Origin: Polynucleobacter sp. 80A-SIGWE
GTDB taxonomy: Bacteria > Pseudomonadota > Gammaproteobacteria > Burkholderiales > Burkholderiaceae
NCBI RefSeq assembly: GCF_018882295.1
Contig: NZ_JACVOR010000001.1
Location: 496,001 to 560,000, forward strand
DNA: 64,000 nt
Direction of reading: 5' to 3'
A program made the translations under genes and the position numbers. Shown here piece after piece: positions 1 through 64,000 of this stretch (the first letter of the stretch is position 1; each line of letters opens with the position of its first letter). The notes beneath the pieces are model-generated. The model searched no databases. It saw nothing but the letters and a program-made list of their open reading frames with translations, and was not told the origin of the DNA.

Positions 1-468
1 GGTTTGTTCTTTTATGTTGGTTTTACGCAAATACTTGCAATGGGTCGTCAAAACAAAATGACGGGTGCTGCTGAGCAGTATCAATACATCCTTCGCGATG
101 AGTCTATGCACTGCAATTTTGGTATTGATTTAATTAATCAAATCAAGCTGGAGAACCCGCAGTTATGGACTTCTGCGTTCAAAGACGAGATCAAATCTAT
201 CTTCGAAAAAGCAGTTGAATTAGAGTACCGTTATGCAGAGGATACGATGCCTCGCGGAGTGCTCGGATTGAACGCGCCGATGTTCAAAGGGTACCTAAGA
301 TACATCTGTAATCGTAGATGTTTGCAAATAGGACTTGACGCGATGTTCCCAAATGAAGAGAATCCATTCCCATGGATGTCAGAAATGATTGATCTGAAAA
401 AAGAGAGAAACTTTTTTGAGACACGCGTTATTGAGTATCAAACTGGCGGTGCGCTAAGTTGGGAATAA
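1..468 (+). CDS. nrdB: Ribonucleoside-diphosphate reductase beta subunit (3' part)
   Basis: C-terminal 155 residues of a class Ia ribonucleotide reductase small subunit; the gene begins before the window. NrdB holds the di-iron/tyrosyl radical cofactor that NrdA needs to reduce ribonucleotides to deoxyribonucleotides in the cytoplasm. The reading frame is open from base 1. Visible are the metal-ligand helix with RDESMH (Glu34 and His37 of the visible part, matching the E-x-x-H iron ligands of the family) and the C-terminal tail [10 protein letters not shown], the acidic/aromatic tail that docks into NrdA. The stop at 466-468 is followed by a hairpin terminator at 615-647. nrdA is presumably upstream. 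The family assignment is secure; only the N-terminus is unseen. Confidence 0.95.
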
Positions 469-802
469 GTAGTTAATTAAAAAGCGCATGGCCGGCTAAA
501 TAGGAGATTAGACGGTTGGATAGTTTTAAAAGTCAGCAAAACCAGACTCAAATCCGAAAACCCTTGTCCAAGGGTGCCTGGGCTATTCTCTCTATTTTTT
601 CCAGCAAATTTAAGAAGCCGTTGTCCTTTGGGGCCACGGCTTTTTTTCCAGGATTCATTAGCGTGCAGCACTTAGTATCAAGCCGCGCGCCGATGAATGG
701 CTCGCTCGTCGGCTCCAATCGGTTGCAAAACCAGGCGGAAATGAATGGTCGGGTCTTCTTAATCGGTAGTTTGTACTAATCCTCACGTGAAGGAGCATTA
801 CT
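469..802. other. Intergenic region nrdB to histone-like gene
   Basis: A gap of about 330 bases. It holds the nrdB terminator (615-647) and the leader of the histone-like gene, whose ribosome binding site AAGGAG (790-795) lies 7 bases before its ATG. An open frame at 516-779 exists but begins at TTG, runs through the terminator hairpin and resembles nothing I know, so I do not call it. No convincing -35/-10 pair was found; TACTAA at 774-779 could be a -10 but lacks a good -35. Confidence 0.6.
615..647 (+). terminator. Rho-independent terminator after nrdB
   Basis: Inverted repeat AAGCCGT (615-621) / ACGGCTT (636-642) with a 14-nt loop, running straight into seven T (641-647). It lies about 150 nt after the nrdB stop on the same strand. 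Confidence 0.75.
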
Positions 803-1123
803 ATGGCAATCGCCAAGAAAAAAGTTGCTGCAAAGAAACCAGCTGCGAAGAAAAAAGTAGCTGCTAAGAAGCCTGCTGCTAAAAAAGTAGCTAAAAAGAA
901 GCCTGCTGCTAAAAAAGCTGCTGCTAAGAAGCCTGCTGCTAAAAAAGTAGCTAAAAAGAAGCCTGCTGCTAAGAAAGTAGCTAAAAAAGCTGCTGCTAAG
1001 AAGCCTGCTGCTAAAAAAGTAGCTAAAAAGAAGCCTGCTGCTAAGAAAGTAGCTAAAAAAGCTGCTGCTAAGAAGCCTGCTGCTAAAAAAGCTGCAAAAA
1101 AGCGCGTAGCAAAAAAAAAGTAA
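803..1123 (+). CDS. Histone H1-like Lys/Ala-rich DNA-binding protein (in-frame product)
   Basis: A 106-residue protein made almost entirely of Lys, Ala, Pro and Val in units such as AAKKPAAKKVAKK, like the histone H1 C-terminal-type nucleoid proteins of Bordetella and other Burkholderiales. Such proteins bind DNA through charge and help compact the nucleoid. The start is set by a strong AAGGAG at 790-795. A nearly perfect 72-bp (24-codon) tandem repeat covers 950-1093. The stop comes directly after a nine-A run (1111-1119) and truncates the gene: the expected C-terminus continues in the -1 frame to 1245 (next entry). The function is inferred from composition only. Confidence 0.85.
   Translation: MAIAKKKVAAKKPAAKKKVAAKKPAAKKVAKKKPAAKKAAAKKPAAKKVAKKKPAAKKVAKKAAAKKPAAKKVAKKKPAAKKVAKKAAAKKPAAKKAAKKRVAKKK
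950..1093 (+). repeat. Tandem repeat, 2 x 72 bp, inside histone-like gene
   Basis: Bases 950-1021 and 1022-1093 match at 70 of 72 positions, differing only in the last two bases. The unit encodes 24 Lys/Ala/Pro/Val-rich residues. It keeps the frame, so copy-number change would alter length without breaking the gene. Confidence 0.9.
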
Positions 1124-1245
1124 GTAAGCCTGCTGCGAAGAAAGCGGGTAAAGCTGTAAAAAAGCCCGCGGCTAAAAAAGCTGCCGCTTCAACAACGTTG
1201 AATCCTGCTGCTGCTTGGCCCTTCCCAACTGGCACACGCCCATAA
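1120..1245 (+). other. Out-of-frame C-terminal extension of histone-like gene (-1 frame)
   Basis: In the -1 frame relative to the upstream gene, bases 1120-1242 encode 41 more residues. They start VSKPAAKKAGKAVKKPAAKK and end NPAAAWPFPTGTRP, then TAA at 1243-1245. The composition is the same Lys/Ala repeat followed by an aromatic tail that I recall as typical of Burkholderiales H1-like proteins. The gene terminator (1272-1300) follows this stop, not the early one. Either one A is missing from the nine-A run (error or mutation), or the ribosome or polymerase slips there. The joined product would be 147 residues. Confidence 0.7.
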
Positions 1246-1271
1246 GCTCTGCTTGTAGACGTGTGAAGTTC

Positions 1272-1300
1272 AAAGGGATCTCTAACGAGATCCCTTTTTT
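1272..1300 (+). terminator. Rho-independent terminator of histone-like gene
   Basis: Perfect 11-bp stem AAAGGGATCTC (1272-1282) / GAGATCCCTTT (1287-1297) with a TAAC loop, running into a six-T tract (1295-1300). It lies 27 nt after the out-of-frame stop at 1245. Confidence 0.9.
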
Positions 1301-1326
1301 ATTGCTACTTCCAAGAATTATTGGTT

Positions 1327-2286
1327 TTAGAGGGCAAATCCAAACGCTGATTTGAATTGAGCTGCGATTTCATCTTTGCTCATTTGGTGATTTTGTGGTC
1401 CCTGGTGGGTAATTTTGATTGAACCCATTAGGCTGGCTAAACGGCCAGTGGTTTCCCAGTCCATGCCATTTTCCAATCCAAAGAGTAATCCACCCCGGAA
1501 TGCATCGCCACAACCAGTCGGATCAACCACTTTTGCTGCTGGCACCGGCGGAATTGCGATGCATTTGCCATCAAAGTAGATATCTGCGCCTTCAGCACCC
1601 TTGGTAACAATCAGTGCTTTCACTCTTTCGGCTACTTTTGCCAAGCTCAGACCAGTTCTTTGCGAAAGCATTTCGCCTTCGTAGTCATTCACAGCAAGGT
1701 AGCTTGCAATATCTACCAGTTCTAGCAGTTCTGGACCATTGAACATAGGCAAACCCTGGCCCGGATCAAATACAAATGGAATGCCTGCTTCAGCTAGTTG
1801 ATGGCAGTGTTCCCACATTCCTTGGCGACCATCTGGGGCGACGATGCCGAATTTTGCTGCGCCTTTGGTATTTTTACTACGCTCGGCAACCACGGTAGAA
1901 ACTTGGTTTAGATGGGATTCACCCATTGCTCCGGGGTGAAAAGCGGTAATTTGATTATTGGCTTGATCGGTAGTGATCATTGCCTGAGCAGTAAATGCTT
2001 GTTCAATTTGACGAATGTGCGTTGCATCAATCTTGAGTTGTTTGAGGCGATCAAGATATGGCGCTGCATCACCACCTACTGTTGCCATGATGATGGGGTC
2101 GCCACCAAGTAAGCTCAGGTTGTAAGCAATATTGCCTGCACAACCACCGAATTCTCGGCGCATTGTGGGGACTAGGAATGCGACATTCAGGATGTGAATC
2201 TGCTCAGGCAGGATTTGATCGGCAAATTTGCCTTCAAAGTTCATGATGGTGTCGTAAGCGATGGAACCGCAGATCAGGCTGGCCAT
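1327..2286 (-). CDS. PfkB-family carbohydrate/adenosine kinase
   Basis: A 319-residue member of the ribokinase/PfkB family, which phosphorylates sugars or nucleosides with ATP in the cytoplasm. The N-terminal family motif GGCAGN is at residues 47-52. The C-terminal signature DPTGCGDAF at 255-263 provides the anion hole and the catalytic base Asp261. Length is typical. Homologues in Burkholderiales are often labelled adenosine kinase, but the substrate cannot be read from sequence. It is the last gene of the minus-strand group that includes prmA and accBC, 57 nt downstream of the prmA fusion gene, and converges on the histone-like gene. Confidence 0.85.
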   Translation of the reverse strand: MASLICGSIAYDTIMNFEGKFADQILPEQIHILNVAFLVPTMRREFGGCAGNIAYNLSLLGGDPIIMATVGGDAAPYLDRLKQLKIDATHIRQIEQAFTAQAMITTDQANNQITAFHPGAMGESHLNQVSTVVAERSKNTKGAAKFGIVAPDGRQGMWEHCHQLAEAGIPFVFDPGQGLPMFNGPELLELVDIASYLAVNDYEGEMLSQRTGLSLAKVAERVKALIVTKGAEGADIYFDGKCIAIPPVPAAKVVDPTGCGDAFRGGLLFGLENGMDWETTGRLASLMGSIKITHQGPQNHQMSKDEIAAQFKSAFGFAL

Positions 2287-2343
2287 AAATAATTACTTTC
2301 TAATAAAAATCAATTGGAATTGGTATGAATTGGAGTTTGTAGT

Positions 2344-3891
2344 CTATTTTTCAGGATAAAAAATTCTGACGCGATAGCCTGCAGCATTTTGTGGGAGGGA
2401 AATCGGTAATGCAGAAGAGAAAATTTCGCCAGAAGGAGCGCCTTGACGCAAAAAATCCTGATGCGACTCTTGCCAAGCAGTCGGCAACCATTCTGGCGGA
2501 GTAAATTGAATCGTTTTGATCTCGGATTCTTCTGCATCAGTGAGTGAAATTTCTAAATTTGGGAATAAAACGGGCATTGCAAGACGATTTTGTATTTCAA
2601 CTTGCAGTACCGATTGATTTAAAACGTTTTTAAGGCCCTCTCGCGCGTTTTCAGGCGAAAGAGTGACTGAAGTTATTTTCCAAGCCGCAAAATTGCTTAC
2701 AGAGCGATTTACGCACCCTAGTGCACGACACAATTGTTCATCTAACTTCTGTAAAAGAGAAAAACTACTTGTTGCAATCGCAGAAGAGCTGCCATCCACA
2801 CGTGTTGCTAGCGTTGGCAGTAGAGAATTTCTAGAAAGATGCTCGCCAAAAATAATGAGCAAGAGGAAAAAAAGACCAAGAAGGATTAACTTAGGACTTT
2901 TTTTTTGAGCCGGCACTGCAGTGTCTGTGTTTTTAACGGACAAACTCGTTTTATCGCTCTGCGCAGCTAGCATGCCGTGTAAACAGACCCAACCCTCACT
3001 TTCTTTCCAAACAGAGAGAGTTAGCCACTGGCTATAGGTTGCAATGACTTCCTCTGCTTGGCGAGCAAGAACACCTGAGAGAACAATTTTCCCCCCTGGA
3101 CGCATCTTATTTACCAGGGCAGGCGCTAAAACTTGTAGTGGGTTAGCCAAAATATTCGCCATCACGATGTCGTATTTGGTTTCCGCAGCAAGTTCTGGTG
3201 CATTTTCATTGGGCAGAACAAAGCGAATGGTCGTATTGTTGATTTCCGCATTGCTACGCGCTGCAACCATGGCTTGTGGATCGATATCGGTACCGACAAC
3301 TGGTTTGCATCCTAGTTTTGCAGCGGCAATAGCCAGAATTCCAGATCCACAGCCGTAATCGAGCAAGCTTTGATTTGAAAGTTGCGTATTTTGCTCAAGC
3401 CAAAGTAGGCAAAGATGTGTGGTTGGATGGCTACCAGTGCCAAATGCCAGACCTGGGTCTACCGCTAGGCAAATTGCATTCGGGTCAGTAGGCGCTTCAT
3501 GCCAGGAAGGTACTACCCAAATACGCTCACCAATTTGAATTGGGGCAAATTGACTTTGCGTTAAGCGAACCCAGTCTTGCTCTTCAACAATCTTTTCTTG
3601 CGGAGCTGGAAGATTGAACCCCACCTCTTTGAGGGATGCGAGGAGCTCAGGGATGAAGTTCGCCGCATCCGAATCATCAATCTCTGGATTAAAGAGTGCA
3701 GTTACTGAAGAGCGATCCCAAGCTTGAACTTCAGGTGAGAGTCCTGGCTCGCCATAAAGCGGGTTTTCATCGTAACCACCCGCAGCATCATCTTCAACGG
3801 TGACAGAGAGTGCACCCACTTCCAGCAATGCGTCACCCAAAGGCTCGGCAATTTCTGCGGGTACCGTGAAAACGAGTTCACGATAGGACAT
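2344..3891 (-). CDS. prmA: Fusion: ribosomal protein L11 methyltransferase (PrmA) + DUF3426-like membrane domain
   Basis: One 515-residue frame. Residues 1-307 are a full PrmA, which trimethylates ribosomal protein L11 using S-adenosylmethionine: GTGSHPTT at 151-158, the SAM-binding LLDYGCGSGILAIAAAKLG around 176-194, and MANILANPL around 244-252. After a short Lys-rich linker comes a transmembrane helix (about 334-349), then a C-terminal region (about 385-515) with the pattern of DUF3426 proteins. In related bacteria DUF3426 is a separate downstream gene starting with a CxxC zinc ribbon; no such ribbon is visible here. It follows accC with a short gap, the usual order. No stop or frameshift separates the halves. 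Confidence 0.85.
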   Translation of the reverse strand: MSYRELVFTVPAEIAEPLGDALLEVGALSVTVEDDAAGGYDENPLYGEPGLSPEVQAWDRSSVTALFNPEIDDSDAANFIPELLASLKEVGFNLPAPQEKIVEEQDWVRLTQSQFAPIQIGERIWVVPSWHEAPTDPNAICLAVDPGLAFGTGSHPTTHLCLLWLEQNTQLSNQSLLDYGCGSGILAIAAAKLGCKPVVGTDIDPQAMVAARSNAEINNTTIRFVLPNENAPELAAETKYDIVMANILANPLQVLAPALVNKMRPGGKIVLSGVLARQAEEVIATYSQWLTLSVWKESEGWVCLHGMLAAQSDKTSLSVKNTDTAVPAQKKSPKLILLGLFFLLLIIFGEHLSRNSLLPTLATRVDGSSSAIATSSFSLLQKLDEQLCRALGCVNRSVSNFAAWKITSVTLSPENAREGLKNVLNQSVLQVEIQNRLAMPVLFPNLEISLTDAEESEIKTIQFTPPEWLPTAWQESHQDFLRQGAPSGEIFSSALPISLPQNAAGYRVRIFYPEK

Positions 3892-3918
3892 GCTGACTCC
3901 AAATGGGCACGAATTGAC

Positions 3919-5289
3919 CTAAGACTTCGGGTTGCCGCGGCTAGCAGCTTGCTCTTCGAGACGATGCTCTAGATAGTGAATGCTGGTTCCGCCTTCCATG
4001 AAGTTCGGATCGAGCATAAGTTCACGATGCAGAGGTACGTTGGTTGTAATGCCATCAATTACCATTTCAGAAAGCGCAATTTGCATACGGCGAATCGCTT
4101 GTTCGCGAGTATTGCCGTAAGAAATTAGCTTGCCAATCATTGAATCGTAATTGGATGGCACAACATAACCACTGTATGCATGTGAGTCGACACGAATTCC
4201 AGGGCCGCCCGGCATGTGGAATGAACCAATTTTGCCTGGGCTTGGTGTGAACTTAAATGGATCTTCCGCATTCAGACGACATTCAATGGCGTGACCACGG
4301 AAAACAATGTCTTTCTGGCGATAACTGAGTTTTAAGCCTGCAGCAATTCGAATTTGTTCTTGAACAATATCAACGCCAGTAATCATTTCAGTGACTGGGT
4401 GCTCTACTTGAACGCGGGTATTCATCTCAATAAAGAAGAATTCACCATCTTCATACAAGAATTCGAAAGTACCGGCGCCGCGGTAACCAATTTTTCTACA
4501 GGCTTCTGCACAGCGTTCACCAATCTTTGCAATCAAGCGACGATCAATGCCTGGTGCTGGAGCTTCTTCAATCACTTTTTGGTGGCGACGTTGCATTGAG
4601 CAATCACGCTCGCCTAACCAAATAGCATTGCCATGGGTATCTGCCAAAATTTGAATCTCTACGTGGCGAGGCTTCTCTAAAAACTTCTCCATATAGACTT
4701 CTGGGTTACCAAAAGCGCGACCAGCTTCTTCTTTGGTCATGTTGACAGCGTTTATTAATGCGGCTTCGGTATGTACTACGCGCATGCCGCGACCGCCACC
4801 ACCACCTGCAGCTTTGATGATGACCGGATACCCCACCTTTTTTGCTGTAGCAATAATTTCTTTTGGATTGTCAGGCAACGCGCCTTCAGATCCAGGAACG
4901 CAAGGAACGCCCGCTTTGATCATGGCGCGCTTAGCTGAAACCTTATCGCCCATCAGGCGAATTGAAGCCGCAGTTGGACCAATGAATGCAAAGCCCGACT
5001 TCTCAACACGTTCAGCAAAGTCAGCATTCTCAGAGAGAAAGCCATAGCCTGGGTGAATCGCTTCAGCATCTGTTACTTCCGCAGCTGAAATGATGGCGGG
5101 CATATTGAGGTAGCTTAGTGGTGAGGGGGCAGGCCCGATGCAGACGGCCTCGTCTGCAAGCTTCACATACTTGGCTTCTTTATCTGCAGTTGAAAACACC
5201 ACCACAGTTTTAATTCCCAACTCGCGACATGCGCGTTGGATACGGAGAGCAATTTCTCCGCGATTGGCAATCAGAATCTTATCGAACAT
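3919..5289 (-). CDS. accC: Acetyl-CoA carboxylase, biotin carboxylase subunit
   Basis: A 456-residue ATP-grasp enzyme that carboxylates the biotin on AccB, the first half-reaction of acetyl-CoA carboxylase in fatty acid synthesis. Visible are the N-terminal [13 protein letters not shown], the ATP-binding glycine loop [14 protein letters not shown] (about 160-173), and the catalytic [16 protein letters not shown] (about 285-300). Full length for the family. It lies 52 nt after accB in the operon aroQ-accB-accC-prmA, which couples chorismate and fatty acid precursor genes in many proteobacteria. No anomalies were seen. Confidence 0.97.
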
Positions 5290-5341
5290 GTCGGCTCTGA
5301 GTTAAGTAACAGTGGATTGGAATAGATCTAAAGGGGATCTA

Positions 5342-5806
5342 TTAAGCGATGATGAATAGCGGCTGATCAAACTCAACACCTTGGCCGTTTTCACACAGAA
5401 TTTGCTTGATGACACCGGCTTGCTCGGATTCGATCTCATTGAGAAGTTTCATCGCTTCAATAATGCACAGCGTTTGACCAACTTTAACTGTATCGCCGAC
5501 TTTGACAAAGTCTGGAGACTCAGGATTTGGTGCGCGATAGAAAGTTCCCACCATTGGTGAGCGAGCTATAAAGCCAGTTTCAGCAGGCGCTTCTTCGGCA
5601 GCTGGTGCAGCAACAGCTTGCGCAGCTGCAGGAGCGGCTTGCATTGCCTGAACCGGTGCTGGATTGGCGTAAACCACTTGACCGGCAGGAGCTGGAGATC
5701 CGGCATTCACAATGCGAACACGATCTTCACCTTCATTCACTTCTAATTCAGAAATTCCTGATTCAGAAACGAGGTCGATTAGGGTTTTTAGTTTTCTCAA
5801 GTCCAT
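5342..5806 (-). CDS. accB: Biotin carboxyl carrier protein of acetyl-CoA carboxylase
   Basis: A 154-residue carrier with three visible parts: an N-terminal region starting [20 protein letters not shown], an Ala/Pro-rich flexible linker (about 36-78), and a C-terminal biotinyl domain. The biotinylation motif EAMKLLNEI puts the modified lysine at residue 120. It carries CO2 from AccC to the carboxyltransferase AccAD, which is not in this window. It sits between aroQ and accC and is probably co-transcribed with both. Start chosen at ATG 5804-5806; upstream GAGGAAGCCTTTCC on the minus strand supplies the ribosome binding site. Confidence 0.97.
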
Positions 5807-5842
5807 GGAAAGGCTTCCTCTCTTGTAATTCTTAATTAATCT

Positions 5843-6292
5843 TTATTTTTGTAAACGTGCAATTGCTGCTTGTAAGGCTAATTCGTATCCAATCGCCCCT
5901 AGCCCGCAGATCACGCCAGTGGCGATATCTGATAGATAGGAATGTTTACGGAATTCTTCACGCTGATGAATATTGGATAGGTGCACTTCCGTGAATGGAA
6001 TGGCAACCCCAGCCAATGCATCACGCAAGGCAACGCTAGTATGGGTAAAGGCACCTGGATTGATGATGATGAAGTCCACCCCATCTTGTTTGGCCTTTTG
6101 AACTCGGTCAATCAGCTCGCCTTCATGATTGCTTTGGAGGGTGGATAAATTGACTGAGTGCGACTTGGCGATTACGCCAAGCTTTGTATGAATATCTTCT
6201 AGGGTAGTTTTACCGTAAACCTCTGGCTCACGGGTGCCCAACAGATTGAGGTTGGGGCCTTGGATAACGAGAATTGAAGTATTTTTCGACAT
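5843..6292 (-). CDS. aroQ: 3-dehydroquinate dehydratase, type II
   Basis: A 149-residue class II dehydroquinase of the shikimate pathway, converting 3-dehydroquinate to 3-dehydroshikimate. Motifs: [17 protein letters not shown] (about 11-27), containing the catalytic Arg22 and Tyr26; [10 protein letters not shown] (about 76-85) with the substrate-binding Asn; and [14 protein letters not shown] (about 97-110). First gene of the minus-strand aroQ-accB-accC-prmA-kinase group. Its upstream region holds a palindrome at 6401-6415 next to a possible promoter. aroE, two steps on in the pathway group, is at 12113. Confidence 0.97.
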
Positions 6293-6400
6293 AAATCGAT
6301 ATTTTTAGAGGCAGTTAAGTTTAATTACGTTAATAAAGCATTTCTCTAAAACTGCTTACTTCATGAAGAATCCTCTTCACCAAGTACAGGGAAAGTATAC

Positions 6401-6415
6401 CCCCAGACTCTGGGG
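6401..6415. promoter_or_regulatory. 15-bp palindrome upstream of aroQ operon
   Basis: CCCCAGA-C-TCTGGGG, a perfect 7-bp inverted repeat about one base. It lies in the 250-bp gap before aroQ. On the minus strand it sits between TTGTCC and TATACT-like hexamers, where a repressor could block a promoter. Only the symmetry is seen; any role is inferred. Confidence 0.35.
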
Positions 6416-6542
6416 ACAAGTCTAAAAAATGGGGGATAAATTAGCTATTTTTTATGATTTTAAGAGCAGATATTGCAAAATTCAGGTGAGAAATGCCACA
6501 TTCTTGCCTGAATGACCACTAGCGAATAGTTCTTAAAAATCC

Positions 6543-7070
6543 TTATAAAGCTGATTTAATGGCTTTTCTAAGCTCTTCTTCGCTTATCTTTCCTAATTTA
6601 CTGCTAGTCGACTTACCTTGAGCATTAATGATGATGGTGTAGGGAAGAGCTCCTTGGCTGTTCCCCATTTGCTTGGATAGATTACTGCCTTCTAGTCCGC
6701 CAATCACGATGGGATAGGAAACTGGGGTTTTTTCAAGGAATTCGCGAATATTAGAGGGTGAATCAATACCGATGCCGACAAATAAGACATTTTTAGTCTT
6801 AAACTCCGCTTGTAATTTGTCTAAAGTCGGCATTTCTTCGACACAAGGGGGGCACCAAGAGGCCCAAAAGTTCACTACCAGGACTTTTCCTCGCCATTGC
6901 TCGGTATCGGCTGGTTTTCCATCGGGCGTTTGCCATGGGTTGGCAAAAAAGGCTTTGATAGCGGGATCACTTGCAAGACCCGTTTTGTAAATCCATTGCG
7001 AAGTCAGGACTCCAGCAAGGAGCGCTGCGAGACTAATCACGATGATGCTAATCCACTGTCTTCGGTTCAT
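6543..7070 (-). CDS. TlpA-like membrane-anchored thiol-disulfide oxidoreductase
   Basis: A 175-residue protein with one N-terminal membrane helix (about 7-26) and a periplasmic thioredoxin-like domain. The active site WCPPC at 72-76 (Cys73, Cys76) sits after VLVVNFWAS, the usual thioredoxin beta-strand. The family reduces disulfides outside the cytoplasm, often for cytochrome c maturation or other redox partners; the partner here is unknown. AAGGAG lies just before the ATG on the minus strand. It diverges from mpl with only 26 nt between the start codons, so the two control regions overlap. It is separated from aroQ by 250 nt and is probably a single-gene unit. Confidence 0.9.
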   Translation of the reverse strand: MNRRQWISIIVISLAALLAGVLTSQWIYKTGLASDPAIKAFFANPWQTPDGKPADTEQWRGKVLVVNFWASWCPPCVEEMPTLDKLQAEFKTKNVLFVGIGIDSPSNIREFLEKTPVSYPIVIGGLEGSNLSKQMGNSQGALPYTIIINAQGKSTSSKLGKISEEELRKAIKSAL

Positions 7071-7084
7071 TGCTACTCCTTAGC

Positions 7085-7090
7085 TAAAAT
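7085..7090 (+). promoter_or_regulatory. Candidate -10 box of mpl (leaderless)
   Basis: TAAAAT, six bases before the mpl ATG, with no Shine-Dalgarno sequence in between. At this spacing transcription would start at or next to the A of the ATG. The -35 match is poor. Confidence 0.35.
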
Positions 7091-7096
7091 TCCCCA

Positions 7097-8502
<1,406 letters not shown>

Positions 8503-8503
<1 letters not shown>

Positions 8504-9237
8504 TGAGTATGAGACTAAAAGACAAAGTAGCCATCATTACTGGGGCCGCAAAAGGTATTGGCTTCGCAACGGCAAAGCGCTTTGCGCAAGAGGGTGCGAA
8601 AGTCATGATTGCGGATGTGAATCCTGAGGCGGTGAAAGCTGCGGTTGATCTCATTCCAGGCTCAGAAGCCTATGTCATGAATGTGACTGATCGCGCGAGC
8701 ATTGAAGCGGCTGTTGATCAAATCATGCAGCGTCACGGGCGCATTGATATCTTGATTAACAATGCTGGCATCACACAAGATGCACGCTTGGTCAAAATGA
8801 CGGAAGCGCAATTTGATACGGTGATTGATGTCAATTTAAAGGGTGTATTCAACTGCACGCAGTTGGTAGTGCCACATATGTTGGAGGCGGGCAAAGGTGC
8901 CGTCGTGAATGCTTCAAGCGTTGTTGGTATCTATGGAAATTTTGGTCAGACAAATTATTCCGCCACGAAATTTGGCGTCATTGGCTTTACTAAAACTTGG
9001 GCGCGTGAATTGGGTGCAAAAGGTATTCGGGTAAATGCAGTGTGCCCAGGCTTTATTGCTACTGAGATGGTCAAAGCCATGCCAGAAAACATTCTGAAAG
9101 ATATTGAAAGACGCAGCTGGCTTGGTCGATTAGGTACTCCAGAAGAAATGGCGAACGTGTATTTATTCTTAGCGAGCGATGAAGCCAGTTATGTCAATGG
9201 CGTAGCACTTGAGGCCAGCGGCGGGATTTCTCTCTAA
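8503..9237 (+). CDS. 3-oxoacyl-ACP reductase-like short-chain dehydrogenase (FabG type)
   Basis: A 244-residue SDR enzyme using NAD(P)H, resembling FabG of fatty acid synthesis and PhaB-like reductases. Visible are the glycine-rich cofactor motif TGAAKGIG (about 14-21), NNAGI, and the catalytic Ser-Tyr-Lys set in [10 protein letters not shown] and NYSATK. The start could be ATG 8503, which overlaps the mpl stop, or ATG 8509, giving the more usual [12 protein letters not shown]. It lies outside the plsX-fabD-fabG-acpP cluster, so it may act on a different 3-oxoacyl substrate; that is inference. Probably co-transcribed with mpl and the RNB gene that follows 2 nt later. Confidence 0.85.
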
Positions 9238-9239
9238 GC

Positions 9240-11228
9240 ATGCATCTTTTATATGAAGAGGGTGGCGACATCAAGGTCGCCACAGTCCAGTCTGCCTCGG
9301 GCGCTGGAGATGCTGAATCTTGGCAGGCGACGAGCCTGTCCGGGAAAAAGATCAAACTCAAGGCCAAAGAAGTTTGGCTACGTTTTGAAAAGCCAGAACC
9401 GCAAGCCTTAATGGATGAGGCAAATACTTTATCTAAAGAGATTGATCTGCAGTTCTTATGGGACTGTGCGCCTGATGAAGAATTTGGTTTGGTGGATGTT
9501 GCTCAAGAATACTTTGGCGCACAAGCCAGCATCCCGCAACAGACGGCATTAGCAATTGCCTTACAAGGTGCGCCGGTATTTTTCCGTCGCAAAGGGCGCG
9601 GACGTTTTCAAAGAGCGCCGCTAGAACAGTTGCAGGCTGGTCTAGCTGCACTCGAGCGCAAGCAAAAAGAATTAGAGCAGCAGGCTGCGTGGCAAAAGGA
9701 GTTGGTATCGGGCATATTTCCAGAAACTCTCCAGTCTCAAGCAAATCAACTCCTATTTTCTCCGGATAAAAATACCTCAGCCTACAAGGCACTGATTGCA
9801 GCGTGCACCGAATCAGGAGAATCGCCTGCCCAATTGATGATCCGCTGTGGTGCGATTGATTCGCCTTTGCAATATCACCAAGGGATGTTCTTAAAAGCCC
9901 ATTTCCCTCGGGGTGCTGAACACGACCATAGTTTGGTGGTTGAGCAAGCTGCATTAGATGCCGCTATTTCAGAGTTACCGTTAGCTGAGGTGACTGCTTT
10001 CTCGATTGATGATTCAGGTACTACTGAGATTGACGATGCTTTATCGGTTACTGCGCTTGAGGGTGGCGGGCATCGTATTGGCATTCATATCGCGGCGCCT
10101 GGTTTGGTGATCGCTAAGGATGACGCTTTAGATAAGGTCGCACGCACGCGTATGTCTACGGTGTATTTCCCTGGCGACAAGATCACGATGTTGCCCGATA
10201 CAGTGATTTCGCAGTTCTCGTTGGATGAGGGCGCCGCTCGCCCGGCTTTATCGATTTATGTAGACATCGATGCAGCTGGAGTCGTAGATAAAGAGACGCT
10301 GCAGTTACGTGCCGAGATGGTTCCTATGGGGGCAAATCTGCGCTTAGAGAATTTGGAGCATCTAGTAACGGAAGAAAGTTTGGCCGATGAATCGTCTAAC
10401 TATCCGTATCGTCAAGAGCTCAGTGTGTTGTGGGCTGCGGCAAAGCTATTACATGCAGGGCGCCAGGAGCAGCGTGTAGCCAACGGATTGCGTGCTGAGC
10501 AATTGGGTGTCTTGGATCCCAACGCCTTAGCGAGAGACTTTCATTTTCAAATCAAAGAAGTGGATGGTTCAGCGCGGGTAGACATTACTCCGCGCCAACG
10601 CGGTTCGATCCTAGATACCATCGTTGCTGAGTGGATGATTTATTGCAACAGTGCTTCAGGACGTTTGTTGGCAGATCATGGGATACCTGGTTTGTTCCGT
10701 ACTCAAAAGGGCTGGGGCCCTTTGCGAACACGTATGCAGACGACACCTGGCCCTCATGAGGGATTGGGTTTGGAGTATTACGCATGGTGTACATCGCCAT
10801 TGCGCCGCTATTCAGATTTAGTGAATCAGTGGCAGTTGATTGCGATAGCTAAGCATGGCATCACTGCTAAGATGGTGGCGCCATTCCCACCAAGAGACGC
10901 TGCCCTGATGGGAATTGCTGCAGACTTTGAAGCTTGCTACTCAGCCTATGGTGAATACCAGGACCGCCTTGAAAAATATTGGTGTCTGCGCTGGGTTTCT
11001 CAAGATGAAGTGCCTAAGCAAGTCTTTGTGAGACACCTCAAAGAAGGTATGTCGCGTGTTGAGCCGGTGCCCTTACATTTGCCGGTTCCAGAGTTGGCCA
11101 CGCACCCTCGTTTGACTCGGGCTGAAGTGAGTATTGCTGATGTAGATCTCCTGCAGCTCACTGCGGGAGTGCGAGTGCTTCATATCGAAACACCAGAAGT
11201 GCCAGAGAGTGATGCAAGTCCCGCCTAA
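9240..11228 (+). CDS. RNB-domain exoribonuclease (RNase II family)
   Basis: A 662-residue protein of the RNase II/R superfamily, which degrades RNA 3' to 5' in the cytoplasm. The RNB catalytic stretch has FSIDDSGTTEIDDALS (about 255-270), containing the Mg-binding aspartates, and later the Arg-rich WCTSPLRRYSDLVNQ. The N-terminal third (about 1-200) is a charged, partly coiled region rather than clear cold-shock domains, and no S1 domain with the usual basic tail is evident. It is therefore a divergent betaproteobacterial type rather than canonical rnr or rnb. It begins 2 nt after the SDR gene and overlaps the TonB-like gene. Confidence 0.85.
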   Translation: MHLLYEEGGDIKVATVQSASGAGDAESWQATSLSGKKIKLKAKEVWLRFEKPEPQALMDEANTLSKEIDLQFLWDCAPDEEFGLVDVAQEYFGAQASIPQQTALAIALQGAPVFFRRKGRGRFQRAPLEQLQAGLAALERKQKELEQQAAWQKELVSGIFPETLQSQANQLLFSPDKNTSAYKALIAACTESGESPAQLMIRCGAIDSPLQYHQGMFLKAHFPRGAEHDHSLVVEQAALDAAISELPLAEVTAFSIDDSGTTEIDDALSVTALEGGGHRIGIHIAAPGLVIAKDDALDKVARTRMSTVYFPGDKITMLPDTVISQFSLDEGAARPALSIYVDIDAAGVVDKETLQLRAEMVPMGANLRLENLEHLVTEESLADESSNYPYRQELSVLWAAAKLLHAGRQEQRVANGLRAEQLGVLDPNALARDFHFQIKEVDGSARVDITPRQRGSILDTIVAEWMIYCNSASGRLLADHGIPGLFRTQKGWGPLRTRMQTTPGPHEGLGLEYYAWCTSPLRRYSDLVNQWQLIAIAKHGITAKMVAPFPPRDAALMGIAADFEACYSAYGEYQDRLEKYWCLRWVSQDEVPKQVFVRHLKEGMSRVEPVPLHLPVPELATHPRLTRAEVSIADVDLLQLTAGVRVLHIETPEVPESDASPA

Positions 11229-12072
11229 GCTGACTCAGCTAGTTGCTCGTTTAGATGGTAGTTGGCGCCGCTACCCATTTGGCTATGCGCTGGGCCTCTC
11301 GATTTTGGCTCACCTGATCTTTTTGTCGTTTCGCTGGGGTATTGGTGAAATAGAAAATCGTCGTTTAAATACGCCACTCAGCGTTGTCTTGGTCAACGCT
11401 AGCAATCAGGTAGCACCCAAGCAGGCGAATAAATTGGCTCAGGCAGATTTGCATGGAGGCGGCAACACTTCCAATCAAGATGCAAGCGCATTACATCGTG
11501 CAAGGCTTGGTGCGGATGCTCGCCTCGAAGTCTTAGAGAAACAACAAAAACAAATGCTGGCCAAGCTTGAAGCAGATCGGGCGCTAGCAGGTGGCCGTAA
11601 AAGTGGTGATGAGAAAAAAGCCACGTCGCAGCTGAATTCCTTAGAGGCTGAATTAGCAAAGCGTTTGCAGGTTAATGGGCGCGAGCCTCGTCGTAAGGTC
11701 TTGACTGGAGCAAGTACTAAAGCGGTTGTATTTGCGCAGTATTACGACGCCATGCGTCAAAAGATTGAGGCTTATGGAAGTGCATTTTTTCCACGTGCTA
11801 ATGGTCGACCTTTATATGGCAGCTTGGTGATTGTGGTGAGTGTCGATGCCCAGGGGCGGATTGCTAACAATGCCCAAGGTAAAGATGGCTTAAGTATTGG
11901 GCGCAGTTCTGGCAATCCTGAGTTAGATCGACAGGCCTTAGCGATTGTTCGTGCTTCTGCTCCCTTTGGAGTTTTCCCTGTGGAAATGCGCAATCAGATT
12001 GACATCCTGGATTGGGTATCGACTTTTGATTTCACGAGAGATGGATCTGATCGCTTAGATCTACGTCCTTAA
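11212..12072 (+). CDS. TonB-like protein with coiled-coil linker
   Basis: About 286 residues: a short cytoplasmic N-terminus, one membrane helix (about 25-43, GYALGLSILAHLIFLSF), a central coiled-coil/charged segment (about 95-150, LEVLEKQQKQMLAKLEADRA), and a C-terminal TonB-fold domain (about 195-270, with GSLVIVVSVDAQGRI and NPELDRQALAIVRASAPF). TonB proteins pass inner-membrane energy to outer-membrane receptors. The usual proline-rich periplasm-spanning segment is missing, and no exbB/exbD is nearby. The start is ATG 11212 (GTG 11209 also possible), overlapping the end of the RNB gene by 17 nt. The role is inferred from the domain only. Confidence 0.75.
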   Translation: MQVPPKLTQLVARLDGSWRRYPFGYALGLSILAHLIFLSFRWGIGEIENRRLNTPLSVVLVNASNQVAPKQANKLAQADLHGGGNTSNQDASALHRARLGADARLEVLEKQQKQMLAKLEADRALAGGRKSGDEKKATSQLNSLEAELAKRLQVNGREPRRKVLTGASTKAVVFAQYYDAMRQKIEAYGSAFFPRANGRPLYGSLVIVVSVDAQGRIANNAQGKDGLSIGRSSGNPELDRQALAIVRASAPFGVFPVEMRNQIDILDWVSTFDFTRDGSDRLDLRP

Positions 12073-12112
12073 TTAGTAGTCATCACTCAATTTCGCTTAT
12101 CCTGTAGTCACT

Positions 12113-13021
12113 ATGAGTCAAGCTACTTCCGCTGAATTACATACAGATCCCACCCAATTTCCTGGTGTGGATGTCTATGCGGTCGCCGGTAATCCGATCT
12201 CACACAGTAGATCGCCCGCTATTCACAAACGATTTGCTGAGCAGTCAAATCAAAAAATGCATTACGGACGTTTGCAGCCCGCACTTGATCAATTCAAAAC
12301 CGCTGCGCAAGCCTTCTTTGCTGCTGGCGGTAAAGGTATGAATGTCACTGTTCCATTTAAGTTAGACGCCCAGGCACTTGCAGATATATTAACGCCGCGT
12401 GCGCAGCTCGCTGGTGCTGTAAATACTTTGCGAATTGAAGATGGAAAAATCTTTGGTGACAACACCGATGGCGCTGGTTTAGTTAGAGACCTATTAGCAC
12501 AGGGTATCCAGATTAAGGGCTCCCGAATTCTATTATTGGGAGCGGGTGGTGCGTCGCGCGGAGTGCTGGGCCCATTGCTAGAGCAGTCGCCGAAAGAATT
12601 AATGATTGCCAATCGATCCAATGCCAAGGCTGATGAATTGGTTCACTTGTTTGCTAGCTTGGCGAGCTCACTAGGTATTGCACTACAAGCGGTTTCTTTA
12701 AGTGATCTTGAAGATGCTAGTAAGACTGCATCTCCTTTTGATCTTATTATTAATGCCACTGCTGCCGGCCTATCCGATGCATCACCGATTAGCGATGTGG
12801 CAGCAAGCAATATTTTTACTCCAAAATCTTTCGCCTACGACATGGTCTACGGCAAGGTCACCGCCTTTATGCAACAAGCATTACATCGCGGCGCACGGGT
12901 AAGTGATGGCCTGGGTATGCTGGTAGAGCAGGCTGCTGATGCCTTCTTAATTTGGCGTGGCGACTCGCTTGCTGATGCGATTGATCCTCGCGCCGTATTG
13001 GCAGAACTTCGTACTTCCTAG
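12113..13021 (+). CDS. aroE: Shikimate dehydrogenase
   Basis: A 302-residue NADP-dependent enzyme that reduces 3-dehydroshikimate to shikimate. Motifs: substrate-binding [13 protein letters not shown] (about 24-36), [10 protein letters not shown] (about 76-85) with the catalytic lysine, NTDGAG (about 120-125), and the nucleotide loop [12 protein letters not shown] (about 140-151). The C-terminal [14 protein letters not shown] is also typical. The N-terminus carries about 18 extra residues before the usual start; no later ATG fits better. It follows the TonB-like gene by 40 nt and precedes mtgA by 17 nt, a gene order I recall from other Burkholderiales. Confidence 0.95.
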
Positions 13022-13038
13022 TTTCTAGCTGAGCTTCG

Positions 13039-13779
13039 ATGCGCTGGCTTTCTTACCTTCTGAAATGTTTACTTGCTGGCTTTGTTGCCATGCAAATGTA
13101 TTTTGTAATTCAGATTGGCTTGTGGGCAGCGCTGGATCCCAGTAGCACTGCATTTCAGAGGGCTGAGCGTTGGCGGCTTTGTGGCTTGTCTTGGTCTTGC
13201 CCGGTACAGTCCTCTTGGGTTCCTTACGACAAAATCTCGGCTAATCTCAAGCGTGCGGTCTTGGTGAGTGAAGATGACATCTTCTTTCAGCATGTGGGCG
13301 TTCGAGTAGAGGATATGCAAAAGGCATGGGCTAAAAATTCACAGCTCAATCAACAAGGCGGCAAAACCAAAACCGCTTTACGTGGTGGCTCCACAATTAC
13401 ACAGCAACTAGCGAAGAATCTTTTTCTCTCTTCTGAGCAAAATTATTTTCGCAAAGCGCAGGAGCTGATTATTACGGGCCTACTTGAGGTCATGCTATCT
13501 AAGCAGAGGTTGTTCGAGATTTATCTAAATTCAGTAGAGTGGGGTGAGGGTATCTTTGGAATTGGTGCTGCCTCTCAACATTACCATGGAATAAAGCCAG
13601 CATCACTTGATCGCGAGCAGGCAGCAGCCTTAGCCTCTGCATTGCCAGCACCAAAGTGTTTCGACAAGGCACAGTATTGCCGCAAGGCCAATATTCATTT
13701 CCCCACAAGGCAAAACTTTATTTTGGAAAATATGGATAGAGTGGCTTTAACGCCCACTCCAAAACAAAAGGCGCGATAG
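13039..13779 (+). CDS. mtgA: Monofunctional biosynthetic peptidoglycan transglycosylase
   Basis: A 246-residue GT51 glycosyltransferase that polymerises lipid II into glycan strands at the inner membrane. One N-terminal membrane helix (about 5-30). Catalytic motifs: VLVSEDDIFFQHVGV (about 75-89), with the Glu-Asp catalytic region, and RGGSTITQQLAKNLFL (about 115-130), followed by KAQELIITGLLEVMLSK and EIYLNSVEWGEGIFGIGAA. There is no transpeptidase domain, as expected for MtgA. It lies 17 nt after aroE and converges on pyrF. Confidence 0.95.
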   Translation: MRWLSYLLKCLLAGFVAMQMYFVIQIGLWAALDPSSTAFQRAERWRLCGLSWSCPVQSSWVPYDKISANLKRAVLVSEDDIFFQHVGVRVEDMQKAWAKNSQLNQQGGKTKTALRGGSTITQQLAKNLFLSSEQNYFRKAQELIITGLLEVMLSKQRLFEIYLNSVEWGEGIFGIGAASQHYHGIKPASLDREQAAALASALPAPKCFDKAQYCRKANIHFPTRQNFILENMDRVALTPTPKQKAR

Positions 13780-13808
13780 GTCTGCTGTAACTCGACCCAA
13801 TTCCTTTT

Positions 13809-14654
13809 TTATTTACTAGCTGCAGCTCTTAATGCATCTCTCGTAGTGATAGCTACTTTTCTGGCTGCCTCAGCAAAATCATTTCCTGAGCTCGCATACA
13901 AGATTGCCCTAGAAGAGTTAATCATCATGCCAGTACCTGGTTTATTCGGGATGCCGCCAGCCTTCACGGTGGCATCGATGTCGCCGCCTTGAGCACCAAT
14001 ACCAGGGATGAGCAAAGGCATCTCGCCCACAATCGCTCTTACCTTAGCAATTTCTTCGGGGAAGGTTGCGCCAACTACGAGGCTGATTTGACCGGAGGTA
14101 TTCCATTTCTGTGCAGCCAGCTTGGCAACATGCAGGTAAAGCGGTTCACCATTGGGAGCCACATTTAAGAACTGAAGGTCAGAGCCCCCTGGATTTGAGG
14201 TGCGACATAAAACAATCACACCCTTGCCAGCGTGCTTTAGGTAAGGCTCGATCGTGTCAAAGCCCATGTAAGGGTTCACTGTCACCGCATCCGCGCCATA
14301 ACGTTCAAAAGCCTCTAAGGCATAGTGGTCAGCAGTGCTGCCGATATCACCGCGTTTGGAATCGAGGATGACGGGGATATGGGGATATTTATCTTTAAGG
14401 TATCGAGTCAGCTTTTCTAGTTGGGCTTCAGCTCTTTGGGAGGCGAAGTAGGCGAACTGGGGCTTAAAGGAGCAGACGGTATCCGCAGTGGCATCAGCGA
14501 TCTCGCGGCAGAACTCAAAAATCCCCTCAGGCTTACTCTGGAATACGGCGGGCAAGCGCTTGGGATCTGGATCAAAGCCCACACACAACATACTGCCTTG
14601 GGAAGCCCATGCGGACTGGAGTTGTTGGGTAAAGGTATTTGGGCTAGAGTTCAT
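13809..14654 (-). CDS. pyrF: Orotidine 5'-phosphate decarboxylase
   Basis: A 281-residue enzyme making UMP from OMP, the last step of de novo pyrimidine synthesis. The length and the motif [15 protein letters not shown] (about 98-112) place it in the type 2 (UMPS-like/long) OMP decarboxylases common in Betaproteobacteria and Actinobacteria; the catalytic Lys is in this motif. [11 protein letters not shown] (about 215-225) and [10 protein letters not shown] close the barrel. It diverges from corA across 74 nt. A TAAAAT sequence (minus strand, 14668-14673) lies 13 nt before its ATG. pyrB and pyrR are at 40755-42238. Confidence 0.95.
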
Positions 14655-14728
14655 TGGGATTAAGCTTATTTTAGTGAAACTGTCATGAGCTATAGGATAA
14701 ACTAGCGACCATTCCTTAGGAGTTCACC

Positions 14729-15700
14729 ATGATCAACTTGTTCGTCCTGCAAAATGGCCGCCTCTCTCAAGAGCAAGTGGAAGATCGCAATGAATTGTTG
14801 CAATACTCCAACCCTATCTGGATCGACGTTGTAGACCCTGAAGAGGAAGAGCTCCTATGGATTAAAGAGGCTTTTGGCGTTCTTTTGCCTGAATTAGATG
14901 ATTTGGGTGACTTAGAAGCTTCTGCGCGTTATTTCGAGGCAGATGACGGCCACCTCCATATTCGCACTGATTTCTTGTTGGATGAAGAAGAAACTTCTCG
15001 CAACGTGCGAGTCGCCTTCGTAATGACCAAGCAAGTTTTGTTCTCTATTCATGATGAAGATTTACCAGTGTTCCGTTTGGTTCGCTTGCGTGCCCGTTTG
15101 CGCCCAGGATCAGTAAGTAATGCAAAAGACGTTTTACTCGACTTGTACTCCACTGATGCGGAGTATTCCGCCGATGCTTTGGAAGAGGTTTATGAAAACC
15201 TCGAGCAAGCAGGTAAGCGCGTTCTGCAAGACGACATTACTGATAACGATGCAGAAGAAGTGCTCGAAACAATTGCTAAGGAAGAAGATACCAACGGACG
15301 TATTCGTCGCAATGTGATGGATACCCGCCGTGCATTGTCTTTCTTAATGCGTAGCAAATTATTGTCTGACGAGCAGCAAGAAGAAGCGCGTCAGATTTTG
15401 AGAGACATTGATTCACTAGAAAACCATACCGCGTTCTTGTTCGACAAGATTAACTTCTTGATGGATGCGACAGTCGGTTTTATTAATTTGAACCAAAGTA
15501 AGATCATCAAGATCTTCTCGGTGGTATCAGTTGCCTTAATGCCGCCTACTTTATTGGCTAGTGTGTGGGGCATGAACTTCCGCTACATGCCTGAGCTAGA
15601 ACAGACTTGGGGTTATCCAGTTGCCATTATTTCTATGGTGATTTCAGCGATGATTCCATTGGGATACTTCCGCCACAAGGGCTGGCTAAGCTCACGCTAA
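14729..15700 (+). CDS. corA: Magnesium/cobalt transport protein CorA
   Basis: A 323-residue CorA: a long acidic cytoplasmic N-terminal domain (about 1-260), then two C-terminal membrane helices (about 265-285 and 298-315). The pore-loop signature reads WGMNF between the helices, with Trp where most CorA proteins have Tyr; the essential Gly-Met-Asn is intact, and MPELE follows. CorA forms pentameric channels for Mg2+ uptake. A clear ribosome binding site (AGGAG, about 14718-14722) sets the start. No M-box or other Mg riboswitch is apparent in the 74-nt gap shared with pyrF. Confidence 0.92.
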   Translation: MINLFVLQNGRLSQEQVEDRNELLQYSNPIWIDVVDPEEEELLWIKEAFGVLLPELDDLGDLEASARYFEADDGHLHIRTDFLLDEEETSRNVRVAFVMTKQVLFSIHDEDLPVFRLVRLRARLRPGSVSNAKDVLLDLYSTDAEYSADALEEVYENLEQAGKRVLQDDITDNDAEEVLETIAKEEDTNGRIRRNVMDTRRALSFLMRSKLLSDEQQEEARQILRDIDSLENHTAFLFDKINFLMDATVGFINLNQSKIIKIFSVVSVALMPPTLLASVWGMNFRYMPELEQTWGYPVAIISMVISAMIPLGYFRHKGWLSSR

Positions 15701-15718
15701 TTCTGTAGTACTGCCTTA

Positions 15719-16243
15719 CTAGGCGTTTTTAGGTTTAAGCAATTCCAGAAATTGAGAGAGCGCAAAATCGCGCGCTTGTTCCCGCACGATTTGACGATCA
15801 CCGTTGAAATGCTTAGTCAGTGTGGCGGTATTGATCACATTATTTCCAATGCTCTCTTTAATTGCCCAGCCAAAGCAGACAGTGCCAACTGGTTTTTCAG
15901 GCGAGCCACCTGTTGGGCCAGCGATACCGGTAATAGAGATTGCGGCATTGACATTTGCATTTCGAAGCGCACCCTCAGCCATGGCTTTAGCAACTTGCTC
16001 GCTGACCGCACCAAAAGATTCAATCGTTTCCACTGGAACATCCAAGCATTCAGATTTTGCAGCATTGCTATAGGTGATGTAGCCTCGCTCAAGCCAATCG
16101 CTTGACCCTGCTAAATCCGTCAGAGTTGCGCAAACAAGGCCGCCAGTGCAGGATTCAGCTAGGGCAATTTTCCAGGCTCGGCTTATTAAAGTCAGCGCAA
16201 CCGCTCTCGCTAACTCATGCTGAGGATCGTTATTATTTTTCAT
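15719..16243 (-). CDS. pncC: CinA C-terminal family protein, nicotinamide-nucleotide amidohydrolase
   Basis: A 174-residue protein consisting only of the CinA C-terminal (PncC) domain, which deamidates nicotinamide mononucleotide in pyridine nucleotide recycling. Motifs: IALAESCTGGL (about 27-37), SDWLERGYITYSNAAK (about 48-63), and SITGIAGPTGGSPEKPVGTV (about 105-124). Length fits stand-alone PncC proteins. Its start overlaps the end of pgpA by 4 nt, giving a tight minus-strand trio thiL-pgpA-pncC. It converges on corA with 18 nt between. Confidence 0.93.
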   Translation of the reverse strand: MKNNNDPQHELARAVALTLISRAWKIALAESCTGGLVCATLTDLAGSSDWLERGYITYSNAAKSECLDVPVETIESFGAVSEQVAKAMAEGALRNANVNAAISITGIAGPTGGSPEKPVGTVCFGWAIKESIGNNVINTATLTKHFNGDRQIVREQARDFALSQFLELLKPKNA

Positions 16244-16821
16244 GAGATGTAGCTCAATCCAATATATAAAAGCGTAATGGTGAGTAGAGTGAAAAATGCC
16301 GCAGCTAAATCATCGGCAATGATTCCGAAACCGCGCCAAAGTATTAAACCAAAATTGGATGGAGAGGAGCTATCGTCACCTTCTAAGTGTTTAAAGTGTC
16401 GATCAATCATTCCAATCGGACCTGGCTTGACAGCATCAAAAAATCTGAAAAGTGCAAATGCCAAAATCTGCATCCACAAGTTTGTCGGCATGATGAAAAT
16501 CAACACAAGCCAGAAGGCGACAACCTCATCCCACACAATTCCGCCAAAATCTTTTTTACCTAACTCTTCGCTGACTTGTCCGCAGATCCAGCAGCCCAGC
16601 ACTATTCCAATTCCGATGATCCACAACCATGTTTCAGTAGATAGAAAATACTCACCTATCAAGAATGCAGCCCAAGCCCACAGTGTTCCTACGGTGCCAG
16701 GCGCAAATGGCGCCAAACCACTACCCATGCCGAATGCAAGGGCGCGACTAGGTTTACTAAACACCCATTTGATGCTGGGATTTAATTTGGAGGAGTCTGG
16801 AGAATTAGTTTGGGTATTCAT
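16240..16821 (-). CDS. pgpA: Phosphatidylglycerophosphatase A
   Basis: A 193-residue integral membrane phosphatase that removes phosphate from phosphatidylglycerophosphate in phospholipid synthesis. Motifs: GSGLAPFAPGTVGTLWAW (about 34-51); KDFGGIVWDEVVAFWLVL (about 89-106), containing the conserved acidic catalytic residues; and FDAVKPGPIGMIDRHF (about 128-143). Four hydrophobic helices. It overlaps thiL by 4 nt upstream and pncC by 4 nt downstream, so the three genes are almost certainly translated from one message. thiL-pgpA adjacency is common in proteobacteria. Confidence 0.95.
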   Translation of the reverse strand: MNTQTNSPDSSKLNPSIKWVFSKPSRALAFGMGSGLAPFAPGTVGTLWAWAAFLIGEYFLSTETWLWIIGIGIVLGCWICGQVSEELGKKDFGGIVWDEVVAFWLVLIFIMPTNLWMQILAFALFRFFDAVKPGPIGMIDRHFKHLEGDDSSSPSNFGLILWRGFGIIADDLAAAFFTLLTITLLYIGLSYIS

Positions 16822-17840
16822 GCGAAGTGATCAAAAGATTTCAGCAGCAAACCTGCTTGCTGAGAATTTAATTCTTTCCCATCGTTATCGATGATGTGCA
16901 TCTCAGGTGCAGAGTGTTGCATGGGTTTGATGCTACCAATTTGAGTTAGTGGAAGATTTAGGTCTGTACTTATTTTGGCAATGACATCCCGTTTACTGCT
17001 TGGGGCGGTGAAGCACAGCTCGTAATCATCTCCACCACTCGCAGTGAACTGGTTCTGGATGGTTTGTGATTGCTTGAGTAACGTGCTGGATTTCGGGATC
17101 TGGTCTAAAAAGACTTCCGCATCTTTACTTGACTGTTTGAGGATGTGTCTCAGATCACCCAAGAGGCCATCAGAAATATCTAAAGCGGAATTAGCTACAT
17201 TTCTTAAGGCAATACCTAAATTCACCCTGGGGGTGGGTTGGTGCATGCGTGCCTTAACAAGCGCCAAATCATCTTTTGATAATTCAATTTCATGACGCAG
17301 TGCAGCAAGAGTAAGCCTTGCATCACCAACGGTTCCTGAAACCCAAATGTCGTCACCTTCCGATGCCCCCGATCTTCGAATGGCTTTGTCTCTTGGAATG
17401 CCGCCAAAGGCGGTGATGCAAATATTGAGTGGGCCAGCAGTGGTGTCACCACCAATCAGTGGGCAGTCATATTCATTTGCGATGGCAAATAAACCTCTGC
17501 TAAAGGCCTCCAGCCAACTTGGATTAGGGTCTGGCAATGCGAGTGCCAAGGTAAAGCCCAAAGGCTTAGCGCCCATGGCTGCTAGGTCTGAGAGGTTGAC
17601 TGCTAGGGCTTTCCAGCCCAGCCACTCAGGATTGGCATCTTCAAAAAAGTGTCGCCCTGAGACCAACATATCGCTAGTGATCGCAATTTCTTCATCAGGG
17701 TCAATTTTGAGTAGGGCGCAGTCATCACCAATCCCCAGTTTCACTTGGCCAGGATTGTTCGCAAGCATGCGTTCTGACTGCGTTTTGAAGAAACGCTGAA
17801 TCAGGTCAAATTCGCCAAGCGAGGTGGATTGAGATTGCAT
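16818..17840 (-). CDS. thiL: Thiamine-monophosphate kinase
   Basis: A 340-residue ATP-dependent kinase making thiamine diphosphate from thiamine phosphate. Visible are the N-terminal GEFDLIQRFF, the metal-binding GIGDDCALL (about 42-50), LAVNLSDLAAMGAKP (about 84-98) and CPLIGGDTTAGP (about 125-136), all family signatures, and SGGDDYELCFTAP near 258-270. Full length. First gene of thiL-pgpA-pncC. The start codon has TAAAAT (minus strand) only 5 nt upstream and no convincing Shine-Dalgarno sequence. No TPP riboswitch is seen before it. Confidence 0.95.
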   Translation of the reverse strand: MQSQSTSLGEFDLIQRFFKTQSERMLANNPGQVKLGIGDDCALLKIDPDEEIAITSDMLVSGRHFFEDANPEWLGWKALAVNLSDLAAMGAKPLGFTLALALPDPNPSWLEAFSRGLFAIANEYDCPLIGGDTTAGPLNICITAFGGIPRDKAIRRSGASEGDDIWVSGTVGDARLTLAALRHEIELSKDDLALVKARMHQPTPRVNLGIALRNVANSALDISDGLLGDLRHILKQSSKDAEVFLDQIPKSSTLLKQSQTIQNQFTASGGDDYELCFTAPSSKRDVIAKISTDLNLPLTQIGSIKPMQHSAPEMHIIDNDGKELNSQQAGLLLKSFDHFA

Positions 17841-17845
17841 GCCCT

Positions 17846-17851
17846 ATTTTA
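17846..17851 (-). promoter_or_regulatory. Candidate -10 box of thiL (leaderless)
   Basis: TAAAAT on the minus strand, five bases before the thiL ATG. It fits a transcript starting at the start codon. The -35 is not recognisable. Confidence 0.3.
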
Positions 17852-17912
17852 TGGCTCTTGGGAGTCTTCCATCCGAGAGGAATAGAATTAGAAGCTTGAA
17901 TACGTCTGATTG

Positions 17913-20252
17913 ATGAGTGAACTGATGAGTAAACCAAGCAATAGCAGCAAAGAACAGCAAATAGCGGATTTAAGAGCGGCCGCTCTCCACTATCACGAGT
18001 TTCCTACTCCGGGAAAGATTGAGATTGCTCCAACAAAGCAACTAACAAATCAGCGAGACTTAGCTCTTGCGTACACACCTGGCGTGGCTGCTCCTTGCGA
18101 AGAGATCGTTAAGGATCCTGCAAATGCCTTCAAGTACACAGCGCGCGGTAATTTGGTTGGCGTAATTACTAACGGCACTGCAGTCTTAGGTTTGGGAAAT
18201 ATTGGACCATTGGCAAGTAAGCCAGTGATGGAAGGTAAAGCGGTTCTATTTAAGAAATTCGCCGGTATCGATGTATTTGATATTGAAGTCAATGAAAACG
18301 ATCCGGATAAATTGGTTGAAATTATTGCAGCGCTTGAGCCTACTTTTGGTGGTATTAATTTAGAAGATATCAAAGCGCCAGATTGTTTTGTAGTTGAGCG
18401 TAAGTTACAAGCGCGCATGAAGATTCCGGTCTTCCATGATGATCAACATGGAACTGCGATCGTGGTTGCTGCTGCAATTCTCAATGGCTTGAAAGTCGTT
18501 GGTAAAGATGTGGGTAATGTGAAGTTAGTTACTTCGGGTGCTGGTGCCGCTGCATTGGCTTGCTTAGATTTATTGGTTGACCTTGGTATTCCTCGTAAAA
18601 ATATTTGGGTGACTGACTTAGCTGGTGTTGCGTACAAAGGCCGTAAAGAATTAATGGATCCTGAAAAGGAGCCGTTCTGCCAAGAGACAGAATTGCGCAC
18701 ATTGGATCAAGCGATTGAAGGCGCCGATATTTTCTTGGGTCTTTCTGCTGGTGGTGTGTTGAAACAAGACATGGTTAAGAAGATGGCGCCTAAGCCATTG
18801 GTATTTGCCTTGGCAAATCCAACGCCTGAGATTCTTCCTGAAGAAGTAAAAGAAGTTCGTCCTGATGCAGTCATGGCAACTGGCCGTACTGATTATCCAA
18901 ATCAAGTGAATAACGTATTGTGCTTTCCATTCATTTTCCGTGGTGCATTAGACGTTGGTGCAACTACCATTACACGCGGCATGGAAGTCGCCGCAGTGAG
19001 GGCTGTAGCGGAGTTGGCGCAAGCTGAACAGAGCGAAGTAGTGACCTCTGTGTACGGTATTGAAAACTTGTCTTTTGGCCCAGAATATTTAATTCCAAAA
19101 CCATTTGACCCACGCCTAATTACTGTCATCGCACCTGCGGTTGCTAAGGCGGCGATGGATGATGGTGTTGCTCAACGTCCGATTAAAGACTTTGATGCTT
19201 ACCGTAATCAGTTGCAACAATTTGTGTACCACTCTGGTACTTTGATGAAGCCACTATTTAGCATTGCTAAACGTGTGCCGGCCGCACAAAAACGTATCGT
19301 GTTTGCCGAAGGTGAAGATGAGCGCGTATTACGTGCCGTTCAAATCATCATTGATGAGCATCTAGCCACCCCGATTTTGATTGGTCGTCCAGCAGTGATC
19401 GAGCATCGCATCGAGAAGTTTGGTTTACGTATTAAATCAGGCGATGACTTTGAGATTGTGAATCCCGAGAATGATCCGCGCTACCGTGATTTCTGGCAAA
19501 CCTACTTAGCCTTGACTGAGCGTAAGGGCGTTACTGAATCTTTTGCCAAGTTAGAGATGCGTCGTCGCAATAGCTTGATCGGTTCGATCATGATCAGCAA
19601 GGGAATGGCTGATGGCATGATTTGTGGAACAGTTGGTAATTCAGCTACGCATTTAAAGTATGTGGATGAGGTAGTTGGTCACGAACCTGGTGCCAATGTT
19701 TATGGTGCAATGTCTGGCTTGATCTTGCCCGGCCGCCAAGTATTCTTGGTAGATACCCATGTGAATATCGATCCTACTGCTGAGCAATTAGCTGAATTGA
19801 CTTTGATGGCTGCAAGCGAAATGCGTAAGTTGGGTCTTGTGCCGAAAGTTGCATTACTTTCACATTCCAACTTTGGTTCAAGTAATGCGCCATCTGCAAT
19901 CAAAATGCGTGAAGTATTGGCTTTGATTCAGAAAGCCGATCCCGCACTTGAGGTGGATGGTGAAATGCATGGCGATAGCGCCTTGGATGAAAGTATTCGC
20001 GCCAGCGCAGTGACTTCATCTCCTTTGAAAGGGGATGCGAACTTGCTAGTGCTGCCTAATATTGATGCCGCTAACATTTCTTACAATTTGTTAAAGACTG
20101 CTGCTGGCAATGGTATTGCCATTGGACCATTGCTCTTAGGCGCGGCTGAGCCAATTCATATTCTGACGCCATCAGCTACTGTGCGTCGTATCGTCAATGT
20201 GACCACCTTAGCGGTAGTTGAGGCAGCAAGTAACGCCAGAGGCGTGGCTTAG
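17913..20252 (+). CDS. maeB: NADP-dependent malic enzyme with phosphotransacetylase-like C-terminus
   Basis: A 779-residue two-part protein. The N-terminal malic enzyme (about 1-430) oxidatively decarboxylates malate to pyruvate: [48 protein letters not shown] and the NADP loop [12 protein letters not shown]. The C-terminal half (about 440-779) resembles phosphate acetyltransferase ([30 protein letters not shown]) and in this family is regulatory, binding acetyl-CoA. Start: ATG 17913 or ATG 17925; neither has a strong ribosome binding site. It is followed by a 16-bp-stem palindrome at 20270-20305. Confidence 0.95.
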
Positions 20253-20269
20253 CACGTAAATGCAATCTT

Positions 20270-20305
20270 TTATTTATGTTAGTTAGCAATAACTAACATA
20301 AATAA
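20270..20305. terminator. Perfect 16-bp AT-rich palindrome with GCAA loop after maeB
   Basis: TTATTTATGTTAGTTA (20270-20285), loop GCAA (20286-20289), and the exact reverse complement at 20290-20305. It starts 18 nt after the maeB stop. The GCAA loop is a stable GNRA tetraloop. The tract after it (TTATTATATAAAT) is only weakly T-rich, so it may be an intrinsic terminator, an RNA 3'-end stabiliser or an operator for the barstar gene. Confidence 0.5.
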
Positions 20306-20351
20306 TTATTATATAAATCAAGGGTTTATATAAAATGCACTGTAATTGGGC

Positions 20352-20380
20352 TTGATTTGATGGCGTGTTAAGGGTAACCT
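20352..20380 (+). promoter_or_regulatory. Candidate sigma-70 promoter of barstar-domain gene
   Basis: TTGATT (20352-20357), a 17-nt spacer, and TAACCT (20375-20380). The ATG follows 10 nt later, so the 5' leader would be only a few bases. Confidence 0.45.
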
Positions 20381-20390
20381 AGCACCCATC

Positions 20391-21011
20391 ATGAATAATC
20401 GCTCTGAAAACGGCACTACAGTAGGCTTCGACGAACACAGTCGCGCTGAAAGTTGGGATAGCAACGATCGACTTGAAACCGAGTCATCTGCTGCCAACAT
20501 CTATGCCGAGGGTGGTTTATCTCGTTTACAAACCTATGCAGCAAATCAAGTTTCGGGGAAAAAAGTGACAGCTTCTTGGCGTGCCGCTTTGGCCGTTCGC
20601 GATGCCGGACCGCCGGCAATGTTGCGCAGTGTGCGCCCTAATATCGTGCAATCTATTCGTGCTTTCCGCACTCCTGACCTACAGGAAGCAGCTACAGAGC
20701 TTGGCCAACATTTCATTTACGCTAATTGTGCAAATGCGATGACTAAAGGCGAAGTATTGGAAGCAATTGCGATTGCCTACACATTCACCAAGCAACAAGC
20801 GAAGAATTTTGATCCTTTGCTCGATGCCTTGACCACTACTGTTGATAAGTCTGGCCCACAGCCCGGTTTTGTAGTGGTGCTCGAAGGCCTGCCTTGTACA
20901 CAGAAGTTTGACAAAGAAGCTCGCGAGACTCTGCTCGATGTATTCCGTGATGCTGTAGATTTCTGGTCTGAGCGTCGCACACCGTACCGCGTGTTCTACT
21001 CTTTTGCCTAA
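20391..21011 (+). CDS. Barstar-family protein with disordered N-terminus
   Basis: A 206-residue protein. The last about 100 residues, with NCANAMTKGEVLEAIAIAYTF and a hydrophobic strand near QPGFVVVLEGLP, then FRDAVDFWSERRTPYRVFYSF, follow the pattern of barstar-like ribonuclease inhibitor domains. Barstar binds and blocks the RNase barnase. The first about 60 residues are polar and probably unstructured. No barnase-like RNase or toxin gene is next to it (neighbours are maeB and rsmE), so if it inhibits an RNase the partner is elsewhere, or it has another role. It has its own possible promoter and ends at a shared bidirectional terminator. Confidence 0.7.
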   Translation: MNNRSENGTTVGFDEHSRAESWDSNDRLETESSAANIYAEGGLSRLQTYAANQVSGKKVTASWRAALAVRDAGPPAMLRSVRPNIVQSIRAFRTPDLQEAATELGQHFIYANCANAMTKGEVLEAIAIAYTFTKQQAKNFDPLLDALTTTVDKSGPQPGFVVVLEGLPCTQKFDKEARETLLDVFRDAVDFWSERRTPYRVFYSFA

Positions 21012-21037
21012 TAACTAGGTAACTTGTAAGACAGCAT

Positions 21038-21063
21038 AAATCGCCTTTATTTGAGGCGATTTT
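21038..21063. terminator. Bidirectional terminator between barstar gene and rsmE
   Basis: Stem AAATCGCCT (21038-21046) / AGGCGATTT (21054-21062), 7-nt loop, with A-rich and T-rich flanks on the two sides. It overlaps the rsmE stop codon and serves the convergent gene pair. The U-tracts are short. Confidence 0.55.
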
Positions 21064-21808
21064 GCATTTCTGGGTCCCAAATACTGTGAACGGCAGTGAT
21101 CGCCACAATTCCAGCGGTCTCAGTTCTTAATACCCGATCCCCTAGATAAACAATCTGATAACCAGCAGCTTGAGCTTGAGCCTCTTCTTCTGGGGAATGA
21201 CCACCTTCAGGTCCAATCATCAAAATCACATCCTGTGGGGGGTTATCAATTAGTACTGAATACAGACTTTTGTCAGTATCTGGGCTTAAAAGTAGCTTAA
21301 GTGTCTCTTTTTGTGGCTTTTGTAGATAACTTTCAAAACTTTGAACGGGCTCTACTGAAGCTAATACTGTGCGATCACATTGTTCACAGGCCGCCTGAAC
21401 AATGCCCTCCCAGTGGAGGAGGCGCTTTTGAGCCCTCTCCGCATCACTAGAGCGAGTTAATTTGATGACTGAGCGTTCACACTGCAGCGGTGCAATGACT
21501 TGGGCACCGGTCTCTATGGCCTTCTCGACCACCCAATCCATCTTGTCGCCACCAGCCAGGCCTTGTGCCAAGGTGATCGCATATGGGCTCTCACGATGGG
21601 TGTCTAGGTGAATGTCGCTCAGCTCAGCCTCGCCGGATTTATTACCCAGGGAAAGAAGCTTGGCCTTGGCAACCTGGCCTTTTCCATCAAAGATAGGGAA
21701 GAGTTCACCAACCTGGATGCGGCGGACGCGCAAGTGATGAGCAAGCTCAGGGGTGAGGATATTTGGCTTTTGGGTTTCCCATGGGCCGGGAAGATAAAAT
21801 TGAGGCAT
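21047..21808 (-). CDS. rsmE: 16S rRNA m3U1498 methyltransferase
   Basis: A 253-residue SPOUT-fold methyltransferase that modifies U1498 of 16S rRNA using S-adenosylmethionine. Motifs: the PUA-like N-terminus with HHLRVRRIQVGE (about 25-36), QGLAGGDKMDWVVEKAIETG (about 87-106), and the knot region LMIGPEGGHSPEEEAQA (about 197-213) and LGDRVLRTETAGIVAI (about 222-237). Full length. It diverges from tkt. A TATATT on the minus strand lies 6 nt before its ATG with no Shine-Dalgarno sequence. It converges on the barstar gene. Confidence 0.95.
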   Translation of the reverse strand: MPQFYLPGPWETQKPNILTPELAHHLRVRRIQVGELFPIFDGKGQVAKAKLLSLGNKSGEAELSDIHLDTHRESPYAITLAQGLAGGDKMDWVVEKAIETGAQVIAPLQCERSVIKLTRSSDAERAQKRLLHWEGIVQAACEQCDRTVLASVEPVQSFESYLQKPQKETLKLLLSPDTDKSLYSVLIDNPPQDVILMIGPEGGHSPEEEAQAQAAGYQIVYLGDRVLRTETAGIVAITAVHSIWDPEMQNRLK

Positions 21809-21814
21809 TACTGA

Positions 21815-21820
21815 AATATA
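21815..21820 (-). promoter_or_regulatory. Candidate -10 box of rsmE (leaderless)
   Basis: TATATT on the minus strand, six bases before the rsmE start codon. No Shine-Dalgarno sequence is present in the short gap. Confidence 0.35.
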
Positions 21821-21851
21821 GCTAATTAATTTCCTAGAGACCTAATTTACG

Positions 21852-23849
21852 ATGTCAAACCTTCAAATTCGTATGGCAAACGCCATTCGTGCTTTATCCA
21901 TGGATGCAGTTCAACAAGCCAATTCCGGACACCCCGGAATGCCAATGGGTATGGCCGATATTGCAGTTGGTCTTTGGAATGAGCATTTGCAACATAACCC
22001 AACTGATCCGCATTGGATGAATCGCGATCGCTTTGTTTTATCAAACGGTCACGGCTCGATGTTGTTGTATTCCTTGTTGCACCTCACAGGTTACGACTTG
22101 CCAATTGGCGAGTTGAAAAATTTCCGTCAATTGCACAGCAAAACACCGGGACATCCTGAATACGGAATTACTCCCGGAGTAGAAACAACGACTGGTCCTT
22201 TGGGTCAGGGGATTTCAAACGCAGTGGGTATGGCGCTTGCAGAAAAATTATTAGCGCAAGAATTTAATCGCCCAGGTCACGATATTGTTGATCACTACAC
22301 CTATGTATTTTTGGGTGATGGTTGTTTGATGGAAGGTATTAGTCATGAAGTGTGCTCATTGGCTGGCACACTCAAACTCAATAAATTGATTGCGCTATGG
22401 GATGACAACGGCATCTCCATTGATGGCAAAGTAGTTTCTTGGTTTAACGAAGATACGCCAAAGCGTTTTGAGGCTTATGGCTGGAATGTTCTGCGAGATG
22501 TAGATGGTCATGATGCAGAGGCTGTCTCTAGCGCAATTGCTAAAGCAAAGAAGAGTGACAAGCCAACCTTGATATGTTGCAAGACAGCGATTGGTCAAGG
22601 CTCGCCGAATATGGCTGGCAGCGATAAGGTGCATGGCTCCCCATTGGGTGCAGCAGAAATTGCAGCAACTCGCGTTGCATTGAATTGGCCGTATGCCCCA
22701 TTTGAAATTCCGAAAGATATTTACGATGCCTGGGATTTCAAGAAACGTGGCCAAACTGCTGAGCATGAGTGGAATAAAGAATTCCAAGCATACAAAAATA
22801 AATATCCAGAGCTGGCTTCTGAATTACAGCGCCGCATGCAAGGTGACTTATCTAAAGACTTCTCTAAAACTTTAGATGCTTATTTAAAAACTTGCGAAAC
22901 CAAAGCAGAAACCATTGCCACTCGTAAGGCGAGTCAAAATGCCATCGAGGCATTAGCTCCTGCATTGCCAGAATTCATGGGCGGCTCTGCTGACTTAACA
23001 GGCTCCAACTTAACGAACTGGTCTTCATGTAAGGCTGTACGTGGTGATCAGTGGGGTAACCACATTAATTACGGTGTGCGCGAATTTGGTATGAGCGCCA
23101 TCATGAACGGTATCGCTTTGCATGGTGGCTATATCCCATTTGGCGGAACATTCTTAACTTTCTCTGATTACAGTCGTAACGCATTGCGCATGGCTGCATT
23201 GATGAAGTTGCGCAGCATCTTTGTCTTTACACATGACTCTATTGGCTTGGGTGAAGATGGCCCAACCCACCAGTCTGTTGAGCATGTAGCGAGCTTGCGT
23301 CTCATTCCGAATTTGATGGTTTGGCGTCCATGTGATACCACTGAAAGTGCGGTTGCATGGGGTGCTGCGATTGAGCGTAAGCATGGCCCAAGTGCTTTGA
23401 TCTTCAGTCGTCAAAACTGTCCATTTGTGTCGCGCAATAGCCAGCAAGTAAAGGATATTGCACGTGGTGGATATGTTTTACGTGAGCCTAAGAAATCTAA
23501 AATTGATGCAGTAATTATTGCTACGGGATCTGAGATTGCTTTGGCACTACAAACTGCAGAGCGTTTAGAGGGTGAAGGTTTTGGAATTCGTGTTGTATCA
23601 ATCCCATCAACTACCGTGTTCGACCAACAAGATGCCGCTTACAAAGCAAAAGTATTGCCAGCTGACGTTCCGCGCATTGCTGTTGAAGCAGGTGTGACTG
23701 ATTTCTGGTGGAAGTATGGTTGCGCAGCAGTGCATGGCGTTGATACCTTTGGTGAATCAGCTCCAGCACCTGTGCTCTATGAATATTTTGGTTTAACAGT
23801 CGATCAGATTGCTAAAACTGTGAAGCAATGCATCGCAAAGAAAAAATAA
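21852..23849 (+). CDS. tkt: Transketolase
   Basis: A 665-residue thiamine-diphosphate enzyme moving two-carbon units between sugar phosphates in the pentose phosphate pathway. Motifs: [16 protein letters not shown] (about 23-38), [14 protein letters not shown], the ThDP/metal-binding [13 protein letters not shown] (about 155-167), and the C-terminal [16 protein letters not shown] (about 457-472). Full length for family 1 transketolases. gap follows 40 nt downstream on the same strand, so the two probably share a transcript ending at the terminator at 24970; this links pentose phosphate and triose phosphate metabolism. Confidence 0.97.
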
Positions 23850-23889
23850 TTTATCTATTTAAGAATTCAAAATTAGTAAGGGGAATGGA

Positions 23890-24918
23890 ATGACAATTCG
23901 TGTCGCAATTAACGGTTATGGTCGTATTGGTCGTATGGTCTTACGTGCTTTGTATGAAGATCAAGTCAATGGCAAGCCAAGACGTGATATCAAAATCGTC
24001 GCAATTAACGCGATGGGTGATATCGACATCAATGCACACTTGACGCAATATGATTCCGCGCACGGCCGTTTTCCTGCTGAAGTAAAAGTGGATGGCGATT
24101 GCATGGTAGTTAATGGCGATCGCATCAAGATGTTCTCCACTCGTAATCCTTTAGAAACTCCATGGGGTGAGTTGGGTGTGGATCTCGTGCTCGAGTGCTC
24201 AGGCAAATTCACTTCAAAAGAAAAAGCCATGGTGCATATTTCTCAGGGTGCGAAGAAAGTACTGATTTCTGCTCCCGGTGAAAAAGATGTGGATGCCACA
24301 ATTGTTTACGGTGTAAATCAGCAAGTTCTCAAACCAAGCGACGTTGTGGTTTCCAATGCGAGCTGTACGACTAACTGTTTAGCGCCTTTGGTTAAGCCAT
24401 TGCTAGAAAAGATTGGTATCGAGTCTGGCTTGATGACTACGATTCATGCATTCACTAATGATCAGGTTCTGACTGACGTGTATCACAAGGATATGCGCCG
24501 AGCGCGTTCTGCCGTGACCAGCATGATTCCAACCAAGACAGGTGCTGCAAAAGCAGTTGGCCTGGTATTGCCAGCTTTAGCAGGGCGCTTCGATGGTTTT
24601 GCAATGCGCGTGCCCGTCATTAACGTTTCTGTTGTGGATTTAACCTTTGCTGCCAGCCGCGCTACTAGCGTGGATGAAGTCAACTCCATCCTCAAAACAG
24701 CAAGTGAGGGCGAATTGAAGGGTATTTTGGGTTTCAATACCTTGCCTTTGGTTTCCATCGACTTCAATCACGATCCACGCCCAAGTATTTATGATGCTTC
24801 CCAGACTCGCGTATCAGCAGATGGCAAGTTGGTCAAAGTATTGGCTTGGTATGACAACGAGTGGGGCTATTCAGTCCAAATGCTCAATGCCGCTGAAGCA
24901 TTGATGGCTGTAAAGTAA
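23890..24918 (+). CDS. gap: Glyceraldehyde-3-phosphate dehydrogenase
   Basis: A 342-residue type I GAPDH, oxidising glyceraldehyde 3-phosphate with NAD(P)+ and phosphate. Motifs: the nucleotide-binding [15 protein letters not shown] (about 7-21), the catalytic cysteine in [12 protein letters not shown] (about 154-165), and the C-terminal [13 protein letters not shown]. The insert [19 protein letters not shown] gives a sequence closer to the Epd/GapB-like group than to classic GapA, so erythrose-4-phosphate dehydrogenase cannot be fully excluded. Ribosome binding site AAGGGGAATGG precedes the ATG. It follows tkt and ends at a strong bidirectional terminator. Confidence 0.93.
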
Positions 24919-24969
24919 GTAATTGATCAGGTTTTACGCTAAAAACTCCTAAATTATTGCTTTAAACGT

Positions 24970-24997
24970 AAAAAAGACCTCAATTGAGGTCTTTTTT
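24970..24997. terminator. Bidirectional terminator between gap and fur
   Basis: Perfect palindrome: AAAAAAGACCTC (24970-24981), AATT loop, then GAGGTCTTTTTT (24986-24997). A and T runs on both sides make it a terminator for both converging genes. Confidence 0.92.
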
Positions 24998-25022
24998 CAT
25001 TATCTGCGCTTATCTTCCTGAA

Positions 25023-25481
25023 TTAAGGCTTTGGCTTATTCCGGCAACCCTTCTTTTGGCAGTGACCATACATTGCTAAAGAGTGCTCCTGGAGCTTAAA
25101 ACCCAGGTTTTTGGCAATATCGCGCTGCCTTTTCTCAATTGCTTCATCGACAAACTCTTCAACATGGCCACAATCCAGGCAAACTAAATGATCATGGTGT
25201 TGACCCTCATTAAGCTCATAAATAGCTCTGCCATCCCCTTTGCTTGACTCAAAATGACTGCGGAGCAAGAGCCCTGCTTGTTCAAACTGGGTGAGTACCC
25301 GATATACCGTGGCTAAACCAATTTCTTTGTCATCCTTGGCTAGGGCCATGAAGACGTCTTCGGCGCTGAAATGCGTGCCACCATTTTGATGAAAAAAGTC
25401 CAAGATTTTCATGCGTGGACCGGTCGCCTTAAGGCCAATATCGCGTAAATCTGCTGGAGTAGGGTTTTGGTTCATATTCAT
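25023..25481 (-). CDS. fur: Ferric uptake regulator
   Basis: About 152 residues starting at MNMNQNPTPADLRDIG. A longer open frame extends 15 residues upstream but is unlike the family, so I choose ATG 25479-25481 (25473-25475 also possible). The winged-helix domain has LKATGPRMKILDFFH and DKEIGLATVYRVLTQFEQAGLL. The metal sites are in GQHHDHLVCLDCGHVEEF and the C-terminal CQKKGC. Fur with Fe2+ represses iron uptake genes. It diverges from bamE with a 43-nt gap; this fur-bamE divergence is common in Proteobacteria. Confidence 0.96.
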   Translation of the reverse strand: MNMNQNPTPADLRDIGLKATGPRMKILDFFHQNGGTHFSAEDVFMALAKDDKEIGLATVYRVLTQFEQAGLLLRSHFESSKGDGRAIYELNEGQHHDHLVCLDCGHVEEFVDEAIEKRQRDIAKNLGFKLQEHSLAMYGHCQKKGCRNKPKP

Positions 25482-25524
25482 GGGTTTGGGAGCTAAAATC
25501 AATGTCTTAATGATACGGCCTGCC

Positions 25525-26244
25525 ATGCAAAATTGCCCTCAACTTTTTACTCATCTATTGAACTCCATTTTTGGGGTTTTTGGCCTCGCTCGGTCTGGAC
25601 TAGTTATTGCTACTGTAAGTACAGTAATCATCGCCACAGGCTGTACTAGCGCCGTAGATGAAACCCAACGTGCTTGGATGAATAAAGTTTTTAAACCTTA
25701 CGTTCCTGATGTGGTGCAGGGTAACTTTATTTCTAGCGAGCAATACGCCAAACTGCAAGTGGGTCAGAGTCGCGAACAAGTTCGCCAAATTTTGGGAACA
25801 CCCTTACTAGCTAGTTATTTCCACGCCAATCGTTGGGATTACGTTTTTGAATTTAAGCGTTCCGGTCAGCAAATGAGCAAAGAGCGTCGCGTCACCGTAT
25901 TTTTCGAAGGCGATAAATTAGTTAAGTTCCAAGGTGATGCCTTGCCAACTGAAGTGGAGTTGGTTGCCGAGATTGATGGTTATGCAAAAACTAAGCGCTC
26001 CTTCTGGGATGTGGTGACGGGGTCAAATAAGCCGCCAGTAACTACGCCGTTGCAGCAGCCTGAGTTGCTGGTACCTAGCCCAACCAATAATTTGCCCGCT
26101 GGGGCACCTGTGCCTGCGACTCCAGCCGGCAGTTCTTTTTGGGACTTTTTTAGTTTTTCAAAAAAATCACCAGATGCCCAGCCTGAGCCTCAACCCTTAG
26201 GCCCAGGCGCCCTCAATATTCCGCAGGCTAGTGAAGCGAAGTAA
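25525..26244 (+). CDS. bamE: Outer membrane assembly lipoprotein BamE (OmlA/SmpA)
   Basis: About 239 residues. It starts at ATG 25525 with a hydrophobic signal and lipobox ATGC, giving a lipidated Cys anchored in the outer membrane. The SmpA/OmlA domain is clear: GNFISSEQYAKLQVGQSREQ, RQILGTPLLASYFHANRWDYVFEF and ERRVTVFFEGDKLVKFQGD. BamE supports the BAM complex that inserts outer-membrane proteins. A long Pro/Ala/Ser-rich tail (about 160-239) with two FWDF/FWD repeats is extra compared with the about 110-residue E. coli protein. It diverges from fur and is followed by dapB. Confidence 0.93.
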   Translation: MQNCPQLFTHLLNSIFGVFGLARSGLVIATVSTVIIATGCTSAVDETQRAWMNKVFKPYVPDVVQGNFISSEQYAKLQVGQSREQVRQILGTPLLASYFHANRWDYVFEFKRSGQQMSKERRVTVFFEGDKLVKFQGDALPTEVELVAEIDGYAKTKRSFWDVVTGSNKPPVTTPLQQPELLVPSPTNNLPAGAPVPATPAGSSFWDFFSFSKKSPDAQPEPQPLGPGALNIPQASEAK

Positions 26245-26310
26245 AGATAATTTTTGTGCTGATGTCGAATGAATTCTCTCGACAACCTTGAATAAGAAAC
26301 GAAGATATAA

Positions 26311-27120
26311 ATGATGAAAATCGCAATTGCTGGTGCAACCGGCCGCATGGGAAAAATGTTGATCGAGGCTGTGCTTAATTGCGCAGATGCTGAGCTAGTT
26401 GGCGCCTTGGAGCATGAGTCTTGCCCGCTGCTGGGTGAAGATGCTGGTGCGTTCTTGGGTAAAAAGACTGGCGTAACTATTACATCGGATGTTGCTAAGG
26501 CTTTGAGTGGTGCTGAATTCCTAATTGACTTCACACGACCAGAAGGCACGATGGCCCATTTAGCTGTGGCGCAAAAGACTGGTAGCAAAATGATTATTGG
26601 TACAACTGGTCTGACCCCAGAACAAATCGACAGCCTGAGGAAAGCTTCGACAAGTTTAGCCATCGTATTTGCGCCAAACATGAGTGTGGGTGTGAATGCC
26701 ACATTCAAATTATTGGAAATTGCGGCCAAGATGTTGAATGAAGGTTACGACATTGAAATCGTTGAAGCCCACCATCGTCATAAGGTAGATGCTCCATCAG
26801 GTACCGCACTGCGCATGGGTGAAGTGATTGCGGAGGCCCTTGGTGAGAAGTTAGATGATGTTGCTGTATATGCCCGCGAAGGTCACACTGGCGAGCGTAA
26901 ACCGGGCTCGATTGGTTTTGCCACTATTCGTGGTGGAGATATTGTGGGTGATCACACTATCTTATTTGCAGGCGAGGGCGAGCGTATTGAGATTAGCCAT
27001 AAGTCTTCTAGCCGTCAGTCTTATGCACAAGGCTCTCTGCGCGCCGCACGCTTCTTGCAGAGTCAAAATGCCGGCCTGTATGACATGCAAGATGTTCTTG
27101 GCCTGCGTAAATCAGTTTAG
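26311..27120 (+). CDS. dapB: 4-hydroxy-tetrahydrodipicolinate reductase
   Basis: A 269-residue NAD(P)H-dependent reductase in the diaminopimelate/lysine pathway, feeding peptidoglycan and lysine. The Rossmann motif [16 protein letters not shown] is near the N-terminus. The active-site signature [21 protein letters not shown] (about 150-170) carries the catalytic His and the substrate-binding Lys. The start is ATG 26311 or the adjacent ATG 26314. Full length. It sits 66 nt after bamE and 32 nt before leuS. It supplies the meso-diaminopimelate that Mpl (7097) later recycles. Confidence 0.96.
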
Positions 27121-27152
27121 TAAAACAGAGTAGAAGAAAAGAGTTGTATTGA

Positions 27153-29825
<2,673 letters not shown>

Positions 29826-29860
29826 ATCGTTGCAAATTACTTTGGATAGAAACTAAACAC

Positions 29861-30388
29861 ATGCGCGTAAATCACCTTCGACGTACCATGCTTGGGTTTC
29901 TGGCCTTGGCTCCAGTCAGTGGTTTGATAGCCTGCGGCTATCGCTTACGTGGCATGGTCGATTTACCATTCAAGGTGATTGCAATTACTGGTAACCCATC
30001 GCCACCATTACGCGCTGATTTACAGACAGCCATCTTGACTGGGACCGATGCAAAGGTCGCCATTAATCCTAAAGATGCCGATTTAATTCTGGAAATAACA
30101 AATGATGTGAATGGCCGGGAGATCTTGGCCTATAACTCGAATGGTCAAGTCTCTGCCTATCGCTTAAACATTCGCGTTGGGTTTAGGGCTTATGACAATG
30201 CAGGAGCTGATGTCGTACCTGAAGCCGAAATCTATCTGACTCGAGACATGGACTTCTCGGTATCTACCGTTTTGGCAACCGACGTCCAAATGCAGCAGTT
30301 CTTGACTCAGATGCGTAGAGATCTTGCGGTACAAATCCTGCGTCGTGTTTCTGCATCTGCTCGAGCACCACAGACTAAAAGCTTTTAA
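29861..30388 (+). CDS. lptE: LPS-assembly lipoprotein LptE
   Basis: A 175-residue lipoprotein. A basic N-terminus and hydrophobic segment end in the lipobox LIAC (Cys about 25), followed by GYRLRG, the hallmark start of mature LptE. LptE plugs the LptD barrel and helps place lipopolysaccharide in the outer leaflet of the outer membrane. Its position between leuS and holA matches the usual proteobacterial order and strengthens the call. Sequence is otherwise poorly conserved in this family. Confidence 0.93.
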   Translation: MRVNHLRRTMLGFLALAPVSGLIACGYRLRGMVDLPFKVIAITGNPSPPLRADLQTAILTGTDAKVAINPKDADLILEITNDVNGREILAYNSNGQVSAYRLNIRVGFRAYDNAGADVVPEAEIYLTRDMDFSVSTVLATDVQMQQFLTQMRRDLAVQILRRVSASARAPQTKSF

Positions 30389-30407
30389 AGAATGACGAGC
30401 AAATCGC

Positions 30408-31469
30408 ATGGTTAAGAGCGATGCCCTGCAGGTTCATTTGAAGTCACTTAATTCAGCGGCTTCGTTAAAGCCCCTTTACATTTTTAGTGGTGATGAGCCC
30501 CTCCTCATGATGGAGGCGATGGATCAGCTGCGCGCTACTGCGAAAAAAATGGGCTACACCGATCGTGAAGTCTTATTGCAAGAGCGCGGGTTTGATTGGA
30601 GCGCTTTATTAAGTGCAGGCCAAACAATGTCTTTGTTCGGAGACAAGCGCTGGGTAGAGTTGCGTATACCAACAGGCAAGCCTGGCCGTGATGGTGCTGA
30701 TGCGCTCAAACAGTTCTCAGCCCAAATTGAGTCTCAGCTGGTGGGGCCCGAAGGACCAGATACTATTTTTTGCATCATCCTACCCAAATTAGATGGCAAG
30801 ACCAAAACCTCTGCCTGGTTTAGCGCTTTAGATGAAGCGGGCATGGCCATTCAATTGGATTCCTTGGATCGCACGCAATTGCCACAATGGATTGCAGGAC
30901 GACTCAAGAAGCAGGGCCAAGAAGTGCAGTCAGGTCCAGATGGGCAGCGCGCCTTAGCTTTTATTGCTGAGCAAGTGGAGGGTAACCTTATCGCTGCTCA
31001 CCAAGAGATTCAGAAACTAGGTTTGTTGCATCCTGCTGGGGTGCTGACGGAAGAGCAAATTCGGTCAGCCATTTTGAAGGTAGCTCGTTATAACGTCTTT
31101 GAATTAACTGAAGCGATGTTGGCTGGTGATCTGCCTCGCCTCAATCGCATGCTTGATGGCCTCAAAGGTGAGGGTGAGCCTTTGGTTTTGATTCTATGGA
31201 GCGTAACGGAAGAGCTTCGGATACTATCGAAACTGAAGGCAGCGAGTGATGCAGGAGAGTCAGTTCAGAATTTAATGCGTGCCAATCGTATCTGGGGCAA
31301 TAAAGAGCGTTTATATCCTATGGCTCTAAAACGGGTGCAGCCTTTGAAGTTGCGCAGAGCGATGCAGGTGGCAGCAGGCTTAGATCGCCAGGCCAAAGGT
31401 TTGCATGCGGCTGAATTACCAGCAGATCCTTGGGACGGCTTGCGTTTGGTGGGTAACTTATTGCGCTAG
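30408..31469 (+). CDS. holA: DNA polymerase III delta subunit
   Basis: A 353-residue clamp-loader subunit that opens the beta sliding clamp during replication. Typical features: PLYIFSGDEPLLMMEAMDQLR (about 22-42, the family N-terminal motif), the RecA-like first domain with IFCIILPKLDGKTKTSAWF, and the C-terminal collar helices with LHPAGVLTEEQIRSAI and FELTEAMLAGD. Length fits. It lies 19 nt after lptE and 62 nt before proA, as in many Gammaproteobacteria and Betaproteobacteria. Confidence 0.95.
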   Translation: MVKSDALQVHLKSLNSAASLKPLYIFSGDEPLLMMEAMDQLRATAKKMGYTDREVLLQERGFDWSALLSAGQTMSLFGDKRWVELRIPTGKPGRDGADALKQFSAQIESQLVGPEGPDTIFCIILPKLDGKTKTSAWFSALDEAGMAIQLDSLDRTQLPQWIAGRLKKQGQEVQSGPDGQRALAFIAEQVEGNLIAAHQEIQKLGLLHPAGVLTEEQIRSAILKVARYNVFELTEAMLAGDLPRLNRMLDGLKGEGEPLVLILWSVTEELRILSKLKAASDAGESVQNLMRANRIWGNKERLYPMALKRVQPLKLRRAMQVAAGLDRQAKGLHAAELPADPWDGLRLVGNLLR

Positions 31470-31531
31470 ATGGATTTAGGGTGAAGATTGAAGTTGAGAC
31501 AAAACAATATTAATTTAGATATAACAAAGAT

Positions 31532-32818
31532 ATGAGCAATTCAAAAAATACTATCGGGCAAATGATGCAAGATATTGGCCGACGTGCTCGTCAGGCTTCA
31601 CGCGCAATGGCGCGGGCATCTAGCGAACAGAAAAATCAGGCCTTATTGCATATTGCAAAGTTAGTTCGTGAGCGTTCTGAGGAAATTTTGCGAGTGAATG
31701 CACTTGATGTTGCTCGAGCAAAAGCCAATGGTCAAGACGCTGCTTTTATTGACCGACTCACCATGACTCCAAAGACCATTGAATCTATGGCCTTAGGTCT
31801 GGAGCAAATTGTTTCTCTTGAAGACCCGATTGGCAAAATAACGCCATTGCAAAAACAGGCCTCTGGTATTGAACTCGGTCAGATGCGTGTGCCACTCGGT
31901 GTGATTGGAATTATTTATGAGTCTCGCCCTAACGTCACGATTGATGCAGCCGCACTTTGCTTGAAGTCAGGTAATGCGGTTATCTTGCGTGGTGGTTCGG
32001 AGGCGATTGATTCAAATGCTATGTTGGCGCAATTGATTCAAGAAGGCTTAGATACTGCTAATTTGCCAATGGATGCGGTGCAGGTTGTGACCACTACAGA
32101 TCGCGCTGCTGTTGGTGAAATGATCACCATGACTGAATATATTGATGTGATCGTGCCACGCGGTGGTAAGAGTTTGATCGCCCGCTTGATGGCGGAAGCA
32201 CGTGTGCCGATGATTAAGCATTTGGACGGCATCTGCCATACCTATATTGATGCTGATGCAGATATCGCGATGGCGATTAAGGTTTGCGATAACGCTAAGA
32301 CACAGCGCTATGCTCCTTGCAATGCGATGGAAACACTCTTGGTCAATAAAACCATTGCAACTCAAGTGTTACCATCTCTTTGTAAGATTTACCAAGATAA
32401 GGGTGTGGAGTTGCGCGTTGATGCCCTTACACGCAATACTTTAGAGGCTGCAGGCTTCAAAAACCTAGTCACTGCAGTTGAAGAAGATTGGCAAACAGAA
32501 TATTTGGCACCAATTTTGTCGATTAAGACTGTTGCTGATATGGATGAGGCCATGAGCCATATTGAGCAGTACGGCAGTAAACATACCGATGCCATCATTA
32601 CCAATAATCAAGTGCAAGCGAATCGTTTTTTGCGGGAAGTTGATAGTGCCAGCGTAATGGTCAATGCTAGTACTCGTTTTGCGGATGGCTTTGAATATGG
32701 GCTTGGTGCTGAGATTGGCATCTCGAACGACAAATTACATGCTCGTGGCCCTGTGGGCCTAGATGGTCTTACTTCTCTCAAATACATCGTCATGGGTCAT
32801 GGCGAAATTCGCACTTAA
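31532..32818 (+). CDS. proA: Gamma-glutamyl phosphate reductase (glutamate-5-semialdehyde dehydrogenase)
   Basis: A 428-residue NADPH-dependent enzyme, second step of proline synthesis from glutamate. Signature stretches: [20 protein letters not shown] (about 126-145), [24 protein letters not shown] (about 207-217), and the catalytic cysteine in [14 protein letters not shown] (about 258-271). The family-type C-terminus [15 protein letters not shown] is present. Full length. It ends the leuS-lptE-holA-proA run; proB is not in the window. Confidence 0.97.
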
Positions 32819-32851
32819 TCTAGCTCCATTACAGAACGGAAATTATTCATC

Positions 32852-33277
32852 ATGGGCAATGCATATTTATGGACTAAGACCTTTCATATTGTTTTGATTG
32901 CCTCTTGGTTCGCAGGCTTATTTTATCTCCCGCGTATTTTTGTGAATTTGGCAGATGAAAAGAATCCCGAGGTGTATGCACGTCTTCTTGGGATGGCAGA
33001 CCGCCTCTTTCGTTTTATGACTATTTTGGCGGTACCGGCAGTCTTCTTGGGCTTAACCCTTTGGTTGCATTTCAAGATTGGTGCTGGTGAGGTTTGGATG
33101 CATGCCAAGATGTTTTTTGTCATCCTAGTCATTGGTTATCACCATGCTTGTTGGAGCTTGCTGAAGAAGTTTCGTAATGGTGTTAATACCCGTTCGGGAG
33201 TTTGGTTCCGCTGGTTTAACGAAGTGCCCGTAATTCTTTTGTTGGTTGTGACAGCCTTGGTAGTTATTAAGCCTTAA
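32852..33277 (+). CDS. hemJ: Protoporphyrinogen IX oxidase HemJ (CopD-like)
   Basis: A 141-residue membrane protein with four hydrophobic helices. The N-terminal WTKTFHIVLIASWFAGLFYL followed by PRIFV, with a conserved His about residue 12, is the HemJ (UPF0093) signature; a second His-rich helix reads YHHACWSLLKKF. HemJ converts protoporphyrinogen IX to protoporphyrin IX in haem synthesis in bacteria without HemG or HemY. Another haem gene, hemL, lies 2 kb downstream. Databases often label such proteins only as CopD-family; HemJ is the more specific reading but is not proven. Confidence 0.8.
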   Translation: MGNAYLWTKTFHIVLIASWFAGLFYLPRIFVNLADEKNPEVYARLLGMADRLFRFMTILAVPAVFLGLTLWLHFKIGAGEVWMHAKMFFVILVIGYHHACWSLLKKFRNGVNTRSGVWFRWFNEVPVILLLVVTALVVIKP

Positions 33278-33348
33278 CGCTGATCCTCGGCCAATTGTTT
33301 AATTCTTCTTGCTATTTTTTATTCCCCCTTTTTTAGATTGCTAGCCTC

Positions 33349-34815
33349 ATGAGATTTTTTGTTGTTTGTCCAGGTGGATTGGAAGTGCCTCTTGCACAAG
33401 AGCTGGCAAGCATTGCGCAGCGACCTGACTGTAAGGCTTTAGGCGCTTGGGTGATTGATCCTACGCCTACTAGCCCAACTGGTGGAGTGGGTTTAGCGGC
33501 ACCAATATCTGCTGCAATGGCTTTGAACCTGCATTCCCGTATTGCAAGCCGAGTCTTACTGCAAATGGCGGAATCGCCATATCGCCAAGAGGAAGATCTC
33601 TATAAATTAGCTAGCGGTTTAGCATGGGAGGAGTGGTTTTCTTCTAAACAAACTCTGCGCGTGGATGTGACTGCTCATCGTTCCCCGCTTAAGAGTTTGA
33701 ATTTCGCGACTCTAAAGATTAAGGACGCGATTGTGGATCGCCTACGTGATGTCACTGGCGATCGTCCTAGTATTGATACCGCGTTTCCGGATGTGCGTGT
33801 ACAAGCTCATCTGACTGCAACGCATGCCACTATCTATTTGGATACTTCTGGTGAGGCCTTATTTAAACGCGGCTGGCGAGACGAAAAAGGTGACGCTCCA
33901 TTAAAAGAAAATCTCGCGGCTGGAATTTTGTCGATTACCGGCTGGAAGCCTACTCAAACCCTATTTGATCCGATGTGCGGTAGCGGAACCTTTTTAATTG
34001 AAGCCGCGCAAATGGCATTAGGAGTTCCGCCAGGAGCAATTCGGGCAGGGATGTATGGTGATGATGCGAAGCCAAGTCGTTTGGCATATCGTCCATTGGT
34101 TACTTCGGCCCATGGTTTTGGATTTCAAAGACTCAAGCCTTTTAACGAGACTGCAGAGCAAAAGCGCTGGGGCTCCCTGAAAGACGCTGCACACGCTGAG
34201 ATGATGGAAAAACGCAAACAGTTCCCAGATTCAGAATCTTTAGGCATTAGCGGTGGCGATATTAATGAGCGCCTAGTGGCGATGTTTAAAGCTAATTGGC
34301 AGCGTGCTCAATTGCCTGGCCTGCCGGTGACTCGCCAGATTGATGCTTTGGCCAGCAAACCACCTGCAAATACTCAAGATGGTGTCATGCTCTTGAACCC
34401 GCCTTATGGTGAGCGCTTAGTGATCAAGGGTGGGCGAGGTCAGGATCGTGCTGCGGGCGGAGATATGGAGCAAGACGCCTACGAGCAAGCGGAGGAGCCA
34501 GAAGACCGCTATGCTTTTAATCTGGAAACCGGCCGTCAGAGCGCTAAACGTTCTAGCCGTGAGTCTCTCAAAAAGTTGCAAGCTCAAGAAGAGCAAGACC
34601 CCAAGTTTGTCGAGTTCTTGAGACAGTTTGGTCAGCACCTTAAAGATGCCTTCGGTGGCTGGCATGTCTTTGTATTAACAGCAGATATGGCCTTACCAGG
34701 GCAGTTGCGCATTAAAGAATCTAAGCGCACACCTTTATTTAATGGCCCGCTAGAGTGCAGACTGTTTAAGTTTGAGATGCATCAAAAACGCGATGCTGCA
34801 GCAGATTTAAAATAA
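33349..34815 (+). CDS. RlmL-like THUMP-domain 23S rRNA (guanine-N2) methyltransferase
   Basis: A 488-residue SAM-dependent RNA methyltransferase resembling the RlmL half of the E. coli RlmKL protein, which makes m2G2445 in 23S rRNA. The N-terminus (about 1-160) has ferredoxin-like and THUMP domains. The catalytic part has FDPMCGSGTFLIEAA (about 205-219) and the guanine-N2 methylase motif LNPPYGERL (about 349-357). Directly after this motif comes a charged insert of about 70 residues (359-428; Gly/Asp/Glu/Arg-rich). The RlmK domain is absent. It precedes the rubredoxin gene by 25 nt. Confidence 0.88.
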   Translation: MRFFVVCPGGLEVPLAQELASIAQRPDCKALGAWVIDPTPTSPTGGVGLAAPISAAMALNLHSRIASRVLLQMAESPYRQEEDLYKLASGLAWEEWFSSKQTLRVDVTAHRSPLKSLNFATLKIKDAIVDRLRDVTGDRPSIDTAFPDVRVQAHLTATHATIYLDTSGEALFKRGWRDEKGDAPLKENLAAGILSITGWKPTQTLFDPMCGSGTFLIEAAQMALGVPPGAIRAGMYGDDAKPSRLAYRPLVTSAHGFGFQRLKPFNETAEQKRWGSLKDAAHAEMMEKRKQFPDSESLGISGGDINERLVAMFKANWQRAQLPGLPVTRQIDALASKPPANTQDGVMLLNPPYGERLVIKGGRGQDRAAGGDMEQDAYEQAEEPEDRYAFNLETGRQSAKRSSRESLKKLQAQEEQDPKFVEFLRQFGQHLKDAFGGWHVFVLTADMALPGQLRIKESKRTPLFNGPLECRLFKFEMHQKRDAAADLK

Positions 34816-34840
34816 AAAAGTATAGACAAGGAAGGCGGCC

Positions 34841-35011
34841 ATGGAATTCAAAACATATATGTGTTTAATTTGCGGTTGGGTATATGACGAAGCTGCTGGT
34901 CTACCGGAAGAAGGTATTGCACCAGGAACGTTGTGGAAAGATGTACCTATGAACTGGACTTGTCCTGAGTGCGGTGCACGTAAGGAAGATTTTGAAATGA
35001 TGGCGATCTAA
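34841..35011 (+). CDS. Rubredoxin
   Basis: A 56-residue electron-transfer protein. The four iron-ligand cysteines are in CLICGWVYDEAAG (8 and 11) and CPECGARK (41 and 44), with the usual aromatic core (Tyr6, Trp13, Trp32, Trp39) and an acidic surface. Rubredoxins pass single electrons to partners such as alkane hydroxylases or flavoproteins; here the partner is unknown. AAGGAAGG sits 8-15 nt before the ATG. It lies between the RlmL-like gene and hemL; a rubredoxin upstream of hemL is a recurring arrangement in Burkholderiales. Confidence 0.95.
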   Translation: MEFKTYMCLICGWVYDEAAGLPEEGIAPGTLWKDVPMNWTCPECGARKEDFEMMAI

Positions 35012-35064
35012 TCGACTCAAATCAATTAATTACTAAATTACTTTAGCGAAAGCAGGGCAACATC

Positions 35065-36357
35065 TTGGGACAAAACGACATCTTATTTGAACGTGCGCAA
35101 AAAACGATTCCTGGCGGGGTTAACTCTCCAGTGCGCGCTTTTCGTCAGGTGGGTGGTACACCCCGTTTTGTTGCTAAAGCTAAAGGTCCTTATTTCTGGG
35201 ATGCCGAAGGTACGCGCTATATTGATTTGATTATGTCTTGGGGCCCCATGATTGCGGGCCATGCGAACCCAGAAGTGGTTGAAGCGGTAAAGCGAGCTGC
35301 AGAAACCAGCTTTAGCTTCGGCGCTCCTACCGAAGGTGAAATTGAGTTAGCAGAACGTATTTGCCAGTTGGTTCCTAGTATTGAGCAAGTACGCATGGTA
35401 TCGAGTGGAACCGAAGCCACCATGAGCGCTCTGCGTCTTGCACGTGGCTATACGGGCCGTGACCTTATCATCAAGTTCGAGGGCTGTTATCACGGACACG
35501 CAGATAGTTTGTTGGTGAAGGCAGGTTCTGGCCTCTTGACCTTTGCAGACTCCACTCAAAATGCCCCGTCATCTGGTGGCGTGCCACATGATTTAGTGAA
35601 ACATACTTTGGTGTTGCCATATAACGATGTGGCAGCTCTGAAGGAAGTATTTCAGAAGCAGGGCGATCAGATTGCGGCAGTCATTATTGAGCCGATTGCC
35701 GGCAATATGAATTTGATTAAACCTTCAAAAGAATTTTTATTGACGCTACGTCAGCTAACTAGCCAACATGGCAGCGTATTAATTTACGACGAAGTGATGA
35801 CCGGCTTTAGGGTTGCCTTAGGTGGGGCTCAATCTCTACAAGGCATTACGCCTGATCTTACCTGCCTTGGCAAGGTCATGGGCGGCGGCATGCCGATGGC
35901 TGCCTTTGGTGGTAAAAAAGAAATCATGTCCAAGCTTGCACCCTTGGGGAATGTTTACCAAGCGGGTACCTTGTCAGGTAACCCAGTAGCTGTAGCTGCA
36001 GGCTTAAAGACCTTAGAGATTATTTCTAGAGAAGGTTTCTATGAGTGTTTGACTGGTCAAACCGAAAAGCTCATGACTGGATTAAAGCTAGCTGCGGTCG
36101 AAGCGGGCGTACCGTTTGCTGTGGATAGCGTTGGCGGCATGTTCGGCTTCTATTTTGCTGATGAGGTACCAACTTCTTTTGAGGCGGTGACTAAAACTGA
36201 TATTGAAGCATTTAAGAAATTTTTTCATTTGATGCTCGATCAAGGGGTGTACTTAGCACCCTCTGCTTATGAGGCTGGATTTACCTCTATTACTCATGAC
36301 AATGCCGTACTTGATGAGATCATCGCCGCAGCAAAAACTGCATTTAAAAAGTTATAA
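35065..36357 (+). CDS. hemL: Glutamate-1-semialdehyde 2,1-aminomutase
   Basis: A 430-residue PLP enzyme that makes 5-aminolevulinate in the C5 route to haem. Start is TTG 35065, giving an N-terminus that aligns with the family ([19 protein letters not shown]); no ATG fits. AGCAGGG at 35051-35057 may be the ribosome binding site. Motifs: [20 protein letters not shown] (about 141-160), [11 protein letters not shown] (about 242-252) and the PLP-lysine region [17 protein letters not shown] (about 270-286). Full length. It lies 53 nt after the rubredoxin gene and converges on apaH. Confidence 0.97.
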
Positions 36358-36373
36358 GAGGTAGAAGTCAGAA

Positions 36374-37213
36374 TTACATTCTGAGTGGATGGTCATAACC
36401 ATCCACTTGAATAATTCCTAAATTCTTATTAGGTTTACCCGATTCGGGTATTTCCATGGCGGTGAGTTTGCCGCCCCATACGCAACCAGTATCTAATCCA
36501 ATGACATGCTTATGTTGGAGTAGCCCTAGAGTTGACCAGTGCCCAAAGTAAATCAAAGTATCTTGCGTTTTTCTCTTAGGAGTTTTGAACCAGGGAATGT
36601 AGCCCTTCGGACCATCTTCAAAACCTTCTTTACTTTCAAACTCCATAGTGCCCGTAGGAGTGCAAAAACGAATACGGGTTAGTGCATTGGTAATGACGCG
36701 CAAACGCTCATAGCCTTTAAGGGAATTGTTCCATTTGTTTGGGGTATCACCATACATATTCGCTAAAAAATCCTTATAGGATTTGTTGCGAAGTGCTTTT
36801 TCTACTTCTTGTGCGCATTCAATCGTTTGCTGCAGATCCCATTGAGGCAAAACCCCAGCATGAACTGTTAAAACTTTTCCATTACTAAGAGCCATCGGCC
36901 GATGGCGTAACCAATGAATTAATTCAGCTCTATCGGGTGCATCCAGTATGGGCTGAACAGTATCCAACCCCTTGGTTTTGCGAATGCCTACATCTACGGC
37001 TAGCAAGTGCAGGTCATGATTCCCAAGAATGCATTCAATACGTTTTTCTTCTTGTAATTGCTTTAGATAGCGAAGGGTACCTAATGAGTCAGGACCTCGA
37101 TTCACAAGATCACCCAAAAAAATCATCTTAGATTGAGTAGGGAGTTTTTTGACGAGCGCTTTCAAGGACGGTGTGCACCCTTGAATATCCCCGACGGCGT
37201 AGATCTTGCTCAT
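36374..37213 (-). CDS. apaH: Bis(5'-nucleosyl)-tetraphosphatase, symmetrical
   Basis: A 279-residue metallophosphatase that splits diadenosine tetraphosphate into two ADP and can decap Np4-capped RNA. Metal-binding motifs: YAVGDIQGC (about 5-13), FLGDLVNRGPDSLGTL (about 32-47), ILGNHDLHLLAV (about 61-72), and the later VHAGVLPQW and IGLDTGCVWGGKLTAM. Full length. It converges on hemL and lies 36 nt downstream of phrB on the same strand. TAAGAT on the minus strand is 5 nt before its ATG, with no clear Shine-Dalgarno sequence. Confidence 0.96.
   Translation of the reverse strand: MSKIYAVGDIQGCTPSLKALVKKLPTQSKMIFLGDLVNRGPDSLGTLRYLKQLQEEKRIECILGNHDLHLLAVDVGIRKTKGLDTVQPILDAPDRAELIHWLRHRPMALSNGKVLTVHAGVLPQWDLQQTIECAQEVEKALRNKSYKDFLANMYGDTPNKWNNSLKGYERLRVITNALTRIRFCTPTGTMEFESKEGFEDGPKGYIPWFKTPKRKTQDTLIYFGHWSTLGLLQHKHVIGLDTGCVWGGKLTAMEIPESGKPNKNLGIIQVDGYDHPLRM
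36384..36407. repeat. 10-bp hairpin at the hemL/apaH junction
   Basis: AGTGGATGGT (36384-36393), loop CATA, ACCATCCACT (36398-36407). It lies inside the last codons of apaH and about 27 nt past the hemL stop. There is no T-tract, so a terminator role is uncertain. Confidence 0.35.
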
Positions 37214-37218
37214 ACCTT

Positions 37219-37224
37219 ATCTTA
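37219..37224 (-). promoter_or_regulatory. Candidate -10 box of apaH (leaderless)
   Basis: TAAGAT on the minus strand, five bases before the apaH ATG. The -35 is unclear. Confidence 0.3.
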
Positions 37225-37249
37225 AAGCCGAACGCACCAAAGCCCGCAA

Positions 37250-38740
37250 TTAAGTTGCGGAATCCTCGGTGGTGACTTTTTTAACTACGCTATAGCGCAC
37301 TAAGGTCTTTTTGCGCGCCTCATCATGATTAACAACCGGCAGGGGATAGTCACGACCCAGAAGAATGCCGGCAGCCTCCAGTTCAATATGACCGGCTTCC
37401 CAAGGTGCATGAATGGATTTCTTGGAGAGCTTATCCAGTTGAGGTAAGTAGCGACGGATAAATTTTCCTTCGGGATCAAACTTCTGGGATTGGGTGATCG
37501 GATTGAAGATGCGGAAGTAGGGTTGCGCATCGCATCCTGAAGAGGAGGCCCATTGCCACCCGCCATTGTTAGAAGACAGCTCAAAGTCATTGAGGTGTTT
37601 TGCAAAATACATTTCGCCCCAGCGCCAATCAATTCCTAGGTCTTTGGTGAGAAAGCTGGCAACCACCATGCGTAAGCGGTTATGCATATAGCCACTTTGG
37701 TTGAGTTGGCACATGGCAGCATCTACCAAGGGGTAACCCGTTTTGCCATCACACCAAGCTTTAAATAATTTCTTGGCAGTAGCACCGCTTTCCCATTCGA
37801 TATTGTCGTAGTCTGGCTTGAAGGCTGCGCCCTCAGCAAGGCGTGGGTGATTCGCCAAAATCATGAAATAGAAATCACGCCAAATCAGTTCGCTTAACCA
37901 GATCGTTGCACCCATGCTGCCAGCAAGCATGCGGCGGTGTGCTTCGCGTACCAAGCCTCGAATGGATAGCATGCCAAAGCGGAGGTGTGTGGATAGATAG
38001 CTCACGCCTTTGATGGCAGGGAAGTCTCGACCGATTTGGTATTGATCGATGCGGTGTAGGAAATCCTCCAAGAAACTCTGCCCACCCTCCGATCCCGGAG
38101 GAAGATAAGTTTCAATCCCAGTCGGGCTAAAGCCCATAGACTCTAGGGGTGGAAAGGGCACCTCTAATGATTTTGGGATAGCGGCTAACTGACCTTTTTT
38201 AGGGTCGCAGTCATAAGCGGCAATATCTTTTTCTTGCAGCGTCTTAAGCCAATTATTTTTATAAGGGGTGAAGATTGAGAAAACGGTGTTGGAGTTGGTG
38301 AGAATTTCTTTTTTCTCAAAGATGACCTGATCTTTGAAGGTCTCCAATTCAATACCAAATTTCTCTAGTGATCTTGCTATAGAAGCATCACGGGCTATGG
38401 CCGAGGGCTCATAGTCATGATTGGTGTAAACGGTATTAACGCCCAAAGCTTCCGCAATCTTCGGAATACACGTAGTGGGTTTTCCGTACTGAACAATGAG
38501 TCCGCCACCTAGTTTGCGTAATTGTTCATCGATTTGTTCTAGACCCTGCCAAATGAAGTCTACACGCCGATCATGCTTCAGACCGCTTGCATCTAGATCT
38601 TCAGACTTCAGTGGATCCAGAATTTCAGTATCGAAGATAAACGCTAGCCAAACTTGGCTATTATTTTTCAGGGCGTGATGAAGGGCGGCGTTGTCATAGA
38701 GACGCAGGTCGCGACGGAGCCAAACGAGAGCTTTTTGCAT
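37250..38740 (-). CDS. phrB: Deoxyribodipyrimidine photolyase
   Basis: A 496-residue FAD-containing photolyase that repairs UV-induced cyclobutane pyrimidine dimers with blue light. The N-terminal antenna-cofactor domain has VWLRRDLRLYDNAAL. The C-terminal FAD domain has STHLRFGMLSIR (about 248-259), IWLSELIWRDFYFMIL, and the DNA/FAD-binding run GYMHNRLRMVVASFL (about 350-364) and LSSNNGGWQWASSSGCDAQP (about 389-408). It matches class I CPD photolyases in length and motifs. TAATAT (minus strand) lies 7 nt before the ATG. It diverges from the ElyC-like gene and fits an organism of sunlit water. Confidence 0.95.
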   Translation of the reverse strand: MQKALVWLRRDLRLYDNAALHHALKNNSQVWLAFIFDTEILDPLKSEDLDASGLKHDRRVDFIWQGLEQIDEQLRKLGGGLIVQYGKPTTCIPKIAEALGVNTVYTNHDYEPSAIARDASIARSLEKFGIELETFKDQVIFEKKEILTNSNTVFSIFTPYKNNWLKTLQEKDIAAYDCDPKKGQLAAIPKSLEVPFPPLESMGFSPTGIETYLPPGSEGGQSFLEDFLHRIDQYQIGRDFPAIKGVSYLSTHLRFGMLSIRGLVREAHRRMLAGSMGATIWLSELIWRDFYFMILANHPRLAEGAAFKPDYDNIEWESGATAKKLFKAWCDGKTGYPLVDAAMCQLNQSGYMHNRLRMVVASFLTKDLGIDWRWGEMYFAKHLNDFELSSNNGGWQWASSSGCDAQPYFRIFNPITQSQKFDPEGKFIRRYLPQLDKLSKKSIHAPWEAGHIELEAAGILLGRDYPLPVVNHDEARKKTLVRYSVVKKVTTEDSAT

Positions 38741-38747
38741 AGCCCCT

Positions 38748-38753
38748 ATATTA
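38748..38753 (-). promoter_or_regulatory. Candidate -10 box of phrB (leaderless)
   Basis: TAATAT on the minus strand, seven bases before the phrB ATG; AGGGG in between is too close to the ATG for a normal Shine-Dalgarno sequence. Confidence 0.3.
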
Positions 38754-38819
38754 GGGCTTATTGAGGAGCTTCGCTGGGCTTGCGAGTAATATTCCGCTTA
38801 TTAAATAGATTGATCACTG

Positions 38820-39638
38820 ATGGATACTTTATTTTTCGTTTTTTCAAAACTAGTGCAGTTTTGCATTGAGCCCCTCAACTGGGTAATCGTTTTTGTGGCG
38901 CTCAGCCTGCTATTTCTAAGTCTTAGAAAAACCCATCTATGCAAACGATTCTTGCTATTCGCTTTGGCAGACTTATTGCTGGTTGGATGGTTGCCAACTT
39001 CCGAGGTCTTTTTAAGAGCTCTTGAAGATAGCGTTCCTAAGGTTCAGCTTGCTCAGATGTCGGAGGCAGACTTTGGCGGGATCATTATTTTGGGCGGCGC
39101 CATTGAGGGCGGCGAGATTGCAGAGGATCGTGGCGAGGTATCAATTTATTCCTCGGCCGAGCGAGTCACCAAAGCCTTTGAGCTTATTCGCAAGTATCCC
39201 GATCTGCCTTTTATCTTTAGCGGCTTCTCTGGGCGCCTTTCTCCTAAGGGCATTTCTGAGGCGGATGCCTTTAAGCAGCTGATCGCGGAGCAGGGTTTGC
39301 CGGACAAAAATGCCCATTACGAAAACCAATCCCGCAATACTTATGAAAATGTCATATTGATGAAGCCGATGATCTTGGAGCTGGGGGCTGAGAGCGCCAA
39401 AGAAGCTAGTGCACCCCTAAAACCTTGGCTGATGATTACTTCGGCATCGCACATGTACCGATCAGTAAAGATTTTCCAGAGGCGGGGAGTTGAGGTAATT
39501 CCGGTTCCCGTCGACTACCAAACTAGCAACCAGCTTCGCTGGGGTAAGTTTGACCTAGAGGATGGCGTGCAAAACTGGAATAAGGTGGTGCATGAGGTAG
39601 TTGGTCTTTTAGCCTACTGGCTCACTGGAAAGATCTAA
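38820..39638 (+). CDS. ElyC/YdcF-family membrane protein (DUF218)
   Basis: A 272-residue protein with two N-terminal membrane helices (about 10-37 and 45-62) and a periplasmic DUF218 domain. Motifs: GGIIILGGAIEGG (about 85-97), FIFSGFSGRLSPKGISEADA (about 130-149), and the conserved ENQSRNTYENVILM (about 166-179) and ITSASHMYRS (about 206-215). E. coli ElyC (YcbC) of this family influences peptidoglycan assembly and undecaprenyl phosphate use. It stands alone between phrB (divergent) and algH. The exact biochemical activity is unknown. Confidence 0.85.
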   Translation: MDTLFFVFSKLVQFCIEPLNWVIVFVALSLLFLSLRKTHLCKRFLLFALADLLLVGWLPTSEVFLRALEDSVPKVQLAQMSEADFGGIIILGGAIEGGEIAEDRGEVSIYSSAERVTKAFELIRKYPDLPFIFSGFSGRLSPKGISEADAFKQLIAEQGLPDKNAHYENQSRNTYENVILMKPMILELGAESAKEASAPLKPWLMITSASHMYRSVKIFQRRGVEVIPVPVDYQTSNQLRWGKFDLEDGVQNWNKVVHEVVGLLAYWLTGKI

Positions 39639-39655
39639 CCAGGGTAAGAATTCGG

Positions 39656-39661
39656 TAAAAT
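39656..39661 (+). promoter_or_regulatory. Candidate -10 box of algH operon (near-leaderless)
   Basis: TAAAAT, eight bases before ATG 39670. No Shine-Dalgarno sequence is seen in between. Confidence 0.3.
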
Positions 39662-39669
39662 AAACCCAC

Positions 39670-40335
39670 ATGAACATGGCTAAAAAAGCCCCTGTGGGTC
39701 AAGTTGCGGCACCCACCCAGACTACCCAAGCTTCTGCTGCTGGGTCCTCAATTGCTTATTCTGCTGATCATCTAGCAAACCAATTCCTCATTGCTATGCC
39801 TGGGATGGTCGACCCCAATTTTGCAGGTTCAGTTATCTATCTTTTTGAGCATACCGAACGGGGTGCGATGGGCTTGGTGATTAATCGCCCCACCGAACTC
39901 GATATGGGTGCCTTATTTGAAAAAATTGAGGTCAAGCTGGAGGCTGAGCCAGTATCTGAACAGCCAGTCTATTTTGGTGGTCCAGTGCAAATTGAGCGTG
40001 GTTTTGTCTTGCACGAACCCACCACAGAGGTGGCATATAGCTCCTCCTTAGCCGTTCCGGGTGGTTTGACCATGACGACATCTAAGGATGTGCTTGAGGC
40101 CGTGGCAACTGGTTCTGGACCCAGCAAGTTCTTAATGACCTTGGGTTATGCGGGTTGGAGTGCGGGCCAACTTGAGGAGGAGATCACCCTCAATGGCTGG
40201 ATCAATGTCCCCTTATCTCAGAAGCAAATGATTGAGATTATTTTTAATACCCCCTCTACCCAGCGCTACGAGCGTACGATGGGTCTTTTAGGATTTGATC
40301 CATCCCATCTATCTGGCGAGGCAGGGCATGCCTGA
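39670..40335 (+). CDS. algH: YqgE/AlgH family protein (UPF0301)
   Basis: A 221-residue protein. After a low-complexity N-terminus of about 30 residues (Ala/Thr/Gln/Ser-rich, longer than in E. coli YqgE), the family signatures follow: NQFLIAMPGMVDPNFAGSVI (about 37-56), EHTERGAMGLVINRP (about 60-74), PVYFGGPVQIERGFVLH (about 99-115), and LGYAGWSAGQLEEEI (about 158-172). The molecular role of YqgE/AlgH is not settled. It overlaps ruvX by 8 nt, and the run algH-ruvX-pyrR-pyrB is a conserved operon in many proteobacteria. The start may be ATG 39670 or ATG 39676. Confidence 0.93.
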   Translation: MNMAKKAPVGQVAAPTQTTQASAAGSSIAYSADHLANQFLIAMPGMVDPNFAGSVIYLFEHTERGAMGLVINRPTELDMGALFEKIEVKLEAEPVSEQPVYFGGPVQIERGFVLHEPTTEVAYSSSLAVPGGLTMTTSKDVLEAVATGSGPSKFLMTLGYAGWSAGQLEEEITLNGWINVPLSQKQMIEIIFNTPSTQRYERTMGLLGFDPSHLSGEAGHA

Positions 40336-40753
40336 GAGCATTAACAAGAGCGCAGAGTTGACGGTCTTGGCCTTTGACTTTGGGACGCGGCGTATTGGCG
40401 TTGCTGTTGGGAATACTCTGACCAAAGCTGGCCAGCCATTGAAGATTATTGAGGAGCCATCTGAGGATCTGCGATTTAAGGCTATTCAGACCCTCATCAA
40501 AGATTGGCAGCCAAATCGGTTGGTGGTGGGGCTGCCATGCCATCCTGACGGAGCTGAGCACGACATGAGTGCCAAGGCCCGCCGCTTTGGCAATCAGTTG
40601 CACGGACGCTTTCAGTTGCCGGTGGAGTGGGTAGATGAGCGCTATACCTCGGCTGTTTTAGAGGGTGATCCCGATATGCGAGACAATTTGGATGCCGAGT
40701 CTGCGGCCTTGATTTTGGAGCAGTATTTTCTTGAAAAGAATTGGATTAGTTGA
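40328..40753 (+). CDS. ruvX: Holliday junction resolvase-like protein RuvX (YqgF)
   Basis: A 141-residue RNase H-like protein implicated in pre-16S rRNA 5'-end maturation, formerly proposed as a Holliday junction resolvase. Motifs: LAFDFGTRRIGVAVGN (about 13-28, with the first catalytic Asp), LVVGLPCHPDGAEHD (about 67-81), and WVDERYTSAVLEGD (about 102-115). The frame is open further upstream, but ATG 40328, overlapping the algH stop, gives the normal family length. The stop is one base before the pyrR ATG. Confidence 0.93.
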   Translation: MPESINKSAELTVLAFDFGTRRIGVAVGNTLTKAGQPLKIIEEPSEDLRFKAIQTLIKDWQPNRLVVGLPCHPDGAEHDMSAKARRFGNQLHGRFQLPVEWVDERYTSAVLEGDPDMRDNLDAESAALILEQYFLEKNWIS

Positions 40754-40754
40754 G

Positions 40755-41261
40755 ATGAATGCAGAGCAGTCCTATCTGAAATTACTAGAGACTTTGAGTC
40801 AGCGCAAAAAGGCTGGCGATTTATTTGAGTTGGCTGGTCTTGCAATGGGTGGGGCTTGGATTGCGGAGCGTTTAGCTGCGGATTTAAATCTTCCCCACTT
40901 TGGAGTAATTAATGTGGCCTTTCATCGAGATGACTATGCCGAGAAGGGTATGACGGCGCTTCGTACCGCCAGCTCGATGTCTACCCATCTTCCATTCGAG
41001 GTGAATGGCGCAAATGTGATTTTGATTGATGATGTTTTGCTCACGGGTCGTACGGTTCGTGCAGCACTCAATGAATTATTTGATTTCGGTAGACCTGCTC
41101 AAGTAGAGTTGATGGTTTTAGCGAATCGTGAGAATCGTGAATTACCAATTTCTGCTGACTTTGTAGGTGAGCAAGTAAGTGTTCCGGAGAATCAAATATT
41201 GATCTTGGAAAAAAATGATGCTGGCAAGTTCAGCTTCCAATTAGAGGGGCGTGCAGAATGA
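40755..41261 (+). CDS. pyrR: Bifunctional pyrimidine regulator PyrR / uracil phosphoribosyltransferase
   Basis: A 168-residue type I phosphoribosyltransferase. The PRPP-binding motif [18 protein letters not shown] (about 92-109) and the PyrR-typical [14 protein letters not shown] are present. In Bacillus PyrR binds pyr mRNA and controls attenuation; in proteobacteria the regulatory role is less certain, while UPRT activity is likely. Start chosen at ATG 40755, one base after the ruvX stop; an upstream in-frame ATG (40731) lies inside ruvX. It overlaps pyrB by 4 nt (ATGA). I see no PyrR-binding attenuator in front of it. Confidence 0.92.
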
Positions 41262-42238
41262 GCGGTATGCATAATTCAATCATCACTCCCGTAAATCAAT
41301 TCAATGCCGCTGGTGAGTTAACCCATTTGCTGACTTTAGAGGGTTTGCCAAAAGAACAGATTCTGCATATTTTGGATACTGCACAACAGTTTGTGAGTGT
41401 GACAGATCCTGCTCGAGAAGTAAAAAAAGTTCCACTACTTCGCGGTAAGAGCGTCTTCAACTTGTTCTTTGAAAACTCTACCCGCACGCGTACTACTTTT
41501 GAGATCGCTGCTAAGCGTTTATCAGCAGACGTGATTAATTTGGATATCTCTACATCCTCTACTGCAAAAGGCGAAAGTCTTTTAGACACGATTGATAACT
41601 TAGTGGCAATGCAGGCAGATATTTTTGTAGTGCGTCACAGTGTTTCTAGGGCGCCTATTGAGATCGCTCAAAACATTCCTGCGCACGTTCACGTAGTCAA
41701 TGCTGGCGATGGTAGTCATCAGCATCCTACTCAAGGCTTGCTGGATATGTACACAATGCGCCACTTTAAGAAAGACTTTAGTGGCCTGAAAGTTGCTATC
41801 GTAGGTGACATTGTGCATAGCCGAGTAGCAAAATCGAACATCTGCGCTTTGCGAACATTAGGCTGTACCGACATTCGAGCGATTGGCCCCGAAAGTCTCT
41901 TGCCGAGCGATCTAGACATGTTGGGCGTTAAGGTCTTCCATAGTATGGAAGAGGGCTTAAAGGGTGTTGATGTAATCATGACATTGCGTATTCAGAAGGA
42001 ACGCATGGAAGCAGGACAAGTTCCAGAGGGTGATGCTTTCTTCAAGCAGTATGGCTTAACGCCTACGCGCTTGGCCTTAGCTAAGTCTGATGCCATCGTG
42101 ATGCATCCAGGCCCTATGAACCGTGGAGTAGAAATTGATTCAGCTGTAGCGGATGGTCCCCAGTCAGTCATTCTCAATCAAGTTACCTTTGGTATTGCGG
42201 TGCGCATGGCAGTAATGTCCATTGTTGCCGGTAACTAG
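41258..42238 (+). CDS. pyrB: Aspartate carbamoyltransferase catalytic subunit
   Basis: A 326-residue enzyme joining aspartate and carbamoyl phosphate, the committed step of pyrimidine synthesis. Motifs: the carbamoyl-phosphate loop [18 protein letters not shown] (about 71-88), [12 protein letters not shown] (about 98-109), [17 protein letters not shown] (about 150-166), and the C-terminal [11 protein letters not shown]. Full length, overlapping pyrR by 4 nt. In related genomes pyrC usually follows; here the next gene is a glycosyltransferase 24 nt on, so the pyr operon ends or was interrupted here. Confidence 0.97.
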
Positions 42239-42262
42239 TCACTATTGCGAACTACTACGCAA

Positions 42263-43603
42263 ATGCAAAAAAAGAACTGGTTAATCCTGTCGCATGGTTT
42301 CAATATGGATGGTCGGGCATCAAGCCTTACCATTACTGACAAGGTCCCTTATTTATTGGATGCTGGTATTCAGCCTCAAGTTTTTAGTGCCATCACTGGA
42401 ATAAAAGACAGTCGATTTCCGCACAAGCAATTTTTGGCCTGGGGCCCAGCAGCTTTCCGTTTTGATTTTCGTCATTGGATTGCAAACCAGTATGGTCGTG
42501 GACCATTCTATAAAGTTGCTACAGGTTTAGTTTCTTTATTGCTCGCGCCATTTATCGCACTAGAGAAATCCTTTCTTGGCTACTCTAGTCAGTGGTCTTG
42601 GGCAATGCCAGCTTATATGCATGGTTTGCAGCTGATCCGCGAAGGCAAGGTGGATTTAATTTATTCGACTGGGGGTGCTTGGTCTGCGCACTTAGCAGGT
42701 TTATGGCTCAAGAAAAAAACTGGCCTACCTTGGATTGTGGAAATTCATGATCCACTGGTAATACGCCAAAGTCCAATTGATCCCGGATTTGGCAAGCCAA
42801 AAAACCGAGACGCACAATTTCGTCAATATCTAGAAAAGCAGATTTGTAAATATGCAGATTTGGCTTGGTGGTTTACAGATGGTGCTTTGCATTACGCAAA
42901 GGTGCGCAATACCAACCTCAACACACCAAATAATGCGCATGGTTTTATGGTTCTTCCGGGCGCTGAGCCACCAGGAGGATTAAGTAAGTCGAAGATGCAT
43001 CAGTATTCAGACCATCTAAATTTATGCCACTTTGGATCGCTAGCCAATGATCGCTCACTCTCAACCATCTTGAAAGCCCTTGTACCATTATTCAAGAAAT
43101 TTCCTGAGGCTAGGCAGCGGATTCGGATTCATGCTTATGGCGCGCCTTTAGATCCATTGACAAGCGAGTCAATTAAAAATCTTCAGTTCGAAGATGTATT
43201 GCTAGCCCATGGTAGATTGGAGAGAGATCCAGTAACCGGTAAATCGGGTAGAGAGCGCGTAGTAGAAAAGATGCAGTCAGCTGATGTATTGATTCTTCTG
43301 CATGGCAATGATGAGTGGTGTGCTGAGTACATACCTTCCAAGCTCTACGACTATCTATGGACTGGGCGTCCGATTTGGGGTATCACACATCGCAATCCTC
43401 AACTTGATCAGATGTTACTGGAGCGGTCGGCTTATTTGAGCCCTCAAAGCGATATCGAGGCCGTTGAACTTGCTGTGGAAAGAATTTGGTTGGACTGGAA
43501 AAATAGAAGACTAATTGAGCCTAAGTGGTTGCCAGTGGGTGTGAATCAGGCTGCGTATAGAATACTTTTAGAAGTTCAAGAAAAAACCGAAAGAAGCATT
43601 TGA
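42263..43603 (+). CDS. Glycosyltransferase, probable LPS/polysaccharide type
   Basis: About 446 residues. The start is ATG 42263 or TTG 42245; the ATG gives MQKKNWLILSHGFNMDGRAS. The layout suggests a GT-B glycosyltransferase: N-terminal donor-fold segments with YSTGGAWSAHLAGLWLKKKT and VEIHDPLV, and a C-terminal half with LNLCHFGSLANDRSLSTILK, LAHGRLERDPVTG and ADVLILLHGNDEWCAEYIPSKLYDYLWTGRP (split here only for reading), in which the Glu and Tyr-Asp-Tyr resemble the acceptor-end motif of family 4. The sugar is unknown. It opens the surface-polysaccharide region and overlaps the next gene by 4 nt. Confidence 0.75.
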   Translation: MQKKNWLILSHGFNMDGRASSLTITDKVPYLLDAGIQPQVFSAITGIKDSRFPHKQFLAWGPAAFRFDFRHWIANQYGRGPFYKVATGLVSLLLAPFIALEKSFLGYSSQWSWAMPAYMHGLQLIREGKVDLIYSTGGAWSAHLAGLWLKKKTGLPWIVEIHDPLVIRQSPIDPGFGKPKNRDAQFRQYLEKQICKYADLAWWFTDGALHYAKVRNTNLNTPNNAHGFMVLPGAEPPGGLSKSKMHQYSDHLNLCHFGSLANDRSLSTILKALVPLFKKFPEARQRIRIHAYGAPLDPLTSESIKNLQFEDVLLAHGRLERDPVTGKSGRERVVEKMQSADVLILLHGNDEWCAEYIPSKLYDYLWTGRPIWGITHRNPQLDQMLLERSAYLSPQSDIEAVELAVERIWLDWKNRRLIEPKWLPVGVNQAAYRILLEVQEKTERSI

Positions 43604-44499
43604 AAGATCTAGTTCTCTATTGCAAGTCTTATCGCCAAGATTTTCTGCGCTTAAAGCGGTTGCTGGCTTCAATTGATAAATACAACGTCGATCGCATACC
43701 ATTTTATATTTCGACGCCAACTGCCGAGAAGGCATTATTGGAGGGTGTAATCGGTCAGGTGGGTTACATCTGGGTGGCGGATGAGCAAATCGTTGCCTCT
43801 AATCCTCGCGCTGATTTAGTTCGTTACCGTGAAATGTCCGGAAGACTCTCCCAACAGATTATAAAAGCAGAATTTTGGAGATTAGGTTTAGCTGAAAACT
43901 ATCTTTGCTTGGATTCCGATAGCAAATTTATTCGTGATTTTAAAAAATCGGACTTTGTTACAGATGACAATACCCCTTACACCGTCCTGCATCAAAATAA
44001 AGAGCTATTTCAAATTTCAGCTAATCGTGGGCATCTTCAACTGAAGCGAAATCTCGGGATGGAAGCTGAGCGTGTTCAGAAATTATTCAATCGAGTTGGC
44101 CCCAGTTTTTATTGCGCGCCAGCCCCATTCAACTGGTCAGCTAGAGTCTGGCAATCTTTGGATCAAGAGTTTTTACAACCTAAAGGCATTAGCATTTGGG
44201 ATCTCATTACCTCGGATCACCCAGAGTCTTTGATATATGGGGAGGCGGCTTTGAAATATCACGCTATCCCCTTAATTGCAATTGAGCCTTTATTCCGAAC
44301 ATATCACTATGACTGGCAGTTTTTTTTAATGAAGCGTTTGGGTGAAACTGAAACTAAATTAGCAGAAAATTATTTCGGCGTGATTTATCAGTCTGCTTGG
44401 GATGTGGATGACCATTTTGGCGCCACAAAAAAATCACTGCCATCTCGACTATTGAGACGTATTAAGCGTTTGGGTAGGTATTTGCAAAGTTATTTTTAA
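43600..44499 (+). CDS. DUF6492-like protein, possible glycosyltransferase
   Basis: A 299-residue protein starting at TTG 43600, which overlaps the previous stop. It begins KDLVLYCKSYRQDFLRLKRLL, like the DUF6492 family found in polysaccharide loci. YLCLDSDSKFIRDF (about 104-117) contains a DSD pattern that could be the metal-binding DxD of a GT-A glycosyltransferase. A basic amphipathic tail (LRRIKRLGRYLQSYF) could touch the membrane. It lies between a glycosyltransferase and an unrecognised gene, which supports a sugar-transfer role, but no activity is established. The region is richer in A+T than the flanking operons. Confidence 0.55.
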   Translation: MKDLVLYCKSYRQDFLRLKRLLASIDKYNVDRIPFYISTPTAEKALLEGVIGQVGYIWVADEQIVASNPRADLVRYREMSGRLSQQIIKAEFWRLGLAENYLCLDSDSKFIRDFKKSDFVTDDNTPYTVLHQNKELFQISANRGHLQLKRNLGMEAERVQKLFNRVGPSFYCAPAPFNWSARVWQSLDQEFLQPKGISIWDLITSDHPESLIYGEAALKYHAIPLIAIEPLFRTYHYDWQFFLMKRLGETETKLAENYFGVIYQSAWDVDDHFGATKKSLPSRLLRRIKRLGRYLQSYF

Positions 44500-44503
44500 C
44501 TTT

Positions 44504-45259
44504 ATGGATAACTTGCCACCAATTCTTCTTACCTCGAGCGTTATTGCGATGGATCAATCGGTTCATCTCAAAGATGAAAAATTGAGGATATTTCACACTT
44601 TAGAATCAATTAAAAAGTGGTTGGATATATCCCCTAAAAACAAATATGTATTGTGTGATGGATCGGGATTTGATTTCTCTTCGTTAGTAGCGGAGCACTT
44701 TCCAAATGCAAATATTGAATGCTTATCATTCAACAATGATCCTGCTTTAATTAAAATCCATGGGAAGGGGTTTGGCGAAGGAGAAATTATTCGCTACGCT
44801 CTGGAGCACTCGGAAATTCTAAGCGAGTCTCAATGGTTTTCAAAATGCACTGCTAAGCTTTGGGTTGATAATTTTCTAGAATGCACTGCAGAGTGGAACG
44901 GAAAATTTTTATGCCAAGTTTTTTTCTCAAATGCATTTTCCTTGAAGAGGTCTAAACCTGAGTATATTGATACTCGCTTCTACATAGCGGATACGAATTT
45001 TTATAAGGCGTACTTGGCTCATGCCCACATTGATATCGGGGGGGTGAGTGGCATCAGTATCGAGGATAGGTTTCTTGAAATAGCAATGCGTGAGCATCTA
45101 AGCGGCTTTATTTTCAAGAACCCTCCCGTAGTTTGTGGGGTAGGAGGTGGTTCTGGAAAGTATTACAAAGATTCCAGAATTCGACGCGTAAAAGAGAGGC
45201 TCCGTTCGTGGGTAATTTCTCGCAATGAAAAATTTGAGACACTATTTAACAGGCCTTAA
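44504..45259 (+). CDS. Conserved hypothetical protein of the polysaccharide locus
   Basis: A 251-residue protein that I do not recognise with confidence. It has PILLTSSVIAMDQSVHLKD at the N-terminus, YVLCDGSGFDFSSLV (about 46-60) with Asp-Gly-Ser-x-x-Asp that could be a nucleotide-sugar site, CTAKLWVDNFLECTAEWNGKF (about 108-128), and GISIEDRFLEIAMREHL (about 180-196). No signal peptide or membrane helix. It is co-directional with the DUF6492-like gene (4-nt gap), and its end overlaps the convergent waaL-like gene by 14 nt. A cytoplasmic sugar-transfer enzyme is a guess from location. Confidence 0.6.
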   Translation: MDNLPPILLTSSVIAMDQSVHLKDEKLRIFHTLESIKKWLDISPKNKYVLCDGSGFDFSSLVAEHFPNANIECLSFNNDPALIKIHGKGFGEGEIIRYALEHSEILSESQWFSKCTAKLWVDNFLECTAEWNGKFLCQVFFSNAFSLKRSKPEYIDTRFYIADTNFYKAYLAHAHIDIGGVSGISIEDRFLEIAMREHLSGFIFKNPPVVCGVGGGSGKYYKDSRIRRVKERLRSWVISRNEKFETLFNRP

Positions 45260-46640
45260 CGCCACTATTTTTATTTTGCGTGAAATTCTTAGTAATAATT
45301 ATTCCCAGCAGCAATGCCATTACAAAGGCCTGCATTTCTAGCATTTGATCCCTTTGTACCGAGTCTAACAATCCCCTTAAGATCCAAAGTGAGGCGCTTG
45401 CGAATAGGGCCATTCCAAATGGGGCGACTAAGGGCGTATTTGCCCTCAGGGTATTTCGTCCTCGGTACATATAAGTCAAGAGAGTCAATAACAGCAATGC
45501 AGCTCCTGGCAGCCCAATTGCGAGCGCTGTATCTACCCAGGCATTGTGTGTATGCGAGATAAATATCGCAGGTTTACCATTACAGAGTTTCGTAATAGCT
45601 TGTTGATAGGCTTGCTTAGATTGGTCTATACCCATAGGATTTTCAAGAGTCAGGGATGCACCAGATCGTGCCGCCATGACTCGCGCCCCATCCCCATCAA
45701 TAATGCTATCCAATCCCTTTTGAATTGCGGGTGTAATGACTACACCTTTGGACTTAAGAGCAGCCTCAAGGGATCCTATGCCCTCGCAATAGATGCTACC
45801 CGGATCTCCTTCAAATCCAAGTGAAATCCTGGAAAGGATGCCGCCCCATCGATTAGGATCACTTTTGAGTCCAACTTGGTAGGCTCCTGCAATCAGGATC
45901 AAAACCGATAATGTGCCGATGAACTTATTCCTCAAACTGATTTTATTGCCTCCTCCGATAAAGAAGTGTGTGAGCGAGATAAAGAGAATGGCAATTAAAA
46001 CGAATCCTGTCCCCCCTCGACTGGCTGCCAAGAGAGGTGAGCAGACACAGATAATAAGAAGCCCTATGGTTGTTAGCTTAGCAAGTTTAGATTTAGCTTG
46101 ATATAGGAAGTATGTAAATAAAAATATTGAGGCTTGTAGGGCTGTGTATCCCAAGTCTCCATGTATCTCATTTATCCCCCAATAGCCCCAAGGTATAGAG
46201 CCAACCTCGAAGCCCTTTATGAATGAGAGTACCAGATGAATGTAAAGGGGGGTGGAAAATGCGACACCCAAAAAGAGAAGGGTTTTAATTGAATTCTTGT
46301 TGCCTAGAAGTAGCCCTACTCCAGCACCAATAATCGAGAATAGAATGAAGTGCATCCACTCTGCACGAAAGTTGCTAAAAGCAAGTGGATAATTCTTGGA
46401 GAAAAGAATGAGTTGCAGAAGCAGGTAGATGAAGAAAAAGGCTAGCGCTTTATTTTCTTGAAAAAAAGGCTTCCAATGAGGTTTGTTGGCAAAAATTAAT
46501 ACTAGCAGTAGTCCTTCGCATATATATCTGCCGGCAATGGTGTGCGGGATGTTCCATAGCATAATGAGGGTAAATAGCAGAAGAAACAATACAATTTTTT
46601 GCAATCGCTCTAAATTTAAGTTCATTTTCCGCCCATCCAC
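45246..46640 (-). CDS. O-antigen ligase family membrane protein (WaaL-like)
   Basis: A 464-residue protein with about ten or more hydrophobic helices. It also has a large periplasmic loop (about 275-375) containing the Arg/Gly/Cys-rich YCEGIGSLEAALKSKG and, toward the end, ISHTHNAWVDTALAIGLPGA; the H-N-x-W motif is typical of the Wzy_C/O-antigen ligase family. These enzymes join undecaprenyl-linked O-antigen to lipid A-core at the outer face of the inner membrane. It is the only gene in the locus on the minus strand. Neighbouring rhamnose genes suggest a rhamnose-containing glycan. Ligase versus polymerase cannot be decided. Confidence 0.78.
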   Translation of the reverse strand: MDGRKMNLNLERLQKIVLFLLLFTLIMLWNIPHTIAGRYICEGLLLVLIFANKPHWKPFFQENKALAFFFIYLLLQLILFSKNYPLAFSNFRAEWMHFILFSIIGAGVGLLLGNKNSIKTLLFLGVAFSTPLYIHLVLSFIKGFEVGSIPWGYWGINEIHGDLGYTALQASIFLFTYFLYQAKSKLAKLTTIGLLIICVCSPLLAASRGGTGFVLIAILFISLTHFFIGGGNKISLRNKFIGTLSVLILIAGAYQVGLKSDPNRWGGILSRISLGFEGDPGSIYCEGIGSLEAALKSKGVVITPAIQKGLDSIIDGDGARVMAARSGASLTLENPMGIDQSKQAYQQAITKLCNGKPAIFISHTHNAWVDTALAIGLPGAALLLLTLLTYMYRGRNTLRANTPLVAPFGMALFASASLWILRGLLDSVQRDQMLEMQAFVMALLLGIIITKNFTQNKNSGVKAC

Positions 46641-46741
46641 ATAATATTCGTATGATTATTGCTCAGAATCTGACTCAAGGCTTGAATTCGTGGGTGCTGA
46701 AGGTAAAATCTACCCTTATAAAAATACAGTAGTTAGAGAGA

Positions 46742-47806
46742 ATGTTTATGATTTTAGTGACTGGCGGAGCCGGTTTTATTGGTGGCAATTTTGTTTTGGA
46801 TTGGTTGGCTAATCCAAAAGCCGAAGGTGTCATTAATCTCGATAAGCTGACTTACGCTGGCAACTTGGCCACTCTCGATTCACTAAAGAATGATCCGCGC
46901 CATATCTTTGTTCATGGTGATATTGGTGATAAAGAGTTGGTAACGAATTTGTTGGCAGAGCATCAGCCGCGTGCGATTATCAATTTTGCTGCTGAGAGCC
47001 ATGTGGATCGCTCAATTCATGGACCTGCTGAGTTTGTAACTACTAATATTGTAGGTACCTTTAATTTGTTGGAATGCGCGCGTGATTATTGGAATGGTTT
47101 GGACGCAGCAAGAAAGAATGTTTTTCGCTTTCATCATGTGTCCACTGATGAAGTTTATGGCTCCTTATCTGCTACTGACTCCGCATTTACAGAAACGAAT
47201 GCCTATGAGCCCAATAGCCCATACTCCGCCTCTAAGGCTGCCTCTGATCATTTGGTGCGTGCCTGGTTTCATACGTATGGCTTCCCAGTAGTTACAACCA
47301 ATTGCTCAAATAACTATGGGCCTTATCACTTCCCAGAGAAGTTGATTCCGTTAGTTATTCTGAATGCACTCAATAGCAAGCCGCTGCCAATCTATGGTGA
47401 TGGCCAGCAAATTCGCGATTGGCTTTATGTGGGGGACCATTGCTCTGCGATTCGCGAAGTTTTGGCCAATGGCAAATTGGGTGAGACCTACAATATTGGC
47501 GGCTGGAATGAAAAGGCCAATATCGATGTAGTTAAAACCATTTGCGCAATTTTGGATGAGCTAAAGCCTCGTTCCGATGGTAAGTCATATGTAGATCAAA
47601 TTACTTACGTCAAGGACCGCCCCGGTCATGATCGTCGCTATGCTATCGATGCAAGCAAGGTTGAGCGCGAGCTTGGTTGGCGACCTGCAGAGACCTTTGA
47701 CACGGGCATTCGTAAGACAGTGCAATGGTACCTAGATAACCCGGTTTGGATTGAGGGTGTAGTCAGCGGATCTTACCGTGACTGGCTCTCTAAGCAGTAC
47801 AGCTAA
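46742..47806 (+). CDS. rfbB: dTDP-glucose 4,6-dehydratase
   Basis: A 354-residue extended SDR enzyme, second step of dTDP-L-rhamnose synthesis. Motifs: NAD-binding [18 protein letters not shown] (about 4-21), [12 protein letters not shown] (about 81-92), [11 protein letters not shown] (about 132-142) with the Thr-Asp-Glu catalytic trio, [12 protein letters not shown] (about 160-171), and [15 protein letters not shown]. Full length. The start is ATG 46742 or ATG 46748, with GAGAGA just before. First gene of rfbB-rfbD-rfbA-rfbC. Confidence 0.97.
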
Positions 47807-47813
47807 AGAGTCA

Positions 47814-48776
47814 ATGAATATTCTCGTATTTGGCAAGGATGGCCAATTGGGAAAAGCGTTTCACGAAGAGTTGGAAGTGCGCACTTCGGCTCTTCTTGCT
47901 AAGCCCCTGATTCAGTATGTTGGACGCTCCGAGTGTGATTTGGCTAATGGGGTAGCGTTGACTGGATTGCTCAATGATTTTCAGCCTCAACTTATTATTA
48001 ATGCTTCAGCATATACAGCAGTTGATAAGGCGGAGACAGATTTCAATTTAGCTTTTGCAATCAATGCGAGAGCTCCAGAAATCATGGCTCAATATGCTAA
48101 CGATCGCAATGCTACCTTCTTGCATTACTCAACTGACTATGTATTTGATGGTGAGAAATACGGTTTTTATCTAGAAGATGATTTGCGTAATCCATTGAGT
48201 GTTTACGGTAAAAGTAAGGCTGCGGGCGAAGAGACCATAGCACGGATTTTTGCCTCTGTTGGAGGCAATGGCCAATACGCAATTTTCAGAACCAGTTGGG
48301 TATATGGTGGGGGCAGTAATTTCATTCGCACGATTTTGCGTTTAGCTAAAGAGCGTGAAGAGTTGAAAATTATCCATGACCAATTTGGTGTTCCCACGAG
48401 TGCCGATTGGTTGGCGCAAGTGAGTCTGAACTTGGCCTTAGATGAGCATGTGCACTTAAGAAGATTCACATCCGGCATCTATCACGCCGTACCGGCCGGG
48501 GAAACTACTTGGCATGGATTGGCATGCTTGGCCGTGCAGACAGCTTTAGATGCCGGCGTCAATCTGAAGGCTAACCCAGCAACCATTAAACCGATTCTGG
48601 CTTTGGAATATCCATTGCCCGCCCCAAGACCCATGAATTCAAGGATGTCCACAGATAAGCTCCATCAAGTGTTTGCAGATTGGGGTGATATGTCAAAATT
48701 GGAACAATTAAATCAGCCTTGGGATAAGGCTGTCCGGTCTTATGTCGCTAATTTGGCTAAAGACGGACTTATCTAG
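47814..48776 (+). CDS. rfbD: dTDP-4-dehydrorhamnose reductase
   Basis: About 320 residues from ATG 47814, 7 nt after rfbB; the frame is open upstream but only from there does it align with the family ([16 protein letters not shown]). Motifs: [11 protein letters not shown] (about 63-73), [18 protein letters not shown] (about 101-118), [15 protein letters not shown] (about 120-134, with the Tyr and Lys of the SDR catalytic pair), and [13 protein letters not shown]. It makes dTDP-L-rhamnose in the last step with NAD(P)H. rfbA begins 10 nt after it. Confidence 0.95.
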
Positions 48777-48786
48777 AAAGAATGCT

Positions 48787-49725
48787 ATGGCAGTAAATCA
48801 GATGAATCGTAAGGGCATCATTTTGGCAGGAGGCTCTGGTACCCGCTTATATCCAGTGACTCAAGCTGTATCTAAGCAGCTCATGCCGGTCTATGACAAG
48901 CCTATGATCTATTACCCTTTGACGACGTTGATGCTTGCAGGCATTCGCGATATTTTGTTGATTTCTACACCGCATGACACGCCACGCTTTGCTGAATTGC
49001 TAGGCGATGGTTCTCAATGGGGTCTAAACATTGAATATTGTGTTCAGCCCTCTCCCGATGGATTAGCTCAAGCCTTTACTCTAGGTAAAAATTTTGTTGG
49101 GAATAATCCAAGCGCTTTAGTTCTTGGGGATAATATTTTTTATGGCCATGAATTAGTTGATCAACTCGATAGTGCTAATGAGCGTAGTGCTGGTGCGACT
49201 GTATTTGCTTACCATGTCACTGATCCAGAGCGTTATGGCGTAGTGGAATTTGATAAAGCTTACAAAGCGCTCTCGATTGAAGAGAAACCGCTAAAGCCGA
49301 GAAGTAGTTATGCCGTTACTGGCCTTTATTTCTATGACAATCAAGTATGTGATATCGCGTCATCGATTAATCCTAGTGCACGTGGTGAACTCGAGATTAC
49401 CGATGTTAACCGCGTATATCTTGAAAAGAATGAGCTCAGTGTAGAAATTATGGGCCGTGGTTTTGCTTGGCTCGATACTGGAACGCATGACTCCCTATTG
49501 GATGCTGCGGGTTTCATTGCCACCTTACAAAAGCGCCAAGGCTTGATGGTAGCTTGCCCCGAAGAGATCGCCTATCGCCAAGGTTGGATTAGCGCAGAGA
49601 CAGTTCAGAAAGTGGCCACCCAACTTAGTAAGAATAGTTATGGTCAGTACTTGAGCAAAATATTGAATGAGCTCAATACTTCCGCACAACCGGTTTCCTT
49701 ATCTCATAAGAAGATTGTTGGATGA
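48787..49725 (+). CDS. rfbA: Glucose-1-phosphate thymidylyltransferase
   Basis: About 312 residues from ATG 48787 (ATG 48805 is another option). It makes dTDP-glucose from glucose 1-phosphate and dTTP, the first step to dTDP-rhamnose. Motifs: [20 protein letters not shown] with the nucleotidyl-transferase signature, [29 protein letters not shown], and the later [17 protein letters not shown]. Allosteric-type RmlA length. Its end overlaps the rfbC start by 4 nt (ATGA), so the two are translationally coupled. Confidence 0.97.
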
Positions 49726-50288
49726 GCACCCCTTTGAAGTTGCAAGTTACGTCCACGGCTATTCACGATGTATTGGTAATCGAACCTAAGGTATTTGGTG
49801 ATGAGCGCGGCTGGTTTACTGAATCCTTTAATGCTCAAGACTTTTCAGTGGCTACGGGTTTGAATGTGGAATTTGTTCAGGACAATCACTCTTTTTCACG
49901 GCAGTGGACATTGCGTGGTTTGCATTACCAGTTGGAGCAGACCCAAGGCAAACTGGTTCGTGTCGTTGCTGGTAGCGTTTTTGATGTTGCTGTTGATATT
50001 CGTAAAGATTCGCCTACATACGGTAAGTGGGTCGGTGTTGAGTTAAGCGCCCAAAACCATAAGCAAATGTGGATACCCGCAGGTCTAGCCCATGGTTTCT
50101 TGGTTTTATCGGAGACCGCAGAGTTTCTTTACAAAACTACAGATTACTATCACCCTCAAAGTGAGGCATGTTTAGTCTGGAATGATCCTCAGGTCAATAT
50201 CAAATGGCCTTTGCCAGAAGGCATTAGCCCTAATATGAATGCCAAAGATTCTGCTGGTTTATCGTGGGATGCTGCCCCTAAGTTTTAA
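49722..50288 (+). CDS. rfbC: dTDP-4-dehydrorhamnose 3,5-epimerase
   Basis: A 188-residue cupin-fold epimerase, third step of dTDP-L-rhamnose synthesis. Motifs: [19 protein letters not shown] (about 23-41), [20 protein letters not shown] (about 51-70, with the catalytic His), [20 protein letters not shown] (about 79-98), and [19 protein letters not shown]. Full length. Last gene of the rfbBDAC set; with it all four dTDP-rhamnose enzymes are present in order. waaC follows after 42 nt and may have its own promoter. Confidence 0.97.
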
Positions 50289-50318
50289 TTAAATTTAGGG
50301 GGTATTTTCAAAAGATAA

Positions 50319-50324
50319 GATAAT
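50319..50324 (+). promoter_or_regulatory. Candidate -10 box of waaC (leaderless)
   Basis: GATAAT, six bases before the waaC ATG. No Shine-Dalgarno sequence in between and no clear -35. Confidence 0.3.
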
Positions 50325-50330
50325 GCTCGC

Positions 50331-51362
50331 ATGAGCACTTCTCCCAAAATCCTGTTGGTAAAGTTATCCTCTCTTGGGGATGTCTTGCATAACTTGCCGA
50401 TTGTGTGGGACTTGCGTGCACGCTTACCAGACGCTCAAATTGATTGGGTTGTCGAAGAGGCTTACGTCCACTTACTTGAGCCTCTATTGTCTCGAGATAG
50501 TTTTCGAGGAATTGATCGCATCATTCCTTTTGGTTTACGCCGGTGGAAAAAAAATCTCCTTAGGCTGGCAACATGGCGAGAGTTTTTTGCGTTTAGAAAA
50601 ACACTTCAATCCACTACCTACGATGTATTGATCGAAACACAGGGCCTGCTTAAGTCCGCCATCGTATGCTCCCTAGCCAAAAAAAGTTCTGGCGCCGTGA
50701 TCGCAGGTCTTGCTAACGCAACAGAATTTTCTGGATACGAGCCTTTGGCTAGATCTTTCTATAACCAGTCAGTGCAGGTTCCTACGCAGTGCCATGCGGT
50801 CGATCGTTCACGTTGGGTGATGTGCTCAGCATTAGATTGGTCTTTGATAGAGCGGGGTGATGCGCCTCAGTTTTATCCATCAGAATTTATTGCAAATATT
50901 CCAAAAAGTTCTGTCGCAGGTTTATGCCCTCCTTATGTTTTGTGTTTTCATTCGACGGCAAGAGAAGCCAAGCGTTGGTCTAATAGCAATTGGATTGCGC
51001 TCGGTAAAGATTTATCTGCCAGGGGATATCAAGTAGTTTTCCCTTGGGGGAATGCCGCAGAAAAGGCAGTTAGCCAATTACTTGCCTCTCAGATTTCTGG
51101 GGCCCTAGTGCCACCAGCCTTTTCTATTGAAGAGGCCTTCTCAGTAATTTCTGGTGCGGCTTTAACGGTTGGGGTCGATACTGGCCTGACACATTTGGCA
51201 GCAGTACTTAATAAACCTACTGTCGAAATCTACTGTGACTCACCACGCTGGAAGACTGAGGGTTATTGGTCTGATCGAATATGTAACGTGGGTGATATTA
51301 AAAATCCGCCAAGCATTCAAGAAATTCTTGATGCATCTTTAAAGCTTCTGCAGCAAGCTTAA
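50331..51362 (+). CDS. waaC: Lipopolysaccharide heptosyltransferase I
   Basis: A 343-residue family 9 glycosyltransferase that adds the first L-glycero-D-manno-heptose to Kdo2-lipid A on the inner membrane's cytoplasmic side. The N-terminus ILLVKLSSLGDVLHNLPIVWDL and DAQIDWVVEEAYVHLL (about 35-50) are WaaC hallmarks, as are YDVLIETQGLLKSAI (about 98-112) and GVDTGLTHLAAVLNKPTVEIY (about 286-306). Full length. It ties the rhamnose and glycosyltransferase region to lipopolysaccharide core assembly. It converges on tolC with a 13-nt gap. Confidence 0.95.
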   Translation: MSTSPKILLVKLSSLGDVLHNLPIVWDLRARLPDAQIDWVVEEAYVHLLEPLLSRDSFRGIDRIIPFGLRRWKKNLLRLATWREFFAFRKTLQSTTYDVLIETQGLLKSAIVCSLAKKSSGAVIAGLANATEFSGYEPLARSFYNQSVQVPTQCHAVDRSRWVMCSALDWSLIERGDAPQFYPSEFIANIPKSSVAGLCPPYVLCFHSTAREAKRWSNSNWIALGKDLSARGYQVVFPWGNAAEKAVSQLLASQISGALVPPAFSIEEAFSVISGAALTVGVDTGLTHLAAVLNKPTVEIYCDSPRWKTEGYWSDRICNVGDIKNPPSIQEILDASLKLLQQA

Positions 51363-51375
51363 CTTCTAAGGTTTT

Positions 51376-52989
51376 TTAGCGCAGTAAAGTATTGATGGAT
51401 ATCAGATCTTCATCTGATAGTGCCGCGGCATGTGCCTTCAACTTGATGGCATTGAGAATGGTGTTGTAGCGTGCTTGCTGTAATTGCGAGCGAGTAGTGA
51501 TTACGGTATCCAATGCGATTAACACATCAATATTGATTAAGGTTCCCACCTGAAAACCCAACTTACTTGATTCAAGTGCTGAAGTGGATGAACGCTCTGC
51601 AGCTTCATAGGCCTTAACGCTTGCAAGTCCACCATAGAATCCAGTAAATGCTGTACGAGTACTTTGTGCCGCTGTGCGTCTCGCATTATCGAAATTGGCT
51701 TTTGCCGCATCTAGCAATGCAGCGTTTTGACGAATGAGTGAGCTGTTATAGCCCCCGGAGACTAAGGGGATAGTCATCTGCAGGGCAATCGTGTTGTTAT
51801 AAATATTGGTCTGTGACGGGGTTAAGCTATTGGCTGTTCCATTAGAGGTGTTGTAACCCGCTGTACCTACAAAATTGAGGGAGGGGTAGTTTAGTGCTTG
51901 AGAGGCTTTATAAGTGCTTTCGGCTAGGCTTACGGATAGCTGACTAGCTAGTACATTAAAGTTTGCAGTCTCTGCTTGGTTAATCCAGTCCTCTAGAGTT
52001 TGCCCTTTGGGCAACTGAGGATTAACGCTATCTGCAATCGGAATTCCATTTCCGTCTTTGGACTTAGTCCGAGGATCTTTGAGAACACCATCAATCTTGG
52101 CTTCTTTGACGAGTGGCTTTATAGCTCCTACAGGGCGACCCACTAACTGCTCTAAGACACCTCTTTTAACAATCAGATCTGCTTGAGCGGCGATTTCTTG
52201 AGAGTTCGCTAAATCCAGAGCAGCTTGTGCGGTATTGACATCGACAATGGTTGCCAGTCCAGCATCAAATTTGGCTTGAGCAATTTCTAATTGCTGTTTA
52301 ATTAAACCCTTTTTGTTGCGATAGAGCTCAACGTTGTCTTGGCTAGTAAGCGCATCAAAGTAGGCTTGGGATACGCGAATGATGAGATCTTGCTGCGCTA
52401 AGTAAAAACGCATGTCAGCAATTTTGGTATTTAAGTCACCCTGTTTGAAAGCCTCGAATGCAGCCATATTAAAAACAGGCTGAGTCAGCGTGACGGTATA
52501 GTTTTTTTGGTCATATACCCGAGATCCTGTATATGAGTTAGCCGGTTGATTGCCCGCAGTGTGTTGGTAATAACGCGTCCCACCAGGAACGGCTGAGGCT
52601 TGTGGCAATAAGAGGGATAAGCCCTGCCAATAGAGCTCTTTGCTGGCCTGATAGTTAAAGCGAGCAGCATTCAAAACGGGATCGCTAAATGCCGCTTCTT
52701 GGTATAGACGAATTAAATCAGTTGTTTGACTGTTTCCATTTGCGGCATTCGTACCAAGATTGGATGGTGCCGCGTTGTTCGGAATTGCTTGTTGGGGTAA
52801 GGGCGCCATCTGTGGCGGCATATCCAAGCCCACTAAAGACTGCGCGCTTACAGGAGTTGGCAATGAGGGCTTAGCGCCATTGGCGCTTTGTGCTAACGCG
52901 GTCGACGAATAGATCCCGAGTCCGAGCGCCTGACCCAGGATTAAACCAAAAGCGGTTAACTGAGGGAGGCGAAAGCGGGTCAATGTCAT
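51376..52989 (-). CDS. tolC: TolC-family outer membrane efflux protein
   Basis: A 537-residue outer membrane factor. The N-terminal signal peptide (about 1-34, ending ALAQS) is followed by an extra Pro/Ala/Asn-rich segment (about 35-90) before the first efflux repeat (LIRLYQEAAFSDPVLNAARF). Long helical repeats contain FDAGLATIVDVNTAQAALDLA and LGFQVGTLINIDVLIALDTV, the typical paired TolC motifs. TolC trimers form the exit duct for drug efflux and type I secretion. No inner-membrane pump or adaptor gene is adjacent. It diverges from uppP. Confidence 0.9.
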   Translation of the reverse strand: MTLTRFRLPQLTAFGLILGQALGLGIYSSTALAQSANGAKPSLPTPVSAQSLVGLDMPPQMAPLPQQAIPNNAAPSNLGTNAANGNSQTTDLIRLYQEAAFSDPVLNAARFNYQASKELYWQGLSLLLPQASAVPGGTRYYQHTAGNQPANSYTGSRVYDQKNYTVTLTQPVFNMAAFEAFKQGDLNTKIADMRFYLAQQDLIIRVSQAYFDALTSQDNVELYRNKKGLIKQQLEIAQAKFDAGLATIVDVNTAQAALDLANSQEIAAQADLIVKRGVLEQLVGRPVGAIKPLVKEAKIDGVLKDPRTKSKDGNGIPIADSVNPQLPKGQTLEDWINQAETANFNVLASQLSVSLAESTYKASQALNYPSLNFVGTAGYNTSNGTANSLTPSQTNIYNNTIALQMTIPLVSGGYNSSLIRQNAALLDAAKANFDNARRTAAQSTRTAFTGFYGGLASVKAYEAAERSSTSALESSKLGFQVGTLINIDVLIALDTVITTRSQLQQARYNTILNAIKLKAHAAALSDEDLISINTLLR

Positions 52990-53023
52990 CTAATTCGGGT
53001 ACTTTTCAATATGCCATGAAGTT

Positions 53024-53061
53024 TAAGGCTTATTTAGCTCAAGCGCTGGATTTAAGCCTTA
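53024..53061. repeat. 9-bp inverted repeat in the tolC/uppP divergent gap
   Basis: TAAGGCTTA (53024-53032) and TAAGCCTTA (53053-53061), separated by 20 nt. It lies between the divergent starts of tolC and uppP, where it could be a regulator site; nothing more can be read. Confidence 0.3.
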
Positions 53062-53096
53062 TTTTGCCAAATCCTAGGATCTACTTCATCTATCTA

Positions 53097-53102
53097 TAAA
53101 AT
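53097..53102 (+). promoter_or_regulatory. Candidate -10 box of uppP (leaderless)
   Basis: TAAAAT (overlapping TATAAA at 53095), seven bases before the uppP ATG. No Shine-Dalgarno sequence is evident. Confidence 0.35.
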
Positions 53103-53109
53103 TGCGCCT

Positions 53110-53961
53110 ATGGATCTAATTTTGCTAGCTAAAGCGGTAGTACTGGGGGTAGTGGAGGGCTTAACTGAGTTTCTGCCAATCTCCAGTACTGGTCACCTGA
53201 TTTTGGTTGGCGACTTACTCAATTTCAATGATGAGCGCGGGAAGGCTTTCGAGGTCATTATTCAGTTTGGTGCCATTCTGGCAGTCTGCTGGGAGTTCCG
53301 CGAAAAGCTTTGGAAAGTAGCCTCTACAGCTCGCACGAGCGCCATCTCGCGTCGATTTATCCTTAATCTATTGATCGCCTCAATTCCGGCAATGGGTTTA
53401 GCTTTCATATTCGGTAAGCATATTAAGGCCGTCCTATTTGCCCCTATTCCAGTAGCTAGTGCTTTCATCGTGGGCGCTTTGATTATTTTTTGGGCAGAAC
53501 GTCGCCAAACCAAACTCGCTAACTCAGTAGGTAAATCCTATATTCAGTCAGTAGATGACCTTACTCCAATGGATGCCCTAAAAGTTGGTCTTGCCCAGTG
53601 CGCCGCTTTAATCCCAGGAACTTCTCGCTCAGGTGCAACGATTATTGGTGGGATGTTGTTTGGCTTACCCCGTGCAGTGGCCACAGAGTTCTCCTTCTTC
53701 TTAGCTATTCCGGTAATCGGTGGAGCAACCGCATACGAATTGCTCAAACTTTGGAAAAATCCAGTTTCACTTTCAGGTGATTTTATTTGGGCTATTGTGA
53801 TTGGCTTTATTGCTGCTTTTATCTCAGCCTTCATTTGTGTGCGCTGGTTGATTCATTACGTTGCAGGACATAACTTCATCCCATTTGCTTGGTACCGAAT
53901 TGTCTTTGGTGTGCTGGTGTTGTTAAGTGCATATAGTGGTTTAGTTGCTTGGTCTCATTGA
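53110..53961 (+). CDS. uppP: Undecaprenyl-diphosphatase
   Basis: A 283-residue membrane phosphatase (BacA type) that regenerates undecaprenyl phosphate, the carrier for peptidoglycan and O-antigen units. Motifs: [20 protein letters not shown] (about 14-33) with the catalytic Glu pair region, and [20 protein letters not shown] (about 168-187), the second family signature with the essential Arg. About eight hydrophobic helices. Full length. It serves the same lipid cycle that the nearby O-antigen and peptidoglycan enzymes depend on. Confidence 0.96.
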
Positions 53962-54001
53962 GATAAATTTACAAACATAAAAAAGATCGACTGGAATTCC
54001 C

Positions 54002-54460
54002 ATGGATGTCTCAATAGATGCAATTACTAACAATATTCAACTGGCCTTAGCCCCAGTATTTTTATTGACTGCTGTAGCCACATTAATTAATGCAATCTCT
54101 GCTCGCTTAGCGCGCTCCGTAGACCGTATGCGCGCTATTCAGCATCGAATTCAGGAGGGTGGCATTCAGGATCGAGAGATGCTCGCTCATATGATGAAAG
54201 AGGCGAATGAAGCAAAAGTCCGAGGTCGTCTTTGTACAGCTGCGATTTTCTTCGATGTACTTAGTGGCGTATTTATTTCTTTAACCGTCCTGGAACTATT
54301 TTTCTTTCAGGCGGGGGCAGTACGATCATTGCAGGCAACCTATGTCATTTGGACATTTGTACTGGGATTAATATCGTTCATGACCTCACTTTCGATTGTG
54401 CTGGGCGAAGTTGTTTATGCCTACCGCTCGGCTGGTTGGAATACACCTTTTCCAAAGTAA
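54002..54460 (+). CDS. DUF2721 family membrane protein
   Basis: A 152-residue protein with an N-terminal helix (about 16-32, [17 protein letters not shown]), the family motif [19 protein letters not shown] (about 34-52), and two C-terminal membrane helices (about 80-105 and 113-138). This pattern fits DUF2721, a family of unknown function widespread in bacteria. It lies 40 nt after uppP and 23 nt before trmB, so the three may be co-transcribed. No function is proposed. Confidence 0.75.
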
Positions 54461-54483
54461 TTCTTCATAAAGATAAGTATTTC

Positions 54484-55281
54484 GTGAATATCCCAAGAAC
54501 CGACCGTATTCGATCATTTGTTTTAAGAGCGGGCAGAACGACTGCTGGCCAACAACGCGCCATTGAGGAATTGGGCCCCCAGTTTTTGATTCCGTTTCAG
54601 GAATCTGTCCTGGATCTGCCGCAAGCCTTTAATGGTTCTTCGCGCCCCAAGATATTGGAGATTGGCTTTGGTATGGGTGAGACCACTGCCAAAATTGCCG
54701 CCCTGCGTGCTGAAGACGATTTCTTGGCAATTGAGGTACACCCTCCAGGAGTAGGCGCTTTGCTTAAATTGATTGGCGAGAACAATCTCGCCAATTTGCG
54801 TTTGATTCGTCATGATGCTGTTGAGGTTTTAGAAAAAATGATTGCTCCTGACTCATTAGATGGCATTCATATTTACTTTGCAGATCCATGGCATAAGAAG
54901 CGTCATCACAAACGTCGCTTGATTCAGGCGCAGTTCGTGAAACTATTGATCTCTCGTTTAAAGCCTGGCGCTTATTTACATCTCGCTACTGATTGGCATA
55001 ACTATGCCGAGCAAATGCTTTTAGTCTTAAATGCTGAATCAGATTTGATAAATACCTCTACTGAAAAAATGAGTATTGAAACTTTTTCAGCGGCCGATAT
55101 TGCTAGCGAGAGTGAGCTTGCCAAAGATTTCTTTAAAGAATTCAAGCCAACCCTTGAGCAACTCGATGCAAAGCATCCTGGATACGTTGAAAGACCTGCT
55201 TATAGGCCAACCACCAAGTTTGAAACCCGTGGTATTAAGCTAGGGCATGGCGTTTGGGACTTGGTCTACAAGAAAAAATAA
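54484..55281 (+). CDS. trmB: tRNA (guanine-N7-)-methyltransferase
   Basis: About 265 residues from GTG 54484. The open frame extends 45 residues upstream into the DUF2721 gene but without family similarity, so the GTG is preferred. TrmB makes m7G46 in tRNA variable loops with S-adenosylmethionine. Motifs: [18 protein letters not shown] (about 10-27), [16 protein letters not shown] (about 57-72), [20 protein letters not shown] (about 126-145), and [14 protein letters not shown]. It ends at a bidirectional terminator shared with gabD. Confidence 0.94.
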
Positions 55282-55296
55282 AGTAGGGATTACAAA

Positions 55297-55335
55297 AATA
55301 AAGCCACTCTTTTAGCTTAAATGAGTGGCTTTATT
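55297..55335. terminator. Bidirectional terminator between trmB and gabD
   Basis: Perfect 13-bp stem AATAAAGCCACTC (55297-55309) / GAGTGGCTTTATT (55323-55335), with a 13-nt loop. A-rich and T-rich ends serve both converging genes. Confidence 0.85.
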
Positions 55336-55351
55336 AGTTTCTGATCTTGGC

Positions 55352-56830
55352 TTAAAGACCAAGACAAACATATTTGAGCTCTAGATATTCATCCATGCCG
55401 TAGACGCTGCCTTCACGGCCTAAGCCGGACTGTTTAATCCCACCAAATGGACCAACCTCATTTGAGATGATTCCAGAGTTGACGCCCACAATGCCGTACT
55501 CAAGCGCTTCAGCAGCCTTCCAGATGCGGCCAATATCGCGGCTATAAAAATAGGACGCTAAGCCAAATTGGCTATTGTTAGCTAACCTGATTGCTTCCTC
55601 GTCACTTTCAAATGGAATGATCGGAGCAACTGGTCCAAAGGTCTCCTCGTGGGTGATGAGCATGTCATTAGTAACATTGGACAAAATAGTAGGCTCATAA
55701 AAAGTACCACCTAAAGGAGAGGGCTTGCCACCGGCAACGAGTTTTGCACCCTTGCTAATGGCATCAGCTACATGTCTTTCTACCTTCTCTAGGGCAGCCT
55801 GTTCAATCAGCGGTCCCTGGGTACTACCAGCTTCCATGCCATTGCCTACTTTGATGATTTCAATGGCTTTCGCAAACTTTTCGACAAACTCATCTTGAAC
55901 TTTTTTATGTACATAGAAGCGGTTCGCACAAACGCAGGTTTGACCGGAGTTGCGATATTTAGATGCCATTGCGCCCGAAACAGCCGCATCAATATCGGCA
56001 TCTTCAAAAACAATAAAGGGGGCATGACCACCGAGCTCTAGACCCAATTTCTTAACCGTAGGGGCGCATTGCGCCATTAAGATTCGCCCAACTTCAGTGG
56101 AGCCTGTGAATGACAGGTGGCGAACGGTAGGCGACGCACAGAGTGTCTTACCAATCGCAATAGATTCATCTGCATCCGCGGTAAGAATGTTAATCACACC
56201 AGCTGGCACACCAGCGCGCTGTGCGAGCTCTGCCAGTGCTAGTGCACTCAGTGGTGTGAGCTCGGCTGGCTTGATGACAATAGTGCAACCTGCTGCCATT
56301 GCTGGCGCAATCTTGCGTGTAATCATGGCGATAGGGAAATTCCAAGGTGTGATAGCAACGCACACCCCAATTGGCTGCTTCATAACGATCATGCGCTTAT
56401 CACTCCAAGTTGTACTTGGAATGGATCCAGCAACTCGTTTTGCTTCTTCAGCAAACCACTCTACAAAAGACGCGCCATAGGCTACTTCGCCAGCTGCTTC
56501 AGTTAACGGCTTGCCTTGCTCAAGAGTCATGAGGGTGGCTAGGTCTTGGGTATTCTGAATAATCAGATCAAACCATTTGCGCATTACATTAGCGCGCTCT
56601 TTTCCGGTTTTGCTCTTCCAGCTTTGAAAGGCATGCTCGGCAGCTTCAATTGCCCGCTCAGCATCGCTTGGCTCAAGATTACTGACATTCGCAATAAGCT
56701 CACCGGTAGCGGGATTGTGAACCGCAAAAGTTTTTCCTGAATTGGCTTTAAACCATTCACCGTTAATAAAAGCCTCTTCTTTAAATAGGCTTGGATCTTT
56801 GAGGAATTTGCGGATGTCAGTTTTCTGCAT
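55352..56830 (-). CDS. gabD: Succinate-semialdehyde dehydrogenase (NADP+)
   Basis: A 492-residue aldehyde dehydrogenase that oxidises succinic semialdehyde to succinate, usually in GABA breakdown. Motifs: ITPWNFPIAMITRKIAPAMA (about 160-179), LSFTGSTEVGRILMAQ (about 235-250), the catalytic Glu in LGLELGGHAPFIVFEDAD (about 258-275), the catalytic Cys in RNSGQTCVCANRFYVH (about 292-307), and ETFGPVAPI. The length and the N-terminal INGEWFKANSGKTFAVHNPATGE match GabD. No gabT is nearby. Related aldehyde substrates cannot be excluded. Confidence 0.9.
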   Translation of the reverse strand: MQKTDIRKFLKDPSLFKEEAFINGEWFKANSGKTFAVHNPATGELIANVSNLEPSDAERAIEAAEHAFQSWKSKTGKERANVMRKWFDLIIQNTQDLATLMTLEQGKPLTEAAGEVAYGASFVEWFAEEAKRVAGSIPSTTWSDKRMIVMKQPIGVCVAITPWNFPIAMITRKIAPAMAAGCTIVIKPAELTPLSALALAELAQRAGVPAGVINILTADADESIAIGKTLCASPTVRHLSFTGSTEVGRILMAQCAPTVKKLGLELGGHAPFIVFEDADIDAAVSGAMASKYRNSGQTCVCANRFYVHKKVQDEFVEKFAKAIEIIKVGNGMEAGSTQGPLIEQAALEKVERHVADAISKGAKLVAGGKPSPLGGTFYEPTILSNVTNDMLITHEETFGPVAPIIPFESDEEAIRLANNSQFGLASYFYSRDIGRIWKAAEALEYGIVGVNSGIISNEVGPFGGIKQSGLGREGSVYGMDEYLELKYVCLGL

Positions 56831-56908
56831 GATGGCGTCTCTTTGGTAAAAAAGTTATTTTTATTTTATCCCTCAGTGTAGTTTGGATTGTCTGCCAAGG
56901 CTATGGAC

Positions 56909-56947
56909 AAAAATAAACCCCCTGGATCTCTAGGAAGCGCAGGGGGT
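56909..56947 (-). terminator. Rho-independent terminator of the ribBX-ribH-nusB operon
   Basis: On the minus strand, stem ACCCCCTG / CAGGGGGT (plus coordinates 56940-56947 and 56917-56924) with a 15-nt loop, followed by TTATTTTT. It comes about 20 nt after the nusB stop. Confidence 0.8.
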
Positions 56948-56968
56948 GGAGTCTTAAGGATATTTTGA

Positions 56969-57478
56969 CTAACTAGCTTGAACCTCAGTGCTACGCAACT
57001 GTTGGGCTAGAAGGTCCAAGACGCCGTTGACGTATTTATGACCATCCGTACCGCCAAAAGTTTTCGCTAATTCCACAGCTTCATTAATAGCTACTTTGTA
57101 GGGAACGGCTAAATCAATAGCCAGTTCGTATGTGCCAATCAGGAGTGCAGCATGCTCTACAGGAGATAGTTCATTAATAGGGCGATCGAGTGCTGGGGTA
57201 ATGAGGCCCTCTAGCTCATCGGTACGCTCGAGAACACCAGCAAAAATACCTTGAAACAAATCATGTTGGCAGCGGCGAAAGCCAGGATCTTCAGCTAACT
57301 GCTTGGCGATTGCCGCAGCATTAGGAAGGCTACCAGCGCGGCGCATGACTAGACTTTGATATACACCTTGTAAAGCATACTCACGGGCGCGACGACGTGG
57401 CGTGAGTGAGCGCTTAGGTGCGCTGGGTGCACTCGGTGTGCCAGGTGCTACCTGTGGATTGGGGACGTTCTTATTCAT
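56969..57478 (-). CDS. nusB: Transcription antitermination factor NusB
   Basis: A 169-residue all-helical RNA-binding protein that, with NusE (S10), supports antitermination of rRNA operons. An extra Pro-rich N-terminus (about 1-24) is followed by RRRAREYALQGVYQSLVMR, HDLFQGIFAGVLER, LDRPINELSPVEHAALLIGT, and the C-terminal signature PYKVAINEAVELAKTFGGTD (about 130-149). It follows ribH by 8 nt. The ribH-nusB link is conserved across bacteria. A terminator follows. Confidence 0.95.
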   Translation of the reverse strand: MNKNVPNPQVAPGTPSAPSAPKRSLTPRRRAREYALQGVYQSLVMRRAGSLPNAAAIAKQLAEDPGFRRCQHDLFQGIFAGVLERTDELEGLITPALDRPINELSPVEHAALLIGTYELAIDLAVPYKVAINEAVELAKTFGGTDGHKYVNGVLDLLAQQLRSTEVQAS

Positions 57479-57486
57479 TTTGGAAA

Positions 57487-58002
57487 TTACTCTTCTGAAG
57501 GATTGATTTCAAAATCAATGTCTGGAGTGAGGGCTAAAGCCAAGTTAGCCATTTCAACAACAGCTCTTGCGCAGTCCGCACCTTTTACCTGAACGCGAAC
57601 CTGAGCTTGCTCGTCTGTTTCGCAGGTGAGAACACCGTTGGCGATTGGCAATCCAGACTCAAGGCAAACACGGGTAATTCCAGCACCAGATTCATTCGAC
57701 ACGAGTTCAAAGTGATAAGTCTCACCACGGATGATTGCGCCTAGTGCAACTAAGCCATCGAACTCACCTGTTTCAGCTAACTTTTGAAGTGCGAAGGGGA
57801 TTTCAAGTGCGCCTGGTACGGTTACCAGTTTGATATCGCTTTGGGAGACACCAAGCTTGATTAGCTCTTCAATGCAAGCGGTAGTCAGCGCAACACAATG
57901 CTCTTCATTAAAGCGTGCTTGCACAATGCCCACGCGCAGATCTTGTCCATTGAGGTCAGTAGCGAGTACGCCTACTGCAGATTCGTCATTACTTGTGTTC
58001 AT
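57487..58002 (-). CDS. ribH: 6,7-dimethyl-8-ribityllumazine synthase
   Basis: About 171 residues from ATG 58000-58002; an upstream in-frame ATG (58035) would overlap ribBX. It condenses the ribityl-pyrimidine with dihydroxybutanone phosphate in riboflavin synthesis, forming large capsids. Motifs: [12 protein letters not shown] (about 24-35), [18 protein letters not shown] (about 60-77), [20 protein letters not shown] (about 85-104, with the catalytic His), and [11 protein letters not shown]. It sits between ribBX and nusB in one operon. Confidence 0.95.
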
Positions 58003-58018
58003 ATTTTTTTGAAACTGC

Positions 58019-59158
58019 TTATTGATTGGATTCAAATGGGGTATAGCCGGTCACTTCGAGCTTGTATCCGGAAAGGCTGGGTACTGGGTTTGGATTTGCG
58101 AGTAAACGCATTTTTCCAACGCCGATATCTTTAAGGATTTGTGCGCCGATACCATAGCTACGGAAATCAGTTTTGCGAGCCAATGGCTTTTCAGCTGCTT
58201 CAGTATGAGTGCCATTCAATTTATGAAACTGGGCTAACCAATCCACATCATTAGGGGCTGCAATACCAGAAGCGTTCAATAAAACCGCCACACCAGAAGG
58301 TGCAGCAGCTAATTTCTGTAAAGCTTGAGCCAAAGGCCAAGAGTGCGTGCTGACATTTGAGTCCAAGAAATCCAATACTGTGACAGGCTCATGAACTCGG
58401 ACTAATGTTTCCACAGTTTCTGAAGGCTTGCCATGCACTAGCGCTAAATGCATGCATGAGCTTGGTGTATCGCGGTAGATGATTCCGTGGAACTTGCCCC
58501 AAGGAGTCACAAATTCACGCTCGCCTTCGCGAACCACAATGCTTTCATGTTGGCTACGGTATTTGATGAGATCGGCAATGCTGCCAATTTTTAATTGATG
58601 TTCTTTTGCAAACTCGAGCAAGTCTGGCAGTCGCGCCATGCTGCCATCATCTTTCATGATCTCGCAAATGACGGCAGTGGGCGAGCAACCAGCCATCGCA
58701 GCCAAATCACATCCAGCCTCTGTGTGACCGGAGCGGATCAACACACCACCTGGTTGTGCCATTAATGGAAATATGTGGCCTGGTTGAACCAGATCATTGG
58801 GTTTTGCGTTTGCAGCAACTGCCGTCTTGATTGTGTGAGCACGATCTGCTGCTGAGATACCAGTGGTAACGCCGCTGGCTGCCTCAATCGAAACGGTGAA
58901 GTTGGTACCCATGGAGGTGCCGTTATCTCTCACCATTAAGGGAAGGTTGATTTGTTGGCAGCGCTCACGCGTCAAAGTAAGGCAAATCAAGCCACGACCA
59001 TGCTTGGCCATGAAATTCACCGCCTCTGGAGTGACGTGATCGGCGGCAAGCACTAAATCACCTTCATTCTCGCGATCTTCTTCATCGACCAGAATGACCA
59101 TCTTGCCGGCTTTGAGCTCGGCAACGATTTCTTCTGTGGAGGCGAGGTTATTTTGCAT
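58019..59158 (-). CDS. ribB: 3,4-dihydroxy-2-butanone 4-phosphate synthase with degenerate GTP cyclohydrolase II-like domain (RibBX type)
   Basis: A 379-residue two-domain protein. Residues 1-205 form an intact Rib[21 protein letters not shown] (about 21-40), [11 protein letters not shown], and [17 protein letters not shown] (about 142-158). The C-terminal part (about 205-379) looks like GTP cyclohydrolase II, but the zinc-binding stretch that should hold three Cys reads [20 protein letters not shown] (about 253-272) with none. It keeps [20 protein letters not shown] (about 331-350). So the first domain is active; the second is probably not a GTP cyclohydrolase, matching the described RibBX variant. 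ribA must be elsewhere. Confidence 0.92.
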
Positions 59159-59166
59159 AGCCCTCT

Positions 59167-59172
59167 ATTTTA
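59167..59172 (-). promoter_or_regulatory. Candidate -10 box of ribBX (near-leaderless)
   Basis: TAAAAT on the minus strand, eight bases before the ribBX ATG. No FMN riboswitch can be recognised in the short upstream gap. Confidence 0.3.
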
Positions 59173-59301
59173 AGCTGAGGAGGGGGTTTCGGGCTTTAGC
59201 CTGGCATACCGTGGTCAATATTGGAGCAATATCCAGTTTTTCTGACAGTGAGCGCCCATGAAAGGCCTATTTTTGCAGCTCCAGCCTCGAGAAAATGCCC
59301 T

Positions 59302-59640
59302 GTGCGCTCTCGAATTCAAAACCCCCCAAGCCAGATTGATTTAAATCCGCAGGCGAATGGATTCATCTTATTGGAGGTTCTGGTGGTAATGAGCCTAGTT
59401 GCAAGCAGTTGGATAGGTTTGAGCAATACCTTTCAAGGGATGATTTTGCGCTTAGGTCAACTCCAGCAGAAAAGGGTGGAGCTCAGAAAAGAAATGGATC
59501 GGCACGAACTCTCCATATTGAACGCTGCGCAGCTTAATAACCCAAACCAAATTTCACGAAAGCCAGCAAATGAATCTATTGGAGTGTCTCGTCGGTCTCA
59601 CCCTATCCCTAGTCTTAGTCGCACCACTCATAAAAAATAG
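59302..59640 (+). CDS. Minor pilin-like protein (PilV-type)
   Basis: About 112 residues if it starts at GTG 59302 (CGAGA 9 nt upstream); TTG 59221 and GTG 59248 are other options. The start is uncertain. A prepilin cleavage pattern NG/FILLEVLVV, with Glu at +5 of the mature part, is followed by a hydrophobic helix, like type IV minor pilins cleaved by PilD. After about residue 95 the sequence (SRRSHPIPSLSRTTHKK) looks like read-through, and the gene overlaps the next one by 71 nt in another frame. First of four pilin-like genes placed between ribBX and ribD. Confidence 0.6.
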   Translation: MRSRIQNPPSQIDLNPQANGFILLEVLVVMSLVASSWIGLSNTFQGMILRLGQLQQKRVELRKEMDRHELSILNAAQLNNPNQISRKPANESIGVSRRSHPIPSLSRTTHKK

Positions 59641-60196
59641 TGGTGAGTTAATTGCTAAACAAATTGAGCATGAAAAATATCAGTCTCTGACTGCAGAAGC
59701 AGATCGTGCATTGGAATTAATCGGGCGTGCTATTCGGATGGCTGGTTATCAAAATGCTAATTCAGCGATTGCATCTGTACGAAAAAATTCTTCCTCGAAG
59801 AATTACATTCAGATTCAGAAAAATAGTGGATACCGAGGATCAGATTCGCTGATGGTGAAACATGGAATATCTTCAGGGGTAGACTTTGATTGCATTGGCA
59901 ATGCTTTGTCAAAAGAGCGCACTAAAAATAATTTAGCGCAGCAAGGATTTTTGGTAGATCGGCAAGCATCCGCACCAAAAGGTGCAAAGGTCAATGGCGG
60001 GTCGTTAATCTGCCAATCGCTTGATCGCCAGGGACGTATCCAAAACACAACCTTAATGAATGGCATTCACCATCTTTCATTTGAGGTACTTCCAGCCAGT
60101 GCTGGCAAGGCTTTTAAGGTAATGCTGAAGATGACTGATGGCACGTCTATTCACCAGAAGTTTGAGCGAACATTTACTGCCCGTAATCTGCTGTGA
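59570..60196 (+). CDS. Minor pilin-like protein (PilW-type)
   Basis: A 208-residue protein with a PilW-like architecture: an N-terminal hydrophobic helix, LTAEADRALELIGRAIRMAGYQNA (read in two parts; about 43-66, the PilW hallmark) and a beta-rich remainder with a DFDCIGN segment. The ATG gives MNLLECLVGLTLSLVLV, in which Glu5 sits where it would in an already cleaved pilin. No leader peptide or Gly at -1 can be found; the frame is closed 17 codons upstream. It overlaps the preceding gene by 71 nt. It is probably part of a minor-pilin priming complex; processing is unclear. Confidence 0.65.
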   Translation: MNLLECLVGLTLSLVLVAPLIKNSGELIAKQIEHEKYQSLTAEADRALELIGRAIRMAGYQNANSAIASVRKNSSSKNYIQIQKNSGYRGSDSLMVKHGISSGVDFDCIGNALSKERTKNNLAQQGFLVDRQASAPKGAKVNGGSLICQSLDRQGRIQNTTLMNGIHHLSFEVLPASAGKAFKVMLKMTDGTSIHQKFERTFTARNLL

Positions 60197-60203
60197 GTCT
60201 ATT

Positions 60204-60533
60204 GTGATTATTGCTTGGGTCCTATCGCTACTGACGCTACTCTCAATGCTGGTCATTCAGTTGGAGCGCTTAGCTGCACTTGAAGTCATGAGTGTCAATA
60301 ATTATACGCAATCCCAAAAAGAATTGATTGCTGCCGAACAATCGCTAATTGAATGTGAGCAACATCTTTCTAATATCACCGTCTTAGCAAGTACTACTTG
60401 CGATATACAGTCTGCTGGGAAAAATCTTTGGTTGATATCAAGCAAATCAAAGCCGAGCTTGGAGATCCTCATATTTTTGGATGAAAAAAACAATATCACT
60501 ACACGATTAAATTGGCGGCAGAAATTTGAGTAA
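60204..60533 (+). CDS. PilX-like minor pilin
   Basis: About 109 residues from GTG 60204, 7 nt after the previous stop; ATG 60138 in the same frame would add 22 residues but overlap the preceding gene by 59 nt. VIIAWVLSLLTLLSMLVIQL is the membrane helix, followed by QSQKELIAAEQSLIECEQHL, the helix pattern PilX proteins share (QxAxEaAL-like). A normal Gly at -1 is absent; if the longer start is used, the residue there is Ser. Position in the pilin run supports the call more than sequence does. The exact start is undecided. Confidence 0.5.
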   Translation: MIIAWVLSLLTLLSMLVIQLERLAALEVMSVNNYTQSQKELIAAEQSLIECEQHLSNITVLASTTCDIQSAGKNLWLISSKSKPSLEILIFLDEKNNITTRLNWRQKFE

Positions 60534-61074
60534 GCAAGATCAAGGATATAGCTTGTTAGAGTTGATGGCTGTTGTGTTGATCATTGCCATCATTGCAATA
60601 TCAACATTACCTTTATTGCATGAGCAAATGGCTGCACGAGAAATCGACATCATTGCCAGGCGTTTTATTGCGCATGCTCAATTTGCAAGAGCTCAAGCAT
60701 TTGTATTGGCTGCGCCCGTACGCATCACTCCATTGAATGGGGGTCTTTGGGAGGAGGGTTGGGTGGTTAAAAATGTTTGTGATGAACGTCAGCCAAAATC
60801 AACGTGTGTTGAACGGCAGTGGATTTCCCAGGAGGATCTTGCGCGGGTGTATTTCAAGGGCGGAGGTAAGCAGTTTATTGACCCTCATACCTCTAAGAGG
60901 GGTATTTTGTTTAATGCTGCTGGCGCTGCAAAGACAGCCCATGGAGGGTTTGTTGCCAATCGCCTGATCCTAGGTCACGACCGAGATTATGGGCTCGAGC
61001 GGCACCTCATCTTAGGCAGTGGGGGTCGCTGGAGAATTTGCGATCCAAGTAAGGACTCCAAAGCCTGCAAGTAG
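60526..61074 (+). CDS. FimT/GspH-type pseudopilin
   Basis: A 182-residue pseudopilin starting at TTG 60526, overlapping the previous stop by 8 nt. The prepilin site is canonical: SKQDQG/YSLLELMAVVLIIAII, with Glu at +5. A C-terminal GspH/FimT domain (about 40-182) has ARRFIAHAQFARAQAFVLAA near its start, and GILFNAAGAAK and RHLILGSGGRWRIC near its end. It is a minor component of type IV pilus or type II secretion. It is the only one of the four genes with a normal leader and the best-supported member. Confidence 0.82.
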   Translation: MSKQDQGYSLLELMAVVLIIAIIAISTLPLLHEQMAAREIDIIARRFIAHAQFARAQAFVLAAPVRITPLNGGLWEEGWVVKNVCDERQPKSTCVERQWISQEDLARVYFKGGGKQFIDPHTSKRGILFNAAGAAKTAHGGFVANRLILGHDRDYGLERHLILGSGGRWRICDPSKDSKACK

Positions 61075-61121
61075 GGCGTGCAAATTTGCCGCTTCTGCCC
61101 ACAATCGGTTTTAATAGACCC

Positions 61122-62237
61122 ATGTACACCGCAGTCGACCATGAATTTATGAGCCAGGCATTAGCCGAGGCTCAAAATGCCCTTTACCTTTCCAATCCCA
61201 ATCCACGGGTGGGTTGCATCATTGTGAAAGATGGAGGGGTAATTGGGCGCGGGTATACCCAAAGGGTGGGCGGACCCCATGCGGAAGTTCAGGCTTTAGC
61301 TGATGTGAAATCAAAAGGACTGGATCCTGCTGGATCTACAATCTATGTCACCTTAGAGCCTTGCAACCACACTGGTAGAACGCCGCCTTGTGTCGATGCC
61401 TTGATTGCAGCCCAGCCCGCTATGGTGATTGTGGCGATGTCCGATCCTAACCCCCTAGTTAGTGGCAAAGGTCTTGAGCGATTAAAGGCTGCGGGAATTG
61501 ATGTTCGGTGTGGTTTATTGGAATCTGAAGCCCAAGCATTAAACCGAGGATTTATTTCTAGGATGACTCGAGGCTTGCCTTGGGTTCGTATGAAGATCGC
61601 TGCCAGCTTAGACGGCAAGACGGCTTTACCTAATGGCCAAAGCCAATGGATTACCGGTCCTTTAGCCCGGGCAGATGGTCATCATTGGCGTGCACAGGCT
61701 TGCGCCATATTGACTGGTGTAGGCACAGTTAAAGAGGATGACCCAAGTCTCAATGTTCGTGATGTCAAAACTGAGCGCCAGCCTTGGAGAATTATTGTGG
61801 ACTCCAAGCTCGAGACGCCTCTGAATGCAAAGGTGTTGAGTAAGCCCCAAGCATCAGGCGCCATCTTGGTTTGCGCTTCATTGGATTCTCAAGAAAGCCA
61901 AGCTAAGGCAAAAGCATTTGAGGCTCTTGGTGTTGAAGTCATTGCCATGGCTAACGCTAATGGCAAGGTGGATTTGCAAAAACTCTTTGCGTATTTAGCA
62001 AAAGAGCGTCACATGAATGAAATCCATGTCGAGGCTGGATTTAAGCTCAATGGATCTTTGCTGAGAGAGGATTGTGTCGATGAGCTTTTGCTCTATTACG
62101 CACCGTTCTTTGTGGGTGAAGGTATCGGAATGGCTAATATCACTCCGTTGATAGCGCTAGATCAACGTCAAGATTGGCAAATCATTGATCAAAGTCTGTT
62201 TGGTCCGGATCTTCGTTTGCGCCTGAGTAAGAAATAA
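61122..62237 (+). CDS. ribD: Riboflavin biosynthesis bifunctional deaminase/reductase
   Basis: About 371 residues from ATG 61122 (an upstream TTG in frame gives no family match). The N-terminal deaminase has the zinc motif HAEVQALAD (about 54-62) and PCNHTGRTPPCVDALI (about 83-98). The C-terminal reductase (about 150-371) has MKIAASLDGKTALPNGQSQW (about 157-176) and EIHVEAGFKLNGSLL. It performs two steps from the GTP-derived pyrimidine. It precedes ribE by 39 nt, a probable ribD-ribE unit, while ribBX and ribH lie on the other side of the pilin genes on the opposite strand. Confidence 0.96.
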   Translation: MYTAVDHEFMSQALAEAQNALYLSNPNPRVGCIIVKDGGVIGRGYTQRVGGPHAEVQALADVKSKGLDPAGSTIYVTLEPCNHTGRTPPCVDALIAAQPAMVIVAMSDPNPLVSGKGLERLKAAGIDVRCGLLESEAQALNRGFISRMTRGLPWVRMKIAASLDGKTALPNGQSQWITGPLARADGHHWRAQACAILTGVGTVKEDDPSLNVRDVKTERQPWRIIVDSKLETPLNAKVLSKPQASGAILVCASLDSQESQAKAKAFEALGVEVIAMANANGKVDLQKLFAYLAKERHMNEIHVEAGFKLNGSLLREDCVDELLLYYAPFFVGEGIGMANITPLIALDQRQDWQIIDQSLFGPDLRLRLSKK

Positions 62238-62276
62238 CGAATCAATAAAATTACAAAACCTATTTAAGATCTCACT

Positions 62277-62897
62277 ATGTTTACTGGAATTATTACGGCC
62301 GTTGGACAAATCAAAAGCGCTCAAGCTAAAGGCGATGGTCTGCACTTGGTAGTTGAAGTACCTTCTGGATATCTCGATGATGTTGCATTGGGAGACAGTA
62401 TTGCTATTCAGGGCGCATGCATGACTGCCACTGAATTTACTGACAACACTTTTGAGCTGGATATCTCACGTGAGTCTTTAAACAAGACTATTGGTTTGGA
62501 TAAAGTGGGTCCCGTCAATTTAGAAAAAGCCTTGCGATTAAATGATCGCTTAGGCGGTCATTTGGTGAGTGGGCATGTGGATGGTGTTGGCAAGGTGGCG
62601 CACTTTGAAAATGTCGCTAACGATGCTTATGGCTCTTGGCTTCTGCAAATTGAAGCCCCTAAGGCATTGGCGCCATTCTTGGCATATAAGGGATCGATTG
62701 TTGTTAATGGTGTTTCATTAACTGTTAATAAAACGCAAGATAGTCAAGATGCTTGTTTGGTAGATATCAACATCATTCCCCATACACTTGAGAATACAAC
62801 CCTGGGTAAGCTAAAGCAGAGTGATGCAGTCAATCTAGAGGTAGATTTAATTGCGCGTTATGTTGCGCGGATGCTAGAAACCCAGAGTAATACTTAA
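62277..62897 (+). CDS. ribE: Riboflavin synthase alpha chain
   Basis: A 206-residue enzyme with two homologous lumazine-binding halves that makes riboflavin from two dimethyl-ribityllumazine molecules. First half: MFTGIITAVGQIKSAQ and GDSIAIQGACMTATEF (about 40-55). Second half: GHLVSGHVDGVGKVAHF (about 97-113) and GSIVVNGVSLTVNKT (about 141-155). Full length. It follows ribD by 39 nt. TAAGAT lies 6 nt before the ATG, which could also be chance because the gene is downstream in a unit. It converges on queC. Confidence 0.96.
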   Translation: MFTGIITAVGQIKSAQAKGDGLHLVVEVPSGYLDDVALGDSIAIQGACMTATEFTDNTFELDISRESLNKTIGLDKVGPVNLEKALRLNDRLGGHLVSGHVDGVGKVAHFENVANDAYGSWLLQIEAPKALAPFLAYKGSIVVNGVSLTVNKTQDSQDACLVDINIIPHTLENTTLGKLKQSDAVNLEVDLIARYVARMLETQSNT

Positions 62898-62910
62898 GTA
62901 AAAAACTGAA

Positions 62911-63651
62911 TTACTTCTTCTGGTAGCGCGTTGGGTCGCCTAAGTTGGCTTGTTTGAAGCCTGCCTGTCTCAAACGGCAAGATTCACACTCACCACAAGC
63001 TTCACCTAAATCATTCGCCTGATAGCAAGAAACAGTTTGTGAGTAATCGACGCCTAAAGTCGTGCCCAGTTTAATGATTTCCGCTTTGCTCATGCTGATG
63101 ATGGGTGCATGCACTCGAAAGCGATTCTCATTATTGAGCGCCTCAACACCGGCTTTGGTGGCGAGGTTCGCCATCGTCTCAAATGAAGCGACATATTCTG
63201 GGCGGCAGTCAGGATAGCCTGAGTAGTCAACGGCATTGGCGCCGTAAAAAATATCCAATCCACCCAATGATTCAGCCCAGCCTAAAGCGAGGGATAGCAA
63301 AATCGTATTACGAGCGGGAACATAGGTAACGGGGATTTCTAAATCTTTACCCGGGGTAATCGGAATGTCGATGGATGAGTCAGTCAGAGCGGAGCCGCCG
63401 AAACGGGTGAGATCTAAATTCACTACCTCGTGACGCACAACCCCCATCTTCTTCGCAATATGTTTTGCTGCCGCTAGCTCAGAAGAGTGACGCTGGCCGT
63501 AACCAACTGACAGAACATAGGGCGCGTAACCAAGATCTTTTGCTAAAGCCAGGATCGTGCTCGAATCCAATCCGCCTGAAAACAAAATGACGGCAGGTGC
63601 ATTGGGTTTGCGTGGAGCGATATTCTGAAAGGCAGCAGACAGCGATGACAT
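62911..63651 (-). CDS. queC: 7-cyano-7-deazaguanine synthase
   Basis: About 246 residues from ATG 63649-63651; the frame is open 53 residues further upstream, but that part has no family similarity and runs into cpoB. QueC converts carboxydeazaguanine to preQ0 with ATP and ammonia, toward queuosine in tRNA. Motifs: PP-loop [16 protein letters not shown] (about 22-37), [17 protein letters not shown] (about 117-133), the zinc cysteines in [20 protein letters not shown] (about 209-228) and the following RQAGF. Downstream of cpoB by 31 nt, a common neighbour pair. Confidence 0.95.
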
Positions 63652-63682
63652 GGCGAAACGTTTCTTTACTTGGCTTATTGAA

Positions 63683-64000
63683 TTACTTCGTTGCAGCGAT
63701 GAGTTGCTGCGCATCTTTTGCCGCTTCAGTATCTGGGTACTTGCTGATAATCTCGCCAAAGGTTTTCTTGGCAGCTGCTTTATTGCCACTTTCCAATTGC
63801 GCATTTCCAAGTGTCAACATCGCTGATGGAATACGTGGGTGCGTTGGATAGCGCTTAATCAGACTTTGTAACTGGGCAATAGCACCAGCGTAATCTTTGT
63901 TGGCATATTTGCTATTACCGCTCCAAAAGAGTGCCAGTGGTACGTAAGGGCTCTTAGGGTAGCGATTAACAAAGGCTGAGAAGCCTTCATCTGCCTTCTT
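63683..64000 (-). CDS. cpoB: Cell division coordinator CpoB / YbgF (3' part)
   Basis: C-terminal 105 residues, open to the window edge on the minus strand. Tandem TPR-like repeats are visible: [60 protein letters not shown] and [20 protein letters not shown]. This is the C-terminal part of CpoB (YbgF), a periplasmic partner of the Tol-Pal system that links outer membrane constriction with peptidoglycan synthesis. pal and tolB would be expected just outside the window. The final residues are LIAATK. Confidence 0.88.

Follow-up and report, generated by a model that had tools for sequence, protein, structure and literature searches.

To our knowledge, polymerase slippage has been described for few cellular genes, that is, genes of neither insertion sequences nor viruses. 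In Escherichia coli dnaX, a short product arises from -1 ribosomal frameshifting at the sequence A AAA AAG. The dnaX gene of Thermus thermophilus, which encodes tau and gamma, carries a run of nine adenines (A9) late in a long in-frame open reading frame, followed by nearby stops in both other frames, and slippage with about 50% short product has been measured for it, according to PMC1088944 and PMC5009743. In the tssM genes of Citrobacter rodentium and Yersinia pseudotuberculosis, PMC4256274 describes poly-A slippage that results in two length variants, the long form being the product of slippage in one species and the short form in the other. The Caulobacter protein ZitP consists of a Zn_ribbon_5 domain, a membrane helix and a DUF3426 domain; according to PMC5182063, its zinc ribbon promotes PopZ-dependent localisation, and pili require its periplasmic DUF3426 domain, which recruits CpaM.

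The locus described here is located in a window of 64,000 nucleotides, which is the whole stretch of DNA that was analysed, from Polynucleobacter sp. 80A-SIGWE (contig NZ_JACVOR010000001.1, positions 496,001 to 560,000). Positions 2344-3891 of this window form a single open frame of 515 codons plus stop on the minus strand; the plus strand of the same interval has many stops. The gene encodes a fusion of the ribosomal protein L11 methyltransferase PrmA with DUF3426. The uninterrupted order of PrmA, linker, membrane helix and DUF3426, which the original prediction had read from the letters, is borne out by the frame itself, by Pfam and TIGR00406, by AlphaFold and by relatives, the coding strand being minus. 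The PrmA domain (PF06325, residues 3-306, 2974..3885) is recognized with a whole-protein E value of 3.6e-85, and the NCBIfam equivalog TIGR00406 covers its full profile (1-288 of 288) with 232.9 bits at a cut-off of 183.15. The motifs DYGCGSG and NILANPL, which we take to be the catalytic motifs of PrmA, show no variation among 23 aligned sequences. Scoring above the PrmA family cut-offs, the protein is predicted to methylate L11. It resembles stand-alone PrmA in that the whole domain scores above these cut-offs with conserved motifs intact, and differs from it by the C-terminal linker, membrane helix and DUF3426 domain in the same frame.

The linker (residues 307-332, 2896..2973) has low model confidence and contains no cysteine, in agreement with the earlier claim that it is devoid of Cys pairs. 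In the AlphaFold model of the whole protein (mean pLDDT 66.5), residues 312-332 remain below 50, a helix is predicted for residues 333-361 and beta strands are found from 404 to 511; the tail modelled alone reaches a mean pLDDT of 83.8, which is better than within the whole-protein model. The putative membrane helix (2809..2895) is present in both models and has a hydrophobic sequence. It is followed by DUF3426 (PF11906, residues 365-509, 2365..2799; E 1.8e-12, 48 bits at a gathering cut-off of 27.7), which is predicted to fold into an Ig-like beta sandwich and is presumably periplasmic. For the tail model, the best match of a VIA search is a beta-galactosidase domain (Z 8.8, 92 residues, rmsd 2.3), with many further rows at Z 7-8, and the best Foldseek match is the WzmWzt transporter (E 8e-4); a search for sequence relatives of the tail among solved structures returned none at E 1. 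The Ig-like sandwich is a common arrangement that does not point to any function. Like ZitP, the fusion protein has one helix followed by a periplasmic DUF3426 domain; unlike ZitP, it has no N-terminal Zn_ribbon_5, the cytoplasmic place being taken by PrmA. A match to Zn_ribbon_5 (PF13719) was found neither in the fusion protein nor genome-wide at E 0.001. According to a profile search, DUF3426 occurs once in the source genome, and a separate DUF3426 gene elsewhere in the genome was looked for with the result that the sole DUF3426 is that of the fusion.

Polynucleobacter is a common freshwater genus that is not known to be harmful. A search of 151 Polynucleobacter genomes gave 150 matches, and 148 loci were collected, leaving out G009 (no match) as well as G141 and G092 (weak matches). 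The frame is open across the joint in 131 of these 148 loci, a number that includes G023 with a broken tail, the truncated G129 and the contig-cut G139 and G051. The others are 11 loci with separate genes, three that are split at A9, G017 with A8, and two fragments. Motifs could be parsed in 144 of the 148, the missing ones being the split genes of G003, G025 and G140 and the fragment of G089. Since the frame is open in so many loci and named Polynucleobacter isolates have full-length matches to the window protein, chance or assembly error is an unlikely source of the fusion frame. Outside the genus, a whole-protein search of 30 family genomes yielded matches in 29, none of which covered both domains.

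In the family genomes with a listed DUF3426 position, DUF3426 is encoded at most 2.3 kb from prmA in 11 out of 11. The prediction that relatives have a separate DUF3426 protein starting with CxxC pairs holds for the outgroup genera of the family, where the protein next to prmA begins with such pairs in 15 of 25 parsed loci and in 14 of 18 genera; in L090, the one outgroup locus tested by HMM, it comprises Zn_ribbon_5 and DUF3426. Within the genus, prmA ends at a normal stop in 11 members, which encode a membrane-DUF3426 protein of 142-161 amino acids in a gene of its own, starting at -36 to +70 bases relative to this stop. CxxC pairs are absent from all 11 of these proteins, and among the seven that were profile-tested all scored above the DUF3426 cut-off and none had a zinc ribbon. 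Therefore, the fusion and the loss of the ribbon could be separate events. The earlier proposal that a single deletion had removed both the prmA stop and the ribbon was right about the ancestral neighbour, and such a deletion, which would be ancient, is possible; it does not follow from the data, as these 11 congeners have the prmA stop and yet no ribbon.

The genus consists of three main clades, namely the fused clades P1 and P2 and the separate-gene clade, all of which are ribbon-less. In a quick PrmA tree, the branching among the 11 separate-gene species, P1 (14 rows) and P2 (122 rows) is an open fork; in this tree 70 of 150 inner branches are open, G093, a fragment, counts as split by default, and three of ten outgroup loci were lost. 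In a tree of accC, PrmA and pfkB with 38 rows (calculated without G140, and with accC, PrmA and pfkB missing in 1, 1 and 5 rows, respectively), P1 joins the separate-gene clade with a support of 84/78. AU tests rejected neither a single fused clade of P1 and P2 (p 0.374) nor a union of P2 with the separate-gene clade (p 0.377), and one fusion, two fusions, or one fusion with re-splitting therefore all stand. It is possible that the ribbon was lost first and that fusion then took place once or twice, or that one ancestral deletion was followed by re-splitting in the 11 species. If single, the fusion event is not local and dates back at least as far as the fused clades.

The joint of the fusion is marked by an A9 run (2898..2906 on the minus strand, T9 on the plus strand), which is read as CAA AAA AAA AGT for Q329 K330 K331 S332 and is the proposed slippery site. 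The original prediction did not mention this run, the main feature of the gene. Exactly nine A's are found just before the membrane helix in 110 of the 131 fused genes and ten in one further gene. A run of at least nine A's is thus present in 111 of 131, compared to 21.9 expected if codons for these peptides are redrawn according to the codon usage of the genes; as the species are related, these counts do not represent independent samples. Linkers differ between genes in both length and sequence, with A9 kept just 5' of the helix codons. The run occurs in all three reading phases with differing residues (QKKS, QKKT, VKKN, LKKK): most genes have CAA AAA AAA A.. (QKK), another clade has GTA AAA AAA AAC (VKKN) or CTA AAA AAA AAG, and G016 and G001 have AAA AAA AAA. 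Isolated A9 runs are rare, with seven on both strands of the 2.0-Mb source genome, two of them inside the window. Across 73 related loci, neither accC and pfkB (131 copies, 153 kb) nor the remaining parts of the fused gene (72 copies, 100 kb) hold an A run of at least eight, as opposed to 65 A9 runs in 72 linkers.

Stops in the shifted frames accompany the run. In the window gene they lie two and three codons past it. The frame that is entered by one additional A or by a -1 ribosomal shift ends at a TAA at 2891..2893 (minus strand), giving a product of about 333 amino acids with the end ...AQKKKS, and the frame entered by loss of one A ends at a TAA at 2886..2888 (minus strand) with the product end ...AQKKVLS. 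Compared to a synonymous redraw, the first kind of stop is strongly enriched, being present within three codons in 94 of 111 genes against an expected 32%, and the second kind only mildly (76 of 111 against 55%). Both shifted frames stop within seven codons in 95 of 111 genes, where 20 genes would be expected; at other positions of the same genes this applies to 13.5%. In 99 of 111 genes, neither shifted product extends beyond the first eight codons of the hydrophobic stretch. In the second codon past the run, the third base creates the +A stop. It is a T in 91% of the 96 main-clade genes and changes 8 times in 29 codon changes, while the residue at this codon changes 23 times; in nearby codons excluding the run, the third base is altered in 0.41 to 0.82 of codon changes, and in the codon before the run in 0.24, all of these tree counts being based on the quick PrmA tree. 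In G147 and G070, two closely related main-clade species in which the run has decayed to A7, the close stop is also gone and lies 18 codons away. With a run of at least nine A's and close stops in both other frames, the window gene has the sequence features of the T. thermophilus dnaX type.

These features are best explained by slippage on A9 that yields both free PrmA and membrane-tethered PrmA-DUF3426, with RNA polymerase as the slipping machine, a reading that we regard as fairly probable. The prmA gene and a downstream gene for a one-helix membrane DUF3426 protein would have been joined early in the genus, once or twice. RNA polymerase would then slip on A9 and produce mixed mRNAs: those with nine A's would be translated into the PrmA-helix-DUF3426 protein of 515 residues, tethered to the inner membrane, and those with one A more or fewer would reach an early stop and encode a soluble, roughly 333-residue PrmA that ends in a short basic tail. 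Slippage would thereby give back the two products of the separate genes in an adjustable ratio. The membrane part may be needed in a smaller amount than PrmA, and slippage would restore the ratio that was lost with the stop. In the tethered form, DUF3426 could perhaps recruit periplasmic partners in a ZitP-like manner, with PrmA as the cytoplasmic half. We infer slippage itself, the choice of the polymerase over the ribosome and the role of the tethered form from sequence. The earlier suggestion that the fusion tethers L11 methylation to the membrane probably describes half of the situation, as A9 and the stops in both frames imply free PrmA as well.

The resemblance to T. thermophilus dnaX comprises the sense-strand A9, its place late in a long in-frame open reading frame and the close stops in both other frames. 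In contrast to the slippage measured there, that of the fusion gene is predicted from sequence; moreover, the choice in the fusion gene would be between a soluble and a membrane-tethered enzyme, and its run is located at a gene-fusion joint. The dnaX gene of the source genome has no A run of at least six.

In the main alternative, two products are likewise made and, as for E. coli dnaX, it is the ribosome that slips: -1 frameshifting would take place at A AAA AAA or A AAA AAG, decoded by a sole tRNA-Lys(UUU). With that gene, the fusion genes share slip-prone lysine codons, a close stop leading to a short product and a heptamer A AAA AAR. An in-frame A AAA AAA is indeed contained in A9 in every phase, in the window as CA[A AAA AAA]A, the strongly enriched stops are those of the -1 frame (94 of 111 within three codons), two relatives with A7 read A AAA AAG, and one tRNA-Lys(UUU) was found among the 30 of 37 tRNA loci examined. 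Unlike E. coli dnaX, however, the fusion genes have nine A's and are devoid of an upstream Shine-Dalgarno sequence and of a consistent stem-loop: a Shine-Dalgarno-like sequence 4-17 nt upstream was detected in 2 of 111 genes against a background of 7.8%, and downstream folding gave a mean z of -0.28 over 25 genes, with single genes down to -3.2 and no consistent hairpin. Because these two stimulators were not found, the polymerase is favoured over the ribosome. Polymerase slippage is independent of the reading phase and of ribosomal stimulators. Furthermore, the length is held at nine though seven would suffice for the ribosome, and in both genes with A AAA AAG the -1 stop is 18 codons off. 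Ribosomal slipping is therefore considered unlikely.

Somewhat less likely still is the explanation that only the tethered fusion is made and that the run arises as a by-product from a basic QKK patch conserved before the helix, in line with the positive-inside rule. Q329, K330 and K331 show no variation among the 23 aligned sequences, AAA is the commoner Lys codon in the window (601 versus 489), and AAAAAA is the commonest codon pair for KK in accC and pfkB (24 of 44). Against a by-product stands the behaviour of the third bases: those of the linker Q, K and K codons changed 0, 0 and 2 times on the tree in 106 QKK-type genes, whereas seven conserved Gln control sites of the PrmA domain show 9-21 third-base changes each and the sole conserved Lys control site found shows 7, with the reservation that these counts rest on the quick PrmA tree and that the QKK set was picked by residues. 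Judged by these counts, the synonymous bases within the run are frozen. A9 also occurs with VKKN and LKKK in other phases, and the shifted-frame stops are conserved, both of which argue against a QKK by-product. As a separate observation, the second base before A9 (offset -1) changes only 5 times and is a T in 89% of the 96 main-clade genes, resulting in the sequence TC-A9; this T is perhaps part of the slippage context.

Natural out-of-frame alleles are found in the genus. In G005, G041 and G090, the frame break lies exactly within A9. The prmA frame reads CTC AAA AAA AAA CTC and terminates with the fourth codon past the run, and the DUF3426 frame corresponds to the -1 frame through the same A9. 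In these three species the DUF3426 frame is intact with dN/dS values of 0.11-0.20 at dS 0.45-2.3, the higher dS values being near saturation; for this reason the out-of-frame DUF3426 is probably expressed, either via slippage or via a weak start inside the gene. In their sister G006, the corresponding site has A10 and the gene is fused in frame. Whether the partition between free and inner-membrane PrmA is set by the slip rate of the polymerase on A9, with the default flipped in the three out-of-frame species, where free PrmA would be the default product and the fusion would result from slippage, appears evenly balanced on sequence grounds. As in tssM, an A run would set the length of a membrane-associated protein, to be compared with the in-frame and out-of-frame A9 alleles; unlike the case of tssM, for which two genes are treated in PMC4256274, 111 fused genes are concerned, and the proteins are unrelated. 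In G017 (locus L077), which has A8, PrmA ends with AQKKVLS and the tail is decayed with the break exactly in the A run; this genome (1.55 Mb) presumably resembles that of the symbiont P. necessarius. In G023 (L078), the membrane-DUF3426 tail is broken and PrmA is kept. The tail thus seems dispensable in G017 and G023. In 18 fused pairs, the dN/dS of the tail is 0.05-0.28 versus 0.01-0.12 for PrmA, and purifying selection on the tail is accordingly weaker. That the run is a contingency site at which replication slippage toggles membrane anchoring between cells is very improbable, although the A8 allele of G017 and the shifted-phase A9 alleles of G005, G041 and G090 would fit it, as A9 is short for contingency loci, out-of-frame alleles are found at just two places on the PrmA tree, and the length is nine in 110 of 111 in-frame long-run genes (with one genome per species and in-frame genes selected) where a switching site should vary.

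Polymerase slippage on A9, the preferred reading, is not required throughout the genus. The run is missing in 20 of 131 fused genes (e.g. L271, L272, L263 and L261), including whole clades such as G063 and its relatives and the group of G037, G050, G062 and G124. Slippage is therefore not obligatory for a working fusion, and in fused genes without A9 free PrmA, if needed, must arise otherwise, e.g. by proteolysis. On the PrmA tree, the label A9 undergoes at least ten changes, among which repeated gain and loss are not distinguishable. The T-C-A9 context is common to the window, L079, L080, L081 and the split genes, which hints at one origin with losses. The probability assigned to slippage is independent of the clade order.

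A separate DUF3426 protein could also be produced from an internal start, which is possible above all in the split species. Some ATG, GTG or TTG is present in 102 of 111 genes between the region behind the GWVCL motif and 15 codons past the run; in 44 of 111 there is a Shine-Dalgarno-like sequence near one of them, and 17 of 20 starts inspected are a TTG inside the GWVCL codons. A conserved start signal for a separate DUF3426 protein was not found in the 111 genes.

This putative case of slippage is testable, since it comprises over 100 related genes with frozen synonymous sites, conserved hidden stops and runs in three phases. The locus also illustrates how cells can tolerate a fusion, as slippage would return the separate enzyme, and it links L11 methylation to DUF3426. 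If true, bacterial transcriptional slippage would have a cellular use that is conserved very widely, and the modification of ribosomes would be linked to a protein of the envelope. Among the open-licence PMC articles listed for these subjects, titles and the starts of abstracts contain nothing on slippage in prmA or on a PrmA-DUF3426 fusion, and no paper in this collection was found to name both Polynucleobacter and the enzyme by its full name; the main text of PMC3711429 makes no mention of prmA, L11 or Polynucleobacter.

Two other A9 runs of the source genome deserve a brief description. In L331 (from 1475), a TonB-type receptor gene carries A9 at the start of its signal peptide (LGKKKLLF). 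Among the 21 homologues examined, this run is present in this genome alone, and it is possibly a species-specific site of slippage or phase variation; its restriction to one of 21 homologues is counted in favour of the slippage reading of the conserved A9 at the fusion joint. In the window, a Lys/Ala-rich histone-H1-like gene (803-1123) has one of the seven isolated A9 runs of the genome in its last codons (1111-1119), directly before the stop (CAAAAAAAAAGTAA), where slippage would alter the C-terminus.
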